Part shown: one piece after another, positions 1 to 64,000 of the stretch
Position numbering within the stretch: position 1 is the stretch's first letter
How the letters are laid out: each line of letters opens with the position of its first letter
DNA from: Pseudomonadota bacterium
Lineage (GTDB): Bacteria > Pseudomonadota > Gammaproteobacteria > Burkholderiales > Rhodocyclaceae
Assembly: GCA_018262095.1 (NCBI GenBank)
Contig: JAGTRW010000004.1
Coordinates: 62,001 to 126,000, forward strand
Direction: 5' to 3'
DNA length: 64,000 nucleotides
Notes under the pieces: generated by a model
The model's database searches: none
Told to the model about the DNA's origin: nothing
The model's input: only the letters and a program-made list of their open reading frames with translations
Program-made: the position numbers and the translations under genes

Positions 1-2
1 GG

Positions 3-104
3 CCGGTGCAGGATCGCCTGATCAATTCGCCGCTCTGGAAGTCGCTGTCCGGCGAGGTCTACCTCTCGGTCAATGCGGCCTACGAAGCGCTGGCCCGGCG
101 CTGA
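3..104 (+). CDS. C-terminal end of an unknown protein (partial)
   Basis: The window opens inside a reading frame that ends at the TGA at 102-104. The readable tail, about 33 residues, includes the segments NSPLWKSLSGE and LSVNAAYEALARR. I do not recognise the family from so short a piece. It runs toward the sensor kinase gene, which ends at 118, so the two are convergent with only 13 bases between them and no obvious terminator hairpin. Coding is inferred from the open frame and from codon use matching its neighbours. Confidence 0.5.
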   Translation, partial: PVQDRLINSPLWKSLSGEVYLSVNAAYEALARR

Positions 105-117
105 GTGCTGCCGGATT

Positions 118-1497
118 TCAAGCCGGCGCGGTGCGCGGCAGCACCAGCGTCGCGCATAACCCGCCCTGCTGCCGGTTGGCAAGCTGCAACTCGCCGCCGT
201 GCAGCAGCGCGATGTCGCGGGCGATCGACAGTCCCAGCCCGACGCCGCCGGTTTCGCGGCTGCGCGACGCATCGGGCCGGTAGTAGGGCTCGGTGACCCG
301 CGCGAGTTCGGCCGGAGGAATTCCCGGCCCGTCGTCTTCGACGATCAGACGCAGCGAGTCCTGGTCGTCTTCAATGCGGATCGTTGCGCCGTGGCCGTAC
401 TTGATGGCGTTGTCGATCAGGTTCTGCAGCGCGCGGCGCAGCGCCGAGAGCTGGCCGCGATAGGGGGCCTGCGCGACGCCGGCGACGCTGATCGTTTTGC
501 CGAGCACGGCGGCGTCTTCGGCCAGGCTCTGCAGCAGCGCGTTGATGTCGATTTTGCGCAGCGCCTCGCTGTCCTGCAGCCCGCGCAGATAATCGAGCGT
601 CGCGTCGATCATCGCCGCCATCGAATCGAGGTCGGCGGCCATCTGCTCGCGCAGCGGTTCGTCGCCGACCAGCTCGGTGCGCAGCCGCAATCGAGTCAGT
701 GGCGTTCGCAAGTCGTGCGAAACCGCCGCCAGCGCGCGCGCGCGTTCGTCGACCAGGCGCTTGATTCGCGCCTGCATGCGGTTGAAGGCCTGCGCCGCAC
801 GCCGCGTTTCGGCCGGTCCGGTCTCGGCGAGCGGCGGCGCATCGAGGTCGCGACCCAGCGTGTCGGCCGCTTGCGCCAGCTGTTGCAGCGGTCTGGTCGC
901 CTGGCGCACGGCGATCATCGCCACCGCGCTGACGAAGAACAGCGTGATCAGGAGGTTGGCGATCAGATCGATCGGCAGCGCCGGCGGCGCATCGGTCTCG
1001 CGCAGCTCGGCGATCCTGACCCACTGACCGTCATTGAGGCGCACATCGAAGCTGCGCAGGCCGCGCAGCGCCATGCCGCCGCCGTGCCTCATTGCGCCGC
1101 CGCCCATTCCCATGCCGCCGCCCATGCCGCCGCCGAGCGAACGGATCTCGCGTTCGCCGCCCAGGCGCGCGCCGAGCGTCGCCTGAATCTGTCCGCGTGG
1201 ACTGTTGGGGTAGACCTGGTCGTCGTCGATCAAGGTCACGCGCAAGTCGCTCGCGTGAAGCGCCGCAGCCGTCGCGGCGCGGCGCGTCGGCGTCTCGGCT
1301 TCGAGAACGCGAACGGCTTCGGCCAGTCGGTCGGAAAAATTGAGCCCGCGCGCTTGCGCGACGACCGTCGCGCGTTCTCCCCACTGCAGCCAGATGCTGG
1401 CGAGCTGGGCGGCGAGAACGCCAGCGAAGAGGATCAGCGCCATGCGGGCGAACAGGCTGGGGGCAAGGGCGCGCAGGCCGTTCAGGTTCAGTGGCAT
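118..1497 (-). CDS. Sensor histidine kinase with Gly/Met-rich periplasmic loop
   Basis: An EnvZ-type membrane sensor kinase of 459 residues. TM1 lies near residues 17-37 and TM2 near 176-198, with a periplasmic domain of about 135 residues between them. A HAMP-like linker follows, then the H-box VSHDLRTPLTRL with the phospho-accepting His near 261. The ATPase domain has an N box (LIDNAIKYG) and G boxes (DDGPGIP, GVGLGLSIA). The unusual part is residues about 122-142 of the periplasmic domain, a run of Gly and Met with one His (GGGMGGGMGMGGG, then AMRHGGG), which looks suited to soft-metal binding. Its start overlaps the end of the response regulator gene by 10 bases, so the pair is one operon. 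The kinase role is certain from motifs; the signal is inference. Confidence 0.93.
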   Translation of the reverse strand: MPLNLNGLRALAPSLFARMALILFAGVLAAQLASIWLQWGERATVVAQARGLNFSDRLAEAVRVLEAETPTRRAATAAALHASDLRVTLIDDDQVYPNSPRGQIQATLGARLGGEREIRSLGGGMGGGMGMGGGAMRHGGGMALRGLRSFDVRLNDGQWVRIAELRETDAPPALPIDLIANLLITLFFVSAVAMIAVRQATRPLQQLAQAADTLGRDLDAPPLAETGPAETRRAAQAFNRMQARIKRLVDERARALAAVSHDLRTPLTRLRLRTELVGDEPLREQMAADLDSMAAMIDATLDYLRGLQDSEALRKIDINALLQSLAEDAAVLGKTISVAGVAQAPYRGQLSALRRALQNLIDNAIKYGHGATIRIEDDQDSLRLIVEDDGPGIPPAELARVTEPYYRPDASRSRETGGVGLGLSIARDIALLHGGELQLANRQQGGLCATLVLPRTAPA

Positions 1498-2228
1498 GCG
1501 GCGCGTGCCTCGACGGTCGAGGCCAGGACATAGCCTTCGCCGCGTACCGTCTTGATCAATCGCGGCTCGCGGCTATCGTCGTGCAAGCGCTGGCGCAGCC
1601 GGCTGACCTGAACGTCGATGGCGCGGTCGTAGGGCTCGGCTTCGCGGCCCTGGATCATTTCGGTGAGCTGGTCGCGGTTGAGAACGCGGTTGGGATGGTC
1701 GAGCAGAATGCGCAGCAGGCGGTACTCGCCGCCCGACAGCGGCGTGGCGACACCGTCGGGAGAGGTCAGCAGGCGAGCTGCCGTATCCAGGCACCAACCG
1801 GAAAAAGACAGGCAGCGCGTCGGTTCGGGACGCAGGTTGGGCGGCAGCGAACGCGTGCGGCGCAGGATCGACTTGATTCGCGCCAGCAACTCGCGCGGGT
1901 TGAACGGCTTGACCAGGTAGTCGTCGGCGCCCATCTCGATACCGACGATGCGGTCGGTTTCCTCGCCGCGCGCGGTGAGCATCAGCACCGGGATACCGGA
2001 CTGGGCGGACTTGGCGCGCAGGTCGCGGCACAGCGTCAGGCCGTCGGTGTCGGGCAGCATCAGGTCGAGAACGATCAGGTCGACGACGTGCCGCTCGAGC
2101 AGCTGCCACATCTCGCGACCGTCGCGTGCGGCGAGCGCGTCGAATCCGTTGCGCGCCAGGTAGTCTGCCAGCAAGCGGCGGATTTCGGGGTCGTCGTCTA
2201 CGATCAGAATGCTGTCGGGTTTTTCCAT
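1488..2228 (-). CDS. OmpR-family response regulator
   Basis: A 246-residue response regulator. The N-terminal receiver has the acidic pocket DDD at 11-13, phospho-acceptor Asp near 55 (LIVLDLMLP), Thr near 85 and Lys near 107 (YLVKPF). The C-terminal winged helix is of the OmpR type (LSGGEYRLLRILLDHPNRVLNRDQL, given here only as LSGGEYRLL...NRDQL, and VRGEGYVL). It is the first gene of an operon with the overlapping sensor kinase. It is divergent from the secreted Gly/Met protein at 2466, and that gene together with its own operon are natural targets. The regulon is inferred, not shown. Confidence 0.94.
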   Translation of the reverse strand: MEKPDSILIVDDDPEIRRLLADYLARNGFDALAARDGREMWQLLERHVVDLIVLDLMLPDTDGLTLCRDLRAKSAQSGIPVLMLTARGEETDRIVGIEMGADDYLVKPFNPRELLARIKSILRRTRSLPPNLRPEPTRCLSFSGWCLDTAARLLTSPDGVATPLSGGEYRLLRILLDHPNRVLNRDQLTEMIQGREAEPYDRAIDVQVSRLRQRLHDDSREPRLIKTVRGEGYVLASTVEARAACH

Positions 2229-2312
2229 TGGCGTTGGTGAGCCATCCTCGCAAGGCGGTCGGGTTGCCAGGACGATTTATATCGCTTTTGTGCATCGCTC
2301 GGCTACCTCTTT

Positions 2313-2327
2313 GTTACGCACTGTAAC
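2313..2327. promoter_or_regulatory. Inverted repeat in the divergent regulatory region, candidate operator
   Basis: GTTAC-5-GTAAC, a perfect 5-bp inverted repeat inside the 237-base gap between the response regulator and the divergent secreted protein. Its position suits a regulator site shared by both promoters. OmpR-type regulators often bind direct repeats instead, so the assignment is tentative. Confidence 0.35.
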
Positions 2328-2465
2328 GCGATGCCGATCTGCAACGCGACGATACAAATCGGCCTTGCCATGCAACACGCCGCTTACATCGTTGCGCTTA
2401 AATGAGGCTCAAGGGCGAAGCGAAGCCAACGCCCTGTTCGAGTTTTACAGACCAGGAGATTCCAA

Positions 2466-2894
2466 ATGAAAACCTCAATGAAGTTCAAGAGCATCACGCT
2501 GATTGCGCTGCTGGCTGCCGCCGTCGCCGCGCCGGTGCTGGCGCAGGGCGGTCCGGGAATGGGTGGCGGCATGGGCTATGGCAGGGGCGGTGGTCCGTGC
2601 GTGCAGAACGGCGGGCCGGGCGCCGGTGGCCCGGGAATGGGTCCGGGCGGACGCGGTGGCCGGGCAATGATGTCCAATCAGGACAATACGCGCGGCTGGT
2701 CGCTGATGACGCCCGCCGAGCGCACTGCTTTCCAGAAACAGATGCGCGAGGTCAAGACCTACGACGAGTGCATCGCCGTGCAGACCGAGCACCGCGGCGC
2801 CATGGAAGTTCGCGCCAAGGAGCAGGGAACGACGCTGCCGACGCCGCGTTGGAACGCCTGCGATAACCTCAAGGCGCGCGGCCTGATCAAATGA
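2466..2894 (+). CDS. Small secreted Gly/Met-rich protein next to the two-component system
   Basis: A 142-residue protein with a clear Sec signal peptide (basic start MKTSMKFK, hydrophobic core, cleavage after VLAQ or APVLA). The mature N-terminus is a Gly/Met/Arg-rich region of about 45 residues (GMGGGMGYGRGGG, GPGMGPGGRGGR). The C-terminal half is a compact helical segment with a conserved look (LMTPAERTAFQKQMREVKTY, then a Cys before IAVQTEHRG and a second Cys in WNACDNLKARG), reminiscent of small Spy/CpxP/ZraP-like periplasmic proteins, although no LTxxQ motif is present. The ribosome site AGGAGA lies 7-8 bases before this ATG. It is divergent from the regulator/sensor operon whose sensor carries the same Gly/Met composition. 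Function is unproven; a metal- or envelope-stress role is inference. Confidence 0.85.
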   Translation: MKTSMKFKSITLIALLAAAVAAPVLAQGGPGMGGGMGYGRGGGPCVQNGGPGAGGPGMGPGGRGGRAMMSNQDNTRGWSLMTPAERTAFQKQMREVKTYDECIAVQTEHRGAMEVRAKEQGTTLPTPRWNACDNLKARGLIK

Positions 2895-2900
2895 GCGATG

Positions 2901-2936
2901 CGGTGCACGCCGGTGCCGTGTGCCGGCAGTGCACCG
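2901..2936 (+). terminator. Long GC-rich hairpin after the Gly/Met protein gene
   Basis: CGGTGCAC (2901-2908) pairs with GTGCACCG (2929-2936), and an inner GCCGG/CCGGC pair extends the stem with one bulged base. There is no T-run after it, so it could be a 3' mRNA-protecting hairpin or a factor-assisted terminator rather than a classical intrinsic terminator. Confidence 0.45.
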
Positions 2937-2969
2937 GCCTTGCCCGCACCCCGGCGCACGTGATAGACT

Positions 2970-3116
2970 CGGCGCCGCTGTGCGGGTTGCTGCTTGGTTT
3001 TTAAGGGGTTTTTGGCCTGATTCCGAGTGTGTGCTGGTAGGTGGTTTTGCTGCCGTTGATGACCGCCCCATGCCCTGCGCCAATACCGAAAGGCGAACGA
3101 AAGTTCGCTTTTTTTG
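2970..3116 (+). ncRNA. Candidate small RNA or leader ending at an intrinsic terminator
   Basis: The 257-base gap before ppiD contains no convincing ORF. It has a possible sigma70-like promoter (TTGCCC near 2940, 18 bases, TAGACT) and ends in a classical terminator 36 bases before the ppiD start. A transcript of roughly 150 bases would result. The gap could equally hold only a leader with premature termination ahead of ppiD. I do not recognise an RNA family. Confidence 0.25.
3093..3115 (+). terminator. Intrinsic terminator upstream of ppiD
   Basis: GCGAAC-GAAA-GTTCGC stem-loop with a GAAA tetraloop followed by seven T. It stops transcription coming from the left, or from a small RNA, before ppiD. 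Confidence 0.8.
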
Positions 3117-3151
3117 CTTTGACCTCTCAATTGAACTAGCGGGCAATCACC

Positions 3152-5059
3152 ATGTTCGACTCCGTACGCAACAACAAGAAGATCGTTCAGATCTTTCTGG
3201 CACTGATCACCCTGCCATTCGCTTTCTTTGGCGTCGATTCCTACGTCAAGAACTCCGGGGCTGGCAACGACCTGGCCAGCGTTGGCGATACGAAGATCAC
3301 CGTTCCCCAGTTTGAGCAGAGCATGCGTGAGCGCCAGGATCAGCTGCGCCAATCGCTCGGTGCCAACTTCAAGCCGGAAATGATGAATACGCCTGAAGCC
3401 AAGCTGTCCGTTCTCAACTCGCTGGTCGACCAGCGCCTGCTGCTGCTCGAGGCCGACAAGAATCGTCTGCAGACGAGCAACGAGGCGCTGCGCGAGGTGA
3501 TCGCCAGAATTCCTTCGCTGCAGGAAGACGGCAAGTTTTCGATGAGCCGTTACGAAGCGGCGCTGCGTTCGCAGAACATGTCGCAGCCGCAGTTCGAGGC
3601 CAAGCTGCGCCAGGATCTGACGCTGCAGCAGCTGATCGGCGCGATCGGCGACACGGCGTTCGTTTCGGATACTCAGGCCGAGGCGATGCTGCGGCTGCAG
3701 TTGGAGGCGCGCGACTATAGCGAACTCAAGATCGCGCCCGAGCAGTTTGCCGACAAGGTCAAGATCGATCCGGCGGCGGCGCAGAAATACTACGATGAAA
3801 ACAAGGCGCGCTTCGAGGTTCCCGAGCAGGTCCGCGCCGAGTACCTGGTGCTCTCGCTCGACGCGCTGCTTGCGCAGGTCACGGTCAGCGACGCCGAGGT
3901 CAAGGCCTGGTACGAAGGCCATCTGGATCGCTACGAGCAGTCGGAGGAGCGGCGCGCCAGTCACATCCTGATCGTGACCAACGCCGAGACCGACAAGGAA
4001 AAGGCCAAGGCCAAGGCCGAAGAGGTGCTCAAGGAAGTGCAGAAGACGCCGGCCAGGTTCGCCGAGCTCGCCAAGCAGTATTCGCAGGATCCCGGTTCGG
4101 CGCAGAAGGGCGGCGATCTGGGTTTCTTCGGCCATGGCATGATGGTCAAGGCCTTCGAAGACATCGTCTTCAAGCAAAAGGAAGGCGAGATTTCCGGTCT
4201 GGTGCAATCCGACTTCGGCTATCACATCATCAAGGTCACCGGGATCAAGCCGGGAAAGCAGCGCCCGCTTGACGAGGTGCGCAGCGAGATCGTCGCCGAA
4301 CTCAAGGCGCAGGCCGCGTCGCGCAAGTTTGCCGAGGCCGCCGAAGCGTTCACCAATATGGTCTATGAGCAATCGGACAGCTTGGCGCCTGCCGCCGACA
4401 AATTCAAGCTCAAGGTCGAGAAGTCCGGCCTGATCAGCCGCAATCCCGACCCGAGGGCGCTCGCCGCGCTCGGCCCGCTGGCCAACGCCAAGATCCTCGG
4501 CGCATTGTTCTCCGAAGATGCGATCAAGAACAAGCGCAATACCGAAGCCGTCGAAATCGCGCCCAACACGCTGGTCGCGGCGCGTGTCGTCGAGCACGTC
4601 GCGGCGACCAGCGTCGCCTTCGATACGGTCAAGGCCGACATCGAGAAGCTGCTCAAGGCGCAGGAAGCTGCGGCGCTGGCCAAAGCCGCCGGCGAAGCGC
4701 GGCTCGCCGAGCTCAGGAAGGGCAATGATGACGCCAAGGCCGCTTGGTCGCCGGTCAAGAGCGCTTCGCGAATGCAGGCGCGCGACTTGCCGCCGGCCGC
4801 ACTGCAGGCGCTGTTCAAGGCCGAGACCAAGACGCTGCCGGCGTATGTCGGCGCCAGCGTCGGCGGCGCTTACATGCTCTACAAGATCGTCAAGGTCAGC
4901 CAGCCGGAAAAGGTCGATGACGACAAGCGCAAGGGCCTGCAGCGCGAATACGGCGGTATCGTCGCGCAGCAGGACCTGGCAGCGTATCTGACCGACCTGC
5001 GGCTGCGCTACAAGATCGTCATCAACAAGGCGGCGCTCGAAGCCAAAGAGCGCCAGTAA
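3152..5059 (+). CDS. ppiD: Periplasmic folding chaperone PpiD (SurA_N/PPIC family)
   Basis: A 635-residue inner-membrane-anchored periplasmic chaperone that assists folding of outer membrane and secreted proteins emerging from the Sec translocon. The N-terminus has one TM helix near residues 14-33 (IVQIFLALITLPFAFFGV). A SurA_N-like helical region follows (LNSLVDQRLLLLEADKN). The parvulin PPIC domain covers about residues 265-360 (RRASHILI, YSQDPGSAQKGGDLGFFG, GYHIIKV). The length is close to E. coli PpiD. The gene is monocistronic, with terminators before and after, and convergent with fabI. Confidence 0.93.
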   Translation: MFDSVRNNKKIVQIFLALITLPFAFFGVDSYVKNSGAGNDLASVGDTKITVPQFEQSMRERQDQLRQSLGANFKPEMMNTPEAKLSVLNSLVDQRLLLLEADKNRLQTSNEALREVIARIPSLQEDGKFSMSRYEAALRSQNMSQPQFEAKLRQDLTLQQLIGAIGDTAFVSDTQAEAMLRLQLEARDYSELKIAPEQFADKVKIDPAAAQKYYDENKARFEVPEQVRAEYLVLSLDALLAQVTVSDAEVKAWYEGHLDRYEQSEERRASHILIVTNAETDKEKAKAKAEEVLKEVQKTPARFAELAKQYSQDPGSAQKGGDLGFFGHGMMVKAFEDIVFKQKEGEISGLVQSDFGYHIIKVTGIKPGKQRPLDEVRSEIVAELKAQAASRKFAEAAEAFTNMVYEQSDSLAPAADKFKLKVEKSGLISRNPDPRALAALGPLANAKILGALFSEDAIKNKRNTEAVEIAPNTLVAARVVEHVAATSVAFDTVKADIEKLLKAQEAAALAKAAGEARLAELRKGNDDAKAAWSPVKSASRMQARDLPPAALQALFKAETKTLPAYVGASVGGAYMLYKIVKVSQPEKVDDDKRKGLQREYGGIVAQQDLAAYLTDLRLRYKIVINKAALEAKERQ

Positions 5060-5074
5060 GCGGATCGTTATGAG

Positions 5075-5111
5075 GCCGGCGGGGATATGGATAGATCCCC
5101 GCCGGCTTTTT
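5075..5111 (+). terminator. Intrinsic terminator of ppiD
   Basis: An 11-bp GC-rich stem (GCCGGCGGGGA / TCCCCGCCGGC) with a 10-base loop, followed by TTTTT, 16 bases after the ppiD stop. Confidence 0.9.
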
Positions 5112-5139
5112 CGTATGCGCGCCCGGCATCGGGACACAT

Positions 5140-5168
5140 AAAAAAGGGCTCACCGCGCGGTGAGCCCT
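5140..5168 (-). terminator. Intrinsic terminator of fabI
   Basis: A perfect GGGCTCACCGC/GCGGTGAGCCC palindrome flanked on the left by six A (a U-tract on the minus strand). It lies about 40 bases after the fabI stop and serves minus-strand transcription. Confidence 0.85.
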
Positions 5169-5172
5169 GCTG

Positions 5173-5199
5173 GTCATTTCGGGCTTGGCCCGGAACGAC
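5173..5199. repeat. Small inverted repeat resembling the GTCATTCCGGG element
   Basis: GTCATTTCGGG and CCCGGAACGAC face each other around a 5-base centre. The arms match the ends of the larger inverted repeat at 9389-9484, so this may be a reduced copy of that dispersed family. It sits between the fabI stop and its terminator. Confidence 0.5.
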
Positions 5200-5206
5200 G
5201 CGGCGC

Positions 5207-6004
5207 CTACGGCAGCGGATCGGCGTTGCCGAGCGCGGTGGTGTTGAGTCCGCCGTCGACGTACATGATCTCGCCGGTGATTCCGCTGGCGAGGTCGGAG
5301 AGCATGAAGGCGGCGGCGTTGCCGACTTCGTCGATGGTGATGTTGCGGCGCAGCGGCGCGTTGTGCGAGTTGTAGGCCAGCAGTTTGCCGAAGTCGCCGA
5401 TTCCGGACGCCGCCAGCGTCTTGATCGGACCGGCTGAAATGGCGTTGGCGCGGATTCCCTGCGGCCCGAGACAGAACGCCAGGTAACGCGTCGCCGCTTC
5501 AAGGCTGGCTTTGGCGAGCCCCATCGTGTTGTAGTTGGGCATGGTACGCTCGGCGCCGAGGTACGAGAGCGCCAGCACCGCCGCCTGCTTGCCCTTGAGC
5601 AGCAGCGGGCGCGCCGCCTTGGTCAGCGCCGGGTAGCTGTACGACGAGACGTCGTGCGCGATGCGGAACGATTCGCGCGAGATGCCGTCGAGGAAGTCGC
5701 CCTCGATCGCCTCGCGCGGGGCGTAGCCGATCGAATGGACCAGCCCGTCGAGTCCTTCCCAGTGCGTCGCCAGGTCGGCGAAGAGCTTGTCGATCTGCGC
5801 GTCGTCGGAAACGTCGCACGGGAAAACCAGCGTGCTGTCGAATTCGGCGGCGAATTTATTGATCCGCTCAAGAAAGCGTTCGTTCTGATAGGTGAAGGCG
5901 AGCAGCGCGCCTTCACGGTGACAGGCCCGGGCAATGCCGTAGGCGATCGAGTGCTTCGACAGTACGCCGGTAATTAGAATACGCTTGCCTGCGAGGAATC
6001 CCAT
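5207..6004 (-). CDS. fabI: NADH-dependent enoyl-ACP reductase FabI
   Basis: Catalyses the last reduction of each fatty acid elongation cycle (type II FAS, cytosol) and is the triclosan target class. 265 residues, typical for the family. A short-chain dehydrogenase fold with an N-terminal nucleotide-binding region ([17 protein letters not shown]), Tyr148, catalytic Tyr158 and Lys165 ([10 protein letters not shown]), each offset by two from the E. coli numbering 146/156/163. A GGGAGA ribosome site precedes the ATG. Single gene, convergent with ppiD. Confidence 0.96.
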
Positions 6005-6209
6005 AAGCTCTCCCGTAACGTAAGGATGTTGGATTTTTTACTGCTGATTGACGGTTTTCGCCAGTGTGAGGCGACATTATAGGGGAGTTTTGCTCGAACG
6101 CCGCCCGCCGATTCGGGGGCTGGCGCGCGCCAGCGCCTTTTTGCTGTCCGAATGGCGCGCCAAACAAATGCGCGGCACAGTGGCGAATACTCGCGTTACA
6201 CTTCGCCCC

Positions 6210-8363
6210 ATGATTTTTTTTCGCCTCGCCCTGTTCATCGTGCCGCTGCTGCTGGCTGCCTGCGGCAGCGAACAGAACGACCCCTATCCTGCCAGCGAGC
6301 GCGGCGGCAACATCCTCTATTCGGCGTTTACCGAGCGGCCCAAGCACCTCGATCCGGTGCAGTCGTACAGCGAGGACGAAGGCGTGTTTACCGCGCAGAT
6401 CTACGAACCGCCGCTGCAGTACCATTATCTCAAGCGCCCGTATACGCTGGTTGCGGCGAGCGCGCAGGCGGTTCCGGTGCCGCGCTACTTTGACGCGCAG
6501 GGCCGCGAACTGCCGGCCGACGCGGCGAGCGAGACGATCGCGACCAGCGTCTACGAGATCAGTATCCGCCCCGGAATCCGCTATCAGCCGCATCCTGCTT
6601 TTGCGCTCAATCGCGACGGAACGGCGCGCTATGGGAAGCTCGATCGCGAGTCGCTGCAAGGGATCGAGACGATTGCCGACTTCCCGGAAAGCGGGAGTCG
6701 CGAGCTTGTTGCCGACGATTACCTTTACGAGATCAAGCGGCTCGCGCATCCGCGCCTGCATTCGCCGATCTTCGGCATGATGGCGCAGCGCATCGTTGGC
6801 CTCGCGGAACTTGGCGAAACGCTGCAGAGCGAAGCGAAGAGCCTGCCGGCCGACACCTGGATCGACCTCGATCGCTTCGCGCTCAAGGGAGTGACCGTCG
6901 TCGATCGCCACACGCTGCGCATTGCGCTGGCCGGCAAGTACCCGCAGTTCGTCTACTGGCTGGCGATGCCTTTTTTCGCGCCGGTGCCGCGCGAGGTCGA
7001 CCGCTTCTACGCGCAGCCCGGGATGGCCGAAAAAAACTTGACGCTCGACTGGTACCCGGTCGGCACCGGTCCGTACATGCTCACCGAGAACAACCCCAAC
7101 AGCCGCATGGTGCTCGAGCGTAACCCCAACTTCCACGGCGAGACCTATCCCTGCGAGGGCGAGCCCGGCGACCGTGAAGCTGGGCTGCTGGCCGACTGCG
7201 GCAAAGCGTTGCCGCTCATCGACAAAGTGGTTTTTTCGCGCGAAAAGGAAAGCATTCCCTACTGGAACAAGTTCCTGCAGGGCTATTATGACGCGTCGGG
7301 AATCGCTTCGGACAGCTTCGATCAGGCGGTTCGTTTCGGCGCCGGCGGCGACGTCGCGCTCTCGGACGAGATGCGCGCCAAGGGTATCCGTCTGTTGACC
7401 AGCGTTCGCGCGTCGAACTTCTATATGGGTTTCAACATGCTCGATCCGGTCGTCGGCGGCATGGCGCCGAACGACAGGAAGCTGCGCCAGGCGTTGTCGA
7501 TCGCCATCGACCAGGAGGAGTTCATCTCGATCTTCATGAACGGGCGCGGCATCGCGGCGATGGGTCCGTTGCCGCCGGGAATCTTCGGTCACCTGGACGG
7601 CGAGGCCGGGATCAATCCGGTGGTCTACGACTGGGTCGACGGCCAGGCCAAACGCAAGCCGGTCGACGTCGCCAAGAGACTGCTCGCCGAAGCCGGCTGG
7701 CCCAACGGTCGCGACGCCAAAACGGGCGAACCGCTGGTGATCTACCTCGATACGACGAGCGGCGGCATGGGCGACAAGTCGCGGCTCGACTGGCTGGCGC
7801 GCCAGTTCGCCAAGCTCGACATCCAACTGGTGGTGCGCTCGACCGATTTCAACCGCTTTCAGGAGAAGATCCGCAAGGGTGCAGTTCAGCTCTATTTCCT
7901 GGGCTGGAACGCCGACTATCCCGACCCTGAGAATTTTTTCTTCCTGCTGCTCGGGTCTGAAGGCAAGGTCGCGAAGATGGGAGAGAACGCCTCGAATTAC
8001 GTCAATCCGGAATATGACAAGCTGTTTGGGCAGATGAAGGATCTCGACAATGGTCCGCGGCGGCAGGCGCTGATCGATCGAATGAACCGCATTTTGCAGG
8101 ACGACGCGCCGTGGATCTTCTGCTTTTACCCGAAGAGCTACACGCTCGCCCATTCCTGGCTGTACAACCGCAAGCCGAGCGATGTCGGCCACAACAGCCT
8201 GAAGTACCAACGCCTCGACGTCGGCGAGCGCGAGCGGCGGCGGCGGGAATGGAACGAGCCGGTGCTTTGGCCGCTCTTCGCCGGCGCGCTGGCGCTCGCT
8301 GCGCTGCTGCTGCCGGCGCTTTTCTACTACCGCCGCCGCGAGCGCGCCAGCGCGCGAACCTAG
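6210..8363 (+). CDS. yejA: Peptide ABC transporter substrate-binding lipoprotein, YejA-like
   Basis: Family 5 extracellular solute-binding protein (oligopeptide/microcin C type) that delivers peptides to the downstream permeases. I chose the ATG at 6210 because it gives a perfect lipoprotein signal (hydrophobic core ending LLLAACGSE, lipobox Cys). The open frame runs further upstream to 6048, but that part has no signal sequence. It has typical family 5 stretches (PVGTGPYMLTENNP, LRQALSIAIDQEEFI, YNRKPSDVGHNSLKYQRLD). It is odd in carrying a C-terminal TM helix with a basic tail (LFAGALALAALLLPALFYYRRR), so the protein appears anchored at both ends. First gene of a yejABEF-like operon; 717 residues, longer than E. 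coli YejA (about 600). Confidence 0.85.
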   Translation: MIFFRLALFIVPLLLAACGSEQNDPYPASERGGNILYSAFTERPKHLDPVQSYSEDEGVFTAQIYEPPLQYHYLKRPYTLVAASAQAVPVPRYFDAQGRELPADAASETIATSVYEISIRPGIRYQPHPAFALNRDGTARYGKLDRESLQGIETIADFPESGSRELVADDYLYEIKRLAHPRLHSPIFGMMAQRIVGLAELGETLQSEAKSLPADTWIDLDRFALKGVTVVDRHTLRIALAGKYPQFVYWLAMPFFAPVPREVDRFYAQPGMAEKNLTLDWYPVGTGPYMLTENNPNSRMVLERNPNFHGETYPCEGEPGDREAGLLADCGKALPLIDKVVFSREKESIPYWNKFLQGYYDASGIASDSFDQAVRFGAGGDVALSDEMRAKGIRLLTSVRASNFYMGFNMLDPVVGGMAPNDRKLRQALSIAIDQEEFISIFMNGRGIAAMGPLPPGIFGHLDGEAGINPVVYDWVDGQAKRKPVDVAKRLLAEAGWPNGRDAKTGEPLVIYLDTTSGGMGDKSRLDWLARQFAKLDIQLVVRSTDFNRFQEKIRKGAVQLYFLGWNADYPDPENFFFLLLGSEGKVAKMGENASNYVNPEYDKLFGQMKDLDNGPRRQALIDRMNRILQDDAPWIFCFYPKSYTLAHSWLYNRKPSDVGHNSLKYQRLDVGERERRRREWNEPVLWPLFAGALALAALLLPALFYYRRRERASART

Positions 8364-8372
8364 GGACTTTCG

Positions 8373-9350
8373 ATGCTCGCCTATCTGCTGCGCCGACTGC
8401 TCTACGCGATTCCGATCCTGATCGGCGTCAACCTCATCACCTTCGCGCTGTTCTTCGTCGTCAATACGCCCGACGACATGGCGCGCATGCAGCTTGGCGT
8501 CAAGCGCGTGACGCCCGAAGCGATCGAAAAGTGGAAGGCCGAGCGCGGCTACGACAAGCCGCTGTTCATCAATAGCCAGGCGCAGGGGACTGGCGTGTTC
8601 ACCGACACCGTGCTGTTCGCCAAGTCGGCGCGAATGTTCGTCGGCGACTTCGGTCGCGCCGAGGACGGTCGCGACATCGCGCGCGAAATTGCGTCGCGCA
8701 TGGGGCCGTCGCTGGCGATCGCGCTGCCGACCTTCATCATCGGCCTGTTCGTGACGGTGTCGCTGGCGCTGCTGCTGGCTTTCTTCCGCGCCAGCGCGCT
8801 CGACTTCTGGGGCGTCGTGCTGTGCGTCGCGCTGATGTCGATCTCCGGACTCTTTTACATCATCGGCGGCCAGTATCTAGTCAGCAAACTGTGGCGGCTG
8901 GTGCCGATCTCGGGTTATGCAGCCGGTCTCGACGCCTGGAAGTTCGTGATCCTGCCGGTGGCGATCGGCGTCGTCTCGGGAATCGGCTCGTCGGCGCGCT
9001 GGTACCGAACGATCTTCCTCGAGGAGATCGCCAAGGACTACGTTCGCACGGCGCGCGCCAAGGGGCTCTCCGAGCTCACCGTGCTCTTTCGTCACGTGCT
9101 GCGCAACGCGATGATCCCGATTCTGACCGGCGTCGTCGTCGTCATTCCGCTGCTGTTCATGGGCTCCTTGCTCAGCGAATCGTTCTTCGGCATCCCCGGG
9201 CTCGGCAGCTACACCATCGACGCGATCAACGCGCAGGACTTCGCGGTCGTCCGCGCCATGGTCTTCATCGGCTCGGTGCTCTACATCGTCGGCTTGGTCC
9301 TCACCGACATTTCCTACACGCTCGTCGATCCGCGCGTGAGGTTCGAATAA
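8373..9350 (+). CDS. yejB: Peptide ABC transporter permease, YejB-like
   Basis: A 325-residue inner-membrane permease with the BPD_transp_1 fold. It starts with the family's typical N-terminal helix (YLLRRLLYAIPILIGVNLITFALFFVVNTP), quoted here only to show its LLRRLLYAIPILIGV core. The cytoplasmic EAA-type loop that contacts the ATPase is visible (YVRTARAKGLSELTVLFRHV). It begins 9 bases after the yejA stop, so it is co-transcribed. The 158-base gap to the next permease is filled by an inverted repeat. Confidence 0.88.
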   Translation: MLAYLLRRLLYAIPILIGVNLITFALFFVVNTPDDMARMQLGVKRVTPEAIEKWKAERGYDKPLFINSQAQGTGVFTDTVLFAKSARMFVGDFGRAEDGRDIAREIASRMGPSLAIALPTFIIGLFVTVSLALLLAFFRASALDFWGVVLCVALMSISGLFYIIGGQYLVSKLWRLVPISGYAAGLDAWKFVILPVAIGVVSGIGSSARWYRTIFLEEIAKDYVRTARAKGLSELTVLFRHVLRNAMIPILTGVVVVIPLLFMGSLLSESFFGIPGLGSYTIDAINAQDFAVVRAMVFIGSVLYIVGLVLTDISYTLVDPRVRFE

Positions 9351-9388
9351 GCGATGAAAATGTTTAGCCCGATAGCGCGTATAGATTT

Positions 9389-9484
9389 GTCATTCCGGGG
9401 CCGGCCGTCAGGACGGAACCCGGAATCCAGAAACCACAGTTACGAACCTGGATTTCGGGTTCCGCTTCGCGGCCCCGGAATGAC
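9389..9484. repeat. Inverted repeat of the GTCATTCCGGGGCC family inside the yej operon
   Basis: About 35-40 bp arms: the left arm begins GTCATTCCGGGGCCGGCC and continues to GGAACCCGGAATCCAG; the right arm mirrors it (CTGGATTTCGGGTTCC to GGCCCCGGAATGAC). The spacer between the arms is short. Imperfect palindromes of this kind are dispersed in many proteobacterial genomes and are often miscalled as coding. Here it separates yejB from the second permease and could fold into a long RNA hairpin within the operon mRNA. Confidence 0.85.
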
Positions 9485-9508
9485 GACGGTTTGCGTGAGT
9501 TTTACGCC

Positions 9509-10948
9509 ATGACCATTCTCCCCGTCATCCTCTGGTCCGACGTGCTGATCTGGCTGCTCGTCGTCGCGGCGCTCGTTCTCGCCGCGCTGTCGGCGCGCAA
9601 CCCGCCGCTGCGCACGGCGTGGCATCGCGTCGGACGCAGCGCGCCGGGGATGGCGGCGGCGACGGTGCTGCTCGCCTTCGTGCTGGTCGGCCTGCTCGAC
9701 TCGGTGCATTACCGACCGCGCCTCGCAAGCCGCGACAGCGGCGCGCCGGCGGCCTATGCCATCGAGGTGCTGTCCTTGCTCGACGCGCTCGCGAGCCCGC
9801 TGCGCACGCGCAACGAGAAGACCTATTCGGAACCGCTGGCGACGCACGGATACGCCAAGGAATCGATCGAGACGCGCGACGCTGACGGCCGGCTGCAGAT
9901 CGCTCGCGATTTTCCTCGCCTCAAATACGGCGGCGCGCATCTGGACGCCGACGCGCGGGATCTCGCGGCACAGCGCGATGCTGACGTCGGCCGCCGGGTG
10001 CTTGCCGCAACGTCGCTTGCCGCCTTGCTTTCCGGCCTGCTGGTGCTGGGATGCGCGTCTTTACTGGCTTCTCGGAATGCATGCTCGCTAATGACCGCCT
10101 GGCGCGCTTTGCGCCGCGGGGAGACCGATTTCGCGTGGCGTTCGGTGCTGGTCACGCTCGGCGTGCTCTTGTTGCTGCTCTCGCCGCTCGCTGCGCTCAG
10201 CGTCGATTACCACGTCTTCGGCACCGACAAGGTCGGCCAGGACATCTTCTACCAGGTCCTCAAGAGCATCCGCACGGCGCTGGTGATCGGGCTGGTGACG
10301 ACGCTGGTGACGCTGCCGCTGGCGATCGTGCTCGGCCTCGTCGCCGGCTATTTTCGCGGCTGGGTCGATGATCTGATCCAGTACCTCTATACGACGCTAA
10401 GCTCGATTCCCGGCGTGCTGCTGATCGCCGCCGCGGTGCTGATGATGCAGGTGGTGATCGACAATCACCCGCAGTGGTTTGCCACCGCCGCCGAGCGCGC
10501 CGACCTGCGTCTGCTGGCGCTCTGCTTCATTCTCGGGCTCACTAGCTGGACCGGGCTGTGCCGCCTGCTGCGCGGCGAGACCTTGAAGCTGCGCGAGCTC
10601 GAATACATCCAGGCGGCGCAGGCTTTCGGCGTCGCCGATCTGCGCCTGATCGTGCGCCACATCCTGCCCAACCTGATGCACCTGGTGATCATCGCGCTGG
10701 TCATGGACTTTTCGAGCCTGGTGCTCGCCGAGGCGGTGCTCTCTTACGTCGGTATCGGCGTCGATCCGTCGATGATCAGCTTCGGAACGATGATCAACAA
10801 CGCGCGCATGGAGCTCGCGCGCGAGCCGATGGTGTGGTGGTCGCTGGCCGCCGCCTTCGTCTTCATGTTCGCGCTGGTGCTCGCCGCCAACCTGCTCGCC
10901 GACGCGGTGCGCGACGCCTTCGATCCGAGAATGGCGGGGGCGTCATGA
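9509..10948 (+). CDS. yejE: Peptide ABC transporter permease, enlarged YejE-like
   Basis: Second permease of the transporter. I chose the ATG at 9509; a TTG at 9491 would add six residues just past the inverted repeat. 479 residues against about 340 for E. coli YejE. The extra length is N-terminal: two TM helices (ILWSDVLIWLLVVAALVLAAL near 6-26 and VLLAFVLVGLLDS), a soluble insert of about 90 residues, and another TM helix. The canonical BPD_transp_1 core follows (FGTDKVGQDIFYQVLKSIR) with an EAA loop (YIQAAQAFGVADLRLIVRHI). The core retains all hallmarks, so the transporter is probably functional. Confidence 0.82.
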   Translation: MTILPVILWSDVLIWLLVVAALVLAALSARNPPLRTAWHRVGRSAPGMAAATVLLAFVLVGLLDSVHYRPRLASRDSGAPAAYAIEVLSLLDALASPLRTRNEKTYSEPLATHGYAKESIETRDADGRLQIARDFPRLKYGGAHLDADARDLAAQRDADVGRRVLAATSLAALLSGLLVLGCASLLASRNACSLMTAWRALRRGETDFAWRSVLVTLGVLLLLLSPLAALSVDYHVFGTDKVGQDIFYQVLKSIRTALVIGLVTTLVTLPLAIVLGLVAGYFRGWVDDLIQYLYTTLSSIPGVLLIAAAVLMMQVVIDNHPQWFATAAERADLRLLALCFILGLTSWTGLCRLLRGETLKLRELEYIQAAQAFGVADLRLIVRHILPNLMHLVIIALVMDFSSLVLAEAVLSYVGIGVDPSMISFGTMINNARMELAREPMVWWSLAAAFVFMFALVLAANLLADAVRDAFDPRMAGAS

Positions 10949-10965
10949 GGTTGGAAAGATCGATC

Positions 10966-11124
10966 AACCACAACGGGCACGGCGAACACAACGAAGACAT
11001 CATGAAGGGAAGCCTCTTGGGATTCCTTGCAAAAAGTGACGCGTGGTGTCGCGATGATGAATCGCGGAGCAGGTAGCGTATGAAAACTCAAAGACCGAAG
11101 TTGTTCGTTGTGCCCGTTGTCCCG
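10966..11124. repeat. 9-bp-unit inverted repeat element, copy 1
   Basis: The left arm at 10966-10995 reads AACCA then CAACGGGCACGGCGAACA and CAACGAA, three CACAACGRR-like units. The right arm at 11101-11124 is the reverse complement type (TTGTTCGTTGTGCCCGTTGT). Between them lie about 105 bases without a convincing gene. Three further copies occur at 20616, 21525 and 56625. The element separates the yejE-like and yejF-like genes. Confidence 0.8.
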
Positions 11125-11174
11125 CGGGGTTTGCTGCGCGACATGTCGTTGTGGTTTGTTCTGCGGTTTTTCGC

Positions 11175-13201
<2,027 letters not shown>

Positions 13202-13202
<1 letters not shown>

Positions 13203-13978
13203 TGCCGATCGCGCTCGTCTCGCTCAAAATCACGCTGGTGCCGCTGCTGATCGGCGCCGTCACGCTTGCCGGGCGGCGCTGGGGGCCGGCGGTGGCGGGC
13301 TGGCTGTCGGGTTTGCCGATGGTCTCCGGTCCGATCATGTATTTCATCGCGCTTGATCAGGGCGCTGCGTTCGTTTCGCGCGCGATCGTCGGCATGTTGC
13401 TCGGCGTTTTCGCGATGCTCGGCTTCATCCTCGCCTATGCCTGGGTGTCGACTTGCCGGTCGTGGCGCGCGAGCTTGCTCTGTGCGTTGACCGCCTATTT
13501 CGTCGCCGTCGCGCTATTGAATACGCTCGAGCTGTCGACGAGCGTCGTGACCGTGATGGTGCTTGCCGTCCTGCTGCTCGCGCCGCGGCTTTTCCCGCGC
13601 GCCGAGCTGCGCGCGATCGACGTCGCGTCAGCGCGCGGCGAGATTTACGTTCGCATGGCGGCTGGTGCGATTCTGGTGCTGGCGGTGACCTATTCGGCCG
13701 CGTCGTTCGGCGCGCAATTGAGCGGCCTGTTTTCGATGTTTCCGGTGATCAGTACGGTGCTTGCCGTCTTCTCGCACCGCCAGTGCGGCCACGAGTTCAC
13801 CATCTGTCTGCTGCGTGCGATGGTCTTCGGCTGGTACGCGTTTCTGGTTTTCTGCATCGTTCTCGGCTGGGCCTTGCCCTTGTTCGGCATCGGCGCCGCC
13901 TTCCTGGCGGCGAGCGCGGGCGCCGCCTGCGCGCAGATCGTTTCCGGCCGCTTGCTGCGGCCTCGGACCCGGTCGTAG
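13202..13978 (+). CDS. Integral membrane protein of unknown function
   Basis: 258 residues, almost entirely hydrophobic, with roughly seven or eight predicted TM helices (for example LVPLLIGAVTLAG, ILVLAVTYSAASF, LVFCIVLGWALPLFGIGAAF). No family I recognise. Its ATG overlaps the stop of the ATPase gene, so it is translationally coupled to the peptide transporter operon and is probably its last gene. Whether it belongs to the transporter functionally is not known. Confidence 0.75.
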
Positions 13979-14005
13979 CGTGTCGGGCAGCCCGACCGAT
14001 CAATG

Positions 14006-15787
14006 CTACGAGTTCTGCGCCAGCTGGATGGTCAGCGTCTTGCCCGGGGTCAATGCGTTGGGCGAGATGCGGTTCCAGCGCAGCAGGTCGTCCTTGCTGA
14101 CATTGAAATGCTTGGCGATCGACGCCAGCGTGTCGCCATTGCGGATGACGTAGTGGGCGACCTTGGGCGCCGGCTTGCCGGCGGTCTTGGCGCCGGCCTT
14201 GTCGGCCTTGGTGCCGGCAGTCTTTTCCGGCTTGGCGGTTTTCTCGGGCTTGGCGTTTTTTTCGGCTTTGGCGAGCTTTTCCGGTTTGGCGGTCTTCTCT
14301 GACTTGGCGGTCTTTTCAGCCTTGGCGCTAGCCTTCTCGGCCGTAGCGTTCTTGCTCGCTGCGGCGAGCGTCAGATGGCTGCCGACGGCGATCTTGTCGC
14401 TGCGCAGATGGTTGATTCGCTTGAGTTCGGCAACCGAGCTGCCGTAGCGTTTGGCGATTTGCGGCAGCGTTTCGCCCTTGCGTACCGTATGCGAGCGTTC
14501 CGGGTCGGCCGCAGGCAGTCGCGGCTGTTCGGGTAGCGGCTCGACATTGACCGGGTCGGCGCCCTGCTGCCCGGCGACCAGCAAGGTGGCGCCGGGGCTG
14601 ACCTTGATGCGTCCCTTGATGCCGTTGGCCTCTTTGAGATTGGCCACCGTCATGCCGAAGCGCGGCGCGATCTTTTCGAGCTTGTCGCCCGGCCGCATGG
14701 TGTAGGCCTGCCACGACGACAGCGGCTTGTTGCTGCCTTCGTGGGCTTCGAGGTTGTCCATGAAGGTGTCGATCTTGTCGGCCGGGATCACCATCGGCGT
14801 GTCGGATTTGATCACCGGACGGTTGTGCGACGGGTTGAGCGCGACGAATTCCTGCACCGGCATTTCGGCGAGCTTGGCGGCGACCTTGACGTCGATGTTG
14901 GCGGTCGGCGTGACGGTGCCGAAATAGGCGCGGTTGGGGATGCCCTGCAGATTGAGCTCGGCCAGCAGTGCCGGATTGCTGAAGATGTTCTTGAGCGCCT
15001 GCAGCTTGGGAACGTAGTTCCTGGTCTCGTTGGGCATGGTCAGGCTCAGGTAGTCGGTCGGCAGCCCCTGCGCGCGGTTCTTGGCAATGGCGCGGCCGAC
15101 GGCGCCTTCGCCCCAGTTGTACGAGGCCAGCGCCAGATGCCAGTCGCCGTGCATGTCGTAGATCGACTGCAGGTAGTCGAGCGCCGCTGCGGTCGACGCG
15201 ACGATGTCGCGCCTATCGTCCTTCCACCAGGTCTGGTCGAGGTTGTAGCGCTTGCCGGTGGCCGGGATGAACTGCCACAGGCCGGACGCCTTGGCCGGCG
15301 AATAGGCCATCGGGTTGTAGGCGCTCTCGACCATCGGCAGCAGCGCGAGCTCCATCGGCATGCCGCGCTTTTCGAGTTCTTCGACGATATGGTGCAGGTA
15401 GCGGCTGCTGCGTTCGACGACGCGGCGCAGGTAGTCGGGCCGGTTGAGGTACCACTGCTGGTGCGAAAGCACCAGGTCGTTGTTGATGTCGGGCATGGCA
15501 AAACCGTTGCGCATGCGCTGCAGCAGGTCGTCGGTTTCGCGGGTCAGGTCGATCGCCTGCGGCAGCTGCTGTTGCGTCTGGATTACCACGACCGGCAGAT
15601 TTCCCGCTGGGGCGCGTGCCTGGCCGAGCCGGGTCGCGCTCTTGAGCGCCAGCGGGTCTTGCCGGCTGCCGTCGGCGGATGCGGGGTCGCCATCCTGCGG
15701 CACCGTCGCGCAGCCCGAGAGCAGCAAGCCGACAACGCAGGCCAGGCGAGCCCAGGCGGTCATTGAAAAAGTGATTCGTGGCGTCAT
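14006..15787 (-). CDS. mltD: Membrane-bound lytic murein transglycosylase D (MltD) with three LysM
   Basis: A 593-residue outer-membrane lipoprotein that cleaves peptidoglycan glycan strands. The start at 15787 gives a signal peptide with lipobox LLSGC and has a CAGGA ribosome site; the frame is open further upstream without signal features. The SLT catalytic domain lies at about residues 100-250 (catalytic Glu in LPMVESAYNP, ASGLWQFIPATG, YNWGEGAVGRAI). Three C-terminal LysM domains follow (YTMRPGDKLEKIAPRFG, HTVRKGETLPQIAKRYG, YVIRNGDTLASIAKHFN). Between LysM 2 and 3 is a low-complexity Lys/Ala/Glu linker of about 55 residues made of EKTAKP-like repeats. It is divergent from rfbB. Confidence 0.94.
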   Translation of the reverse strand: MTPRITFSMTAWARLACVVGLLLSGCATVPQDGDPASADGSRQDPLALKSATRLGQARAPAGNLPVVVIQTQQQLPQAIDLTRETDDLLQRMRNGFAMPDINNDLVLSHQQWYLNRPDYLRRVVERSSRYLHHIVEELEKRGMPMELALLPMVESAYNPMAYSPAKASGLWQFIPATGKRYNLDQTWWKDDRRDIVASTAAALDYLQSIYDMHGDWHLALASYNWGEGAVGRAIAKNRAQGLPTDYLSLTMPNETRNYVPKLQALKNIFSNPALLAELNLQGIPNRAYFGTVTPTANIDVKVAAKLAEMPVQEFVALNPSHNRPVIKSDTPMVIPADKIDTFMDNLEAHEGSNKPLSSWQAYTMRPGDKLEKIAPRFGMTVANLKEANGIKGRIKVSPGATLLVAGQQGADPVNVEPLPEQPRLPAADPERSHTVRKGETLPQIAKRYGSSVAELKRINHLRSDKIAVGSHLTLAAASKNATAEKASAKAEKTAKSEKTAKPEKLAKAEKNAKPEKTAKPEKTAGTKADKAGAKTAGKPAPKVAHYVIRNGDTLASIAKHFNVSKDDLLRWNRISPNALTPGKTLTIQLAQNS

Positions 15788-16059
15788 CCGTAGTTCCTGT
15801 GCGGGTCCCCGGTGATCGCGGGGTGGCGCTCCCCGGGTGGCGGGGCGCCTAGTCGAATGTTCCGGGTGCAACCGGCGGATTATAGCCCACCCGCGCCGTC
15901 GAATCCGGGCAATGCGCTTGCCGTCAAATGGCGTTCACTTCGCGCCGGGAACCGCCGCCGGCGATTGTTTCTCTGCCTTGACGCCAAGGAATCGTGCCGT
16001 CTGATCGCTCTTTCCTCGCAAAACCCGGATAATCACGCTTTCACTCACAGGGGCCCGTT

Positions 16060-17127
16060 ATGAGCATTCTCGTTACCGGCGGCGCCGGTTTCATCGGCAG
16101 CAATTTCGTTCTCGACTGGCTGGGGGCGTGCGACGAGCCCGTCATCAACCTCGACAAGCTGACCTACGCCGGCAACCTCGAAAACCTCGCGAGCCTGCAC
16201 GGCGATTCGCGCCACCTGTTCGTCCACGGCGACATCGGCGATTTCGCGCAGGTTGCTCGCCTGCTCGCCGAGCACCAGCCGCGCGCGGTGATCAATTTTG
16301 CCGCCGAATCGCACGTCGATCGCTCGATCCACGGTCCGGGCGAGTTCATCGCGACCAATATCGTCGGCAGCTTTCAGCTGCTCGAAGCGGTGCGCGCCTA
16401 CTGGGGTGCGCTCGCCGAACCCGCCAAGGCGGCTTTTCGCCTGCTGCACGTATCGACCGACGAAGTCTATGGCTCGCTCGGCAAGGACGATGCGGCGTTT
16501 ACCGAACAGCACCGCGTTGAACCGAACAGCCCGTATTCGGCTTCGAAAGCAGCATCCGACCATCTGGTTCGCGCCTACCACCATACCTACGGTCTGCCGG
16601 TGCTGACGACCAACTGCTCGAACAATTACGGGCCGTATCACTTCCCCGAGAAGCTGATCCCGCTGTTGATCGTCAATTGTCTGGCCGGCAAACCCTTGCC
16701 GGTCTATGGCGACGGTCAGCAGGTCCGCGACTGGCTCTACGTCAAGGATCACTGCAGCGCGATCCGCCGCGTGCTGGCCGCCGGCCGGGTCGGCGAGACG
16801 TACAACGTCGGCGGCTGGAACGAGAAGACCAACCTCGAGATCGTCGATACCGTCTGCGCGCTGCTCGACGAGTTGCAGCCGCGCGCCGACGGCGTTCCCT
16901 ACCGCGCGCAGATCACTTACGTCACCGACCGTCCGGGCCACGACCGGCGCTACGCGATCGACGCGCACAAGCTCGAGCGCGAGCTCGGCTGGCGACCGGC
17001 CGAGACCTTCGAAACGGGGATCCGCAAGACGGTGGCCTGGTATCTCGCCAATCAGCCGTGGGTCGCCAATGTGCTCTCCGGCGGCTATCGCGAGTGGCTT
17101 GCCAAGCAGTACGGGGAAACGGCGTGA
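16060..17127 (+). CDS. rfbB: dTDP-glucose 4,6-dehydratase
   Basis: Second step of dTDP-L-rhamnose synthesis: dTDP-glucose to dTDP-4-keto-6-deoxyglucose, NAD-dependent. 355 residues. Extended [14 protein letters not shown] nucleotide site near residue 7, catalytic STDEVYGSL and the [12 protein letters not shown] Tyr-x3-Lys motif, [15 protein letters not shown]. First gene of rfbBDAC. Its stop overlaps the rfbD GTG start. Confidence 0.95.
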
Positions 17128-18023
17128 AGATTCTGCTTTTTGGCAAGGGCGGTCAGGTCGGTTGGGAGCTGCAGCGCAGCCTCGCGCCGCTCGGCGAGCT
17201 GGTCGCGCTCGATCACGACAGCGCCGCGCTGTGCGGCAACTTTGCCGATCTGGCGGGGCTGGCGGCGACCGTCCGGGCAGTGGCGCCCGACGTGATCGTC
17301 AATGCGGCGGCGCATACGGCGGTCGATAAGGCCGAATCGGAACCAGAACTCGCGCGAACGCTCAACGCGCTGGCGCCGGGTGTGCTCGCCGACGAAGCGC
17401 AAAAACTCGGCGCCTGGCTGGTGCATTACTCGACCGACTACGTCTTTAACGGCAGTGGCAACACGCCGTGGCGCGAGTCCGACGCCACCGGCCCGCTCAG
17501 TGTCTACGGCCAGACCAAGCTCGAAGGCGAGCAGGCTGTCGCGCGCTGCGCGCGCCACTTGATCTTCCGCACCAGCTGGGTGTTTGCCGCGCGCGGCGGC
17601 AACTTCGCCAAAACGATGCTGCGCCTGGCGCGTGAGCGCGAGAGCTTGAGCGTGATCGCCGACCAGATCGGTGCGCCGACCGGCGCCGAACTGCTCGCCG
17701 ACGTCACCGCGCACGCCTTGCGCACGGTGCGGGGCCGTCCTGCCGAATTTTCCAAATTCGCCGGGCTCTACCACTTGGTCGCCGGTGGCGAGACGAGCTG
17801 GCACGGTTTCGCCTGCCACGTGCTCGAACGCGCGCAGGCGATGGGGCAGACGCTCAAGGTCGGTCCGGATGAAGTCCGCGCGATCACCACCGCCGACTAC
17901 CCGACTGCGGCGCGGCGCCCGCTCAACAGCCGGCTCGATACCACGCGTTTGCGCGAAACCTTCGACCTGCACCTGCCGGACTGGAAAATCGCGGTCGATC
18001 GGATGCTCGACGAGATTCTGTAA
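17124..18023 (+). CDS. rfbD: dTDP-4-dehydrorhamnose reductase
   Basis: Final NADPH-dependent step giving dTDP-L-rhamnose. 299 residues from a GTG start ([16 protein letters not shown]) that overlaps the rfbB stop as GTGA; the frame is open far upstream but only as a shadow of rfbB. Motifs include GKGGQVG, the [10 protein letters not shown] active-site region, and YGQTKLEGE with the catalytic Tyr and Lys. Confidence 0.94.
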
Positions 18024-18049
18024 GAAGATTCACCAAAGGAAAGCACTTC

Positions 18050-18934
18050 ATGATCCAACGCAAAGGCATCATCCTCGCCGGTGGTTCAGGAACCCGGCTC
18101 TACCCGGCGACTCAGGTCGTCTCCAAACAACTGTTGCCGATCTTCGACAAGCCGATGATCTACTATCCGCTGTCGACGCTGCTGCTCGCCGGAATTCGCG
18201 ACGTGCTGGTGATCTCGACGCCGCAGGACACGCCGCTGTTCGAAAAGCTGCTCGGCGACGGCAGTCAGTGGGGGATCAGCATCTCTTACGCGATCCAGCC
18301 TTCGCCCGACGGCCTGGCGCAGGCTTTCCTGATCGGTGAGTCCTTTCTCGGCGATGCGCCTTCGGCACTGGTGCTCGGCGACAACATCTTCTACGGCCAC
18401 GACTTCGCCGGGCTGCTCAAGAACGCCAACGAACGTACTGCTGGCGCGTCGGTGTTCGCCTACGCGGTCACCGATCCCGAACGCTATGGCGTCGTCGAGT
18501 TCGACGGCAATGGCCGCGCGATCAGCCTCGAAGAAAAACCGAAAGTGCCCAAGTCGCGCTACGCGGTGACCGGGCTTTATTTTTACGACCAGCAGGTGGT
18601 CGAATTGGCCAAGTCGATCAAGCCGTCGCCGCGCGGCGAGCTCGAAATCACCGACCTCAACCGCCTTTATCTCGAGCAGGGGACGCTCGACGTCGAGACC
18701 ATGGGTCGCGGCTACGCCTGGCTCGACACCGGAACGCACGAATCGATGCTCGAAGCGAGCCAGTTCATCCAGACCATCGAACGGCGCCAGGGACTCAAGG
18801 TCGCTGCGCCCGAGGAAATCGTCTGGCGCAACGGCTGGATCGACGATGATCAGCTCGAACGTCTGGCGCAGCCGCTCGCCAAGTCCGGCTACGGCGAGTA
18901 CCTGTTCGGCTTGCTCAGCGAGAGGGGACGTTGA
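18050..18934 (+). CDS. rfbA: Glucose-1-phosphate thymidylyltransferase
   Basis: First committed step: dTTP + glucose-1-phosphate to dTDP-glucose. 294 residues. Nucleotidyltransferase signature [16 protein letters not shown] at the N-terminus, [10 protein letters not shown] metal/sugar region, [20 protein letters not shown]. An AAGGAAAG-type ribosome site lies upstream. Stop overlaps the rfbC ATG. Confidence 0.95.
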
Positions 18935-19482
18935 TGACAGCGACGCCAACCGCCATCGCCGACGTGCTGCTGATCGAACCGAGAGTCTTCGGCGACGATC
19001 GCGGCTTCTTCTTCGAGAGCTACAACCAGCACGCTTTTCGCGAGGCGTCGGGTCTTGGCGTCGATTTCGTCCAGGACAACCATTCCAAATCGGCGCGCAA
19101 CGTGCTGCGTGGCCTGCATTACCAGATCAGGCAGCCACAGGGCAAGCTCGTTCGCGTGGTCGCCGGCGAGGTCTATGACGTCGCCGTCGATCTGCGCCGC
19201 GGGTCAAAGACCTTCGGCTGCTGGGTCGGCGAGGTCCTGTCGGCCGACAACAAGCGCCAGCTCTGGATTCCGCCGGGAATGGCGCACGGCTTCGTGGTGC
19301 TTTCCGAAACCGCCGAGTTTCTCTACAAGACGACCGATTACTGGGCGCCCGAGCACGAACGCTGCATCGCCTGGAACGACCCGACGTTGGCCATCGATTG
19401 GCCGCAATTGAACGGCGAGCCGCTGCTCTCGGGCAAGGACGCCAAGGGAGTGGCTTTCCTGCAGGCCGAGCTGTTTGACTAG
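18934..19482 (+). CDS. rfbC: dTDP-4-dehydrorhamnose 3,5-epimerase
   Basis: Epimerises dTDP-4-keto-6-deoxyglucose at C3 and C5. 182 residues, cupin fold. Motifs: RGFFFESYNQHAF, the catalytic His in VLRGLHYQIRQPQGKLV, GEVYDVAVDLR, and WIPPGMAHGFVVLSE. I took the ATG at 18934, which overlaps the rfbA stop (TGATG); a TTG three bases earlier is less likely. Confidence 0.95.
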   Translation: MTATPTAIADVLLIEPRVFGDDRGFFFESYNQHAFREASGLGVDFVQDNHSKSARNVLRGLHYQIRQPQGKLVRVVAGEVYDVAVDLRRGSKTFGCWVGEVLSADNKRQLWIPPGMAHGFVVLSETAEFLYKTTDYWAPEHERCIAWNDPTLAIDWPQLNGEPLLSGKDAKGVAFLQAELFD

Positions 19483-19554
19483 GCCGGCAACGTCGTTCCC
19501 GACATTGACTTGATAAAACGCGGATAATCGCGCGATGTTTCCTTGGAGAGCAGC

Positions 19555-20568
19555 ATGAGCATTCTGGTTACCGGCGGCGCCGGCTATATTGGCTCACACA
19601 CCTGCGTCGAACTGCTCAACGCCGGTCATCAAGTGACGGTGTATGACAACTTCTGCAACAGCCATCCCGAATCGCTGGCGCGAGTTGAGCGAATCACCGG
19701 CAAAAAGCTCAGTGTGGTGCGCGGCGACGTTCGCGACCGCGCGGCGCTTTGCGCCGCGCTGCGCGAGAGTCGCGCCGACGCGGTGATTCATTTCGCCGGG
19801 CTCAAGGCGGTCGGCGAATCGGTCGCCAAGCCGCTCGCCTACTACGACGTCAATATCGCCGGTACGCTGCGCCTGCTCGAAGCGATGGACGAGTGCGGCG
19901 TCAAGACGCTGGTTTTCAGTTCGTCGGCGACCGTCTATGGCGACCCGCAACGCCTGCCGCTGACCGAGGATCATCCGCTCTCGGCGACCAATCCGTACGG
20001 CCGCAGCAAGCTGATGATCGAGGACATCCTGCGCGATCTCTACGTCAGCGACCCGTCGTGGCGGCTCGGCCTGCTGCGCTATTTCAACCCGGTCGGCGCT
20101 CATCAGAGCGGGTTGATCGGCGAAGACCCGCAGGGCATCCCCAACAATCTCATGCCTTTCGTCGCCCAGGTCGCGGCTGGCCGGCGCGAGTTCCTCAACG
20201 TCTGGGGCGATGACTATGCGACGCCCGACGGCACCGGCGTTCGCGATTACCTGCACGTCGTCGATCTGGCGCTGGGCCACCTCAAGGCGCTCTCCCGCCT
20301 GCAGCAGCACGCCGAGTGTTTGACCGTCAATCTCGGCACCGGCGTCGGCTACAGCGTGCTCGACATGGTGCGCGCCTTCGAGCGCGCCAGCGGGCGACCG
20401 GTGCCTTACCGCATCGCCGCTCGCCGGCCGGGCGACATCGCCGCGTGCTACGCCGATCCGAAGCGCGCGCTCGAATTGCTGGGCTGGCGCGCAGAACGCG
20501 GACTCGATGCCATGTGCGCCGATACCTGGCGCTGGCAGAGCGCCAATCCGCAAGGCTTTGCGGCGTAG
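19555..20568 (+). CDS. galE: UDP-glucose 4-epimerase
   Basis: Interconverts UDP-glucose and UDP-galactose for surface polysaccharide synthesis. 337 residues. SDR motifs: [35 protein letters not shown] (Tyr-x3-Lys), RYFNPVGAH. The ATG at 19555 has GGAG 7-8 bases upstream; a TTG at 19543 is inferior. A GGATAATCGCGC box upstream resembles GGATAATCACGC before rfbB, so galE may have its own promoter although it follows rfbC by only 72 bases. Confidence 0.95.
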
Positions 20569-20615
20569 TCCGCGGTCTTGCTCAGCAAAAATTCAACCTA
20601 GAAACCGCAGTTCAG

Positions 20616-20749
20616 ACCACAACGACACAACGGACACAACGAAGATTCTTTGTTTTTTGATGTTTCTGTGATTCACCTTCTGGGTGATGCATCACTACGG
20701 TGCAAGCGATTGTCTTTTTCTTCGTGATCGTTGTGTTCGTTGTGGTTAA
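20616..20749. repeat. 9-bp-unit inverted repeat element, copy 2
   Basis: The left arm at 20616-20643 starts ACCACAACGACACAACGG and ends ACACAACGAA; the right arm at 20721-20749 ends TTGTGTTCGTTGTGGTTAA. It lies between the convergent genes galE and dnaQ and could fold into a hairpin in transcripts of either, possibly acting as a shared 3' end. The centre differs from the other copies. Confidence 0.8.
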
Positions 20750-20773
20750 CTGAGCTTTTAAGATTCAAGCCGT

Positions 20774-21499
20774 TTACGGCTGCGGCGCGGCATCGTCGGC
20801 CAGCCACAGGCACTGGCCCTTGCTTTCTTTCTGGACCGCCGCGAGCAGCGCCGCGTGTTCGGCGAGTTCGTCGTCGCTGGCGCGTACGATCTGCTGCTCG
20901 CGGCGCGGCCGGTCGGCCCGCGCCTGTTGATCGATCGCCTGCTGTTCGGCGCTGTCGCCCGCCAGGTCCATGATCAGGCTTTCCTGACCGCGCGTCATCG
21001 CGACATACACCTCGGCCAGAATCTCGGCGTCGAGCAGCGCGCCGTGCAGCGTGCGGCGCGAATTGTCGACGCCGTAGCGCTCGCACAGCACGTTGAGGTT
21101 GTTCTTCTTGCCCGGATGCAGGTCCTTGGCCATGCGCAGCGTGTCGAGCACACCGTGGCAGACGGTGCCGATCGGCGCCATGTCGAGCCGGCCGAGCTCG
21201 GCATTGAGAAAGCCGATGTCGAACGGGGCGTTGTGAATGATCAGTTCGGCGCCACGAACGAAGTCGAGAAATTCGGCGGCGATTTCGGAAAAACGCGGCT
21301 TGTCCTGCAGGAAATCGAGACTGATGCCGTGCACCGCCAGCGCCCCGGCGTCGATCTCGCGATCCGGGTTGAGGTAGCGGTGAAAGTGCCGATTGGTCAA
21401 TCGCCGGTTGCGCATTTCGACGCCGCCGATTTCGATGATGCGATGACCGTGCTTGTGTTCAAGGCCGGTCGTTTCGGTATCGAGGAAGATTTGTCGCAT
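20774..21499 (-). CDS. dnaQ: DNA polymerase III epsilon subunit (3'-5' proofreading exonuclease)
   Basis: Proofreading subunit of the replicative polymerase. 241 residues, same size class as E. coli DnaQ. Exo I FLDTETTGLE at the N-terminus, Exo II HNAPFDIGFLN, Exo III HGALLDAEILAEVYV (conserved His and Asp). The C-terminal tail that contacts the alpha subunit is present. It sits downstream of rnhA on the same strand but is separated from it by an inverted repeat element. Confidence 0.95.
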   Translation of the reverse strand: MRQIFLDTETTGLEHKHGHRIIEIGGVEMRNRRLTNRHFHRYLNPDREIDAGALAVHGISLDFLQDKPRFSEIAAEFLDFVRGAELIIHNAPFDIGFLNAELGRLDMAPIGTVCHGVLDTLRMAKDLHPGKKNNLNVLCERYGVDNSRRTLHGALLDAEILAEVYVAMTRGQESLIMDLAGDSAEQQAIDQQARADRPRREQQIVRASDDELAEHAALLAAVQKESKGQCLWLADDAAPQP

Positions 21500-21524
21500 G
21501 AAAGTGGACCGTCAAAAGAAGTAC

Positions 21525-21667
21525 TTAACCACAACGAACACGGCGGGCACAACGAAATTCATCAAGAAAAGGGGGTTTCTCAGAATTAACTCAAAAGCAG
21601 GGGCTGCTGGTGAGTAAACGCTCAATCTCTTGGTTCTCGTTGTGTTCGTTGTGCCCGTTGTGGTTAC
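21525..21667. repeat. 9-bp-unit inverted repeat element, copy 3
   Basis: The best preserved copy: the left arm 21525-21556 is TTAAC plus three 9-mers ending CACAACGAA; the right arm 21635-21667 is three TTCGTTGTG-type units ending GTTGTGGTTA. It lies between rnhA and dnaQ (both minus strand), so any read-through mRNA would carry the hairpin. Confidence 0.85.
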
Positions 21668-21683
21668 CAGTTTTTTCAAAAAT

Positions 21684-22136
21684 CTATCGCGCGGCGAGCA
21701 GTTCGTCGATGCCGCGGTTGGCCAGTTGGTCGGCGCGTTCGTTCCCGGGGTGGCCGGCGTGGCCCTTGACCCACAGCCACTTGAGGTCGTGCGTCTTGGC
21801 CAGCTCGTCGAGCCGCTGCCAGAGCTCGGCGTTTTTGACCGGTTTCTTGTCGGAAGTTCGCCAGCCGTTGCGCTTCCAGTTGTGAATCCACAGGCTGATG
21901 CCTTTTTGCACGTATTGCGAGTCGGTGTGGATGTGCGCCGCGGTCGGCCGCTTGAGCGCTTCGAGCGCGCGGATGACGGCGGTCAGTTCCATGCGGTTGT
22001 TGGTCGTGTCGTGCTCGCCGCCCCACAATTCCTTGCTGCTCTCGCCGCTTTGCATGAGAACGCCCCAGCCGCCCGGGCCAGGGTTGCCGCGGCAGCCGCC
22101 GTCGGCGTAGATATTGACGAGTGTTTCATTGACCAC
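21684..22136 (-). CDS. rnhA: Ribonuclease HI
   Basis: Degrades the RNA strand of RNA-DNA hybrids. 150 residues. The catalytic acidic residues are visible: Asp in [15 protein letters not shown], Glu in [13 protein letters not shown], Asp in [11 protein letters not shown], and the last Asp in [10 protein letters not shown]. It begins inside the last 11 bases of the upstream methyltransferase gene, so the two are translationally coupled. Confidence 0.96.
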
Positions 22137-22851
22137 TTTGTTCGCTTTCCTTGTTGGTTATTGCGGTAAGTGCCTTGGGCGCCAGTTTCTTCTGGCTCCA
22201 GGGCGGCAGGATCAGGCGCATGCCGCGCACGCGTTTGACGGCGCGCAGCAAATATACGCCGCCGGCGAAGCTCCACCAGCGGTCGCCCGCCGCTTCCATG
22301 AAATGCCAGCGCTTGAGCCAGCGCTCATGGCGGCAGGGCGGCGCATAACAGCCAAAATTGCCGCGCTCGACCTCGAAGCTCAGCAGTTGCAGCCAGTCCT
22401 TGAGGCGCAGCACCGAGATGTAGTCGCCGCAGATCGGAAATTCGTCGCGGTCTTTCGGCAGGCGCCGGCGCAAACCCCACAGCGAGAGCGGATTGAAACC
22501 GGTAATCACCAGTTGCCCTTCGGGAATCAGCACGCGCTCGACTTCGCGCAGGATCTGGTGCGGGTCGTCGTGAAATTCGAGGACGTGCGGCATCACCACC
22601 AGATCGATGCTGTTGGCGGCGAACGGCAACTCGTGCAGGTCGCACAGCACATCGACCGCTCCCGACTCGCCGGCGACCTGACGCAGCGGAATGCGGTTAT
22701 GCGCCAGCAGATCGTATTGCGGCAGTCCGAGCTGCAGCGCGTTGTAGCCGAACAGGTCGGCGACCACGGCGTCGATCTTGCCCTGTTCCCACGCCATCAC
22801 GTAGCGACCTTGCGGCGAGTTGAGCCAGTCATCGCTGCCGGCAATTGACAT
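22126..22851 (-). CDS. SAM-dependent methyltransferase domain protein
   Basis: 241 residues from the ATG at 22851 ([10 protein letters not shown]). Methyltransferase type 11 character: [20 protein letters not shown] with a following [26 protein letters not shown], the usual post-motif region. The glycine-rich SAM motif I is poorly conserved. This gene next to rnhA and divergent from gloB is a widespread proteobacterial arrangement. Substrate unknown. The frame is open upstream across gloB only as an antisense shadow. Confidence 0.85.
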
Positions 22852-22878
22852 TTTCCGCAGTTCTTCCACAATCAACCC

Positions 22879-23640
22879 ATGTTCGACATCATCAGAATTC
22901 CAGCTTTCAAGGATAACTACATCTGGCTGCTGCGCAAGGGCGCTGCCGCGGTGGTCGTCGATCCGGGCGACGCCAGTCCGGTGCTCGAGGTGCTCGAGCG
23001 CGAAGGCCTGGCGCTGACGGCGATCCTGATCACCCACCACCATGCCGATCATCAGGGCGGCGTCGCCGGTTTGTTGGCGCATTATCAGGCCACGGTGTTC
23101 GGTCCGGCCGACGAGTCTATCACAGCGCTCAGCCGTCCCTTGCGCGGCGGCGAGACGATAGCCCTGCCCGAGCTCGGGCTGGCGTTCGAGGTGATCGCGG
23201 TTCCCGGCCATACGCTGGGCCACCTCGCTTACTACGGATCGGCTTGTCTTTTTTGCGGCGACACGCTGTTCGGCGCCGGTTGCGGGCGCGTCTTCGAGGG
23301 AACGATGGCGCAGATGCTCGCATCGCTTGAGCGTCTCGCGGCGCTGCCCGAGCGCACCGCCGTTTATTGCGCGCACGAATACACGCAAGCCAATCTGCGC
23401 TTCGCGCTCGCCGTCGATCCTGGCAACCGTCTGTTGCAACAGCGCGCGGACGAGGTCGCGCTGGCGCGCGCCGAGGGCCGGGCGAGCGTGCCGTCGACGC
23501 TGATGCAGGAAAAAGCGACCAATCCGTTTCTGCGCTGCGGCGAACCGGCGCTGATCGCTGCGGCGCAAAGCCGGGTCGCGCAGGCGAACGACCCGCTTGA
23601 GGTGTTTACCGTGTTGCGCGAGTGGAAGAACGCGTTCTGA
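22879..23640 (+). CDS. gloB: Hydroxyacylglutathione hydrolase (glyoxalase II)
   Basis: Hydrolyses S-lactoylglutathione to lactate and glutathione, second step of methylglyoxal detoxification. 253 residues, metallo-beta-lactamase fold. Metal site THHHADHQGG near residues 52-61, GHTLGHLAYY, FCGDTLFGAGCGR, CAHEYTQANLRFA, and the C-terminal FLRCGEP region. Divergent from the methyltransferase gene with 27 bases between starts. Confidence 0.95.
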   Translation: MFDIIRIPAFKDNYIWLLRKGAAAVVVDPGDASPVLEVLEREGLALTAILITHHHADHQGGVAGLLAHYQATVFGPADESITALSRPLRGGETIALPELGLAFEVIAVPGHTLGHLAYYGSACLFCGDTLFGAGCGRVFEGTMAQMLASLERLAALPERTAVYCAHEYTQANLRFALAVDPGNRLLQQRADEVALARAEGRASVPSTLMQEKATNPFLRCGEPALIAAAQSRVAQANDPLEVFTVLREWKNAF

Positions 23641-23747
23641 ACAAGCCGTCGCCTTTTTTTAAAATCGACATTTGGCGGCCTTCGCCAAGGCTTCGCGGCG
23701 AGCCGTGCTAAATTCGACCTTCGACAAAACAATAGCAGCGGGACAAT

Positions 23748-26700
23748 ATGATCGATAAAGCGAAAATTCAGGCGCTGGTGAAGTCCCCCAAAACAAGGAA
23801 ATACACGCTGCGGATTGCGCTCGCTTTCGTCATCGTCGGCGTGCTCGGTTTCCTTGTGCTGCCGCCGCTCGTCAAATCGGTGCTGATCGATCAGTTGGGC
23901 CAGGCGCTGCATCGGCCGGTGGCCGTGAGCAGCGTGCGCATCAATCCCTACGCGCTGTCGGTCACCGTCGACGGGGTGTCGATCGGCGAGCGCGAAGGCG
24001 GCGAGACTTTCGCAAGTTTCGACAGCCTCTATGTCAACCTCGAATCGATGTCGATTTTCAGGCTGGGGCCAGTGGTCGGCGAACTGCGCCTGGTCAACCC
24101 CAAGCTCAAGGTCGTCCGCCTTTCCGAATCTCGTTACAACTTCTCCGACCTGCTCGACGAATTGATGGCCAAACCGAGAACGAATGATCCGGTGCCGGCT
24201 TTCTCGGTCAACAACATCCAGCTAAGCGGTGGGGTGATCGAGTTCGACGACAGGCCGCTCGCCGAAAAGCACGTGGTCAGCGACATCGCGCTGACGCTGC
24301 CGTTCGTTTCGAGCATGGCCTACGCGGTCGAGAGTTTCGTCGAGCCGGTGCTTTCGGCGCGAATCGACGGCGCGCCGTTGCTCGTCAAGGGGCGCAGCAA
24401 ACCCTTCGCGAGTTCGCTGGAGAGCGAGATCGCGATCGATCTCGACGCGTTGCAGCTCGCCCAGTACGTTGATTACCTTCCGTTCAAGCTGCCGATCAAG
24501 GTGCTCTCCGGCTCGCTCGACAGCACGCTCAAGCTCGTCTTTCATCAGCAAAAGGACAAAGCCTCGACGCTGGTGCTGTCGGGAACGGCGGCGATCAAGC
24601 AGCTCGACGTCAAAGACTCGTCGGGCGCACCGTTGCTGGCGCTCAAACAGCTCGATCTGGCGATCGGCTCGGCCGACCTGCTTGGCGGCAAGTATGTCGT
24701 CGATCGCATCGCCGTCGATTCGCCGCAGATCGATGCGCGTGTCAGCAAACAGGGAACGATCAACTGGATCGAGTTCTTCAGCCAAAAAATGGCGGATGCC
24801 AAGGTCAATGCGCCGGTCGCCAAAAAGCCCGAGCCAGCGCTCGCCTGGTCGCTGGGCGAAGCCAAGGTCGCTGGCGGTGTGCTGCGCTGGCTCGACGAGT
24901 CGCACGGCAAGCCGTTCAACGCCAGCATCGAGGCGCTCGACCTGGACCTCAAGAAGCTCGACAGCAAGGGGGCGAAGCCCGCCGAATTCGACGTCGCCTG
25001 GCGGGTGAGCGCCGAGGATTGGCTCAAAGTCGATTCCTTCTCGGCCAAGAGTGGGCAACTCGATCTGGCCAAGCACGAGGTGCGCATTGGCAACGTTCAG
25101 GCGCGCGGCGTGCGCGGCCTGGTTCGGCGAAGCGTCGAGGGCAAGATTGACTTTCTGCAGACGCCGGCGCTGCGCGTCGTCGAGGCGTCGCAGACAGAAA
25201 CGTCGGTGCCGTGGAAGATCACCATCGCCAAGTCGGTCGGCGAGGACATCGGACTTCGTTTCGAAGATCGCGCGCTTTCTCCGGTGGCGACGCAAACCGT
25301 CGATGGCCTGGGTTTTGAGATCGAGAACCTGTCGACCGAGCCGGGGCAGCGTGCCAAAGTGGCAACGCGCTTCAAGCTCAACGGCAAAGGCGACGTTGCG
25401 GTCGACGGCACGCTCAAGGCTTTTCCGGCGCTCGACGCCAACATCAACGTCGACGTCAAGGCGCTCGAGTTGCTGCCGCTGCAACCCTATTTCGCCGAGC
25501 AGCTCAATATTGCGGTGACGCGCGGGCAGGTGGCGGTGGCCGGCAACCTGCAGTTACGTGCCGACGATTCGGCCAAGAAGTCCGAGGCGTCGGGCGCGTT
25601 GCCATTGACCGGCGCTTTCTCCGGGCAGGCGACGATCGGCGATTTCTCGTCGGTCGATAAGCTCAACTCGACTGATTTTCTGCGCTGGAAATCGCTCTAC
25701 GTCGGCAAGGTCGATGCGCGCCTGGGGCCTGACTCGCTGGCGATCGGCGAAGTGGCCTTGACCGATTTCTTCGCGCGCGTGATCGTCAGTCCCGAAGGCC
25801 AGCTCAACCTGCTGCAGATCGTTCGCCAGGGTGACGCCGCGCTTCCGGCCGCTGCGGACCAGAGCGCGAAACCGGCGCCAGCGTCGGGCGACGGCAAGGC
25901 TGTCGCCGAGGTCGCCGCCGCAGCGCCGATGATGCCGATCAAGATTGGCAAGATCACGCTGCAGGGCGGTAACGTCCGATTTACCGACAACTTCGTCAAG
26001 CCGAACTACTCGGCGAACCTCAAGAAGATCGGTGGCCGCATCAGCGGCCTGTCGTCGGATGCGGGCAGCATCGCCAGCCTTGAACTGCGCGGCAACTACG
26101 ACGACGTCGCCCCGCTCAATATGACGGCCAAGATCAATCCGCTGTCAGCCAAGCCCTATCTCGATCTGCAGGCAGACATCAAGGGCATCGAGCTGACTTC
26201 CTTTTCGCCCTATTCGGGCAAGTACGCAGGCTACGCGATCGAGAAGGGCAAACTGTCGCTGTTCGTCAAGTACAAGATCGAGAATGGTCTGCTCGAAGCC
26301 GAGAACCGGGTTTTTCTCGATCAGCTGACTTTCGGTGACCCGGTCGATAGCCCGAGCGCGACCAAGTTGCCGGTCAACCTCGCCGTTTCGCTGCTCAAGA
26401 ACCGCAACGGCGAGATCGACCTCAATCTGCCGATTTCGGGGTCGCTTGACGATCCGCAGTTCAGCGTCGGCGGACTCATCGTCAAGGTCATCGTCAACCT
26501 GTTGGTCAAGGCGGTGACTTCGCCTTTTGCGCTGCTCGGATCGATGTTCGGCAGCGGCGAGGAAATGTCGATGGTCGAATTCGATTACGGGCGCGCGGCG
26601 ATTACGCCGGCCGCGCAGAAAACCATCGAGAACCTCGCCAAGGCGCTCGTCGACCGGCCGGCGCTGCGCCTCGAGGTCGAGGGGCGGGTCGATCCCGAGC

Positions 26701-27146
26701 GCGACCGCGAAGGCGTCAAGAGCGCTCGCATCGAGCGCAAGGTCAGAGCACTCAAGCGCGATGATCTGGCCAAGCAGGGCGTCGACAGCGCTTCGGCGCA
26801 GAACGTCGAGGTCAGTGCCGAGGAGTACCCGGCGCTGCTCGAGCGGGTCTATAAGGCCGAGAAATTTCCCAAGCCGCGCAATATGATCGGCTTGGTCAAG
26901 AGTCTGCCGGTCGAGGAAATGGAGAAACTGATGCTCGCCAACTCGACCGTCGACGACGACGATCTGCGCGCGCTCGGCGAGCGTCGCGCAAAAGCGGTAC
27001 GCGACTGGCTGGTCGATCACGAGGTGCCCGCCGAACGCGTCTTCCTGCTGCCGACCAGGCTCGGCGAGGAGGCGGACAAACCGGGCGACAAGCCGGGGGC
27101 CGATGCCAAGGCCAAGAGCAGTCGCGTCGATTTCACGCTCAAATGA
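23748..27146 (+). CDS. Large DUF748 / AsmA-like envelope protein with OmpA-like C-terminus
   Basis: 1132 residues. An N-terminal TM anchor near 24-45 (IALAFVIVGVLGFLVLPPLV) is followed by a very long periplasmic part made of repeated beta-rich AsmA/DUF748-type segments (VAVSSVRINPYALSVTVDG, LSGGVIEFDDRPLA, LQGGNVRFTDNFVKPNYSA). Near the C-terminus is an OmpA-like stretch (MVEFDYGRAAITPAAQKTI, LEVEGRVDPERD, RRAKAVRDWLVDHEVPAERV). AsmA-like proteins are thought to bridge inner and outer membrane for lipid transport; a similar role here is inference. rmuC starts 4 bases after the stop. Confidence 0.85.
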   Translation: MIDKAKIQALVKSPKTRKYTLRIALAFVIVGVLGFLVLPPLVKSVLIDQLGQALHRPVAVSSVRINPYALSVTVDGVSIGEREGGETFASFDSLYVNLESMSIFRLGPVVGELRLVNPKLKVVRLSESRYNFSDLLDELMAKPRTNDPVPAFSVNNIQLSGGVIEFDDRPLAEKHVVSDIALTLPFVSSMAYAVESFVEPVLSARIDGAPLLVKGRSKPFASSLESEIAIDLDALQLAQYVDYLPFKLPIKVLSGSLDSTLKLVFHQQKDKASTLVLSGTAAIKQLDVKDSSGAPLLALKQLDLAIGSADLLGGKYVVDRIAVDSPQIDARVSKQGTINWIEFFSQKMADAKVNAPVAKKPEPALAWSLGEAKVAGGVLRWLDESHGKPFNASIEALDLDLKKLDSKGAKPAEFDVAWRVSAEDWLKVDSFSAKSGQLDLAKHEVRIGNVQARGVRGLVRRSVEGKIDFLQTPALRVVEASQTETSVPWKITIAKSVGEDIGLRFEDRALSPVATQTVDGLGFEIENLSTEPGQRAKVATRFKLNGKGDVAVDGTLKAFPALDANINVDVKALELLPLQPYFAEQLNIAVTRGQVAVAGNLQLRADDSAKKSEASGALPLTGAFSGQATIGDFSSVDKLNSTDFLRWKSLYVGKVDARLGPDSLAIGEVALTDFFARVIVSPEGQLNLLQIVRQGDAALPAAADQSAKPAPASGDGKAVAEVAAAAPMMPIKIGKITLQGGNVRFTDNFVKPNYSANLKKIGGRISGLSSDAGSIASLELRGNYDDVAPLNMTAKINPLSAKPYLDLQADIKGIELTSFSPYSGKYAGYAIEKGKLSLFVKYKIENGLLEAENRVFLDQLTFGDPVDSPSATKLPVNLAVSLLKNRNGEIDLNLPISGSLDDPQFSVGGLIVKVIVNLLVKAVTSPFALLGSMFGSGEEMSMVEFDYGRAAITPAAQKTIENLAKALVDRPALRLEVEGRVDPERDREGVKSARIERKVRALKRDDLAKQGVDSASAQNVEVSAEEYPALLERVYKAEKFPKPRNMIGLVKSLPVEEMEKLMLANSTVDDDDLRALGERRAKAVRDWLVDHEVPAERVFLLPTRLGEEADKPGDKPGADAKAKSSRVDFTLK

Positions 27147-27150
27147 GCGC

Positions 27151-28491
27151 ATGAGCAACTTCTGGCTCTACGCGCAGGCGGCGATCGGCCTGATCGTCTT
27201 GCTGCTGCAGCTTCTGCTGCTGTGGCGTAGCGGGCGGCAGGGCGATTCGCTCGATCCATCTTTCCGTTCGCTCGAAGACGCGCTGCAGCGCGTCGAGCGC
27301 GAGTTCCGGCAGGACCTGATGTTGGCTCGCCAGGATGCCGCGATGAGCGCACGCGGCGATCGCGAGGAGCAGGCGCAGGGCTTGGACCGCCTGGCCAAGA
27401 TCCTGTCGGCGCAGGTCGGGCAACTCGGGGTCTTGCAGGGACAACAGCTCGAATCGTTCGCGCAGCAACTCTCGCGGCTGACGCAGAGCAACGAGCAACG
27501 CTTTGGCGAACTGCGCGCGTCGATCGAAGCGCGTCTTGGCGCGCTGCAGGCCGACAACGCGAGCCAGCTCGAGGAGATGCGCAAGACCGTCGATGAGAAG
27601 CTGCACGCGACGCTCGAGCAGCGCCTTGGCGACTCGTTCAAACTGGTCAGCGAGCGGCTTGAATTGGTGCACAAGGGACTGGGCGAAATGCAGACGCTGG
27701 CCGCCGGCGTCGGCGACCTCAAGAAGGTGCTGACCAACATCAAGACGCGCGGCACCTGGGGCGAGGTGCAGCTCGAAGCGCTGCTCGATCAGGTGCTGAC
27801 CGCCGAACAGTACGAGAAGAACGTGATGACGCGGCCGGGCAGCGGCGAGCGCGTCGAATTTGCCATCCGGCTGCCGGGCGGCAGCGGTGATGAGCAGCGC
27901 CCGGTGTGGCTACCGATCGACGCCAAGTTTCCGATGGAGGATTATCAGCGACTGACCGACGCGCAGGAGCGCGCCGATCCGCTGGCCGTCGAACTGGCCG
28001 CCAGGGCGCTCGAGCTGCGCCTGCGCGACGAGGCCAAGAAGATCCGCGACAAATACGTCGAGCCGCCGCATACGACCGATTTCGCGATCCTCTACCTGCC
28101 GACCGAGGGCTTGTACGCCGAAGCGCTGCGCCGTCCCGGACTGGCCGACGGCCTGCAGCGCGATTTTCGCATCAGCGTCGCCGGACCGACGACGCTCGCT
28201 GCGTTGCTCAACAGCTTGCAGATGGGTTTCCGGACGCTGGCCATCGAGCGGCGCTCGTCCGAAGTCTGGGGCGTGCTGGGCGCGATCAAGACCGAATTCG
28301 GAAAATTCGGTGAAGCGCTCGACGCGACGCGCAAGAAGCTTGAACAGGCGACGCGCAGCATCGAGTCGGCGGGCGTGCGGACGCGCCAGATCGAGCGCAA
28401 GCTCAAAGGCGTCGAGGCCTTGCCGGTGATCGAGGCGCAGGCTCGCCTGGGTGCGCTCGAGGAGATCGAGCCGGTGGGCGACGACGAGTGA
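27151..28491 (+). CDS. rmuC: DNA recombination protein RmuC
   Basis: 446 residues. An N-terminal TM helix (FWLYAQAAIGLIVLLLQLLLL, near 3-23) is followed by a long coiled coil (about 40-190) and the RmuC nuclease-like core (RGTWGEVQLEALLDQVL, VWLPIDAKFPMEDYQRL, TTDFAILYLPTEGLYAEAL). Known members limit inversions and affect recombination. The ATG at 27151 follows the DUF748 stop; the frame upstream of it is only a shadow. Probably co-transcribed with the neighbours on both sides. Confidence 0.93.
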   Translation: MSNFWLYAQAAIGLIVLLLQLLLLWRSGRQGDSLDPSFRSLEDALQRVEREFRQDLMLARQDAAMSARGDREEQAQGLDRLAKILSAQVGQLGVLQGQQLESFAQQLSRLTQSNEQRFGELRASIEARLGALQADNASQLEEMRKTVDEKLHATLEQRLGDSFKLVSERLELVHKGLGEMQTLAAGVGDLKKVLTNIKTRGTWGEVQLEALLDQVLTAEQYEKNVMTRPGSGERVEFAIRLPGGSGDEQRPVWLPIDAKFPMEDYQRLTDAQERADPLAVELAARALELRLRDEAKKIRDKYVEPPHTTDFAILYLPTEGLYAEALRRPGLADGLQRDFRISVAGPTTLAALLNSLQMGFRTLAIERRSSEVWGVLGAIKTEFGKFGEALDATRKKLEQATRSIESAGVRTRQIERKLKGVEALPVIEAQARLGALEEIEPVGDDE

Positions 28492-28495
28492 GTCG

Positions 28496-28906
28496 ATGAA
28501 GACGCAGCAGCTCGACGCAGCGTTTCGCGCGACGCGCTATCGGGTTGACTGCGCCGCGGAATCTTTCGATCTGCGCATCGGCGTCGTCAATCGCGCTTTC
28601 GACGATTTTCTGCGCGCGCAAGGCGTTTCCTGCTGGGGCCTGCTCACCGCGTACAACCCTGGCGGGGTGCGCGGCGACGATGACAATGCGGCGCGTCAGC
28701 GTCGTTTGTTGCAGCGATTGCAGCGGCACGGCTGGCGCTATTTCTCGGCCGACAATGTCGCCGACGACGGGCGCTGGCCAGTCGAGCCCGGCGTACTGAT
28801 CGTGCAGGTCGGCGAAACGGAACTCGGAGCACTGGCGTCGGAGTTTTCCCAAGCCGCGATCGTCTGCGGCGAGGTCGGTTTGCCGCCTCGCCTGGTCTGG
28901 CTCTAG
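28496..28906 (+). CDS. DUF3293 domain protein
   Basis: 136 residues. Recognised as DUF3293-like by its N-terminal LDAAFRATRYRV and the AYNPGG motif near residue 60. Function unknown. The ATG at 28496 is 4 bases after the rmuC stop, so it is the distal gene of a DUF748-rmuC-DUF3293 operon. The frame is open 45 bases further upstream inside rmuC, but that extension is not family-like. Confidence 0.75.
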   Translation: MKTQQLDAAFRATRYRVDCAAESFDLRIGVVNRAFDDFLRAQGVSCWGLLTAYNPGGVRGDDDNAARQRRLLQRLQRHGWRYFSADNVADDGRWPVEPGVLIVQVGETELGALASEFSQAAIVCGEVGLPPRLVWL

Positions 28907-29035
28907 ACTGGCCGGTGGCCACGGGGCGATTTATTCCCCCCGAGTTTTTGGGGATGCGCTACCCTTGTCCGTACCGTCGCACACGGTGGGTCGTTGCCGT
29001 TTTTTGATCAACGCACAATTTGGGTCATCAGTGTC

Positions 29036-31426
29036 ATGGACAAAAAAATCGGACGTTTCGAGATCGTTCGCGAATTGGGTCGGGGATCACAGAGCGTCGT
29101 CTATCTGGCGCGCGATCCCCATTTGCAGCGCGAGGTGGCGATCAAGACGCTGCATTTTTCACAACCTGACCCGCAGAAGAACCTGCGCTTGCTCACTGAA
29201 GCGCGAATCGTCAGTCAGTTGCGCCATCCCAATATCGTTCCCATCTTCGAGGCCGGCGAAGAGCAGGGCGACATCTACCTCGTCTTCGAGTATGTCGCGG
29301 GCAGCAATCTGGGCGATTACCTGGCCGCCGGTGGCCGCCTGTCGCCGGTCAAGGCGATCGGGATTCTGCTGCCGGTGCTCGATGCGATTGCGCACGCGCA
29401 CGCGGCAGGAATCATTCACCGCGACCTTAAACCCAGCAACATCCTGATCGACCAGCAAGGCATGCCGCGCGTGATGGACTTTGGCATCGCCGCGCGCGTC
29501 GAGGCGGCCGGCAATGACGGCGAGTCGTTCATGGGAACGCCGTCGTACATGGCACCCGAGTATGTCGTTCGCCGCGAAAGCAGCGAACGCAGCGATGTGT
29601 TTTCGGCCGGATTGGTGTTCTACGAGTTGCTCAGCGGGCAGCGCGCAGTGCGCGGCAACAATGCCCAGGAAGTGATGGACCGGCTGGCCAACGAGGATAT
29701 CAAGTTGCCGGCCGGTATCGAACTCGACGACCCCTTGGTCAGCATTCTTTATACGGCGATTGCGCGCAATCCGGAGCAGCGTTTCGCTTCGGTCAGCGCG
29801 TTGCGCGAAGCCCTCGAAAACTATCTGGAACCTGAAGAGCAGCTGCCTTCGGCCGACGCCAAGCAAAGCACCATCGATTTCCTGTTGCGGCGAATGCGTC
29901 ACAAGAGCGATTTTCCGGCCTTGTCCGAGTCGGTGAGCACGATCAACAAGCTTGCGGGTTCCGACAAGGAGAGCATTACCAATCTCTCCAATTCGATCCT
30001 CAAGGATTTTTCACTGACCAACAAGATCCTGCGCCTGGTCAACTCCGTCTACTACCGGCAGGCGGGCGGCGGCAACGTCAGTACGATTTCGCGCGCGGTG
30101 CTGGTGCTCGGCTTTGACGCCGTGCGCAATATCTCGATCACGGTGATGCTGTTCGAGCATCTGCAAAACAAGGGCAACGCCAGCCAGCTCAAGGAGGAGT
30201 TCCTGCGCGCCAATCTGGCGGCCATTTTGTCGAAGGACATCGCCGAGAAATCGGCGGCGCGCGACGCCGAGCAGGTGTTCATCTGCGCGATGTTCCATAG
30301 CCTTGGCCGTCTCTTGAGTCAGTACTACTTCCCCGATGAAAGCGAAGAAATCAAGCGGCTGATCGATCAGAAGCCTTGTAGCGAGGACGCGGCAACGGCC
30401 AAGGTGCTGGGCATCACGTTCGAGGAACTGGGCATTGGCATTGCGCGCACCTGGGGATTTCCAGTGCTGATCGTCAACAGTATGCGCAAGCTGCCGCCGG
30501 GCAAGGTGCGCAAGGCCAACACGGTCGACGAGCGCATGCGCGTGCTGTCGGCGCTGTCCAATGAGCTGTGCACGATGATTTCCGATGGCGAGCCGGCGCA
30601 ACGGCGCCAGGAGCTGCGAAAAGTCACCGCGCGCTTCGGCGAAAACATCACGCTCTCCGAGCAGGTGCTGCTCGAGACGATGGAAAAATCCTTGCTCCAG
30701 GTGGCGCAGTTCGCGATGATCATCGGCATCAACCTGAAGCAGTCATCGTTCGCGCGGAAGATGAAAACGTGGAGTGCCGGGCCGGCCGCTGCCGCCATCG
30801 ATGCGGACCAGCCGGTGGTCAGCGATAGCGCTGAAACCGTGCTTTCCGACGTGGTCCCGGCGGGGGCGCCTGGCAGTCCGGCGCGCGAAGGCGAAGCAGA
30901 GGCGGCTGCCGGCAATTCGGAAGTGATTCTGATGGCGGGAATCCAGGATATCAGCAATACCCTGGTCGAAGAGTTCAAGCTCAATGACGTGTTGCGCATC
31001 ATTCTGGAGACGATGTATCGCGCCAAGGGCTTCAAGCGGGTGATCCTCTGCGTTCGTGACGCGCGCAGCAACACCATGCTCGGCCGTTTCGGCTTTGGCC
31101 CGGATGCGCCGGAAATCGCCAAGCGCTTCAACTTCTCGCTGACCTTCACGCCCGATATCTTCCATGCCGCGCTGTCCAAGGGGGTCGATATCCTGATCAG
31201 CGATACCCATGATGCGAAAGTCGAGTCACGATTGCCGGAGTGGTTCCGCAAGGGGGTCAATGCCGGGACCTTTGTGATCTTCCCCTTGTGCATCAAGGGC
31301 AGCGCGGTCGCCATGATCTACGCCGACTGCGATTGCGCCGGCGAGATCGTGATTCCGGAAAAGGAGTTGTCGCTGCTGCGCACGCTGCGCAATCAGGCGG
31401 TGCTGGCGATCAAGCAGTCGACTTGA
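29036..31426 (+). CDS. Ser/Thr protein kinase fused to HDOD and GAF domains
   Basis: 796 residues, soluble. Residues 1-270: Hanks-type kinase with P-loop LGRGSQSVVYLARD, Lys37 in VAIKTL, catalytic IIHRDLKPSNIL, DFGIAARV and an APE motif (MAPEYV), so catalytically complete. Residues about 285-490: HDOD domain (LAGSDKESITNLSNSILKDF, VLVLGFDAVRNISITVMLFE). Residues about 635-790: GAF-like domain (QDISNTLVEEFKLNDVLRII, FVIFPLCIKGSAVAMIYADC). An Ala/Glu/Pro linker joins HDOD and GAF. I chose the ATG at 29036 because the kinase domain begins at once. It stands alone and is convergent with bamD. A stress- or motility-signalling role is inference. Confidence 0.9.
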   Translation: MDKKIGRFEIVRELGRGSQSVVYLARDPHLQREVAIKTLHFSQPDPQKNLRLLTEARIVSQLRHPNIVPIFEAGEEQGDIYLVFEYVAGSNLGDYLAAGGRLSPVKAIGILLPVLDAIAHAHAAGIIHRDLKPSNILIDQQGMPRVMDFGIAARVEAAGNDGESFMGTPSYMAPEYVVRRESSERSDVFSAGLVFYELLSGQRAVRGNNAQEVMDRLANEDIKLPAGIELDDPLVSILYTAIARNPEQRFASVSALREALENYLEPEEQLPSADAKQSTIDFLLRRMRHKSDFPALSESVSTINKLAGSDKESITNLSNSILKDFSLTNKILRLVNSVYYRQAGGGNVSTISRAVLVLGFDAVRNISITVMLFEHLQNKGNASQLKEEFLRANLAAILSKDIAEKSAARDAEQVFICAMFHSLGRLLSQYYFPDESEEIKRLIDQKPCSEDAATAKVLGITFEELGIGIARTWGFPVLIVNSMRKLPPGKVRKANTVDERMRVLSALSNELCTMISDGEPAQRRQELRKVTARFGENITLSEQVLLETMEKSLLQVAQFAMIIGINLKQSSFARKMKTWSAGPAAAAIDADQPVVSDSAETVLSDVVPAGAPGSPAREGEAEAAAGNSEVILMAGIQDISNTLVEEFKLNDVLRIILETMYRAKGFKRVILCVRDARSNTMLGRFGFGPDAPEIAKRFNFSLTFTPDIFHAALSKGVDILISDTHDAKVESRLPEWFRKGVNAGTFVIFPLCIKGSAVAMIYADCDCAGEIVIPEKELSLLRTLRNQAVLAIKQST

Positions 31427-31467
31427 GCTGGCAAAGACTTCGCTGCAAGCCTTTGCCGACGCTCAGC

Positions 31468-32262
31468 TTACCAGAGCTTCCACCACGGCTCTTGGCGCTC
31501 GAGGCCGCGCGTGTAATAGACGCTGTTCGGGTAGTTCTTGCGCATCACGCGCTCGGCATCGTCGCGCAGGTCGTTCATCCCCAGCAGGTCGTAGGCCTTG
31601 ACCATGATGAATAGCGCTTCTTCGATGGCCGGTGCGTCGGGGTAGGTTTTCACGGCGAACTGGGCGCGGTTGACGGCGGCGACGTAGGCGTTGCGCTTCA
31701 TGTAGTAACGCGCGACGTGTACTTCGAGCGAGGCCAGCGCATTGACCAGGTATTTCATGCGCAGGATCGCGTCCGGCGTGTATTTGCTGTCCGGAAAGCG
31801 GGTCACCAGATTCCTGAACGAGTCGAACGATTCGCGAGCGCCTTTGGGGTCGCGTTCGGTCATGTCCTGCTGGCTGATCTGACCCATCATGCCCAGATCC
31901 TCGTTGAAGTTGACCAGCCCGCGCAGATAATAGACGTAGTCGACGTTCGGGTGGTTCGGGTGCAGCTTGATGAAGCGGTCGCAGGCGGCAACGGCCGAGG
32001 CCTGTTCGTTGATCTTCCAGTACGAGTAAGCGATGTCGATCTGCGCCTGCTGGGCAAAACGGCCATAGGGATAACGCGATTCAAGCTTTTCAAAATACTT
32101 GATCGCCTTGTCGTAAGCGTTGTCGCTCATCGCGTTCTTGGCTTCGCTGTAGAGCTTGTTGGCCGACCAGCCGACGGTTTCATCCTTCACTTCGGGCAGC
32201 AGTCCGCAACCGGAGATGAGTATGGCGAGGAAAAGCGCTGCGATAACCGCTAAACTACGCAT
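31468..32262 (-). CDS. bamD: Outer membrane protein assembly factor BamD (ComL)
   Basis: Lipoprotein of the BAM complex that inserts beta-barrels into the outer membrane. 264 residues from the ATG at 32262, which gives a lipoprotein signal with lipobox LISGC. TPR-like repeats include KLYSEAKNAMSDNAYDKAIKYFEKLESRYPYGRFA, quoted here only in its YDKAIKYFEKLESRYPYG core, and FIKLHPNHPNVDYVYYLRGL. Essential in most proteobacteria. It is divergent from rluD, whose only plausible start codon overlaps this one. Confidence 0.94.
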   Translation of the reverse strand: MRSLAVIAALFLAILISGCGLLPEVKDETVGWSANKLYSEAKNAMSDNAYDKAIKYFEKLESRYPYGRFAQQAQIDIAYSYWKINEQASAVAACDRFIKLHPNHPNVDYVYYLRGLVNFNEDLGMMGQISQQDMTERDPKGARESFDSFRNLVTRFPDSKYTPDAILRMKYLVNALASLEVHVARYYMKRNAYVAAVNRAQFAVKTYPDAPAIEEALFIMVKAYDLLGMNDLRDDAERVMRKNYPNSVYYTRGLERQEPWWKLW

Positions 32263-32263
32263 G

Positions 32264-33382
32264 ATGAAAATTCCACATAAGAAGACAGAAGTCGATTCGC
32301 CTGACCTTGGGCCAGGCAATGAGCGCGCCGATTATAACGCAAACCCCCGGCTTGCTCTTGGCGTTCCCGCCGATTGCGGCGGGCAGCGCCTCGATCAAGT
32401 GCTCGCCCGGCTGTGCCCACAGCATTCGCGCAGCCGGCTGCAGAACTGGATCCGCGAGGGCCGGGTCGCCGTCGACGGCGCTGCGGTCAGCGAGCCGAAG
32501 CAGAAACTGTGGGGCGGCGAACGCATCGAAGTGGCCGAAGCGCCCGACGAGAGCGAACAGTCGTCGGCACCGGAAGCCATTGCGCTCAATATCATCTACG
32601 AGGATGAGACGCTGATCATTCTCGACAAGCAGGCCGGTCTGGTGGTGCACCCGGGCAGCGGAAACTGGAGCGGAACGCTGCTCAATGCGCTGCTCTATCA
32701 CGATCCGGCGCTCGCCAAGGTGCCGCGTGCGGGAATCGTGCACCGGCTCGACAAGGACACCAGCGGACTGATGGTCGTCGCCCGTACCATCGAGGCGCAG
32801 ACCGACCTGGTTCGCCAGATGCAGGCGCATACGGTCAAGCGTTACTACCAGGCGCTGGTACGCGGCAAGGTCGAACTCGGCGGCACCGTCGATGCCCCGG
32901 TTGGCCGTCACCCGACGCAGCGAACCAAGATGGCGGTGGTCAAAACCGGCAAGCCGGCGCGCACGCACTATCGGATCGTCGAGCGCTTCATCGACTGTAC
33001 GCTCGTTGAATGCGCGCTGGAAACCGGACGCACGCACCAGATCCGCGTGCACTTGACGTCGATCGGCCATCCGCTGGTCGGCGATCCGGTCTATGGCACC
33101 GGCACCAGCCGCGTGCCGAGCGGCCCGGACTTTCACCGCCAGGCGCTGCACGCGCGGCGCCTGGGCCTGGTTCATCCGGCCAGCGGCAAGCCGATGCTGT
33201 GGCGCTCGAATCTGCCCGAGGACATGGCTGAACTGATTCAGTACGCGCGCATGCTGGCTTTCGAGGCGCGCGCCGAAGAGCAAGACGACGAGGATGATTG
33301 GGACGACGAACTCGAGGGCGGTCCGCAAATCATCTATGCCCGTGGCGAGGGCGACGATGACGACGATGACGCCGAGCAATAA
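32264..33382 (+). CDS. rluD: 23S rRNA pseudouridine synthase RluD
   Basis: Makes pseudouridines 1911/1915/1917 in helix 69 of 23S rRNA. 372 residues. S4 RNA-binding domain at about 35-90 (GQRLDQVLARLCPQHSRSRL), then the synthase domain with the catalytic Asp in GIVHRLDKDTSGLMVVA and LETGRTHQIRVHL. The only in-frame ATGs before the S4 domain are at 32261 and 32264; neither has a good ribosome site. The C-terminus ends in a strongly acidic tail of about 35 residues (DDEDDWDDELEGG, GDDDDDDAEQ) not usual for RluD. It overlaps pgeF. Confidence 0.9.
   Translation: MKIPHKKTEVDSPDLGPGNERADYNANPRLALGVPADCGGQRLDQVLARLCPQHSRSRLQNWIREGRVAVDGAAVSEPKQKLWGGERIEVAEAPDESEQSSAPEAIALNIIYEDETLIILDKQAGLVVHPGSGNWSGTLLNALLYHDPALAKVPRAGIVHRLDKDTSGLMVVARTIEAQTDLVRQMQAHTVKRYYQALVRGKVELGGTVDAPVGRHPTQRTKMAVVKTGKPARTHYRIVERFIDCTLVECALETGRTHQIRVHLTSIGHPLVGDPVYGTGTSRVPSGPDFHRQALHARRLGLVHPASGKPMLWRSNLPEDMAELIQYARMLAFEARAEEQDDEDDWDDELEGGPQIIYARGEGDDDDDDAEQ
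32331..32336 (-). promoter_or_regulatory. Candidate -10 box for bamD
   Basis: On the minus strand this reads TATAAT, a perfect sigma70 -10 hexamer, about 70 bases upstream of the bamD start. No good -35 is seen at the standard distance. It lies within the 5' end of rluD. Confidence 0.4.
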
Positions 33383-34118
33383 GGATTTTATCGTTCCCGA
33401 CTGGCCAGCGCCGCCCAATGTTCGCGCGCTGCAGACGACCCGGCAGGGCGGCGTGAGCTTGCCTCCCTACGCCAGCTTCAATCTCGGCAATCACGTTGGC
33501 GACGACCGCCTGGCGGTCGCCGCCAATCGGGCGCGGCTAAGTGAATATCTGGCGGGCGATCCGGTCTGGCTGGAACAGGTGCATGGCACGCGCGTCGTCG
33601 ATGCCGCCTCGTGTTCTCCAGGCGACCCGCCGGCGCAGGCCGACGCGTCTTTTTCGCGTGCGCCGGGAGCAATCTGCGCGGTGATGACCGCCGATTGTCT
33701 GCCGGTGCTTTTTTGCGCTGACGATGGCAGCGTCGTCGCGGCAGCGCATGCCGGCTGGCGCGGATTGCTCGCCGGCGTACTCGAAGAAACTATCGCCGCC
33801 ATGGCCGTGTCGCCAGGCCGACTGCTGGCCTACCTCGGTCCGGCGATCGGGCCACGCGCCTTCGAAGTTGGCGATGAAGTGCGCTCAGCCTTCGTCGCTG
33901 CCGATGGTGCCACGGCTGCGGCTTTCAAGCCGGCGCTGCCGGGCAAGTGGCTGGCTGACCTCTATCTGCTGGCGCGTCTGCGCCTGGCCATGCAGGGCGT
34001 CGCCCGGGTTTATGGCGGCGCTTTCTGCACGGCAAGCGACGCTGACCGTTTCTTTTCCTACCGACGCGACGGCCAGACCGGGCGCATGGCGTCATTGATC
34101 TGGCTCGCGTCCAGCTGA
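33366..34118 (+). CDS. pgeF: Laccase-domain protein PgeF (YfiH family, DUF152)
   Basis: 250 residues. Family members act as multi-copper-like or purine nucleoside enzymes and are linked to peptidoglycan editing in E. coli. Conserved metal-binding motifs: VWLEQVHGTRVV, AVMTADCLPVLFC, AAHAGWRGLLAGV, and GPAIGPRAFEVGDEV. I chose the ATG at 33366; another ATG at 33357 is possible. It overlaps the end of rluD, the usual rluD-pgeF pairing. Confidence 0.9.
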   Translation: MTPSNKDFIVPDWPAPPNVRALQTTRQGGVSLPPYASFNLGNHVGDDRLAVAANRARLSEYLAGDPVWLEQVHGTRVVDAASCSPGDPPAQADASFSRAPGAICAVMTADCLPVLFCADDGSVVAAAHAGWRGLLAGVLEETIAAMAVSPGRLLAYLGPAIGPRAFEVGDEVRSAFVAADGATAAAFKPALPGKWLADLYLLARLRLAMQGVARVYGGAFCTASDADRFFSYRRDGQTGRMASLIWLASS

Positions 34119-34188
34119 CGCGCAAGCGCACAGTATCCCGTTCCGATTTTTGGCCGGCGTCGTTGTTTCTGTGGCGTGCCGGGAGGCA

Positions 34189-34216
34189 ATCTACCCGCCA
34201 TGCCCGCCGGGTAGAT
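34189..34216. repeat. Inverted repeat between pgeF and tctC
   Basis: ATCTACCCG (34189-34197) pairs with CGGGTAGAT (34208-34216), a 9-bp stem with a 10-base loop, about 70 bases after pgeF and 90 before tctC. There is no T-run. It could be an operator for the tct operon or a weak terminator. Confidence 0.4.
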
Positions 34217-34307
34217 GATTTGCATTGACGCGCGTGCACCAGCGATCGATACTCGCGACTGTTCTGAATTTCTTGCTCTTCACTTACTAATCATCTGGAG
34301 GTGGGTC

Positions 34308-35285
34308 ATGATTCACAGAATTATGCGGTCGGTCGTCTGCGCTCTCGCCTTGCTTGCTGCTCTGCAAGCCCACGCTCAACAGTATCCAGCCAAAGTCATT
34401 ACGATCATCGTCCCGTTCGCCGCCGGCGGACCTTCCGACACCATTGCGCGCCTCACCGCGCAGACCATGGGCACGGCACTCAAGGCGACGATGATCGTCG
34501 AGAACGTTCCCGGCGCTGGCGGTACCATCGGCGCAGCGCGGCTGACCCAGGCCAAACCCGATGGCTATACGCTGTTCATTCACCATATCGGCCACGCCAC
34601 GGCGCCGGCGCTCTACCGCAAGCTCTCCTATGACGCCATGCGCGATTTCGATCCGGTCGGCCTGATCAACGACGGGGCGATGACCTTTGTCGCGCGCAAG
34701 GATTTTCCGGCCAAGGACCTCAAGGAACTGCTCGCTTACGTCGCCGCCAACAAGGACAAGGTCAACATGGCCAACGCCGGCGTCGGCTCGGCGTCGCACC
34801 TGTGCGGCATGCTCTTCATGTCGGCGATCAAGACCGATCTGACGACCATTCCCTACAAGGGAACGGGGCCGGCGATGAACGACTTGCTCGGTGGTCAGGT
34901 GGACTTCATGTGCGATCAGACGACCAATACCACCAGCCACATCAAGGCCGGCAAGGTCAAGGTCTATGGCGTTACCACGGCCAAACGGATCGGTTCGATG
35001 CCCGAGGTGCCGACCATGAGTGAAGCCGGTCTGCCGAACTTCACGGTCACCGTCTGGCACGCGCTGTATGCGCCCAAGGGAACGCCGAAAGCGATCGTCG
35101 ACCAGCTCTCGAAAGCGCTGCAGGAAGCCTTGAAGGACCCGACGCTCAAGCAGCGCTTTGCCGATCTGGGTTCCGAGCCCGTCGCTCAGGACCGTGCGAC
35201 ACCCGAGGCGCTGCGCGTTCAGCTCAAGTCCGAAATCGACAAATGGGGTCCGATCATCAAGGCGGCTGGCGTCTTTGCCGACTGA
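34308..35285 (+). CDS. tctC: Tripartite tricarboxylate transporter substrate-binding protein (TctC family)
   Basis: Periplasmic binding protein that captures a carboxylate and hands it to TctAB. 325 residues. Signal peptide cleaved after LQAHAQ, then the family hallmark YPAKVITIIVPFAAGGPSDT, AKPDGYTLFIHH, PYKGTGPAMNDLLGGQVDFM and VPTMSEAGLPNF. The ATG at 34308 has a CTGGAGG ribosome site. TctC-type proteins (Bug family) are often amplified in betaproteobacteria with varied ligands, so the substrate is not predictable. Confidence 0.9.
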   Translation: MIHRIMRSVVCALALLAALQAHAQQYPAKVITIIVPFAAGGPSDTIARLTAQTMGTALKATMIVENVPGAGGTIGAARLTQAKPDGYTLFIHHIGHATAPALYRKLSYDAMRDFDPVGLINDGAMTFVARKDFPAKDLKELLAYVAANKDKVNMANAGVGSASHLCGMLFMSAIKTDLTTIPYKGTGPAMNDLLGGQVDFMCDQTTNTTSHIKAGKVKVYGVTTAKRIGSMPEVPTMSEAGLPNFTVTVWHALYAPKGTPKAIVDQLSKALQEALKDPTLKQRFADLGSEPVAQDRATPEALRVQLKSEIDKWGPIIKAAGVFAD

Positions 35286-35317
35286 GCGCAGCGACCTGAC
35301 GAGCTAAGGAGAATCAC

Positions 35318-35779
35318 TTGAGTCCGATCGAACGCAATGCCAAAGACTTCTGGACCGGCGTCATCTACATCGTGATCGGCGGTGCCGCGATCTTCCTCGG
35401 CCGGGACTACGGGATGGGGACGGCGATGAAGATGGGGCCGGCCTATTTTCCGGTGATCCTGAGCAGTCTGTTGATCTTGATCGGCGCCATTTCGGTGATC
35501 CGCTCGTTTCTGAAGCCGGGAACTCCGGTCGGCACCGTGGCCTGGAAGGGCCTGGCGCTGGTCATCGCCTCGACGGTGCTGTTCGGTTTCATCGTGCGCG
35601 GTGCCGGGATGGCCATTGCCTTGCCGTTGATGGTCATCCTTAGCGCCTGCGCGAGCACTCGCTTTCGCTGGCAATACGCGCTGGCGCTGGCCGCTGGCGT
35701 GACTGTGTTTTGCATCCTGATCTTCCAGGTTGGCCTGGGGGTTCCGCTGCCGATATTGGGGTCTTGGTTCGGGGATTGA
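35318..35779 (+). CDS. tctB: Tripartite tricarboxylate transporter small membrane subunit (TctB family)
   Basis: 153 residues with four TM helices (FWTGVIYIVIGGAAIFLG, VILSSLLILIGAISVI, GLALVIASTVLFGFIV, YALALAAGVTVFCILIFQV). The start is TTG with a strong AAGGAGA ribosome site 7 bases upstream; no ATG fits the conserved N-terminus. Middle gene of tctCBA. Confidence 0.88.
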   Translation: MSPIERNAKDFWTGVIYIVIGGAAIFLGRDYGMGTAMKMGPAYFPVILSSLLILIGAISVIRSFLKPGTPVGTVAWKGLALVIASTVLFGFIVRGAGMAIALPLMVILSACASTRFRWQYALALAAGVTVFCILIFQVGLGVPLPILGSWFGD

Positions 35780-35834
35780 CCCTGGCGCTGTGACTGTTGA
35801 CTTGGTACTCCGGATTTTAATTCGCTGAGGTGCT

Positions 35835-37334
35835 ATGGAATTCTTTGACAATATCGGACTGGGCTTTTCGGTCGCCTTGTCGCTGGTGAACCTTCTCTAC
35901 TGTCTGGCCGGGGTTTTTCTCGGCACGCTGATCGGCGTGCTGCCCGGCCTCGGGCCGACCGCGACGATCGCCATGTTGCTGCCGGTGACCTTCACGCTGC
36001 CGCCGGTTTCGGCGCTGATCATGCTCTCGGGAATTTACTACGGGTCGCAATACGGTGGCTCGACCACGTCGATCCTGGTCAATGTGCCGGGCGAGGCAGC
36101 GTCGGTGGTCACCGCGCTCGACGGCTATCAGATGGCGCTCAAGGGCCGTGCCGGCGTCGCGCTGGCGACCTCGGCGATCGGTTCGTTCTTCGCCGGAACG
36201 GTCGCTACCGTCGTCCTGGCACTGTTTGCGCCGCCGCTCGCCGAAATCGCGCTCAAGTTCGGTCCGGCGGAGTTCTTTTCGCTGATGGTCCTCGGCCTGC
36301 TCGCCTCGCTGGTGCTGGCCAGAGGCTCGCTGCTGCACGCCACCGGCATGGTCGTCCTCGGCCTGCTGCTCGGGCTGGTCGGCGCCGACGTCAATACCGG
36401 CACCCAGCGCTATACCTTCGAGATTCCTCAGATGGCCGATGGCATCGGCTTCGTGGTCGTCGCGATGGGAATGTTCGGGCTGGCGGAAGTGGTGCGCAAT
36501 CTCGAGAACGAGAACGACCGTCCGACGATCGTCAGCAAGATCACTTCGCTGATGCCGACCAAGGAGGACTGGAAACGCATCGTCGGACCGATCCTGCGCG
36601 GCACCGCGATCGGTTCGGCGCTCGGCATCCTGCCCGGCAGCGGCTCGATCCTCGGATCGTTCGCCGCCTACGCGATCGAAAAGAAGGTTTCGAAAAACTC
36701 GGCGGAATTCGGCAAGGGCGCGATCGAGGGCGTCGCCGCACCGGAATCGGCCAATAACGCGGGAGCCCAGACGTCGTTCATCCCGATGCTGACGTTGGGA
36801 ATTCCCTCCAATCCGGTGATGGCGCTGATGATCGGCGCGATGGTGATCCAGGGGATTCAGCCCGGCCCGTCGGTGATTACCGAGCAGCCGGCGCTGTTCT
36901 GGGGAATCATCGTTTCGATGTGGATCGGCAATCTGTTCCTCGTCATCCTTAACCTGCCGATGGTCGGCATGTGGGTGAAAATCGTCAGTGTGCCCTATCA
37001 GTACCTGTTTCCGGCGATCCTGGTTTTTTGCGGAATCGGTGTCTTCAGCCTCAACAATACCGAGTTCGACGTCTATCTGATGGCGCTGTTCGGCGTCGTC
37101 GGTTATCTTTTCGTCAAGCTCGATTGCGAGCCGGCGCCGATGCTGCTCGCCTTCATTCTCGGTCCGATGATGGAAGAGTACCTGCGCCGCGCACTGCTGC
37201 TTTCGCGCGGCAATCCGATGATTTTCATCGAGCGGCCGATCAGCGCGACGATGCTTGGGCTGGCAGCGCTGGCGATCATCGTCGCGAGCCTGCCGACCTT
37301 CTACAAGAAACGCGAAGAAACCTTCCGCGAGTAG
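35835..37334 (+). CDS. tctA: Tripartite tricarboxylate transporter large membrane subunit (TctA family)
   Basis: 499 residues, about 12 TM helices. The family's two internal signature regions are visible: LIGVLPGLGPTATIAMLLPV followed by YYGSQYGGSTTSILVNVPGE, and further on LGILPGSGSILGSFAAYAIE with FIPMLTLGIPSNPVMALMIG. Together with TctB it forms the sodium- or proton-coupled carboxylate symporter fed by TctC. Confidence 0.93.
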   Translation: MEFFDNIGLGFSVALSLVNLLYCLAGVFLGTLIGVLPGLGPTATIAMLLPVTFTLPPVSALIMLSGIYYGSQYGGSTTSILVNVPGEAASVVTALDGYQMALKGRAGVALATSAIGSFFAGTVATVVLALFAPPLAEIALKFGPAEFFSLMVLGLLASLVLARGSLLHATGMVVLGLLLGLVGADVNTGTQRYTFEIPQMADGIGFVVVAMGMFGLAEVVRNLENENDRPTIVSKITSLMPTKEDWKRIVGPILRGTAIGSALGILPGSGSILGSFAAYAIEKKVSKNSAEFGKGAIEGVAAPESANNAGAQTSFIPMLTLGIPSNPVMALMIGAMVIQGIQPGPSVITEQPALFWGIIVSMWIGNLFLVILNLPMVGMWVKIVSVPYQYLFPAILVFCGIGVFSLNNTEFDVYLMALFGVVGYLFVKLDCEPAPMLLAFILGPMMEEYLRRALLLSRGNPMIFIERPISATMLGLAALAIIVASLPTFYKKREETFRE

Positions 37335-37347
37335 ATTCAGCCAGATC

Positions 37348-37370
37348 GCCGCGCGCCATTGGCGCGCGGC
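37348..37370 (+). terminator. Perfect hairpin after tctA
   Basis: GCCGCGCGCC-ATT-GGCGCGCGGC, a perfect 10-bp stem with a 3-base loop, 14 bases after the tctA stop. No T-run follows, so it is either a 3' stabiliser or a non-classical terminator. Confidence 0.55.
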
Positions 37371-37554
37371 AGCGGCCTCGTCAGCCGGGCCGCGCTCAAA
37401 TTCGCCTCGCACTTCATTCCATCGCGTCCGGCGGCCTGTTAAAATCGTGCTGCCGATTCGGGCTGGGCTCGGGTCTATTCGCGTTCCCGTTGCGCACCGC
37501 TCAGCGGATCGTCGATCCGATGTTGTCATCCCCGTTCTTGATTGGATATTGCTA

Positions 37555-37989
37555 ATGGAAGTCGTGACTTGCCTCCTCGCCGCCGAAGACGACGAACTCG
37601 AAGCCATCGGCGAATCGACCAACCCGCTCAACGAGTGGAGCGGCATCGAGACGCCCGGCCTCGATACGGTCAAGATCGCCACGCTGCATTGCCTGCTGAC
37701 CGGAGATTCGCTGCAATCGTCGCTCGACATTTACGAGCCGGTCTATGTCGGCGCCAGCGAGACCATCGTCCTGCGGATCTCCGATGATTCGCTCGAGAAG
37801 CTCGCCATTCTTGACGACCAGGCGCTGGCGAGCGTCGCCAGCGAACTGACGGCGACCGAGGAGTTTGAAAACGACGATTGGCATGCCGACGACGTCCACG
37901 CGTTGCTCACCGAGATCGCCGGGCTGGCGCAGCTCGCCGAGTCGCAGGGGCAGGCGCTGTTCGTCTGGATGTCGCTTGCGCAGCGCTAA
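37555..37989 (+). CDS. Acidic protein of unknown function
   Basis: 144 residues, rich in Asp and Glu (AAEDDELEAIGESTNP, ATEEFENDDWHADDVHALL), no signal peptide or TM segment. No recognised family. The ATG at 37555 lies after a gap of 220 bases that holds only the hairpin. Codon use matches the neighbours, and the product looks like a small cytosolic alpha/beta protein. The EamA gene follows after 21 bases, so they may be co-transcribed. Confidence 0.65.
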   Translation: MEVVTCLLAAEDDELEAIGESTNPLNEWSGIETPGLDTVKIATLHCLLTGDSLQSSLDIYEPVYVGASETIVLRISDDSLEKLAILDDQALASVASELTATEEFENDDWHADDVHALLTEIAGLAQLAESQGQALFVWMSLAQR

Positions 37990-38010
37990 TTCTCGCTGGA
38001 ACTCACTACC

Positions 38011-38910
38011 TTGACCCGCTCGCAAGCCAATTTTTTGCTCCTCGCGGTGGCCCTGATCTGGGGCTCGGCGTTTGTTGCCCAGGCCCAGGGCATGGCCGGG
38101 GTCGGGCCCTTCACCTTTACCGGGATCCGCTTCCTGCTCGGCGTCTGCATCGTCGCACCGCTCGCCTGGCGCGACCTGCGCCTGATTTCGCGGCGCCCGG
38201 TGCAACTTATGCGGCGCGATGCGCAGGGGGTGCTGGCGCTGGGCGCGCTGCTGACGCTGGGCGCGGTCTTTCAGCAGATCGGCATCACCACGACGACAGT
38301 GACCAACGCCGGTTTTCTGACCGCGCTCTACGTCCCGCTGGTACCGCTGATTTCCTGGCTGCTCATGCGCGTCAGGCCGCACTGGTCGGTGTGGCCGACG
38401 TCGATCGGTTGCCTGGTCGGCACCTGGATGCTGTCCGGCGCCGGTGGTGTCAGCCTGGGCATCGGCGACGCCTGGGTGATCGCCAGCAGCCTGTTCTGGG
38501 CCTTGCATGTGATCTACGTCGGGCGCCTTGCCGAACGCATTGGCGGCCCCTTTCTGGTCGCCTGCGGGCAGTTTCTGGTGTGTGGCCTCGCCTGCCTGCT
38601 GTGGGCGGGATTAACCGAGACGATCTCGCTTGACGGAATCCGGCAGGCGGCGTTGCCGATCATCTATACCGGCGTGCTGTCAGTCGGTTGCGCTTACACC
38701 GGGCAGGTCGTCGGCCAGCGCTATGCGGCGGCTGCCGACGCCGCGATCATTCTTTCGGCCGAGACGCTGTTCGCCGCGTTGTTCGGCTATTGGATGATGG
38801 ACGATCGCCTCAATGCCACGGGAATCGCCGGTTGTGCGCTGATTTTCGCCTGCATCGTCGCCGTGCAGATGATGCCTTTGATGGCGTCCAGACGCGTCGA
38901 GCGGATTTAG
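38011..38910 (+). CDS. EamA/DMT family transporter (RhaT/YdcZ-like exporter)
   Basis: 299 residues with ten TM helices in two EamA repeats (ANFLLLAVALIWGSAFVAQA and DAWVIASSLFWALHVIYVG as first-helix signatures). The start is TTG (LTRSQANF). These proteins export amino acids or metabolites; the substrate is unknown. Its TAG overlaps the stop codon of the convergent MarC gene. Confidence 0.88.
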   Translation: MTRSQANFLLLAVALIWGSAFVAQAQGMAGVGPFTFTGIRFLLGVCIVAPLAWRDLRLISRRPVQLMRRDAQGVLALGALLTLGAVFQQIGITTTTVTNAGFLTALYVPLVPLISWLLMRVRPHWSVWPTSIGCLVGTWMLSGAGGVSLGIGDAWVIASSLFWALHVIYVGRLAERIGGPFLVACGQFLVCGLACLLWAGLTETISLDGIRQAALPIIYTGVLSVGCAYTGQVVGQRYAAAADAAIILSAETLFAALFGYWMMDDRLNATGIAGCALIFACIVAVQMMPLMASRRVERI

Positions 38911-39515
38911 CGCAGCGCAAAGGCGATGCGGATCCCCGAGATCAGCATCTGTACCGCCATCGTCGTCAGGATCAGCCCCATCAGGCGTTCGAGCGCCTGC
39001 ATGCCGGCCTTGCCGAAGAGCCGCGCAAACCATCCGGAGCCGAGCAGGAACGCCGCGTTGATGGCGCTGGCCAGGATGATGGCGGCGACCCAGACGAAGA
39101 GCGCCTGTCCTGATTCGCGCGAGGCGAGCAGCACGGTGGCCAGCGCTGACGGTCCGGCGATCATCGGGATCGCCAAGGGGACGATGAAAGGTTCGCCGTC
39201 GGCTTCGTTCTCGGCGAGCTCGGCGCCGAGGTGGTTGGCCGGCGGAAAGACCATGCGCAGTGCGATCAGGAAAAGAATCAGGCCGCCGGCAATTTCGAGC
39301 GCCGGATCGGTGAGGCGCATTGCCAGCAGCAGCCAGTCGCCGACGAAGAGGAAGGCGACCAGCACGACGACGGCGACGGCGCTCTCGCGCAGGATGATGT
39401 GTCGGCGACGTGCGCTCGGGACCTGGCGCAGCAGCGACAGCACAAAGGGGATGTTGCCTAGCGGGTCGAGCACCAGCAGCAGCAGGAAAACAGAAGAAAA
39501 CAATTCGCCGTTCAT
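38907..39515 (-). CDS. MarC family integral membrane protein
   Basis: 202 residues, six TM helices. Family pattern: FLLLLVLDPLGNIPFVLSLL, GDWLLLAMRLTDPALEIAGG, VPLAIPMIAGPSALATVLL (the conserved P-I-A-G-P motif). Despite the name, a role in antibiotic resistance is not established. I chose the ATG at 39515 (GGGACGGG upstream); an ATG at 39527 is possible. The gene is convergent with the EamA gene with overlapping stops. Confidence 0.88.
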   Translation of the reverse strand: MNGELFSSVFLLLLVLDPLGNIPFVLSLLRQVPSARRRHIILRESAVAVVVLVAFLFVGDWLLLAMRLTDPALEIAGGLILFLIALRMVFPPANHLGAELAENEADGEPFIVPLAIPMIAGPSALATVLLASRESGQALFVWVAAIILASAINAAFLLGSGWFARLFGKAGMQALERLMGLILTTMAVQMLISGIRIAFALR

Positions 39516-39595
39516 CGCCCGTCCCATCGTGGTCTGCCGCTGGAAAACGCAAACGGCGCCGCGATCAGCGGCGCCGCTATTCGAGAATCCTGATT

Positions 39596-41014
39596 CTAGT
39601 TCAGGTTGTAGCGCGCCATCAGGTTGACGCGCGACATGTCGCCCTTGTCGCCGAGCAGTGTCTCGCGTTCGCCCCAGATGTACTCGAGGCCGACATCGAC
39701 CAGCTTGATCGGGTTCCAGATGCCGCCGATGTGGGCCTGGGTGACGCGGCGGTTGACGCCGTACTGGCCGGTGCCGAAGCCATTGGCAATGGCAAAGTCG
39801 GTGTAGTCGTTGTTATAGGTCTTCTGGGTGCCGAGGACGAAGTTCATGCGAAAGGTCTCGCTGAACTTGCGCTGATAGCCGAGCACCAGACCCAGCGATT
39901 TTTCCATCAACACCTTGTTGGCCACCGGGTCGTACGAAGCGCCCTCGATGTAATTGAAGTAGCGGCCAATACCGTGACCGCCGGTGACGATCCAGCTGAT
40001 GAAGTCGTCGCCGACGGTCTTGATCTGGCCGCTCGCCGCCAGACCGTAGCCGCGGTTCGACTGGTTGGCATTCTGCGTAACGCCCGGCGCGACGTTGATG
40101 TCGCCGTTGACGCGCAGTTCATGCGTGACACCACGGAAGCTCAAGGAACCCCAGTTGAAGGTTCGATCCCAGCGCGCGACAAGGTCGGGCACCTTGGCGA
40201 AGCCTGCCGACGTCGCCGTACCGGTCGGGTCGAGCACGTAGCTCGACGAGTTCTCGATCGCCGCCGAGAAGTTGCCGTATTCGGGCGTCGTGTAGGTGTA
40301 GCGGATCTGCGGTTGGCGGATGAAGGTCGATCCGATCGGGCCGTTGAAATCGACGGTCTCCGGCGTGTTGTCGACATCCATGAACGTCGACCAGGTCTGG
40401 CCGACCAGCCACGGCCCCAGCTGGAAGTACGCGTGGCGCAGGCGGAAGCCATAACTGTTGGTCGCCTGCTGGGTGTAGATGCTTTGCAGCGAGCCATCGA
40501 CCTGCGAGTTGCCGGTACGCGGGTCGTTGTTGAAGTCGCCCTCGACCTTGGCCATCAGCTGGCCGTATTGTGTCGGCGTCGACGCTTCGACGCCGATGCG
40601 CGAGGTGCGTGCCGTGAGGTAGGCTTCGCCGCTGCGCTGGGCATTGGCCGAGCCGCGCAGCGGCATGTAGGGCATGAAAGTCGAGTAGTCGTTGGCGCCG
40701 CCGTCGCCCTTCCACTCCTTGACCATGTCGACCTCGGCGACACCGTAGAGGCGCACCGAAGTGTCGGAGCCGGGGACGCGGAACGAGCCGGGGATGTCGC
40801 CGCCGACGACCGCTTCCTTGCCCTGCGCGGCGACCTGATCCTTGAGCTCGGAAACTTCCTTGGCCGACGGGGTCGACGCCTTAAGCGCTTGCAGTTGCTC
40901 CATCAATTGCTTCATCTGCGATTCGAGCTGCGCGATGCGCTCAGCGTCCGAGGCGTGGGCGGTCGAGCCGAGGCCGATGGCGAGTAATGCGAGGGCGACT
41001 TGCTTGAGCTTCAT
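39596..41014 (-). CDS. DcaP-like trimeric outer membrane porin
   Basis: 472 residues. A signal peptide (MKLKQVALALLAIGLG, cleavage after AHA), an N-terminal coiled coil (AERIAQLESQMKQLMEQLQALK) and then a beta-barrel rich in alternating aromatic residues, ending in a hydrophobic strand (NLMARYNLN). The conserved LYGVAEVDMVKEW and WSTFMDVDNTPETVDFNGP segments are typical of DcaP-type channels for dicarboxylates and similar anions. The ATG at 41014 has a CGGAGA ribosome site. It lies just downstream of an amino acid ABC operon on the same strand, so porin and importer may serve one substrate. Confidence 0.85.
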   Translation of the reverse strand: MKLKQVALALLAIGLGSTAHASDAERIAQLESQMKQLMEQLQALKASTPSAKEVSELKDQVAAQGKEAVVGGDIPGSFRVPGSDTSVRLYGVAEVDMVKEWKGDGGANDYSTFMPYMPLRGSANAQRSGEAYLTARTSRIGVEASTPTQYGQLMAKVEGDFNNDPRTGNSQVDGSLQSIYTQQATNSYGFRLRHAYFQLGPWLVGQTWSTFMDVDNTPETVDFNGPIGSTFIRQPQIRYTYTTPEYGNFSAAIENSSSYVLDPTGTATSAGFAKVPDLVARWDRTFNWGSLSFRGVTHELRVNGDINVAPGVTQNANQSNRGYGLAASGQIKTVGDDFISWIVTGGHGIGRYFNYIEGASYDPVANKVLMEKSLGLVLGYQRKFSETFRMNFVLGTQKTYNNDYTDFAIANGFGTGQYGVNRRVTQAHIGGIWNPIKLVDVGLEYIWGERETLLGDKGDMSRVNLMARYNLN

Positions 41015-41075
41015 GGCGTCTCCGTGAGTTGATTGTTTTCTGGCGTTGATTGGGGGTTCGGGTTGGGGGGGGGCA

Positions 41076-41828
41076 TCAGAAGCCGTGCCTGACCTGCGAC
41101 AGGAAAGCCTGCGCACGTTCGTGGTCGGGGTTCGAAAAGAACGCTTGCGGCGTGGTGTCCTCGAGAATCGCGCCTTCGTCGAAGAAGATCACGCGGTCGG
41201 CGACTTCCCTGGCGAAGCCCATTTCGTGGGTCACGACCAGCATGGTGATCCCGGTGTGCGCGAGTTCGCGCATCACGGTCAGCACTTCGTTAACCATCTC
41301 CGGGTCGAGCGCCGAAGTCGGTTCGTCGAACAGCAACACCTTGGGGTCCATCGCCAGCGCGCGCGCGATCGCCACGCGCTGCTGCTGTCCGCCGGAGAGC
41401 TGTACCGGATACTTGTGCGCCTGGTTCTTCAGACCAACGCGTTCGAGCAGCGCCATGGCCCTGGCTTCGGCGTCCTGGCGTGACATCTTGCGCACGCGGA
41501 TCGGCGCCAGCGCGACGTTGCGCAGGATCGACAGGTGCGAGAACAGGTTGAAGCTCTGGAAGACCATTCCCACTTCGCGGCGGATGGCGTCCAGATGCTG
41601 CAGATTGTCGTTGAGCTCGATGCCGTCGATGATGATTTCGCCAGCGTCGTGGGTTTCGAGTCGGTTGAGGGTGCGCAGAAAAGTCGATTTTCCCGAGCCC
41701 GACGGGCCGACGATCGCCGTGACCTGGCCTTCGGAGAAACTGGCGGAAACGCCACGCAGCGCATAGAAACTGCCAAAGCGCTTATCGACGTTGCGCGCGA
41801 TGATGATCGGTTGGGGCGTGCTGTTCAT
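41076..41828 (-). CDS. Polar amino acid ABC transporter ATP-binding protein
   Basis: 250 residues, GlnQ/ArtP-like. Walker [10 protein letters not shown], signature [17 protein letters not shown], Walker [17 protein letters not shown], switch His in [14 protein letters not shown]. Third gene of the binding protein-permease-ATPase operon; 12 bases separate it from the permease. Confidence 0.94.
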
Positions 41829-41840
41829 GGGGTCGTCCGC

Positions 41841-42599
41841 CTAGCGCTTCTGGCCGACGTCAAGCCGTGCCTCAAGCGCCGCCGTGAGGGTCGTGAATGC
41901 GGTGGTCAGGATCAGATAAATGGCGGCGATCGTCAGAAACACCGGTATCGGTTGAAAGCTCTCGGCCTGCACGCGGTAGCCGACCATCGTCAACTCGACG
42001 ACGCTGATGACGTAGGCCAGCGACGAGTCCTTGACCAGCGACGCCATGTTGTTGGCCAGCGCCGGCAGCGCGACGCGCAGGCTCTGCGGCAGCACGACGT
42101 CGAGGAAAGTCTGCAACGGCGTCAGGCCGAGCGCCTTGGCGGCCTCGACCTGGCCGTGCGGTACCGCCAGAATGCCGGCGCGAACGCACTCGGTGTTGTA
42201 GGCGCCGATGTTGAGCGACAGTGCGATCGCGGCGCACGCGAAATCCGAGAGACTGATGCTTGTCGGCATGATCGACGGGACCGCCAGCCAGACGAACAGG
42301 ATCTGCAGCAACAGGGGCGTGCCGCGGATCAGCCAGACGTAGAAGTCGCAGAGCAGGCGCAGCGGCATGAATTTGGAAAGCTTGCCAATTCCCGCCAAGA
42401 TCCCGAGTACGACGCCGACAGACCCGGAAATGAGCGTCAGCCAGACGGTGATGCGCGCGCCTTCGGTGAACTGCTGGGCAGCCGGGCCGATCGGCGCCGG
42501 CGCTGCCGACAGCGGGATGGCCACTCCCCAGAGGAAGAAGAGCAGGCCGGCCATTGCGCCAAACATGGTCCAGCCAGGGTATTTCTTGGTCCAGTTCAT
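41841..42599 (-). CDS. Polar amino acid ABC transporter permease
   Basis: 252 residues, HisM/GlnP type. TM helices include MFGAMAGLLFFLWGVAIPL and ISGSVGVVLGILAGI. The EAA loop (GQVEAAKALGLTPLQTFLDV) that docks with the ATPase is intact. The ATPase gene is 12 bases downstream and the binding-protein gene 15 bases upstream. Confidence 0.93.
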   Translation of the reverse strand: MNWTKKYPGWTMFGAMAGLLFFLWGVAIPLSAAPAPIGPAAQQFTEGARITVWLTLISGSVGVVLGILAGIGKLSKFMPLRLLCDFYVWLIRGTPLLLQILFVWLAVPSIMPTSISLSDFACAAIALSLNIGAYNTECVRAGILAVPHGQVEAAKALGLTPLQTFLDVVLPQSLRVALPALANNMASLVKDSSLAYVISVVELTMVGYRVQAESFQPIPVFLTIAAIYLILTTAFTTLTAALEARLDVGQKR

Positions 42600-42614
42600 T
42601 TTAGGAAGCCTGGC

Positions 42615-43388
42615 CTACGGGTGGCAGTTAATGTCCGTCTTGAAGAATTTTTGCGAAAGCGCAGCCAAGGTGCCGTCCTGCTTGAGGTCGGCGAGCGCCT
42701 GGTTGAGCTTGTCGATGAACTCCTTGTTGTTCTTGCGCAGGATCATCGAGACGCGTTCGACGAAGATCTGTTCGCCGGCAACGATTCCCGAATCGGGGTT
42801 CTTTTCGAGTGTGGCCTTGATCAGCCACTTGTCGGAAATCCAGGCGTCGATCTTGCCGGCCTTGAGCGCCGAAAAGACTTCCGGGTCGGCCTTGTAGGTC
42901 TTCAGTTCCTTGATTCCGGGTATTTTCTTGGCGTTCTCGGCGTAGCTGGTCGCCAGCTGTACTCCGACAGTCTTGCCATTGAGCGATGCCACGGTCAGCG
43001 AACCGTCCTTGTGCGCAGCGATCTGTCCGCCAGTGCAGTAGTGCGGGCTGGCAAAATCAACTGCCTTGGCGCGTTCTTCAGTATAGCCGTGCGAGGCGAT
43101 CGCGAAGTCGAAGCGATCCTGGCGGATCGAGGCGAGCTGCGCGTCGAACGAAACGACGCGCCATTCGAGCTTGAGGCCAAGTTTCTTGGCGACGGCTTCG
43201 GCGACCTCGACCTCATAACCGGTCAGCTTGGGGCCTTCAAAATAGTTGAAGGGGTAGAACGCGCCTTCGGTCGCGGCGATGATCGTTCCCGATTCCTTGA
43301 TGACGCTCCAGTCACGTGCAACAACCGGGGTCGAAAACAGGATCGCCAAAGGAATGGCAGCACCCAACAATTTGGCCAGCAATCGCAT
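42615..43388 (-). CDS. Polar amino acid ABC transporter substrate-binding protein
   Basis: 257 residues, family 3 solute-binding protein. Signal peptide with cleavage after TPVVA (or VVARD). Characteristic segments: TEGAFYPFNYFEGPKLTGYE, FDFAIASHGYTEERAKAVDF, GKTVGVQLATSYAE. First gene of the operon. The ligand cannot be read from sequence with confidence. Confidence 0.92.
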   Translation of the reverse strand: MRLLAKLLGAAIPLAILFSTPVVARDWSVIKESGTIIAATEGAFYPFNYFEGPKLTGYEVEVAEAVAKKLGLKLEWRVVSFDAQLASIRQDRFDFAIASHGYTEERAKAVDFASPHYCTGGQIAAHKDGSLTVASLNGKTVGVQLATSYAENAKKIPGIKELKTYKADPEVFSALKAGKIDAWISDKWLIKATLEKNPDSGIVAGEQIFVERVSMILRKNNKEFIDKLNQALADLKQDGTLAALSQKFFKTDINCHP

Positions 43389-43755
43389 GACTACTCCTGA
43401 TGTACGTAGATGGGGGGCAACGCTAGCGCGCCACAGGTCCGGAACGGCCGGGCACGATAGCTAAGCGGGCGTCAGATTACAGCAAAGCCGCGAGCAGTTG
43501 GGGAAAAGGTGGTGAATCGGCGAAGGCGCTCAAAACGTCGATTGCCGGATGTTTCGCTGCAGCGACCGCTGGCTTTGCAGGTGCCAACTTCCGCGCGATA
43601 TCGCCAGCGCTCGACGGTCGAAAATGAAGTGTTGTAAATTAACAACAATCGAGGCTGAGCTTGCTTGGAATTGAGTCCGCCATTGGCACGGCGGTCGATC
43701 AGAAATCCGCTTTCTCTTGGCCTGTTCCTGGCGGCAATGTGGTGTCAATAGCAAA
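43389..43755. other. Gene-free region upstream of the amino acid ABC operon
   Basis: 367 bases with short open frames but no convincing gene. It must carry the promoter of the minus-strand ABC operon. The only structure I see is GTTGT-6-ACAAC at 43631-43646 within an A/T-rich patch (TGTTGTAAATTAACAACA), a possible operator. No tRNA or small RNA is evident. Confidence 0.5.
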
Positions 43756-43787
43756 GAAAAACGCCAAGACCTTTCGGTCTTGGCGCT
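43756..43787 (-). terminator. Intrinsic terminator of ssrA
   Basis: GCCAAGACC/GGTCTTGGC stem with a TTTC loop. On the minus strand it is followed by a U-tract (AAAAA on the plus strand). It lies just beyond the tmRNA 3' end. Confidence 0.9.
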
Positions 43788-43791
43788 TAAT

Positions 43792-44155
43792 TGGTGGAGG
43801 CGGGGGGGATCGAACCCCCGTCCGCAAGTCCTCTACAGACAGTTCTACATACTTAGTCCGGTCATTTTGGTTTTAACCGTTGCACGCCGGCCGAACAGGC
43901 TTGCTTCAGGCGAGTTACCTTGGATTTAGCCCCGGCCAAAGTAACCCTGGCAGGGGCGAGCCTCTGTAAATGACGCTGCAGTGAGTTGCCTCACCTGACC
44001 CAGAGACCAGTCAGTACAGCGGTCCAACCGCCTAAGCGGCTAGAGCAAAACGCTCGTCGTTGGCGTTTAGTAGTTTCCAGATGGATTTACGAGGTGACTG
44101 GTCCTCGGTATGCCCTGCACTGCTTTGCAACCCACGTCGAAGCCAGGTCGCCCCC
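43792..44155 (-). ncRNA. ssrA: Transfer-messenger RNA (tmRNA)
   Basis: Rescues stalled ribosomes by trans-translation. The acceptor stem pairs the 5' GGGGGCG with the 3' CGCCTCC before an encoded ACCA end. The T-arm loop GGTTCGATCCC-type sequence is present near the 3' end, and the 5' D-like part GGGGGCGACCTGGCTTCGAC is highly conserved. The tag reading frame at 44064-44032 encodes ANDERFALAA then TAG, a typical betaproteobacterial tag. Length about 364 bases. The 5' and 3' ends are placed from the acceptor stem. Confidence 0.96.
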
Positions 44156-44269
44156 ATTTTGCAGATGCCAATTAGACCCGACATCCACTGAAAAGTTTCC
44201 GCAGAGCCTTGATTCTATCACGCGCTGATGTTGCGGGCGGTACTATTTCGCCGCCGCGCGTGCGCTCGC

Positions 44270-44968
44270 TCAAACCGCCTTGACGGTGTGCAGCAGGTAG
44301 TTGACGTCGGTGTCGCGTCCGAGTCGGTAGTGCTGCGTGAACGGATTGTAGGTCATGCCGATCAATTCATCGGGTTCGAGGCCGACGCTTTTCGCCCAGC
44401 GCGAAAGCTCGGAGGGCTTGATGAATTTGGCGTAATCGTGCGTGCCCTTGGGCAGCAACTTGAGGATGTACTCGGCGCCGACGACAGCGAGCACGTAGGC
44501 TTTGGCGTTGCGGTTGAGCGTCGAGAAGAAGACGTGTCCGCCGGGCTTGACCAGCGCGGCACAGGCGGCAATGGTGCTGGCCGGGTTGGGGACGTGTTCG
44601 AGCATTTCCATGCAGGTGACAATGTCGAAGCTGCCAGCGGCCTGCGCCGCGAATTCCTCGGCCGAGATCTTCTGGTAGTCAACCTGGTTGCCGCTTTCCA
44701 GCAGGTGCAGGCGTGCCACCGCCAGCGCTTTGTCCGAAAGGTCGATGCCGGTGACCTCGGCGCCGCGTTGGGCCATGCTTTCCGAGAGGATCCCGCCGCC
44801 GCAGCCAATGTCGAGAACCTTCTTTCCTGAAATTGCGGCGTGGCCGTCAATCCATTCCAGGCGCAACGGGTTGATTTCGTGCAGCGGCTTGAACTCGCTG
44901 CTCGGGTCCCACCAGCGATGGGCAAGCTGGCTGAATTTATCGAGTTCGTTCTGGTCGGCGTTGAGCAT
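44270..44968 (-). CDS. ubiG: Ubiquinone biosynthesis O-methyltransferase UbiG
   Basis: Methylates the two hydroxyls formed during ubiquinone synthesis. 232 residues. SAM motif [17 protein letters not shown], post-I ITGID-type segment ([14 protein letters not shown]), [11 protein letters not shown], and [18 protein letters not shown] chose the ATG at 44968 ([12 protein letters not shown], the family's usual beginning); a TTG at 45001 would sit in the preceding terminator. It is downstream of the OmpA-type gene, separated by a terminator. Confidence 0.94.
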
Positions 44969-44998
44969 GGTGGGCAAGGTCTCCAGGAATTGTGGAAA

Positions 44999-45034
44999 CA
45001 AAAAAGCCCTGCCGAAGCAGGGCTTTTTTTTTTA
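44999..45034 (-). terminator. Intrinsic terminator after the OmpA-family gene
   Basis: AGCCCTGC-CGAA-GCAGGGCT with A- and T-runs on both sides (AAAAAA left, TTTTTTTTTT right), so it can work in both directions. It ends minus-strand transcription of the OmpA-family gene 14 bases past its stop and separates it from ubiG. Confidence 0.92.
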
Positions 45035-45047
45035 AACGGCAGAATGA

Positions 45048-45728
45048 TTACTTGGCGGTACCGATGATTTCGATATCGACACGACGGTCAGGTTGCAGGC
45101 AAGCGATGACCTTGGCGCTCTTCGGGCCCTTGCACTGACCCGGCTTGGTAACCGGCTGCTTGCTGCCCTTGCCTTCGGTGTAAACACGGTTGGCCGGGAT
45201 GCCCTTCTTGACGACGTAGTCCTTGACGGCGGCGGCGCGCTTTTCCGAAAGCTTCTGGTTGTAGGCGGCGCTACCGATACGGTCAGCGTGACCGACGGCG
45301 ATAACCACTTCGAGGACCAGGCTTTGCGACTTGGCGACGACTTCGTCAAGCTTCTTCATGCCTTCGGGACGCAGCGTCGCTTTATTGAAGTCGAACAGCG
45401 CGTCGGCGGCGACGGTGATCTTCTCACCAGCCGGCTTCGTGCCCGAGGTCGAGGGAGCGGCAGGAGCAGCGGCAACCTTCGGTTCGCAGACTTCCTTGGC
45501 GATCAGGTCCTTGTCGCATTTGCAACCAGCCGGATCCGCAGCCGCGCCGGCCGGGGTCCAGAAGCCGGTACGCACACAAAGACCGAAATTGCTGGTGGCG
45601 ACTTCGCCGCGGCCGTCGATGACGTAGACGCGATTGTTACTGGTGCCTTGTGCTTGCGCCAGCGAGGCACAGAGGCCGAGAGTGGCGGCCAGCACGGCCA
45701 TGATTGAGTTTTTTACAGTTTTGTTCAT
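45048..45728 (-). CDS. OmpA-family outer membrane/periplasmic protein
   Basis: 226 residues. Signal peptide cleaved after AQAQ, a short N-terminal domain with Cys residues (NFGLCVRTGFW, GCKCDKDLIAKEVCEP), an Ala/Pro linker, and a C-terminal OmpA domain binding peptidoglycan (ALFDFNKATLRPEGMKKL, GHADRIGSAAYNQKLSEKRA, CLQPDRRVDIEI). No beta-barrel is present, so it is not a full OmpA. It has a strong terminator and is probably highly expressed, as usual for this family. Confidence 0.9.
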   Translation of the reverse strand: MNKTVKNSIMAVLAATLGLCASLAQAQGTSNNRVYVIDGRGEVATSNFGLCVRTGFWTPAGAAADPAGCKCDKDLIAKEVCEPKVAAAPAAPSTSGTKPAGEKITVAADALFDFNKATLRPEGMKKLDEVVAKSQSLVLEVVIAVGHADRIGSAAYNQKLSEKRAAAVKDYVVKKGIPANRVYTEGKGSKQPVTKPGQCKGPKSAKVIACLQPDRRVDIEIIGTAK

Positions 45729-45806
45729 CTGGGTTTCCCTCGTTAGTTAAAGCCTGCGGTTTTTCGTCCGCATGGCCTGTTACGCCTCATTATTGATAAA
45801 ACATAG

Positions 45807-47144
45807 TCAAACATTGCGCGGACAAATTTGATTCTGCCACAAAGCCGCGAGTTTTATCAACTCAATTTCGTTGGTTTCAAGCAGGTGACCGTTTGCGACA
45901 CGAATGCGGCCTGCAATCCACACGTCAGAAACATGCTCACGTCCTGCGGAGTACACAAGAAGCGATGCGGCATTGTAGCATGGGGTCAATCCGACGTCAT
46001 TGACGTCGATGGCGCAAAGGTCGGCGGCCTTGCCGACGGCGATCGAGCCGATCTGCGCGTCGAGGCCCAGCGCCTGGGCGCCGCCGAGCGTCGCCATGCG
46101 GAGCGCCTGGTGCGCGCCGACGGCTTCGGCTTGTCCGCTGCTTCCCTTGGCCAGCAAGGCGGCCAGGCGCATCTCCTGAAACATGTCGAGACGGTTGTTG
46201 CTGGCTGCGCCGTCGGTTCCCAGGCCAATGTTGACGCCCTGTTCGGTGAGCGCGGTGAGCGGCGCGATGCCGCTCGCCAGCTTGAGATTCGAGCTCGGGC
46301 AGTGGGCGATCGAGCAGCCCTGCTGGGCGAGCAGCGCGATTTCTTCGGCGTTGAGATGGACGCCGTGGGCGCCGATCAAGGCGGGGCTGAGCAGTCCGAG
46401 TCGGCGCAGGCGCTCGATCGGGCGCATTCCGAAGCGTTGCCGGCTGTCGTCGATTTCCTGTTTTGTTTCATGAAGATGCAGGTGAATTGGCAAGTCGCAC
46501 TGTTCGGCCAGTGTCAGCACCTGGCTGAAATTGCGGTCGTTCACGGTGTATGGCGCGTGCGGGGCGAGGCAAAAACTGAGCAGCGGCTCGTCGCGCAAGT
46601 CGTCACGGGCGGCCAACCCCTTGGCCAGATAGTCGTCGGCGTCCGCCGCATAGCCGGTCGGAAAGTCCAGTGTAATCAATCCGATGGCGGCGCGAATGCC
46701 GCACGACAGCGCGGCCTTGGCGGTGGCCTTGGGGTAGAAGTACATGTCGTTGAAACAGGTGGTGCCGCCGCGCAGCATCTCGGCGCAGGCGAGCAGCGTG
46801 CCGTCATGGACGAATTGCGCCGAGACGTGCTTGGCCTCGGCCGGCCAGATATGGTTCTGCAGCCAGTCCATCAGCGGCAGATCGTCGCCAAGGCCGCGCA
46901 GCAGCGTCATCGCGGCGTGCGTGTGCAGGTTGACGAGGCCCGGGATCAGGATGTGGTGCGGCAGTTGTTTGACCTCACGCGCGGAAAATCGGGCGCTCGC
47001 GTCAGACTGTTGCAAAATTGCAACAATCTTGCCTTTGTCGATCGCCACCGCGTGATTTTCGAGAACGACATTGGCCGGTTCAACAGGGATTATCCAGCGC
47101 GCTTCGATGAGCAGATCGATTGGGGTGGTCATTGAGTCAGTCAT
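45807..47144 (-). CDS. mtaD: Amidohydrolase, MtaD/TRZ-ATZ type (5-methylthioadenosine/SAH deaminase)
   Basis: 445 residues. Metal-dependent hydrolase of subtype ATZ/TRZ: LVNLHTHAAMTLLRGLGDDLP metal site, HLHETKQEIDDS, GAHGVHL, SIAHCPSSNLKLASGIAP and GLGTDGAASNN with the catalytic Asp. Predicted to deaminate SAH or methylthioadenosine; this is from family membership and the classical neighbourhood with ubiG and gyrA. The start is uncertain between ATGs at 47144 and 47132; neither has a strong ribosome site. Confidence 0.85.
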   Translation of the reverse strand: MTDSMTTPIDLLIEARWIIPVEPANVVLENHAVAIDKGKIVAILQQSDASARFSAREVKQLPHHILIPGLVNLHTHAAMTLLRGLGDDLPLMDWLQNHIWPAEAKHVSAQFVHDGTLLACAEMLRGGTTCFNDMYFYPKATAKAALSCGIRAAIGLITLDFPTGYAADADDYLAKGLAARDDLRDEPLLSFCLAPHAPYTVNDRNFSQVLTLAEQCDLPIHLHLHETKQEIDDSRQRFGMRPIERLRRLGLLSPALIGAHGVHLNAEEIALLAQQGCSIAHCPSSNLKLASGIAPLTALTEQGVNIGLGTDGAASNNRLDMFQEMRLAALLAKGSSGQAEAVGAHQALRMATLGGAQALGLDAQIGSIAVGKAADLCAIDVNDVGLTPCYNAASLLVYSAGREHVSDVWIAGRIRVANGHLLETNEIELIKLAALWQNQICPRNV

Positions 47145-47356
47145 TTTTGGGTGGCGAGGGTCGGGTGATGTAAGTCGGTGCGGTGAATTTTCGGCAAGCT
47201 TACTTGGGATCAGCAGACTTTTCGACACGTTGCTCACTTTTTACCGAGGCAGAAAACGCTGTGGCCAATGGCCGGGCTTTTTTTTGCGACGACCGAGGTC
47301 GGTGCGCTGAATCAATTTTGCCGTCTGCGGTTTCGGGCTGGGCGCTGAGTGCGTGG

Positions 47357-47362
47357 TAGAAT
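47357..47362 (+). promoter_or_regulatory. Candidate -10 box for gyrA
   Basis: TAGAAT preceded by TGG, about 65 bases before the gyrA start. The -35 region is weak. gyrA is commonly controlled by supercoiling, where a suboptimal promoter would fit. Confidence 0.35.
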
Positions 47363-47426
47363 TACCGGTTTAGTCAAGACGACAATCGTCGTAGTTTGGC
47401 TCTTGCCGGAACTCTTTGGATAGACA

Positions 47427-50054
47427 ATGGAACAGCCCGTGGAACAATTCGCCAAAGAAACGATACCCGTCAGCCTCGAAGACGAGATGCGACGCTCGTA
47501 TCTCGATTACGCCATGAGCGTCATCGTCGGACGTGCGCTGCCCGATGCGCGCGACGGTTTGAAACCGGTGCACCGACGCGTGCTGTTCGCCATGCACGAG
47601 CTTTCCAACGACTGGAACAAGGCCTACAAGAAATCGGCGCGCGTCGTCGGCGATGTGATCGGTAAGTATCACCCGCACGGCGACACCGCGGTCTATGACA
47701 CCATCGTTCGCATGGCGCAGGACTTTTCGCTGCGTTACATGCTGGTCGACGGCCAGGGCAACTTCGGTTCGGTCGACGGCGACAATGCCGCGGCGATGCG
47801 TTATACGGAAGTTCGCATGGCGCGCATCGGTCACGAGCTGCTGGCCGACCTCGACAAGGAAACGGTCGACTTCGGACCGAATTACGATGGTTCCGAGCAA
47901 GAGCCGCTGATCATGCCGGCGCGAATTCCGAACCTGCTGATCAACGGTTCGTCGGGTATCGCCGTCGGCATGGCGACCAATATTCCGCCGCACAATCTCA
48001 ACGAAGTCGTCGACGCGTGTCTGGCACTGCTCGCCAATCCGGAAATGACGATCGACGAGTTGATCGACATCGTTCCGGCGCCCGATTTCCCGACTGCCGG
48101 AATCATCTACGGCGTGAACGGCGTGCATGAAGGTTATCGCACCGGGCGCGGTCGCGTGGTGATGCGCGGCAAGACCCACTTCGAGCCGATCAAGGGCAGC
48201 AACGATCGTCAGGCGATCGTCATCGACGAACTGCCGTATCAAGTCAACAAGCGCACGCTGCTCGAGAAGGTCAGCGAGCTGGTCAACGAAAAGAAGATCG
48301 AGGGTGTTTCCGATCTGCGCGACGAGTCCGACAAGTCAGGGATGCGCGTGGTGATCGAACTCAAGCGCGGCGAAGTTCCCGAAGTCGTTCTCAACTGCCT
48401 GTACAAGCAGACGCAGCTGCAGGACACCTTCGGCATGAACATGGTGGCGCTGGTCGACGGCCAGCCGCGCCTGCTCAATCTCAAGCAGATGCTCGACTGC
48501 TTCCTGGCGCACCGGCGCGAGGTGATTACCCGGCGCACCGTTTTCGAACTGCGCAAGGCGCGCGAACGCGCGCACATCCAGGAAGGCCTGGCGGTCGCGC
48601 TCGACAACGTCGATGAGATCATCGCGCTGATCAAGGCTTCGCCGACGCCGGCTGACGCGCGCCGCGGCCTGATGGGGCGCTTGTGGGCGTCGGCGACGGT
48701 CGGCCAGATGCTCGAGCGCGCGATGCTCGACGCGACGCGTCCGGAAGGCCTGGGCCTCGAGTACGGCTTGTCGAAGAGCGGCTATCTGTTGTCCGAGGCG
48801 CAGGCGCAGGCGATTCTCGAGCTGCGCTTGCAGCGCCTGACCGGTCTTGAACGCGACAAGATCGTCGCCGATTTTGCCGAACTGCTCGAGCGCATCGCCG
48901 ATCTGATGGACATCTTGGCGCGCCCGGAGCGAATCAGCGAAATCATCGTCGAAGAATTGACCGGAATCCGCGCCCAGTTCGGCGACAAGCGGCGATCGGA
49001 GATCGTCGTCAATACGCAGGACCTCGGGGTCGAGGATTTCATCACGCCGCAGGATATGGTGGTGACGCTCTCGCATACCGGCTACGTCAAGTCGCAGCCG
49101 CTTACCGAATACAAGGCGCAACGTCGCGGCGGGCGTGGCAAGCAGGCGGCGGCGGTCAAGGAAGACGATTTCGTCGACCACCTGTTCATCGCCAATACCC
49201 ACGACTATATTCTCTGCTTCTCGAACCGCGGCCGCGTCTACTGGCTCAAGGTCTATGAAGTGCCGCAGGGCACGCGTGCCGGTCGCGGCAAGCCGATCGT
49301 CAATATGTTCCCGCTCGAAGACGGCGAGCAGATCAACGCCATCCTGTCGATCAAGGAGTTTACCGAAGACCGTTACATCTTCCTGTGTACTTCGCAGGGA
49401 ACGGTCAAGAAGACGCCGCTCTCCGACTTTTCCAATCCGCGCAAGGCCGGAATCATCGCGGTCGCGCTCGACGACGACGATTTCCTGATCGGCGCCGAGA
49501 TTACCAACGGGACGCAGGACATCGTTCTGGTTTCCGACGCCGGCAAGGCGGTCTGGTTCGACGAGGAAGACGTCAGGCCGATGGGCCGCACCGCGCGCGG
49601 CGTGCGCGGAATGAAACTGGGCAAGGACCAGCGCGTGCTCTCCTTGCTGGTTGCCGACAACCATCAGCAGACGGTTCTGGTTGCCACCGAAAACGGTTTC
49701 GGCAAGCGCACCGTGCTCGCCGACTTCCGCCATTCGGGCCGCGGCACGCAAGGGGTGATCGCCATTGCCGCCAGCGAACGCAACGGCAAGGTCGTCGCCG
49801 CGCGTCTGGTTGAGGACACCGACGAAATCATGCTGATCACCACCGGCGGCGTACTGATCCGCACCCGGGTTGCCGAGATCCGCGAACTGGGCCGCGCGAC
49901 GCAGGGGGTGACGCTCATTTCGCTCGACGCCGGTGAGAAGCTCGCTGGCCTCGAAAAAGTCGTCGAAACCGAGGATGATTCGGAGAATGGCGCTGACAGC
50001 GCTCAGGAAAATACCCAAGAGCCGGGTGATGCTCCCGACGATGCTGCTCAGTAA
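47427..50054 (+). CDS. gyrA: DNA gyrase subunit A
   Basis: Breaks and rejoins DNA during negative supercoiling, with GyrB. 875 residues, family length. Winged-helix/tower core from residue 10 ([20 protein letters not shown]), active-site Tyr126 ([10 protein letters not shown]), quinolone region [12 protein letters not shown] with Thr at the Ser83-equivalent position and Asp at the Asp87 equivalent. The C-terminal beta-pinwheel contains the GyrA box (QRRGGRGK). The acidic tail is typical. An ATG at 47427 is the most upstream start; the conserved part begins at QFAKETIPV, so a GTG at 47439 is possible. Confidence 0.96.
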
Positions 50055-50096
50055 GGGGCGGCCGTATCAACGGCCGGTACGTGCAGGATGCCAATC

Positions 50097-51188
50097 ATGA
50101 ACGACGATCTGCAACAAAAACTCTCGGTCATGCGCACCGAGATCGACGCCATCGACGCTCAGTTGCTTGAGCTGCTCAACCGCCGCGCAAGGTGTGCGCA
50201 GCAGGTTGGCGAAATCAAGGCGCAGCACGGCGAGGCGGGATTCGTCTATCGCCCCGAGCGCGAGGCGCAGGTGTTGCGCCGGATTAGGCAGATCAATCCG
50301 GGGCCGCTGCCCGACGACAGCGTCACCTGGTTCTTTCGTGAAGTGATGTCGGCCTGCCTGTCGCTTGAACAGCCGCTTGGCATCGCCTTCCTGGGGCCGC
50401 TCGGTACCTTTTCGGAGAGTGCTGCGACCAAGCACTTCGGCCATGCCGCACGTCTGGTGCCGCAGGTCTCGATCGACGATGTGTTTCGCGAAGTCGAAGC
50501 CGGTCATGCGGATTACGCGGTGGCGCCGATCGAAAATTCGACCGAAGGCGCGATCGGCCGCACGCTCGACCTGTTGCTCAACACGCCGCTCAAGATTTGC
50601 GGCGAGGTCGTCCTGCGCATCCACCATAACCTGATGACCCATGCGGCAGCGCTGGCCGACGTCAAGACCGTCTACTCGCATGCCCAGTCGCTGGCGCAGT
50701 GTCACGAGTGGCTCAACCGCATGCTGCCCGGCGTGGCGCGCGTCTCGGTCGCCAGCAACTCGCTGGCGGCGCAAATGGCGGCGGCCGACCCGACGGCGGC
50801 GGCGATCGCCGGCGACGCTGCGGCGCAGCGCTACGAGTTGCCGTTGCTGGCCAGCAGCATCGAGGATGAACCGAACAATACGACGCGCTTTGTCGTTCTC
50901 GGTCGCCAGGATTCGGGCGCTTCGGGGCGCGACAAGACCTCCTTGATCATGTCGACGACCAACCAGACCGGTGCGCTCAGTACGCTGCTTGCGCCATTTG
51001 CCGAGGCTGGCGTGTCGATGACCCGGCTCGAATCGCGGCCGGCTCGCCATACCCTGTGGGAATACGTCTTCTTCGTTGATGTCGAAGGCCATCGCGACGA
51101 TCCGGCGGTGGCCACGGCGCTCGCCGAGCTTGGCCGGCGCGCGGCGTATCTCAAGGTGCTTGGCTCGTACCCTGTCGCTGTTTACTAA
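50097..51188 (+). CDS. pheA: Bifunctional chorismate mutase/prephenate dehydratase (P-protein)
   Basis: Converts chorismate to prephenate and on to phenylpyruvate for phenylalanine. 363 residues. Chorismate mutase AroQ domain about 1-90 (MRTEIDAIDAQLLELLNRRA), prephenate dehydratase about 95-270 (IAFLGPLGTFSESAA, YAVAPIENSTEGAIG, NNTTRFVVLG with the catalytic TRF), ACT regulatory domain about 280-360 (LESRPARHTLWEYVFFVD, binding Phe). The ribosome site AGGA at 50085-50088 overlaps an upstream ATG at 50088, so the ATG at 50097 is the real start. serC, usual between gyrA and pheA, is absent. Confidence 0.95.
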   Translation: MNDDLQQKLSVMRTEIDAIDAQLLELLNRRARCAQQVGEIKAQHGEAGFVYRPEREAQVLRRIRQINPGPLPDDSVTWFFREVMSACLSLEQPLGIAFLGPLGTFSESAATKHFGHAARLVPQVSIDDVFREVEAGHADYAVAPIENSTEGAIGRTLDLLLNTPLKICGEVVLRIHHNLMTHAAALADVKTVYSHAQSLAQCHEWLNRMLPGVARVSVASNSLAAQMAAADPTAAAIAGDAAAQRYELPLLASSIEDEPNNTTRFVVLGRQDSGASGRDKTSLIMSTTNQTGALSTLLAPFAEAGVSMTRLESRPARHTLWEYVFFVDVEGHRDDPAVATALAELGRRAAYLKVLGSYPVAVY

Positions 51189-51209
51189 TTGGCTTTTCAA
51201 GGACCGAAA

Positions 51210-51272
51210 ATGACTCTTTGTGATCAGTCATTGCCCTATGTTCGCGCCGTATCACCCGGTCAGGCGCGCTGA
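51210..51272 (+). pseudogene. hisC: hisC remnant: 20-codon ORF between pheA and tyrA
   Basis: A reading frame of 20 codons with its own ribosome site (AAGGA) that reads MTLCDQSLPYVRAVSPGQAR and stops at a TGA overlapping the tyrA ATG. In many betaproteobacteria hisC (histidinol-phosphate aminotransferase) lies exactly here, and its N-terminus has a similar YVRxISPYQPGKPI pattern. It looks like an in-frame internal deletion that kept the start and the stop coupled to tyrA. The match is from memory of the family, so the identity is likely but not proven. Confidence 0.6.
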
Positions 51273-52168
51273 TGAGTTCGCTGACGGGAGCTCGGCCTGA
51301 ATTTGGCAAGGTCGTCGTCTTCGGCGTCGGCCTGATCGGCGGTTCGTTTGCGCTCGGGCTCAAGGCCGCCGAGCAGGTCGATGAGGTCGTCGGTTTTGGC
51401 CGCAGCCTGGCGACGCTGACGCAGGCGCTCGACCTGGGCATCATCGACCGCGTTGGCGCCAACGCCGGACAGGAAGTCGCCGACGCCGACCTGGTGCTGA
51501 TCGCGACGCCGGTCGGCCAAATGGCCGAGATCATGGCGCGCATCGCGCCTTATCTGGGACCCGAAACGGTGGTCACCGACGGCGGCAGTACCAAGTCCGA
51601 CGTTGTTGCCGTGGCACGCAGCGCCTTTGCTGAGCGGATCGCCCAGTTCGTTCCGGCGCATCCGATCGCCGGCGCCGAAAACAGCGGCGCCGGTGCCGCT
51701 CGCGCCGATCTTTACCGCGACAAGAAAGTCGTTCTCACGCCCTTGCCCGAGAACACCGTGCTCAACGTTGCGCGCGTTCGATCGGCGTGGGAGTGGTGCG
51801 GCGCGCTGATCCATGAGCTCGACGCGCAGCAGCACGACCGCATCTTCGCCGCGGTCAGCCATCTGCCGCATCTGCTCTCGTTCGCGCTGGTCAATGACCT
51901 GGCGCTGCGCGACAACCACGACCTGTTGTTTTCCTACGCGGCAAGCGGTTTTCGCGATTTCACGCGGATTGCCGCGAGCCATCCGGAAATGTGGCGCGAC
52001 ATTTGTCTGGCCAATCGCGTCGCGCTGCTCGACGAACTCGACCGTTACCGCGCCCAACTCGACGAGATGCGTGACGCGCTGCAGCGCGGCGACGGCGATG
52101 CCTTGGAATGTACCTTCGCGCTTGCCCGCAACGCCCGGCGCAACTGGGGCGAAGGACAGCTTCGATGA
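51272..52168 (+). CDS. tyrA: Prephenate dehydrogenase
   Basis: NAD-dependent oxidative decarboxylation of prephenate to 4-hydroxyphenylpyruvate for tyrosine. 298 residues. Rossmann motif [26 protein letters not shown], the conserved [18 protein letters not shown], and [19 protein letters not shown]. No ACT domain. The ATG overlaps the stop of the hisC remnant, and the stop overlaps the aroA ATG (ATGA), so the genes are translationally coupled. Confidence 0.95.
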
Positions 52169-54105
52169 CCGACTATGTCGATTTGCCGCCGTTGCTTGGC
52201 GCGCTGGGGACGCTGCGTTTGCCGGGCTCGAAGAGCATCTCCAATCGCGTGCTCTTGCTCGCCGCGCTCGCCGACGGCGAAACTGAAATTCGCGAGCTGC
52301 TCGAGTCCGACGATACGGCGCGCATGCTCGATGCGCTTGAGGCGCTTGGCGTCGATGTCGAACCGCTCGGTGGCGGCGCTTTTCGCGTGTGCGGCGCCGG
52401 CGGCGTTTTTCCGATCAAGGACGCCGAACTGTTCCTGGGCAACGCCGGCACCGCCTTCCGCTCGCTGACCGCGGTCTTGGCGCTGTCGGGTGGCCACTAC
52501 CAGCTGTCGGGCGTGCCGCGCATGCACGAGCGGCCGATCGGCGATCTCGTCGAAGCGCTGCGCGAGCTCGGCGCCGACATCGCCTGTCTTGAGCGCGAGG
52601 GTTTTCCGCCGCTCGAGATTGCTCCGGCGACGATCCGCCCTGGCGGCGTGGTGCGCGTTCGCGGCGACGTTTCGAGCCAGTTTCTGACCGGGCTTTTGAT
52701 GGCGCTGCCGCTGACCGGCGTCGAGACGAGCGTCGAAGTCGTCGGCGAGCTGACGTCCAAGCCCTACATCGAAATCACGCTGGCGACCATGGCGCGCTTT
52801 GGCGTGCATGTGCTGCGCGAAGGCTGGCAGCGTTTTACGATTCCGGCCGGGTCAAGATACCGTTCGCCGGGCGTGGTCGAGGTCGAGGGCGACGCCTCGT
52901 CGGCGTCCTATTTTTTGGCGCTCGGCGCGATCGGCGGCGGTCCGCTGCGCGTCGAGGGCGTCGGTCGCGATTCGATCCAGGGCGACGTTCGCTTTGCCGA
53001 AGCGCTGGCGCTGATGGGCGCGCGAATCGAAGTCGGGCCGAACTGGATCGAGGCCAGCGCGCCGGCGGCCGGCAAGCTGCGCGGCATCGAGATCGACTGC
53101 AATTCGATTCCCGACGCCGCGATGACGCTGGCGACGACGGCGCTGTTTGCCGAGGGGCCGACCACGCTCAACAATATCGCGAGCTGGCGGGTCAAGGAAA
53201 CCGACCGCATCGCGGCGATGGCGACCGAGCTCTCCAAACTCGGCGCGACCGTCTGCGCAGGCGCCGACTTTCTGCGCATCGAGCCGCCGCGCGGCGCGTT
53301 GCTGACGCCTTACGCAGGCATCGACACCTACGACGATCACCGCATCGCCATGTGTTTTTCGCTGGCCTCAATGGCGACGACGCTACGCATCAACGATCCC
53401 GGGTGCGTCGCCAAGACTTTTCCCGACTACTTCGAACGCCTCGCGACGCTCACGCGTCCGGTTCCGGTGATCGCCATCGACGGACCGTCGGCGTCGGGCA
53501 AGGGGACCATCGCCGCGCGCGTCGCCGCAACTCTGGGCTGGCATTATCTCGATTCGGGCGCGCTCTACCGATTGACCGCGCTCGCCGCGCGTCGCGCCGG
53601 CGTGGCGTGGGACGACGAAGCGCGCGTCGCCAATATCGCCGCCGGACTCGACGTGGTGTTCGGCGAAAACTCGATCAAACTCTCTGGCGAAGAGGTCGGC
53701 GAAGCGATCCGCCACGAAGACATCTCGTCGGGTGCCTCGCAGGTCGCCGCGTTGCCCGCCGTGCGCTCGGCGTTGCTTTTCCGCCAGCGCGTCTTCCGCC
53801 AAGCGCCGGGCCTGGTTGCCGACGGGCGCGACATGGGGTCGGTGGTCTTTCCCGACGCCAAGACCAAGGTCTTCCTCACCGCGAGCGTCGAGGTACGCGC
53901 GCAAAGGCGCTATAAGCAGTTGATCGAAAAAGGAATCGCTGCTAATATCCGACCTCTTTTGCTGGACTTGCGTGAACGCGACGAGCGCGATAGTCGGCGT
54001 AGCGTCGCGCCGCTGCAGCAAGAAGCCGATGCAAAATTGCTCGATACCACCGAGTTGACCATCGCTGCGACGGTCGAGCAGGTGTTGTCGTGGAACAAGT
54101 CGTAG
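52165..54105 (+). CDS. aroA-cmk: Fused EPSP synthase and cytidylate kinase (AroA-Cmk)
   Basis: 646 residues combining two enzymes in one frame. Residues 1-430 are 3-phosphoshikimate 1-carboxyvinyltransferase: [34 protein letters not shown], the [12 protein letters not shown] active region, ending [11 protein letters not shown]. Residues about 431-646 are cytidylate kinase: P-loop [46 protein letters not shown]. The EPSP synthase ends where stand-alone AroA ends, and the kinase follows within a few residues, with no linker, stop or frameshift. Both active sites look intact. The gene overlaps tyrA. Confidence 0.93.
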
Positions 54106-54290
54106 CACAGTAGTCGAGTTTTGTAGCAAGCGTTGCGGCAGCTGCCGCGCGTCCAAGGTGTTGCCGGTTTTGACCGTGCGCTCGCCCTTCGGGCAGGGCG
54201 GCGAACCCTCAGGGTTTGCCTCCGGCGGGCGGTCTTGATCGGCGACGTTTTTTTACATTTCCCGCAATTCCGCGGTCAGGTCCCCCACAC
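54106..54290 (+). promoter_or_regulatory. Leader region of rpsA
   Basis: 185 bases of non-coding, structured sequence. It has several hairpins (GCGCTCGCCCTTCGGGCAGGGC, AACCCTCAGGGTT, and GCCTCCGGCGGGC) and ends in T/A-rich sequence followed by an ATG without a clear Shine-Dalgarno. In E. coli such a leader lets S1 repress its own translation; the same control is plausible here. Confidence 0.5.
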
Positions 54291-55988
54291 ATGTCAGCCA
54301 CTCCAGTTAATCAAGAAAGTTTTGCCGATCTTTTCGAAGCCAGCCTCGCGCGCCAGGAAATGCGCCAGGGCGAGGTCATCACGGCGGAAGTCGTTCGTAT
54401 CGACCAGAACTTTGTCGTCGTCAATGCCGGACTCAAGTCCGAAAGCTACATCGATCGTGAAGAATTCCTGAGCGACGCCGGCGAACTCGAAGTCAAGGTC
54501 GGCGATTTCACCCAAGTCGCCATCGAGCAGCTTGAAAACGGTTTTGGCGAAACCCGCCTGTCGCGCGAGCGCGCCAAGCGTGTCGCCGCGTGGAACTACC
54601 TCGAAGCCGCGCTCAACGAAGGCACGCTGGTCACCGGTACCATCACCGGCAAGGTCAAGGGCGGTCTGACCGTCATGGCCAACAGCGTTCGCGCTTTCCT
54701 GCCCGGTTCGCTGGTCGACATGCGTCCGGTCAAGGACACCACGCCGTACGAAGGCAAAACCTACGAATTCAAGGTCATCAAGCTCGACCGCAAGCGCAAC
54801 AACGTCGTCGTTTCGCGTCGCGCCGTGCTCGAAGCTTCGGTCGGTGAAGAGCGCGAAGCGCTGCTCTCGAACCTCAAGGAAGGCAGCATCGTCAAGGGCA
54901 TCGTCAAGAACATCACCGACTACGGCGCATTCGTCGACCTGGGCGGCATCGATGGCCTGCTGCACATCACCGATCTGGCCTGGCGCCGCGTCCGTCACCC
55001 GTCCGAAGTTCTGGCCGTCGGCGACGAAGTGCAAGCCAAGATCCTCAAGTTCGACCAGGAAAAGAACCGCGTCTCGCTCGGTCTCAAGCAGCTCGGCGAA
55101 GATCCGTGGGTCGGCATCTCGCGTCGCTACCCGCAAAGCACGCGTCTCTTCGGCAAGGTCACCAACCTCACCGACTACGGCGCCTTCGTCGAAATCGAGC
55201 AGGGTATCGAAGGCCTGGTGCACGTCTCCGAAATGGACTGGACCAACAAGAACGTTCATCCGTCCAAGGTCGTTCAACTCGGCGACGAAGTCGAAGTGAT
55301 GATCCTCGAAATCGACGAAGAGCGTCGCCGCATCTCGCTGGGTATGAAGCAGTGCGCTGCCAATCCGTGGGACGAGTTCTCGATGAACCAGAAGAAGGGC
55401 GACAAGGTCCGCGGCGCGATCAAGTCGATTACCGACTTCGGTGTCTTCATCGGCCTGCCGGGCGGCATCGACGGTCTGGTTCACCTGTCCGACCTGTCGT
55501 GGTCGATCCCGGGCGAAGAAGCGATCCGCAACTTCAAGAAGGGCGACGAAGTCGAAGCCGTCGTTCTGGCCATCGATACGGAAAAAGAGCGCATCTCGCT
55601 GGGCATCAAGCAGCTCGACGGCGATCCCTACACCAGCTTCATCGCCACGCACGAGAAGAACGCCATCGTCAAGGGCACCATCAAGTCGCTTGACGCGCGC
55701 GGTGCGATCGTCAACCTCGACGGCGACATGGAAGGCTATCTGCGCGCTTCCGAAGTGTCGCGTGACCGTATCGACGATCTGACCAAGGTCTACAAGGAAG
55801 GTGACGAGATCGAAGCGATGATCATCAACATCGACCGCAAGACGCGTTCGATCAATCTGTCGATCAAAGCCAAGGATCAGGCCGAGCAACATGAAGCGAT
55901 GCAGAAGTTCTCTGCAGACAGCAGCATGAGCTCGGGTACGACCAACCTTGGTGCGTTGCTGAAAGCCAAGCTCAACAACCCGCAATAA
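54291..55988 (+). CDS. rpsA: 30S ribosomal protein S1
   Basis: RNA-binding protein that helps initiate translation on structured mRNA. 565 residues with six S1/OB-fold domains (repeated patterns like [20 protein letters not shown] and [20 protein letters not shown]). The ATG at 54291 starts [18 protein letters not shown], the normal N-terminus; 25 upstream in-frame codons are leader. No strong ribosome site, as usual for rpsA. It is followed by ihfB after 10 bases, the conserved order. Confidence 0.97.
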
Positions 55989-55998
55989 GGTTTGAAGC

Positions 55999-56292
55999 AT
56001 GACCAAGTCAGATCTGATAGCGCGGCTGGCGGAGCGTTTTCCGCAACTGGTCGCGAAGGACGCAGATTTTGCGGTCAAAATGATTCTCGATGCGATGTCC
56101 GAGGTTTTGGCCAAAGGCGATCGTATCGAGATTCGCGGGTTCGGCAGTTTTTCTCTCAACTACCGCCCGCCGCGCGTCGGCCGTAACCCCAAGTCCGGGG
56201 ATAAGGTGAGTGTCCCGGAAAAATGGGTGCCGCATTTCAAGGCCGGCAAGGAACTGCGTGAGCGTGTCGATAGCGCGCTCAACGCGGTCTGA
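55999..56292 (+). CDS. ihfB: Integration host factor subunit beta
   Basis: DNA-bending nucleoid protein working as a heterodimer with IhfA. 97 residues. HU/IHF fold with [17 protein letters not shown], the DNA-arm signature [20 protein letters not shown], and PKSGDKV. Directly downstream of rpsA. Confidence 0.97.
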
Positions 56293-56323
56293 ATGACAAA
56301 GCTTCTTTAGTGCATCACACTGC

Positions 56324-56351
56324 GGGCGGCAACGAGAGTTGCCGCCCTTTT
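56324..56351 (+). terminator. Intrinsic terminator after ihfB
   Basis: GGGCGGCAAC-GAGA-GTTGCCGCCC, a perfect 10-bp stem, followed by TTTT. It lies 31 bases past the ihfB stop and would limit read-through into lapA. Confidence 0.9.
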
Positions 56352-56370
56352 CATTGCTGGAGGTTGACCG

Positions 56371-56628
56371 ATGCGAGTCCTGCTGTGGGGCTGTCGAATT
56401 TTCATTTTCCTGTTCCTGCTCGCCTTTGCGCTCAAGAACTCGGATCCGGTGAGCGTTCGCTTCTTCTTCGACACCGCCTGGCAGGCGCCGCTGATCATCA
56501 TCGTTCTCGCTTTCTTCGCGGGCGGCGCAGCGCTTGGTGCGTTGTCGCTGCTCGGCACGGTTTTCGGCTTGCGCCGCGAAGTGTCGCGCCTGAGGCGTGT
56601 AGCGAATCAACCGGGAAAAAACAGTTGA
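56371..56628 (+). CDS. lapA: Lipopolysaccharide assembly protein A (LapA, DUF1049)
   Basis: 85 residues with two TM helices (IFIFLFLLAFALKNSDPVSV, LIIIVLAFFAGGAALGALSL) and a short basic cytoplasmic tail; the NSDPVSVRFF motif is typical. In E. coli LapA and LapB regulate LPS synthesis through LpxC and FtsH. A GGAGG ribosome site precedes the ATG. Here 203 bases holding an inverted repeat separate it from lapB. Confidence 0.9.
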   Translation: MRVLLWGCRIFIFLFLLAFALKNSDPVSVRFFFDTAWQAPLIIIVLAFFAGGAALGALSLLGTVFGLRREVSRLRRVANQPGKNS

Positions 56629-56774
56629 ACCACAACGAGCACAACGGGCACGACGAAATTCATAGAGTGAAAATTTCAACGGAATGCGGTTTGGTATAGC
56701 GCTATAGCCTTTCGTTGTCCTACGCGCCCACGGGATTCGCTTTGCGTTGTGTTCGTTGTGTCCGTCGTGGTTAA
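56625..56774. repeat. 9-bp-unit inverted repeat element, copy 4
   Basis: The left arm at 56625-56657 reads TTGAAC then three units ending CACGACGAA. The right arm at 56742-56774 has three TTCGTTGTG-like units ending GGTTAA. The left arm starts over the last bases of lapA and supplies its TGA stop context. The element separates lapA from lapB, genes that are usually adjacent or nearly so. Confidence 0.85.
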
Positions 56775-56831
56775 TTGCCTTATCTCGGGATAAGCAGTCA
56801 CCGAACATTTGAATGAAGTGTCGCCACCAAA

Positions 56832-58001
56832 ATGATTGAATTCGAGTACTGGCAACTCCTCTTTTTTCCGCTCTTCTTCGTGCTCGGCTGGGCCGCGGCG
56901 CGAGTCGATATCCGCCATCTGGTCAAAGAATCGCGGTCGCTGCCGAGGTCGTATTTTCAGGGGCTCAATTTCCTGCTCAACGAGCAGCCCGACCGTGCCA
57001 TCGAGTCCTTCGTCGATGCCGTCAAGGTTGACCCGCAGACCATCGAACTGCATTTCGCGCTCGGCAGCCTGTTCCGCCGTCGCGGCGAAACCGAGCGCGC
57101 GATCCGCATGCATCAGAATCTCGTCGAGCGCGACGACCTGGCGCAGGACATCAAGCTGCAAGCGCTGTCCGAGCTCGGCCAGGACTATCTCAAGGCCGGC
57201 CTGCTCGACCGCGCCGAGGAGGTCTTCGACCGCCTGCTCGATTCGCCGCGGGTCAAGGACGCCAAGCGCAATCTGCTCGAAATCTATCAGCTCGAGAAGG
57301 ACTGGGAGAAGGCGATTGCGATCGCCGCCGAACTGCCCGAGATCGCCTCGCAAAAGGAGATCGCCGAGTATTACTGCGAACTGGCCGCCGCCGAAATGAT
57401 CCGCTCGCGCCCCGAAGTGGCTGCTGGCCACCTCAAGACGGCGCTCGAGAAGAACCGCAAATGCGTACGCGCGAGCTTGCTGCAGGGCGACATCGAGGCG
57501 CAGCAGGAGCGCAGCGAAGAAGCGATTGCCTGCTGGCAGCGCATCGAACAGCAGGACCCGGCGTATCTGGCGCTGGTCGCACAGCGTCTGCTCGACGCCT
57601 TCCGCCACCTCGAGCGGCGCAACGAAGGCTTGCAACTGCTGCGCGGCTATCTTGAACATTACCCCTCGCTCGATCTGCTCGACGTCGTCTTTCAGCTGGT
57701 GCTCGAGAGCGAAGGCGCCGAAGCCGCGTATTGCCTGGTGCGCGACGAACTCAAGCGCAACCCGACGCTGCTCGGTTTCGACAAGCTGATCGACGCCAGG
57801 CTGCTCGTCGCCACCCCCGAAGCACGCCCCGATCTCGACCTCGCCAAGAGCATCGTGCACGGCTACACGCGCCGTCTGGCGCGTTATCGGTGCGATAATT
57901 GCGGCTTCAAGGCGCGCCAGTTCTACTGGCGCTGTCCGGCTTGCGGCGGCTGGGAGAGCTATTCGCCCAAGCGCACCGAAGAATTCGATTTGACGCCCTA
58001 G
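56832..58001 (+). CDS. lapB: Lipopolysaccharide assembly protein B (LapB/YciM)
   Basis: 389 residues. N-terminal TM anchor (LLFFPLFFVLGWAAARVDI) then TPR repeats (NFLLNEQPDRAIESFVDAVK and similar helices from 45 to 330). A C-terminal rubredoxin-type zinc/iron knuckle (YRCDNCGFKARQFYWRCPAC) is intact, with its four Cys. LapB links LPS transport to FtsH-mediated LpxC degradation. First gene of the stretch leading to rfaE1, rfaD and cysM. Confidence 0.94.
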   Translation: MIEFEYWQLLFFPLFFVLGWAAARVDIRHLVKESRSLPRSYFQGLNFLLNEQPDRAIESFVDAVKVDPQTIELHFALGSLFRRRGETERAIRMHQNLVERDDLAQDIKLQALSELGQDYLKAGLLDRAEEVFDRLLDSPRVKDAKRNLLEIYQLEKDWEKAIAIAAELPEIASQKEIAEYYCELAAAEMIRSRPEVAAGHLKTALEKNRKCVRASLLQGDIEAQQERSEEAIACWQRIEQQDPAYLALVAQRLLDAFRHLERRNEGLQLLRGYLEHYPSLDLLDVVFQLVLESEGAEAAYCLVRDELKRNPTLLGFDKLIDARLLVATPEARPDLDLAKSIVHGYTRRLARYRCDNCGFKARQFYWRCPACGGWESYSPKRTEEFDLTP

Positions 58002-58019
58002 CGGCGCAAGGACTTTTGC

Positions 58020-58952
58020 ATGAATCTGGGGAATCTTTCGGCCGTTCGCCTGCTCATCGTCGGCGACGTGATGCTCGACCGTTACTGGTTCGGCGACGTT
58101 TCGCGCATTTCGCCCGAGGCGCCGGTGCCGATCGTCAAGGTCGAGCGCAGCGAGGAGCGTCCGGGCGGCGCCGCCAACGTCGCGCGCAATGCCGCGGCGC
58201 TTGGCGCCAAGGTGTCGCTGCTGGCGCTGGTCGGCAACGACGAGGCCGGCGTCACGCTCAAGCGTCTGATGCACGAGGGCGGCATCGACGCCAGCCTGCA
58301 TATCGACGACGCGGTCGATACGACCGTCAAGCTGCGCGTGATCGGCCGGCAGCAGCAGTTGCTGCGCATCGATTTCGAGACGAGTCCGTCGCATGAGGCG
58401 TTGCGCGCCAAACTTTCGGAGTTCGCGCAGCGCTTGCCCGATTGCGATGCGGTGGTTTTTTCCGACTACGGCAAGGGCGGCCTCGCGCACATCAGCGAGA
58501 TGATCGGCCTGGCGCGCGCTGCCGGCAAGATCGTGCTGGTCGATCCGAAGGGCGACGATTACGCGAGTTACGCCGGCGCGACGATCATCACGCCCAACCG
58601 CTCGGAGATGCGCGAGGTCGTCGGCCGCTGGAAGGACGATGCAGAACTCGAGCGCAAGGCCAACGCATTGCGCACTGAACTCGATCTGCAGGCGCTGCTG
58701 GTGACGCGCAGCGAGGAGGGAATGACGCTCTTTCACGCGGGCGGAACGGTGCACGAGAAGGCTGTGGCGCGCGAAGTGTTCGACGTTTCGGGCGCGGGAG
58801 ACACGGTGATCGCGACGCTGGCGGTGATGCTCGCCAATGGCGCTGATTGGGAACGGGCGATTCATGTCGCCAACGTCGCTGCCGGCGTCGTCGTCGGCAA
58901 GCTCGGCACCGCGGTCGTCACGCGCGATGAGCTCGATGTCGCACTCAACTGA
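58020..58952 (+). CDS. rfaE1: D-glycero-beta-D-manno-heptose-7-phosphate kinase
   Basis: Phosphorylates heptose-7-phosphate at C1 on the way to LPS inner-core heptose. 310 residues, a ribokinase-type fold matching the N-terminal domain of E. coli HldE only; the cytidylyltransferase domain (RfaE2) is absent and must be encoded elsewhere. Motifs: VGDVMLDRYWFGDVSRISPE, ERPGGAANVARNAAALG, DVSGAGDTVIATLAVML (GAGD phosphate-binding). Ends 9 bases before the rfaD-like leader ORF. Confidence 0.93.
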   Translation: MNLGNLSAVRLLIVGDVMLDRYWFGDVSRISPEAPVPIVKVERSEERPGGAANVARNAAALGAKVSLLALVGNDEAGVTLKRLMHEGGIDASLHIDDAVDTTVKLRVIGRQQQLLRIDFETSPSHEALRAKLSEFAQRLPDCDAVVFSDYGKGGLAHISEMIGLARAAGKIVLVDPKGDDYASYAGATIITPNRSEMREVVGRWKDDAELERKANALRTELDLQALLVTRSEEGMTLFHAGGTVHEKAVAREVFDVSGAGDTVIATLAVMLANGADWERAIHVANVAAGVVVGKLGTAVVTRDELDVALN

Positions 58953-58961
58953 GGAAAGTTC

Positions 58962-59114
58962 ATGTACACAATAGTTACTGGCGCAGCCGGTTTTAGCTCC
59001 GGCGTAACGCGCAATTGCGCATTAGCCTGCACTGAAACCGAGTGCCTCGGTTTGAACTCCGGCGTAACGCGCCGGGGCGCATTAGCCTGCACTGAAACCT
59101 GCCGGGAGATTTAA
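58962..59114 (+). pseudogene. Recoded duplicate of the rfaD start, interrupted by a tandem repeat
   Basis: A 50-codon frame with a good ribosome site (GAGGAAAG) placed right after rfaE1. Its first 11 residues, [11 protein letters not shown], equal those of rfaD at 59116, but seven of the 11 codons differ and all differences are synonymous. The frame then continues through two copies of a 60-bp repeat and stops at a TAA one base before the rfaD ATG. This is not a simple recent duplication. It looks like the 5' scrap of a diverged rfaD allele, retained upstream of the intact gene and possibly translated as a leader. Confidence 0.75.
58997..59099 (+). repeat. Two tandem copies of a 60-bp-period repeat
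   Basis: A 43-base block starting CTCCGGCGTAACGCGC and ending GCGCATTAGCCTGCACTG plus AAACC occurs at 58997-59039 and again at 59057-59099. The copies differ only in the five or so bases after CGCGC. The 17-base spacer contains GTGCCTCGG. I recall repeats of this type being dispersed in Rhodocyclales genomes; this is not verified here. Confidence 0.9.
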
Positions 59115-59115
59115 T

Positions 59116-60120
59116 ATGTATACCATCGTGACTGGAGCGGCAGGTTTTATTGGCTCCAACCTGGTCAAAGCGCTCAACGACCGCGGCGTCACCAACATCA
59201 TCGCCGTCGATAACCTGACGCGCGCCGACAAGTTCAAGAATCTGGTCGATTGCGAGATCGCCGATTACCTCGACAAAGAGGTATTCATCGAGCGCCTCAC
59301 CGCCGGCGACTTCGACGGCCAGGTCAAGGCGATTTTCCACGAAGGCGCCTGTTCGGACACCATGGAGTCCGACGGCCACTACATGATGGAGAACAACTTC
59401 CGCTATTCGCTGGCGATGCTCGACTGGTGTCTGGCGCAGAAGGTCCAGTTCCTTTACGCGTCGAGCGCGGCGACCTACGGCGGTTCCAGCGAATTTCGCG
59501 AGGAGCGGCAGTTTGAATCGCCGCTCAACGTCTATGGCTATTCGAAGTTCCTGTTTGACCAGATCGTCCGCCAGCGTTTGGCCAAGGCACAGGGGAAAAA
59601 TTCGCAGATCGTCGGCTTCCGCTACTTCAACGTTTACGGTCCGCGCGAGTCGCACAAGGGGCGCATGGCGTCGGTCGCTTTCCATCACTACAACCAGTTT
59701 CTTGCCGAGCGCAAGGTCAAGCTGTTCGAGGGCTGCGACGGCTACGGTCACGGCGAGCAGAAGCGTGATTTCGTTTACGTCGGCGACGTCGCCAAGGTCA
59801 ATCTCTACTTTCTTGACCACCCGCAGCGTTCGGGGATCTTCAACCTCGGCACCGGTCGCGCGCAGAGCTTCAACGAGCTGGCCGCGGCCAACGTCAATAG
59901 CTGCCGCGCGCTCGCCGGCGAACCGGCGCAGTCGCTCGAAGCGCTGCTCAAACAGGGCTTCATCGAGTACATCCCGTTCCCCGACGCGCTGCGCGGCAAG
60001 TACCAGAGCTTCACCCAGGCCGACCTTTCCAGACTGCGCGCCGCAGGTTATACGGACTCCTTTGCCAGCGTCGAAGAGGGCGTTGCGCACTACGTTAAAT
60101 GGTTGAATTCCCATGTATAA
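59116..60120 (+). CDS. rfaD: ADP-L-glycero-D-manno-heptose 6-epimerase
   Basis: Last step in making the activated heptose for the LPS core. 334 residues. Extended SDR with [20 protein letters not shown] (the G-x-x-G-x-x-G site), [29 protein letters not shown] (Tyr-x3-Lys), [20 protein letters not shown] and [16 protein letters not shown]. The ATG at 59116 has GGGAG upstream, provided by the end of the repeat. Its final codons overlap the cysM start by 8 bases. Confidence 0.95.
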
Positions 60121-61012
60121 GACGCTCGAAGATTATGTCGGCCAGACGCCGCTGGTTCGCCTCAAACGCCTTCCCGGCGCCGACTGCGAGGCACGCGGCA
60201 ACGTCATCCTGGCCAAGCTCGAAGGCAACAACCCGGCCGGTTCGGTCAAGGACCGGCCGGCGCTGTCAATGGTTCGCAATGCGCAGCGGCGCGGCGAGAT
60301 CAAGCCCGGCGACACGCTGATCGAAGCGACGTCGGGCAATACCGGAATCGCGCTGGCGATGGCGGCGGCGATCGGCGGCTATCGAATGATCCTGGTGATG
60401 CCCGAGAACCAGAGCGTCGAGCGCCGGCAGACGATGCGCGCCTACGGCGCCGAACTGGTGCTGACGCCGCGCGACGGTGGCATGGAGCTCGCGCGCGACG
60501 TCGCCGAGAAGATGCAGGGCGAGGGGCGCGGAATCATCCTCGACCAGTTCGCCAACATGGACAACCCGCAGGCGCACTATGAAGGTACCGGCCCCGAAAT
60601 CTGGCAGGAGACGCAGGGCCGAGTCACGCACTTCGTGAGCAGCATGGGGACGACCGGGACGATCATGGGCGTCTCGCGCTATCTCAAGGAACAGAATCCG
60701 GCGGTCTGCATCGTCGGCTGCCAGCCCGAGCCGGGTTCGCAAATTCCGGGAATCCGCAAGTGGCCCGAAGAATACCTGCCGAAAATCTTCGACCGCTCGC
60801 GCGTCGACCGCGTCGAATCGGTGGCGCAGGGCGACGCCGAGGAAATGACGCGGCGGCTCGCTGCCGAAGAGGGAATCTTCGCCGGCATCTCGTCGGGCGG
60901 CGCACTCGCCGTCGCGCTGCGGCTGGCGCGCGAAGCCGAGAACGCGACGATCGTCACCATCGTCTGCGACCGCGGCGACCGCTACCTATCGACCGGGGTC
61001 TTTCCGGGCTGA
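60113..61012 (+). CDS. cysM: Cysteine synthase B
   Basis: PLP enzyme making cysteine from O-acetylserine (and thiosulfate in the B isozyme). 299 residues. [16 protein letters not shown] with the PLP Lys, [47 protein letters not shown]. Motifs fit CysM better than CysK (RPAL after SVKD). The ATG lies 8 bases inside rfaD, so the two are coupled; pairing with heptose genes is usual in betaproteobacteria. Confidence 0.94.
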
Positions 61013-61050
61013 GGTTTGGAACGCGTGCCCAAGCAGAGGTAATTTCCGGC

Positions 61051-61076
61051 TGTAGGAGCCCGGCTTGCCGGGCGAA
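61051..61076. repeat. REP-like palindrome
   Basis: TGTAGGAGCCCGGCTTGCCGGGCGAA contains GCCCGGC-TT-GCCGGGC at 61058-61073, quoted here by its arms. It matches the general pattern of proteobacterial REP sequences (GTAGGAGC-stem-GCGAA). It lies about 40 bases after the cysM stop. Confidence 0.8.
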
Positions 61077-61104
61077 TCCGACCTTGGTGCTCACGGACGC
61101 GCTG

Positions 61105-61383
61105 TGTTCCGCCTTGACGGCGGGTAGCTTTCTTTTGCGTCGCCAAAAGAAAGTTACCAAAGAAAAGGCGACCCCCGGCTCCGCGGTCGGCTGCGCCGAC
61201 TTCCCTGCGCTACTCGTCAAGCCGGGCGGCTGCGCAACTCGCCCCGGCGGGGCTCAGACAGCGCTCGCCGACTTCCCCCGGCTCGCCCGCGTTGCTCGGC
61301 GCTCCACAGGGGGGGCTGCGTCTGAGTTTAGCCGCCAAGGGAAGAAGCTGCGATTGGTGTTGGTCTGCCGTCAAGGCAGAACA
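61105..61383. repeat. Inverted-repeat-bounded element with internal hairpins
   Basis: The ends are inverted repeats of about 20 bases (TGTTCCGCCTTGACGGCGGG at 61105 and TCTGCCGTCAAGGCAGAACA at 61364), each with an inner GCC-TTGAC-GGC palindrome. Inside is a perfect 10-bp stem CTTTCTTTTG/CAAAAGAAAG at 61128-61153, then a GC-rich stretch. The CTTTCTTTTGxxxxxxCAAAAGAAAG part belongs to a sequence widely seen between proteobacterial genes and often misread as coding. Confidence 0.75.
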
Positions 61384-61530
61384 AAGCCTCTCCGTTCGCG
61401 ACAGGTCTCAAATTCAATCACGCTGATGACTTGCGCTTAAGCGAAGTCTTTGCGCGAGGGTATGATGACGGCTTCTGGAAAGTCGGTAGTCATCTTGCGC
61501 ACGGTTCGGCTTGTCCTGTGCTCCAGGATG

Positions 61531-61557
61531 TTGGACGGATTTTTCGTCTGCTATAAA
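61531..61557 (+). promoter_or_regulatory. Candidate promoter of the DUF4062 gene
   Basis: TTGGAC (61531) and TATAAA (61552) with a 15-base spacer, 20 bases before the DUF4062 start. The spacing is shorter than ideal. The local sequence is more AT-rich than the chromosome around it. Confidence 0.35.
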
Positions 61558-61576
61558 TTAGAACCTTGAATGCCTA

Positions 61577-62638
61577 ATGGATAAACGATATCAGGTCTTT
61601 ATCAGTTCCACATACGCCGATCTCCAAGATGAGCGCCAAGAGGTTATTCAGGCATTGTTGGAACTCGACTGTATTCCCGCTGGGATGGAATTGTTCCCGG
61701 CTGCGAGTGAAGATCAATGGACACTCATCAAGAAGGTTATTGATGACTGTGACTACTACATGGTCATCATCGCCGGCAGGTATGGCTCCATCGGCCCTGA
61801 CGGGTTCAGCTATACCGAGATGGAGTACCGATACGCACTCGATACAGGCAAGCCGATCATTGGCTTCGTTCACCGTAGCCCTGGCCAGCTTGTAGCGAAT
61901 CGTTGCGAGGTTACAGATGAGGGGAAGGCCAAATTAGGTGCATTTCAAGATTTTGTGCAGAAGAAGATGTGCCGCTTCTGGGATAACCCTTCCGATCTTG
62001 GCAGTCAGGTCAGTCGAAGCTTGGTTAAGCTGGTTAAGAGCAATCCTGGCATAGGTTGGGTGCGAGGCGACCTTGTTCCTGATGAAAGTGCGACAGAAGA
62101 GATCCTCGGTTTGCGCCGCCGTATTGAGGAACTTCAACAGGAACTTTTGGCCGCGAGCACCCATGGTCCGGAAGGAACGAAGCGATTCGCTCAAGGCGAG
62201 GATACCTTTGAAATCAACTACACCTTTGTAGCCTCCCCCGACAAGTACGATTATCGCGGTAGCAACTATCAAGCGACAGTTAAGGCAGAGTGGGATTACA
62301 TTTTTTCGGTTGTGTCGCCGCTAATGATTAATGAAGCCTCGGAAGGCGATCTAGCCAAGGCTCTGAATAGGCTAGTCAGTGATCTAGGGCGTTCGGAATT
62401 GAAGATGGTAAATGGATTCAAAGACCTAGTGCTTATGAATTTCCGCGTTGATAGTGACGATTTTCAGACCATAAAGATTCAGCTTCGCGCGCTAGGCCTG
62501 ATTACCAAGAGCACGAAGAGTCGGAGTGTTAAGGACACGGCAACCTATTGGACGCTTACCCCGTACGGGGATACTGTAATGACTCGGCTACGCGCCATAC
62601 AAAAGCCGCACCCGCCACAAGATATTGCGAACGCCTAA
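61577..62638 (+). CDS. DUF4062 domain protein with C-terminal winged-helix-like region
   Basis: 353 residues. N-terminal DUF4062: KRYQVFISSTYADLQDERQE, then CDYYMVIIAGRYGSIGPDGF and SYTEMEYRYALDTGKPIIGF, a fold with TIR-like/nucleotide-binding relatives and often found at the front of STAND/NACHT proteins. Residues about 180-195 form a short coiled coil (EEILGLRRRIEELQQELL). The C-terminal 150 residues end in a winged-helix-like segment (DFQTIKIQLRALGLITKS, ATYWTLTPYGDTVMTRLRAI). No NTPase or nuclease domain. GC is visibly lower than the neighbours and codon use is mixed, suggesting horizontal acquisition. It stands alone between repeats. Antiviral or signalling function is a hypothesis. Confidence 0.85.
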   Translation: MDKRYQVFISSTYADLQDERQEVIQALLELDCIPAGMELFPAASEDQWTLIKKVIDDCDYYMVIIAGRYGSIGPDGFSYTEMEYRYALDTGKPIIGFVHRSPGQLVANRCEVTDEGKAKLGAFQDFVQKKMCRFWDNPSDLGSQVSRSLVKLVKSNPGIGWVRGDLVPDESATEEILGLRRRIEELQQELLAASTHGPEGTKRFAQGEDTFEINYTFVASPDKYDYRGSNYQATVKAEWDYIFSVVSPLMINEASEGDLAKALNRLVSDLGRSELKMVNGFKDLVLMNFRVDSDDFQTIKIQLRALGLITKSTKSRSVKDTATYWTLTPYGDTVMTRLRAIQKPHPPQDIANA

Positions 62639-62844
62639 TCCAACATTAGACCGGACAGCATACAACCACCGTTGAGTTCCAACGTTCCCAAATGTTCGCT
62701 TTTCCAAATAGGGAATTCTTGCTTTGGGTTGTAACCCGTCCTTAACCTGCTCCAGTTTCCCTTGCCCGAAAAAGCCCCCGTCAGCCGGAAGTACCTCATA
62801 CTCCCGGCGACCCATCCTGAAAACCTAATTTCCATAACCGTCCT

Positions 62845-63636
62845 ATGAAACCCGTCCTCGTTTTCGACATTGAAACCATCCCCGACGTCGCCGGGATTCG
62901 GCGTCTGCACGACCTCGATTCCTCGCTGTCCGACGACGAGGTCGCCGAGCTGGCTTTCCAGCAGCGGCGCGCGCAGAACGGCACCGATTTTCTGCCGCTG
63001 CACTTGCAGCGCATCGCGGTGATTTCGTGCGCGCTGCGCGTCGGCCACGACCTGCGCGTGTGGTCGCTGGCCGAACCCGAGCACAGCGAAGGGGAAATCA
63101 TCCAGCGCTTCTTCGACGGCATCGAGAAATTCTCGCCGCAGATCGTCTCCTGGAACGGCGGCGGTTTCGACCTGCCGGTGCTGCACTACCGCGGGCTGAT
63201 TCACGGCATCGTCGCGCCGCGCTACTGGGACCTGGGCGACGGCGACTACGCCGATTCGCGCGACTTCAAGTGGAACAACTACATCAGCCGCTACCACACG
63301 CGCCACCTCGATCTGATGGACCTGCTGGCGATGTACCAGCCGCGCGCCAACGTTCCGCTCGATGCGCTGGCCAAGCTGATCGGCTTTCCTGGCAAGCTCG
63401 GAATGGACGGCAGCAAGGTCTGGGAGGCGTGGCAGGGCGGGAGAATCGCTGAAATCCGAGACTACTGCGAAACCGACGTGATGAACACCTACCTCGTTTC
63501 CTTGCGCTTCCGGCTGATGCGCGGCGAGCTTTCGCGCGACGATTACGAGGTCGAGATCGATTTTGTTCGCGGCGAGCTCGAGCGGCTCGACAAGCCGCAC
63601 TGGCGCGAGTTTTTGGCGGCCTGGAGCGCGTCGTAA
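62845..63636 (+). CDS. PolB-like 3'-5' exonuclease domain protein
   Basis: 263 residues, RNase H-like DnaQ fold of the predicted DNA polymerase B exonuclease type (DNA_pol_B_exo2). Exo I VFDIETIPD at the N-terminus, Exo II QIVSWNGGGFDLPVLHYRGL, Exo III DYCETDVMNTYLVSLR; all acidic metal ligands are present. No polymerase domain is attached. Return to high GC marks the chromosome backbone after the DUF4062 islet. Substrate unknown. Confidence 0.88.
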   Translation: MKPVLVFDIETIPDVAGIRRLHDLDSSLSDDEVAELAFQQRRAQNGTDFLPLHLQRIAVISCALRVGHDLRVWSLAEPEHSEGEIIQRFFDGIEKFSPQIVSWNGGGFDLPVLHYRGLIHGIVAPRYWDLGDGDYADSRDFKWNNYISRYHTRHLDLMDLLAMYQPRANVPLDALAKLIGFPGKLGMDGSKVWEAWQGGRIAEIRDYCETDVMNTYLVSLRFRLMRGELSRDDYEVEIDFVRGELERLDKPHWREFLAAWSAS

Positions 63637-63727
63637 GCATCCTCAAGTTGCCGCGCCGACGGCCGTTGACTGAACTGTCGCCGCCGCTTTGATCGCGCGG
63701 CCCGGTATGCCGATACAGGAGGCTGCC

Positions 63728-63985
63728 ATGCTCAATCTCACGCTGCAACGCAACGACTCGATCGAAACCGTTCTGCCGACCGTCGAACTGGCGATGCGCA
63801 CCGGCGACGTCTGCCGCCTGCACAACATCAACTACCTCGGTCAGATTCATCTGGCCGCGCTGACGCTGCTGGCGATGTCGCAGAACCTGATGGATTCGGC
63901 GACTGGCCAGATCGTCCACCGGCATCCCGGTTTCTGCCTGCTCGGCATCGACGATTGCGGCGCGACGCGAACGCTGGCGATGTGA
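63728..63985 (+). CDS. Small protein of unknown function
   Basis: 85 residues from the ATG at 63728, which has a perfect AGGAGG ribosome site 7 bases upstream (the frame is open 13 codons further, without such a site). Starts MLNLTLQRNDSIETVLPTVE and contains CRLHNINYLGQIHLAALTLL. No signal peptide, no TM segment, no family I recognise. It may be co-transcribed with the exonuclease gene 92 bases upstream. Confidence 0.65.
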   Translation: MLNLTLQRNDSIETVLPTVELAMRTGDVCRLHNINYLGQIHLAALTLLAMSQNLMDSATGQIVHRHPGFCLLGIDDCGATRTLAM

Positions 63986-64000
63986 GCTCGGGCGGGTGAA

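Follow-up and report, generated by a model that had tools for sequence, protein, structure and literature searches.

IMEVchUSA3, at dusA, and the ICE SXT, at prfC, restore the displaced 5' end of the gene that they enter with a diverged N-terminus (excerpts of PMC8409611). The ends of REP and IS200/IS605 elements are, in excerpted descriptions, small hairpins with short guides that are processed by Y1 (HuH) transposases (PMC6006769, PMC8266576, PMC3733652). Rickettsia palindromic elements, about 150 bp long, insert in frame within protein-coding genes, whose product they can alter (PMC10969869).

The start of hldD in the 64,000-nucleotide stretch of DNA analysed here (the window) shares features with each of these. 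We consider it probable, at roughly 0.78, that two tandem mobile units that encode no protein have inserted after the TTT of codon 11 of hldD, and that the second of them brings a replacement start, most likely that of another lineage. The observations that carry this reading are the anatomy of the units, the covariation within their hairpin, one exact empty site of a short unit, the recurrence of units at both the 5' and the 3' ends of genes, and the synonymous bias of the duplicated gene ends.

The duplicated hldD start and its relatives

The first 11 codons of hldD are encoded twice in the window, at 58962-58994 and at 59116-59148. Seven of the 11 codons differ, each at the third position and none with a change of amino acid; the initial annotation had described this arrangement, and both copies, with their positions and base changes, were reproduced. 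The probability that a random single-base change leaves the amino acid unaltered is 0.28 in these codons, which places seven out of seven by drift at about 1e-4. The open reading frame listing agrees with the initial annotation that the upstream copy begins (ATG at 58962) nine bases after the end of rfaE1 at 58952, and that it stays open, as a frame of 50 codons (58962-59114), to a stop one base short of the true hldD ATG at 59116. The features of the junction are collected in Table 1.

Table 1. Features at the rfaE1-hldD junction, in positions of the window
Feature	Position	Strand	Basis or remark
rfaE1/hldE1, rfaE domain I kinase gene, upstream neighbour	58020..58952	+	ORF; NCBIfam TIGR02198 above cut-off
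Ribosome site GAGGAA of the stranded hldD start	58951-58956	+	
Stranded native hldD start, 11 codons	58962..58994	+	Sequence; junction resembles same-genus genomes without the unit
Leader frame of 50 codons, attributed to the insertion	58962..59114	+	ORF
Left-end hairpin hp1, copy 1	58992..59038	+	R1, 67.9 bits; covariation
Unit 1 (AG..TTT), short loop, without gene cargo	58995..59053	+	Ends placed by analogy with the exact empty site
Right-end hairpin of unit 1	59035..59053	+	Arms AAACCGAG (59035-59042) and CTCGGTTT (59046-59053)
Left-end hairpin hp1, copy 2, outer left arm partly decayed	59052..59098	+	R1, 46.5 bits
Unit 2, cargo of ribosome site, start codon and first 11 hldD codons	59054..59148	+	Boundaries by analogy
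Right-end hairpin of unit 2, around the cargo	59095..59147	+	Arms AAACCTGCC (59095-59103) and GGCAGGTTT (59139-59147)
hldD, ADP-glyceromanno-heptose 6-epimerase, now starting within unit 2	59116..60120	+	TIGR02197, 448.9 bits (cut-off 274.6)

Between the two start copies lie two repeats of 47 bp each, with a period of 60 bp. For the right half of the repeat there are two matches within the window against 0.07 expected, a number reached in none of 100 shuffles, and for the left half, with three mismatches allowed, two against 0.15 expected (reached in 2 of 100 shuffles). The hairpin model R1, described below, recovers the first copy at E 1.6e-15 and the second at E 9e-10. In sequence, the unit 2 arm AAACCTGCC agrees with the right copy of the hldD start and not with the stranded left copy, and a ribosome site, GGGAGA at 59104-59109, precedes the ATG that lies in the cargo.

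Among 22 hldD loci of the same genus, the window's own included, 20 have a plain start without an insertion, the exceptions being the window genome and another genome of the genus, G017, in which the same hairpin occupies the same place of hldD. The leader frame of G017 terminates within the hairpin. Where rfaE1 lies just upstream in same-genus loci, the junction resembles the left junction of the window. The initial annotation had named conservation of the 153-base leader across many genera as evidence against its own reading; among 40 relatives only G017 matches it, in architecture and not in sequence. It had also raised the possibility of a chimeric assembly, which is unlikely because tens of other genomes have the element too, and G017 has it at the same place in its hldD. 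At a further locus (L144, 4868-5115), identical 92-bp tandem units carry an hldD start as cargo and look like recent slippage; half a hairpin precedes these units, and the TAG of this half is the stop of an upstream rfaE1-like gene.

Anatomy of the hairpin and the unit

The units share a plan in which host NTTT is followed by AG-hairpin-CTGAAAY-X'-cargo-X-RTTT and then by host sequence again. In the left-end hairpin, of 47 bp, TTTAG/CTGAAA form the outer stem; an unpaired spacer separates it from an inner stem in which a purine is bulged out, and the tip is variable. X denotes the bases directly before the next RTTT and X' its inverted complement, so that the two pair; the loop between them can be as short as a few bases (commonly AAAC-TTC-GTTT) or as long as about 80. 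Whole units measure about 50-140 bp and encode no protein.

Across 74 hairpin sequences, 95.8% of the cells at modelled pairs are paired against 86.5% in shuffled alignments, and 116 cells carry double changes against 40.7, neither value being reached in any of 500 shuffles. At one pair, G-C and A-U exchange in the ratio 47/25. Two of the five covariation measures, namely the number of pairs with a double change and that of further pair types, did not exceed the shuffles of these 74 sequences, and one modelled pair fails to pair in 37 of the 74 rows. The per-pair list holds only two G-U or U-G cells, which would suit folded DNA. The invariant hairpin columns follow from the pattern used in the search and are no evidence here.

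The second hairpin, of X' with X, has a mean arm of 6.4 against 3.8 when X' is shuffled, in a control that is somewhat too low since shuffling also disturbs X in short-loop units; arms of at least 7 occur in 37 of the 119 copies usable for this measure, out of 127. Rfam gave no match at the gathering score in nine loci.

Insertion site

Conserved stretches flank a 50-bp unit in a Rhodoferax genome (G110); in its sisters G464, G450 and G093 (loci L302, L306 and L308) the same stretches are separated by a bare TTTT. The empty site reads ..GGA-TTTT-A.. and the filled site ..GGA-TTTTAG...CTGAAACTGCG-TTTT-A.., with no duplication of host sequence, although a 4-bp duplication of TTTT would look identical. 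From this exact empty site it follows that the unit includes its own X' and X. The unambiguous empty junction comes from one site and from a short unit without gene cargo, other sisters being too diverged at the junction to be read.

Gene ends as proposed cargo

An automatic test (score of at least 40, frame 0, open body) found a gene end repeated on both sides of the hairpin, in frame and with an open gene behind it, in 29 of 127 non-redundant copies, including a few rows (L139, L002) that are tandem or noncoding. Recurrent targets are ruvC, ksgA, rfbB, ftsW-murG, hldD, nuoD, pilD, and glyA-like and pheT-like starts; apart from hldD, rfaE1 and metK, these are the names that we take the genes to have from their protein sequences. 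Within genes the cargo is the missing gene end, either a ribosome site, start codon and first codons, or the last codons and a stop; at its smallest, at a glyA-like gene, it is a ribosome site and ATG only, followed by TTTT. Terminator-like sequence between genes also contains units, and others lie in the opposite orientation at the 3' ends of genes.

A clear 3' case is in the window genome itself, where three tandem hairpins follow metK on contig C54 (L440, 1190-1570; the partial protein scores 287 bits with TIGR01034, whose cut-off is 309) and the C-terminal end of metK is present three times. These copies, DKAAALRADAGL followed by a stop, differ from one another at 6, 4 and 9 codons, always synonymously and with no amino-acid change; since the search for them was made with that protein end, their identity as protein is built into the search and their codon differences are not.

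Other arrangements also occur. At the ksgA start of contig C80 (L037/L002) there are three tandem units, each followed by another copy of the ksgA start, and the middle copies have decayed (MSLHVADGRF, MSQHVVDGCF). On contig C35 (L439, 1200-1360), two units lie between genes, and the cargo of the second is a terminator-like hairpin. In genome G139, one unit sits in two places (L218 and L219) at the 3' end of what we presume to be 5S rRNA, and that end is repeated on both sides.

Recoding of the duplicated ends

We compared 28 pairs of gene ends, chosen by hand, with related rows included and with three of them (L152, L045, L061) trimmed automatically to 3-5 codons. They contain 128 synonymous and 35 nonsynonymous codon differences, and in 20 of the 28 there is at most one nonsynonymous difference (73 synonymous against 5). 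At a folE2-like gene, the stranded end lies past the stop codon and has 19 residues identical with ten codons different, by hand count. Older-looking pairs such as that at ruvC L059, in which the stranded copy reads GIHIAGF against GLRVTGF, show decay of the stranded copy, and this copy is thus evidently unprotected. Since unselected drift would give mostly nonsynonymous change, the divergence predates the side-by-side state; the metK and folE2-like stranded ends, which lie past a stop and yet differ synonymously only, therefore likewise indicate a divergence older than the juxtaposition. The proposal of the initial annotation that both copies diverged as working genes before they were brought together thus holds at hldD and extends to other genes. 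Pairs that are identical or nearly so also exist (nuoD L103, no difference in 11 codons; ruvC L241, two in 15).

In 41 pairs, at the positions that discriminate between the two copies, X' matches the right copy 88 times and the left 16 times, or, counted by pair, 23 against 3; several of the ruvC rows are related, and the window's own row (L001) pairs the unit 1 arm with the unit 2 copy and so counts against the trend. This agreement fits a unit that consists of X', cargo and X, and it would also be expected if the left copy alone drifts.

Origin of the cargo

In the Gallionellaceae, ruvC was matched in 94 of 100 genomes, and of the 30 loci read, 21 have no recognisable unit and nine have one, units being accepted with at most six mismatches. 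The nine right copies are further from the natives than the natives are from one another, at 0.58-0.83 against a native range of 0.35-0.80 (p=0.0009, with relatedness ignored), and the gene body behind them is native-like. As a set, the left copies do not differ from the natives (p=0.39); the four that are readable and undecayed lie at 0.36-0.41, and the other five, decayed or misregistered, at 0.60-0.84. All nine right copies encode RVTGF, compared with RITGF in 18 of 21 natives. Three Gallionellaceae loci without a recognisable unit (L298, L291, L286) have the cargo-like sequence GTGACGGG and encode RVTGF; these are possible donors, or possibly genomes that kept the cargo after losing the unit.

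At hldD, cargo and in-place duplication predict the same sequence content. Against 21 natives (20 of the genus and one, G037, of the order), the window copies stand at 0.64 (left) and 0.61 (right), where the native median is 0.43 and the maximum 0.72, and those of G017 at 0.44 and 0.46 with the same median. In a Rhodoferax hldD (L181), the left copy is further from the natives than the right (0.71 and 0.59; median 0.49), and in L151 both are at 0.60 (median 0.49). The initial annotation had suggested comparing junctions among relatives to see whether the upstream copy matches the native start better than the intact gene does; the left junction does look native, but by distance neither window copy is the nearer. 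We think the cargo most likely came from the gene of another lineage, as the ruvC sequences support; at hldD the distances do not show it, neither window copy lying nearer the natives.

Distribution

A 201-bp query from the window also matches twice elsewhere in its genome, at the ksgA start of contig C80. With the R1 model at E<=1e-4, the window genome has eight copies of the hairpin: two in the window, three at ksgA, two on C35 and one on C54. At the same threshold, 20 copies were counted in the Rhodoferax genome G110 and none in G115. The repeats are thus dispersed, as the initial annotation had supposed, but recombination between them is not borne out as the mechanism. A degenerate pattern found at least 115 stretches in the named genome collection; among the matches listed (80 titles), all are betaproteobacterial or unspecific, including two metagenome-assembled genomes titled Bordetella parapertussis that may be mislabelled. 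The covariance model R1 matched 55 of 250 genomes of the order (E<=1e-5) and one of 276 in a class-wide sample with few genomes from the window's order (E<=1e-6), that one being the window's own. Candidates were scored to a maximum of 24 per genome for the order, 22 for the class sample and 150 for copy counts, and copy numbers are thus lower bounds. The viral contigs, plasmids and phages searched gave no match. No description of these units was found in the open-licence literature, absence there being weak evidence.

Search for the mobilising enzyme

No mobilising enzyme was recognised in neighbourhood searches that each covered part of the surroundings of the units. The Y1 transposase family PF01797 was not found in G000 and G059 in one set of nine genomes or in G121 and G339 in another of 12, and was found in the remaining 17 genomes searched; no unit hairpin lies beside Y1 genes in the flanks examined. 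A Y1 transposase was accordingly set aside as the mover, being undetected in four carriers and having no hairpin adjoining its genes in those flanks.

When folded, integron attC sites form a hairpin in which an unpaired spacer separates the outer stem from an inner stem that bears an extra-helical base and ends in a variable tip; the R boxes of these sites have the consensus RYYYAAC and GTTRRRY. The integron integrase model TIGR02249 scored above its cut-off in eight of 21 genomes: the carriers G000, G017, G037, G131, G139 and G339, plus G002 and G010, in which the strict hairpin pattern found no copy. We do not favour an integron integrase as the mover; the units lack these boxes. At one of the 12 integrase loci scanned (L377, 27-833, in G450), the matched part of a truncated intI is followed, at a distance of about 80 bp, by a hairpin, possibly by chance. 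On contig C77 of the window genome (L371), several attC-like repeats lie near a full-length integron integrase gene, in what looks like a chromosomal integron.

No recurrent mobile gene was found among clusters of open reading frames common to at least three loci, a survey that a rare autonomous copy could escape. A recombinase motif scan over 1.28 Mb returned no match of any kind, which suggests that the motifs were probably too strict and makes the result weak evidence. There was no preference for the lagging strand in three genomes, where 18 of 46 copies lie on the lagging template (7/22, 6/17 and 5/7; the strand skew is noisy in G236 and G297). Long units that enclose a gene were also considered. 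Matching arms, sought as far as each locus extended and to 7 kb at most, were found for two of 127 copies, 718 bp apart in L105 and 1346 bp apart in L134, and we took both to be chance matches.

Alternative explanations

The duplicated ends might instead have arisen in place, if the hairpin inserts with a long duplication of the host's own gene end and the two copies then drift. The identical or near-identical pairs at nuoD L103 and ruvC L241 speak for such a process, and the match of X' to the right copy is expected under it too where the left copy alone drifts; yet the short unit of Rhodoferax inserted without duplicating its host, and a drifting stranded copy should differ mostly by nonsynonymous changes, where most of the pairs have one at most. 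The metK ends past the stop are recoded without any change of residue, and at ruvC it is the right copies that depart from the natives, the readable and undecayed left ones being native-like, so that we give duplication in place a small chance. A variant would start from the instability of identical short direct repeats that flank a hairpin: identical copies would have been lost by precise deletion, and the survivors would be those whose live copy, held by purifying selection, had drifted synonymously. This would account for the kind of change seen in the live copy, but the stranded copy should meanwhile still collect nonsynonymous changes, of which young pairs have almost none, and between two of the stranded metK ends there are 9 codon differences, every one synonymous. 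We consider this escape from deletion a slight prospect.

The initial annotation had itself offered two explanations. One was a leader frame kept for translational coupling to hldD, to which an RNA regulator can be added. The upstream copy does have a good ribosome site and a stop one base before the hldD ATG, and few shuffles fold as well as the region does (4 of 200; z -2.35). On the other side, nearly all same-genus loci do without the insertion, the frame of G017 ends inside the hairpin, units recur between genes and at gene 3' ends, past the stop codon, and the nine loci compared with Rfam match no family there; a function of this kind is very unlikely. The other was recombination with a foreign allele of hldD. 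Of this, the upstream copy as the old native end stands, on the plain starts and similar left junctions of the genus, and a foreign start remains plausible; the scar of an allele replacement by way of dispersed repeats does not, for the repeats are the left-end hairpins of a cargo-bearing mobile unit that is found at many genes.

Proposed course of events and its implications

According to the insertion of mobile units that we prefer, a short unit and a unit bearing an hldD start would have entered hldD at the TTT of codon 11, in either order. The insertion would sever the native start, and the cargo of unit 2 would provide an in-frame replacement, because of which hldD would remain intact and its old start be stranded as a leader frame; this native start now opens 50 codons of no evident use. 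The cargo would have arrived with the unit, and its different spelling is most likely due to descent from the hldD of another lineage. The units probably pass through a folded single-stranded intermediate, and we favour a recombinase or transposase that acts in trans on the folded hairpin as what moves them. Insertions in genes would survive only where the cargo matches the gene. Transcription probably continues from rfaE1, and translation of hldD most likely begins at the cargo ATG.

More tentatively, and with the odds against it, the units may home: the pairing of X' with X beside the target TTTT would direct each unit to one gene, which the cargo then repairs, and gene-specific lineages of units would pass between species of the order as a portable insertion and repair kit, handled by an undescribed enzyme on folded single-stranded DNA.

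A mobile element without any protein could by such means enter important genes harmlessly, since it brings the piece that it breaks. This would account for the "recoded" duplicated gene ends and the tandem hairpins of Betaproteobacteria, and gene callers may misread such ends as leader frames or wrong start sites.

Comparison with known systems

The elements at dusA and prfC resemble the units in that they insert near a gene start and give the gene a new in-frame start and coding end diverged from the native one; as excerpts of PMC8409611 describe them, they differ in having their own integrase and one target gene each. The units, in contrast, measure about 50-140 bp, encode no protein, are bounded by hairpins, and occur at many genes and at both gene ends. 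Their anatomy at many genes displays the restored gene end; that this end arrives with the element we infer.

With REP and IS200/IS605 sequences, in the excerpted accounts of PMC6006769, PMC8266576 and PMC3733652, the units have in common that their hairpins are small and imperfect, that they insert next to a short fixed sequence, that a genome has several of them, and that a guide forms a short pairing with the sequence at the cleavage side. The fixed sequences differ, being GTAG/GTGG there and TTTT here, where the 5' foot of the hairpin is TTTAG and a complementary AAAY lies 3' of it; in REP sequences the guide, of the GTAG/GTGG type, is 5' of the hairpin foot. Insertion 3' of a fixed sequence without target duplication, as in IS200/IS605, was seen at the one empty site, with the reservation on TTTT given above. 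The units differ further in their gene-end cargo, in having no Y1 gene adjoining, with none detected in several carriers, and in having no lagging-strand preference.

The folded shape of integron attC sites resembles the unit hairpin, and integron integrases occur in some of the carrying genomes; in the units, however, the outer stem NTTTAG/CTGAAA departs from the R boxes, and they lie outside cassette arrays. Rickettsia palindromic elements, in the part of PMC10969869 that describes them, are likewise palindromic and inside protein-coding genes, but they change the product, whereas here the gene restarts inside the unit and the protein is unchanged. The units combine features of gene-end-restoring elements with those of REP and IS200/IS605 sequences, in a form that has no gene of its own.
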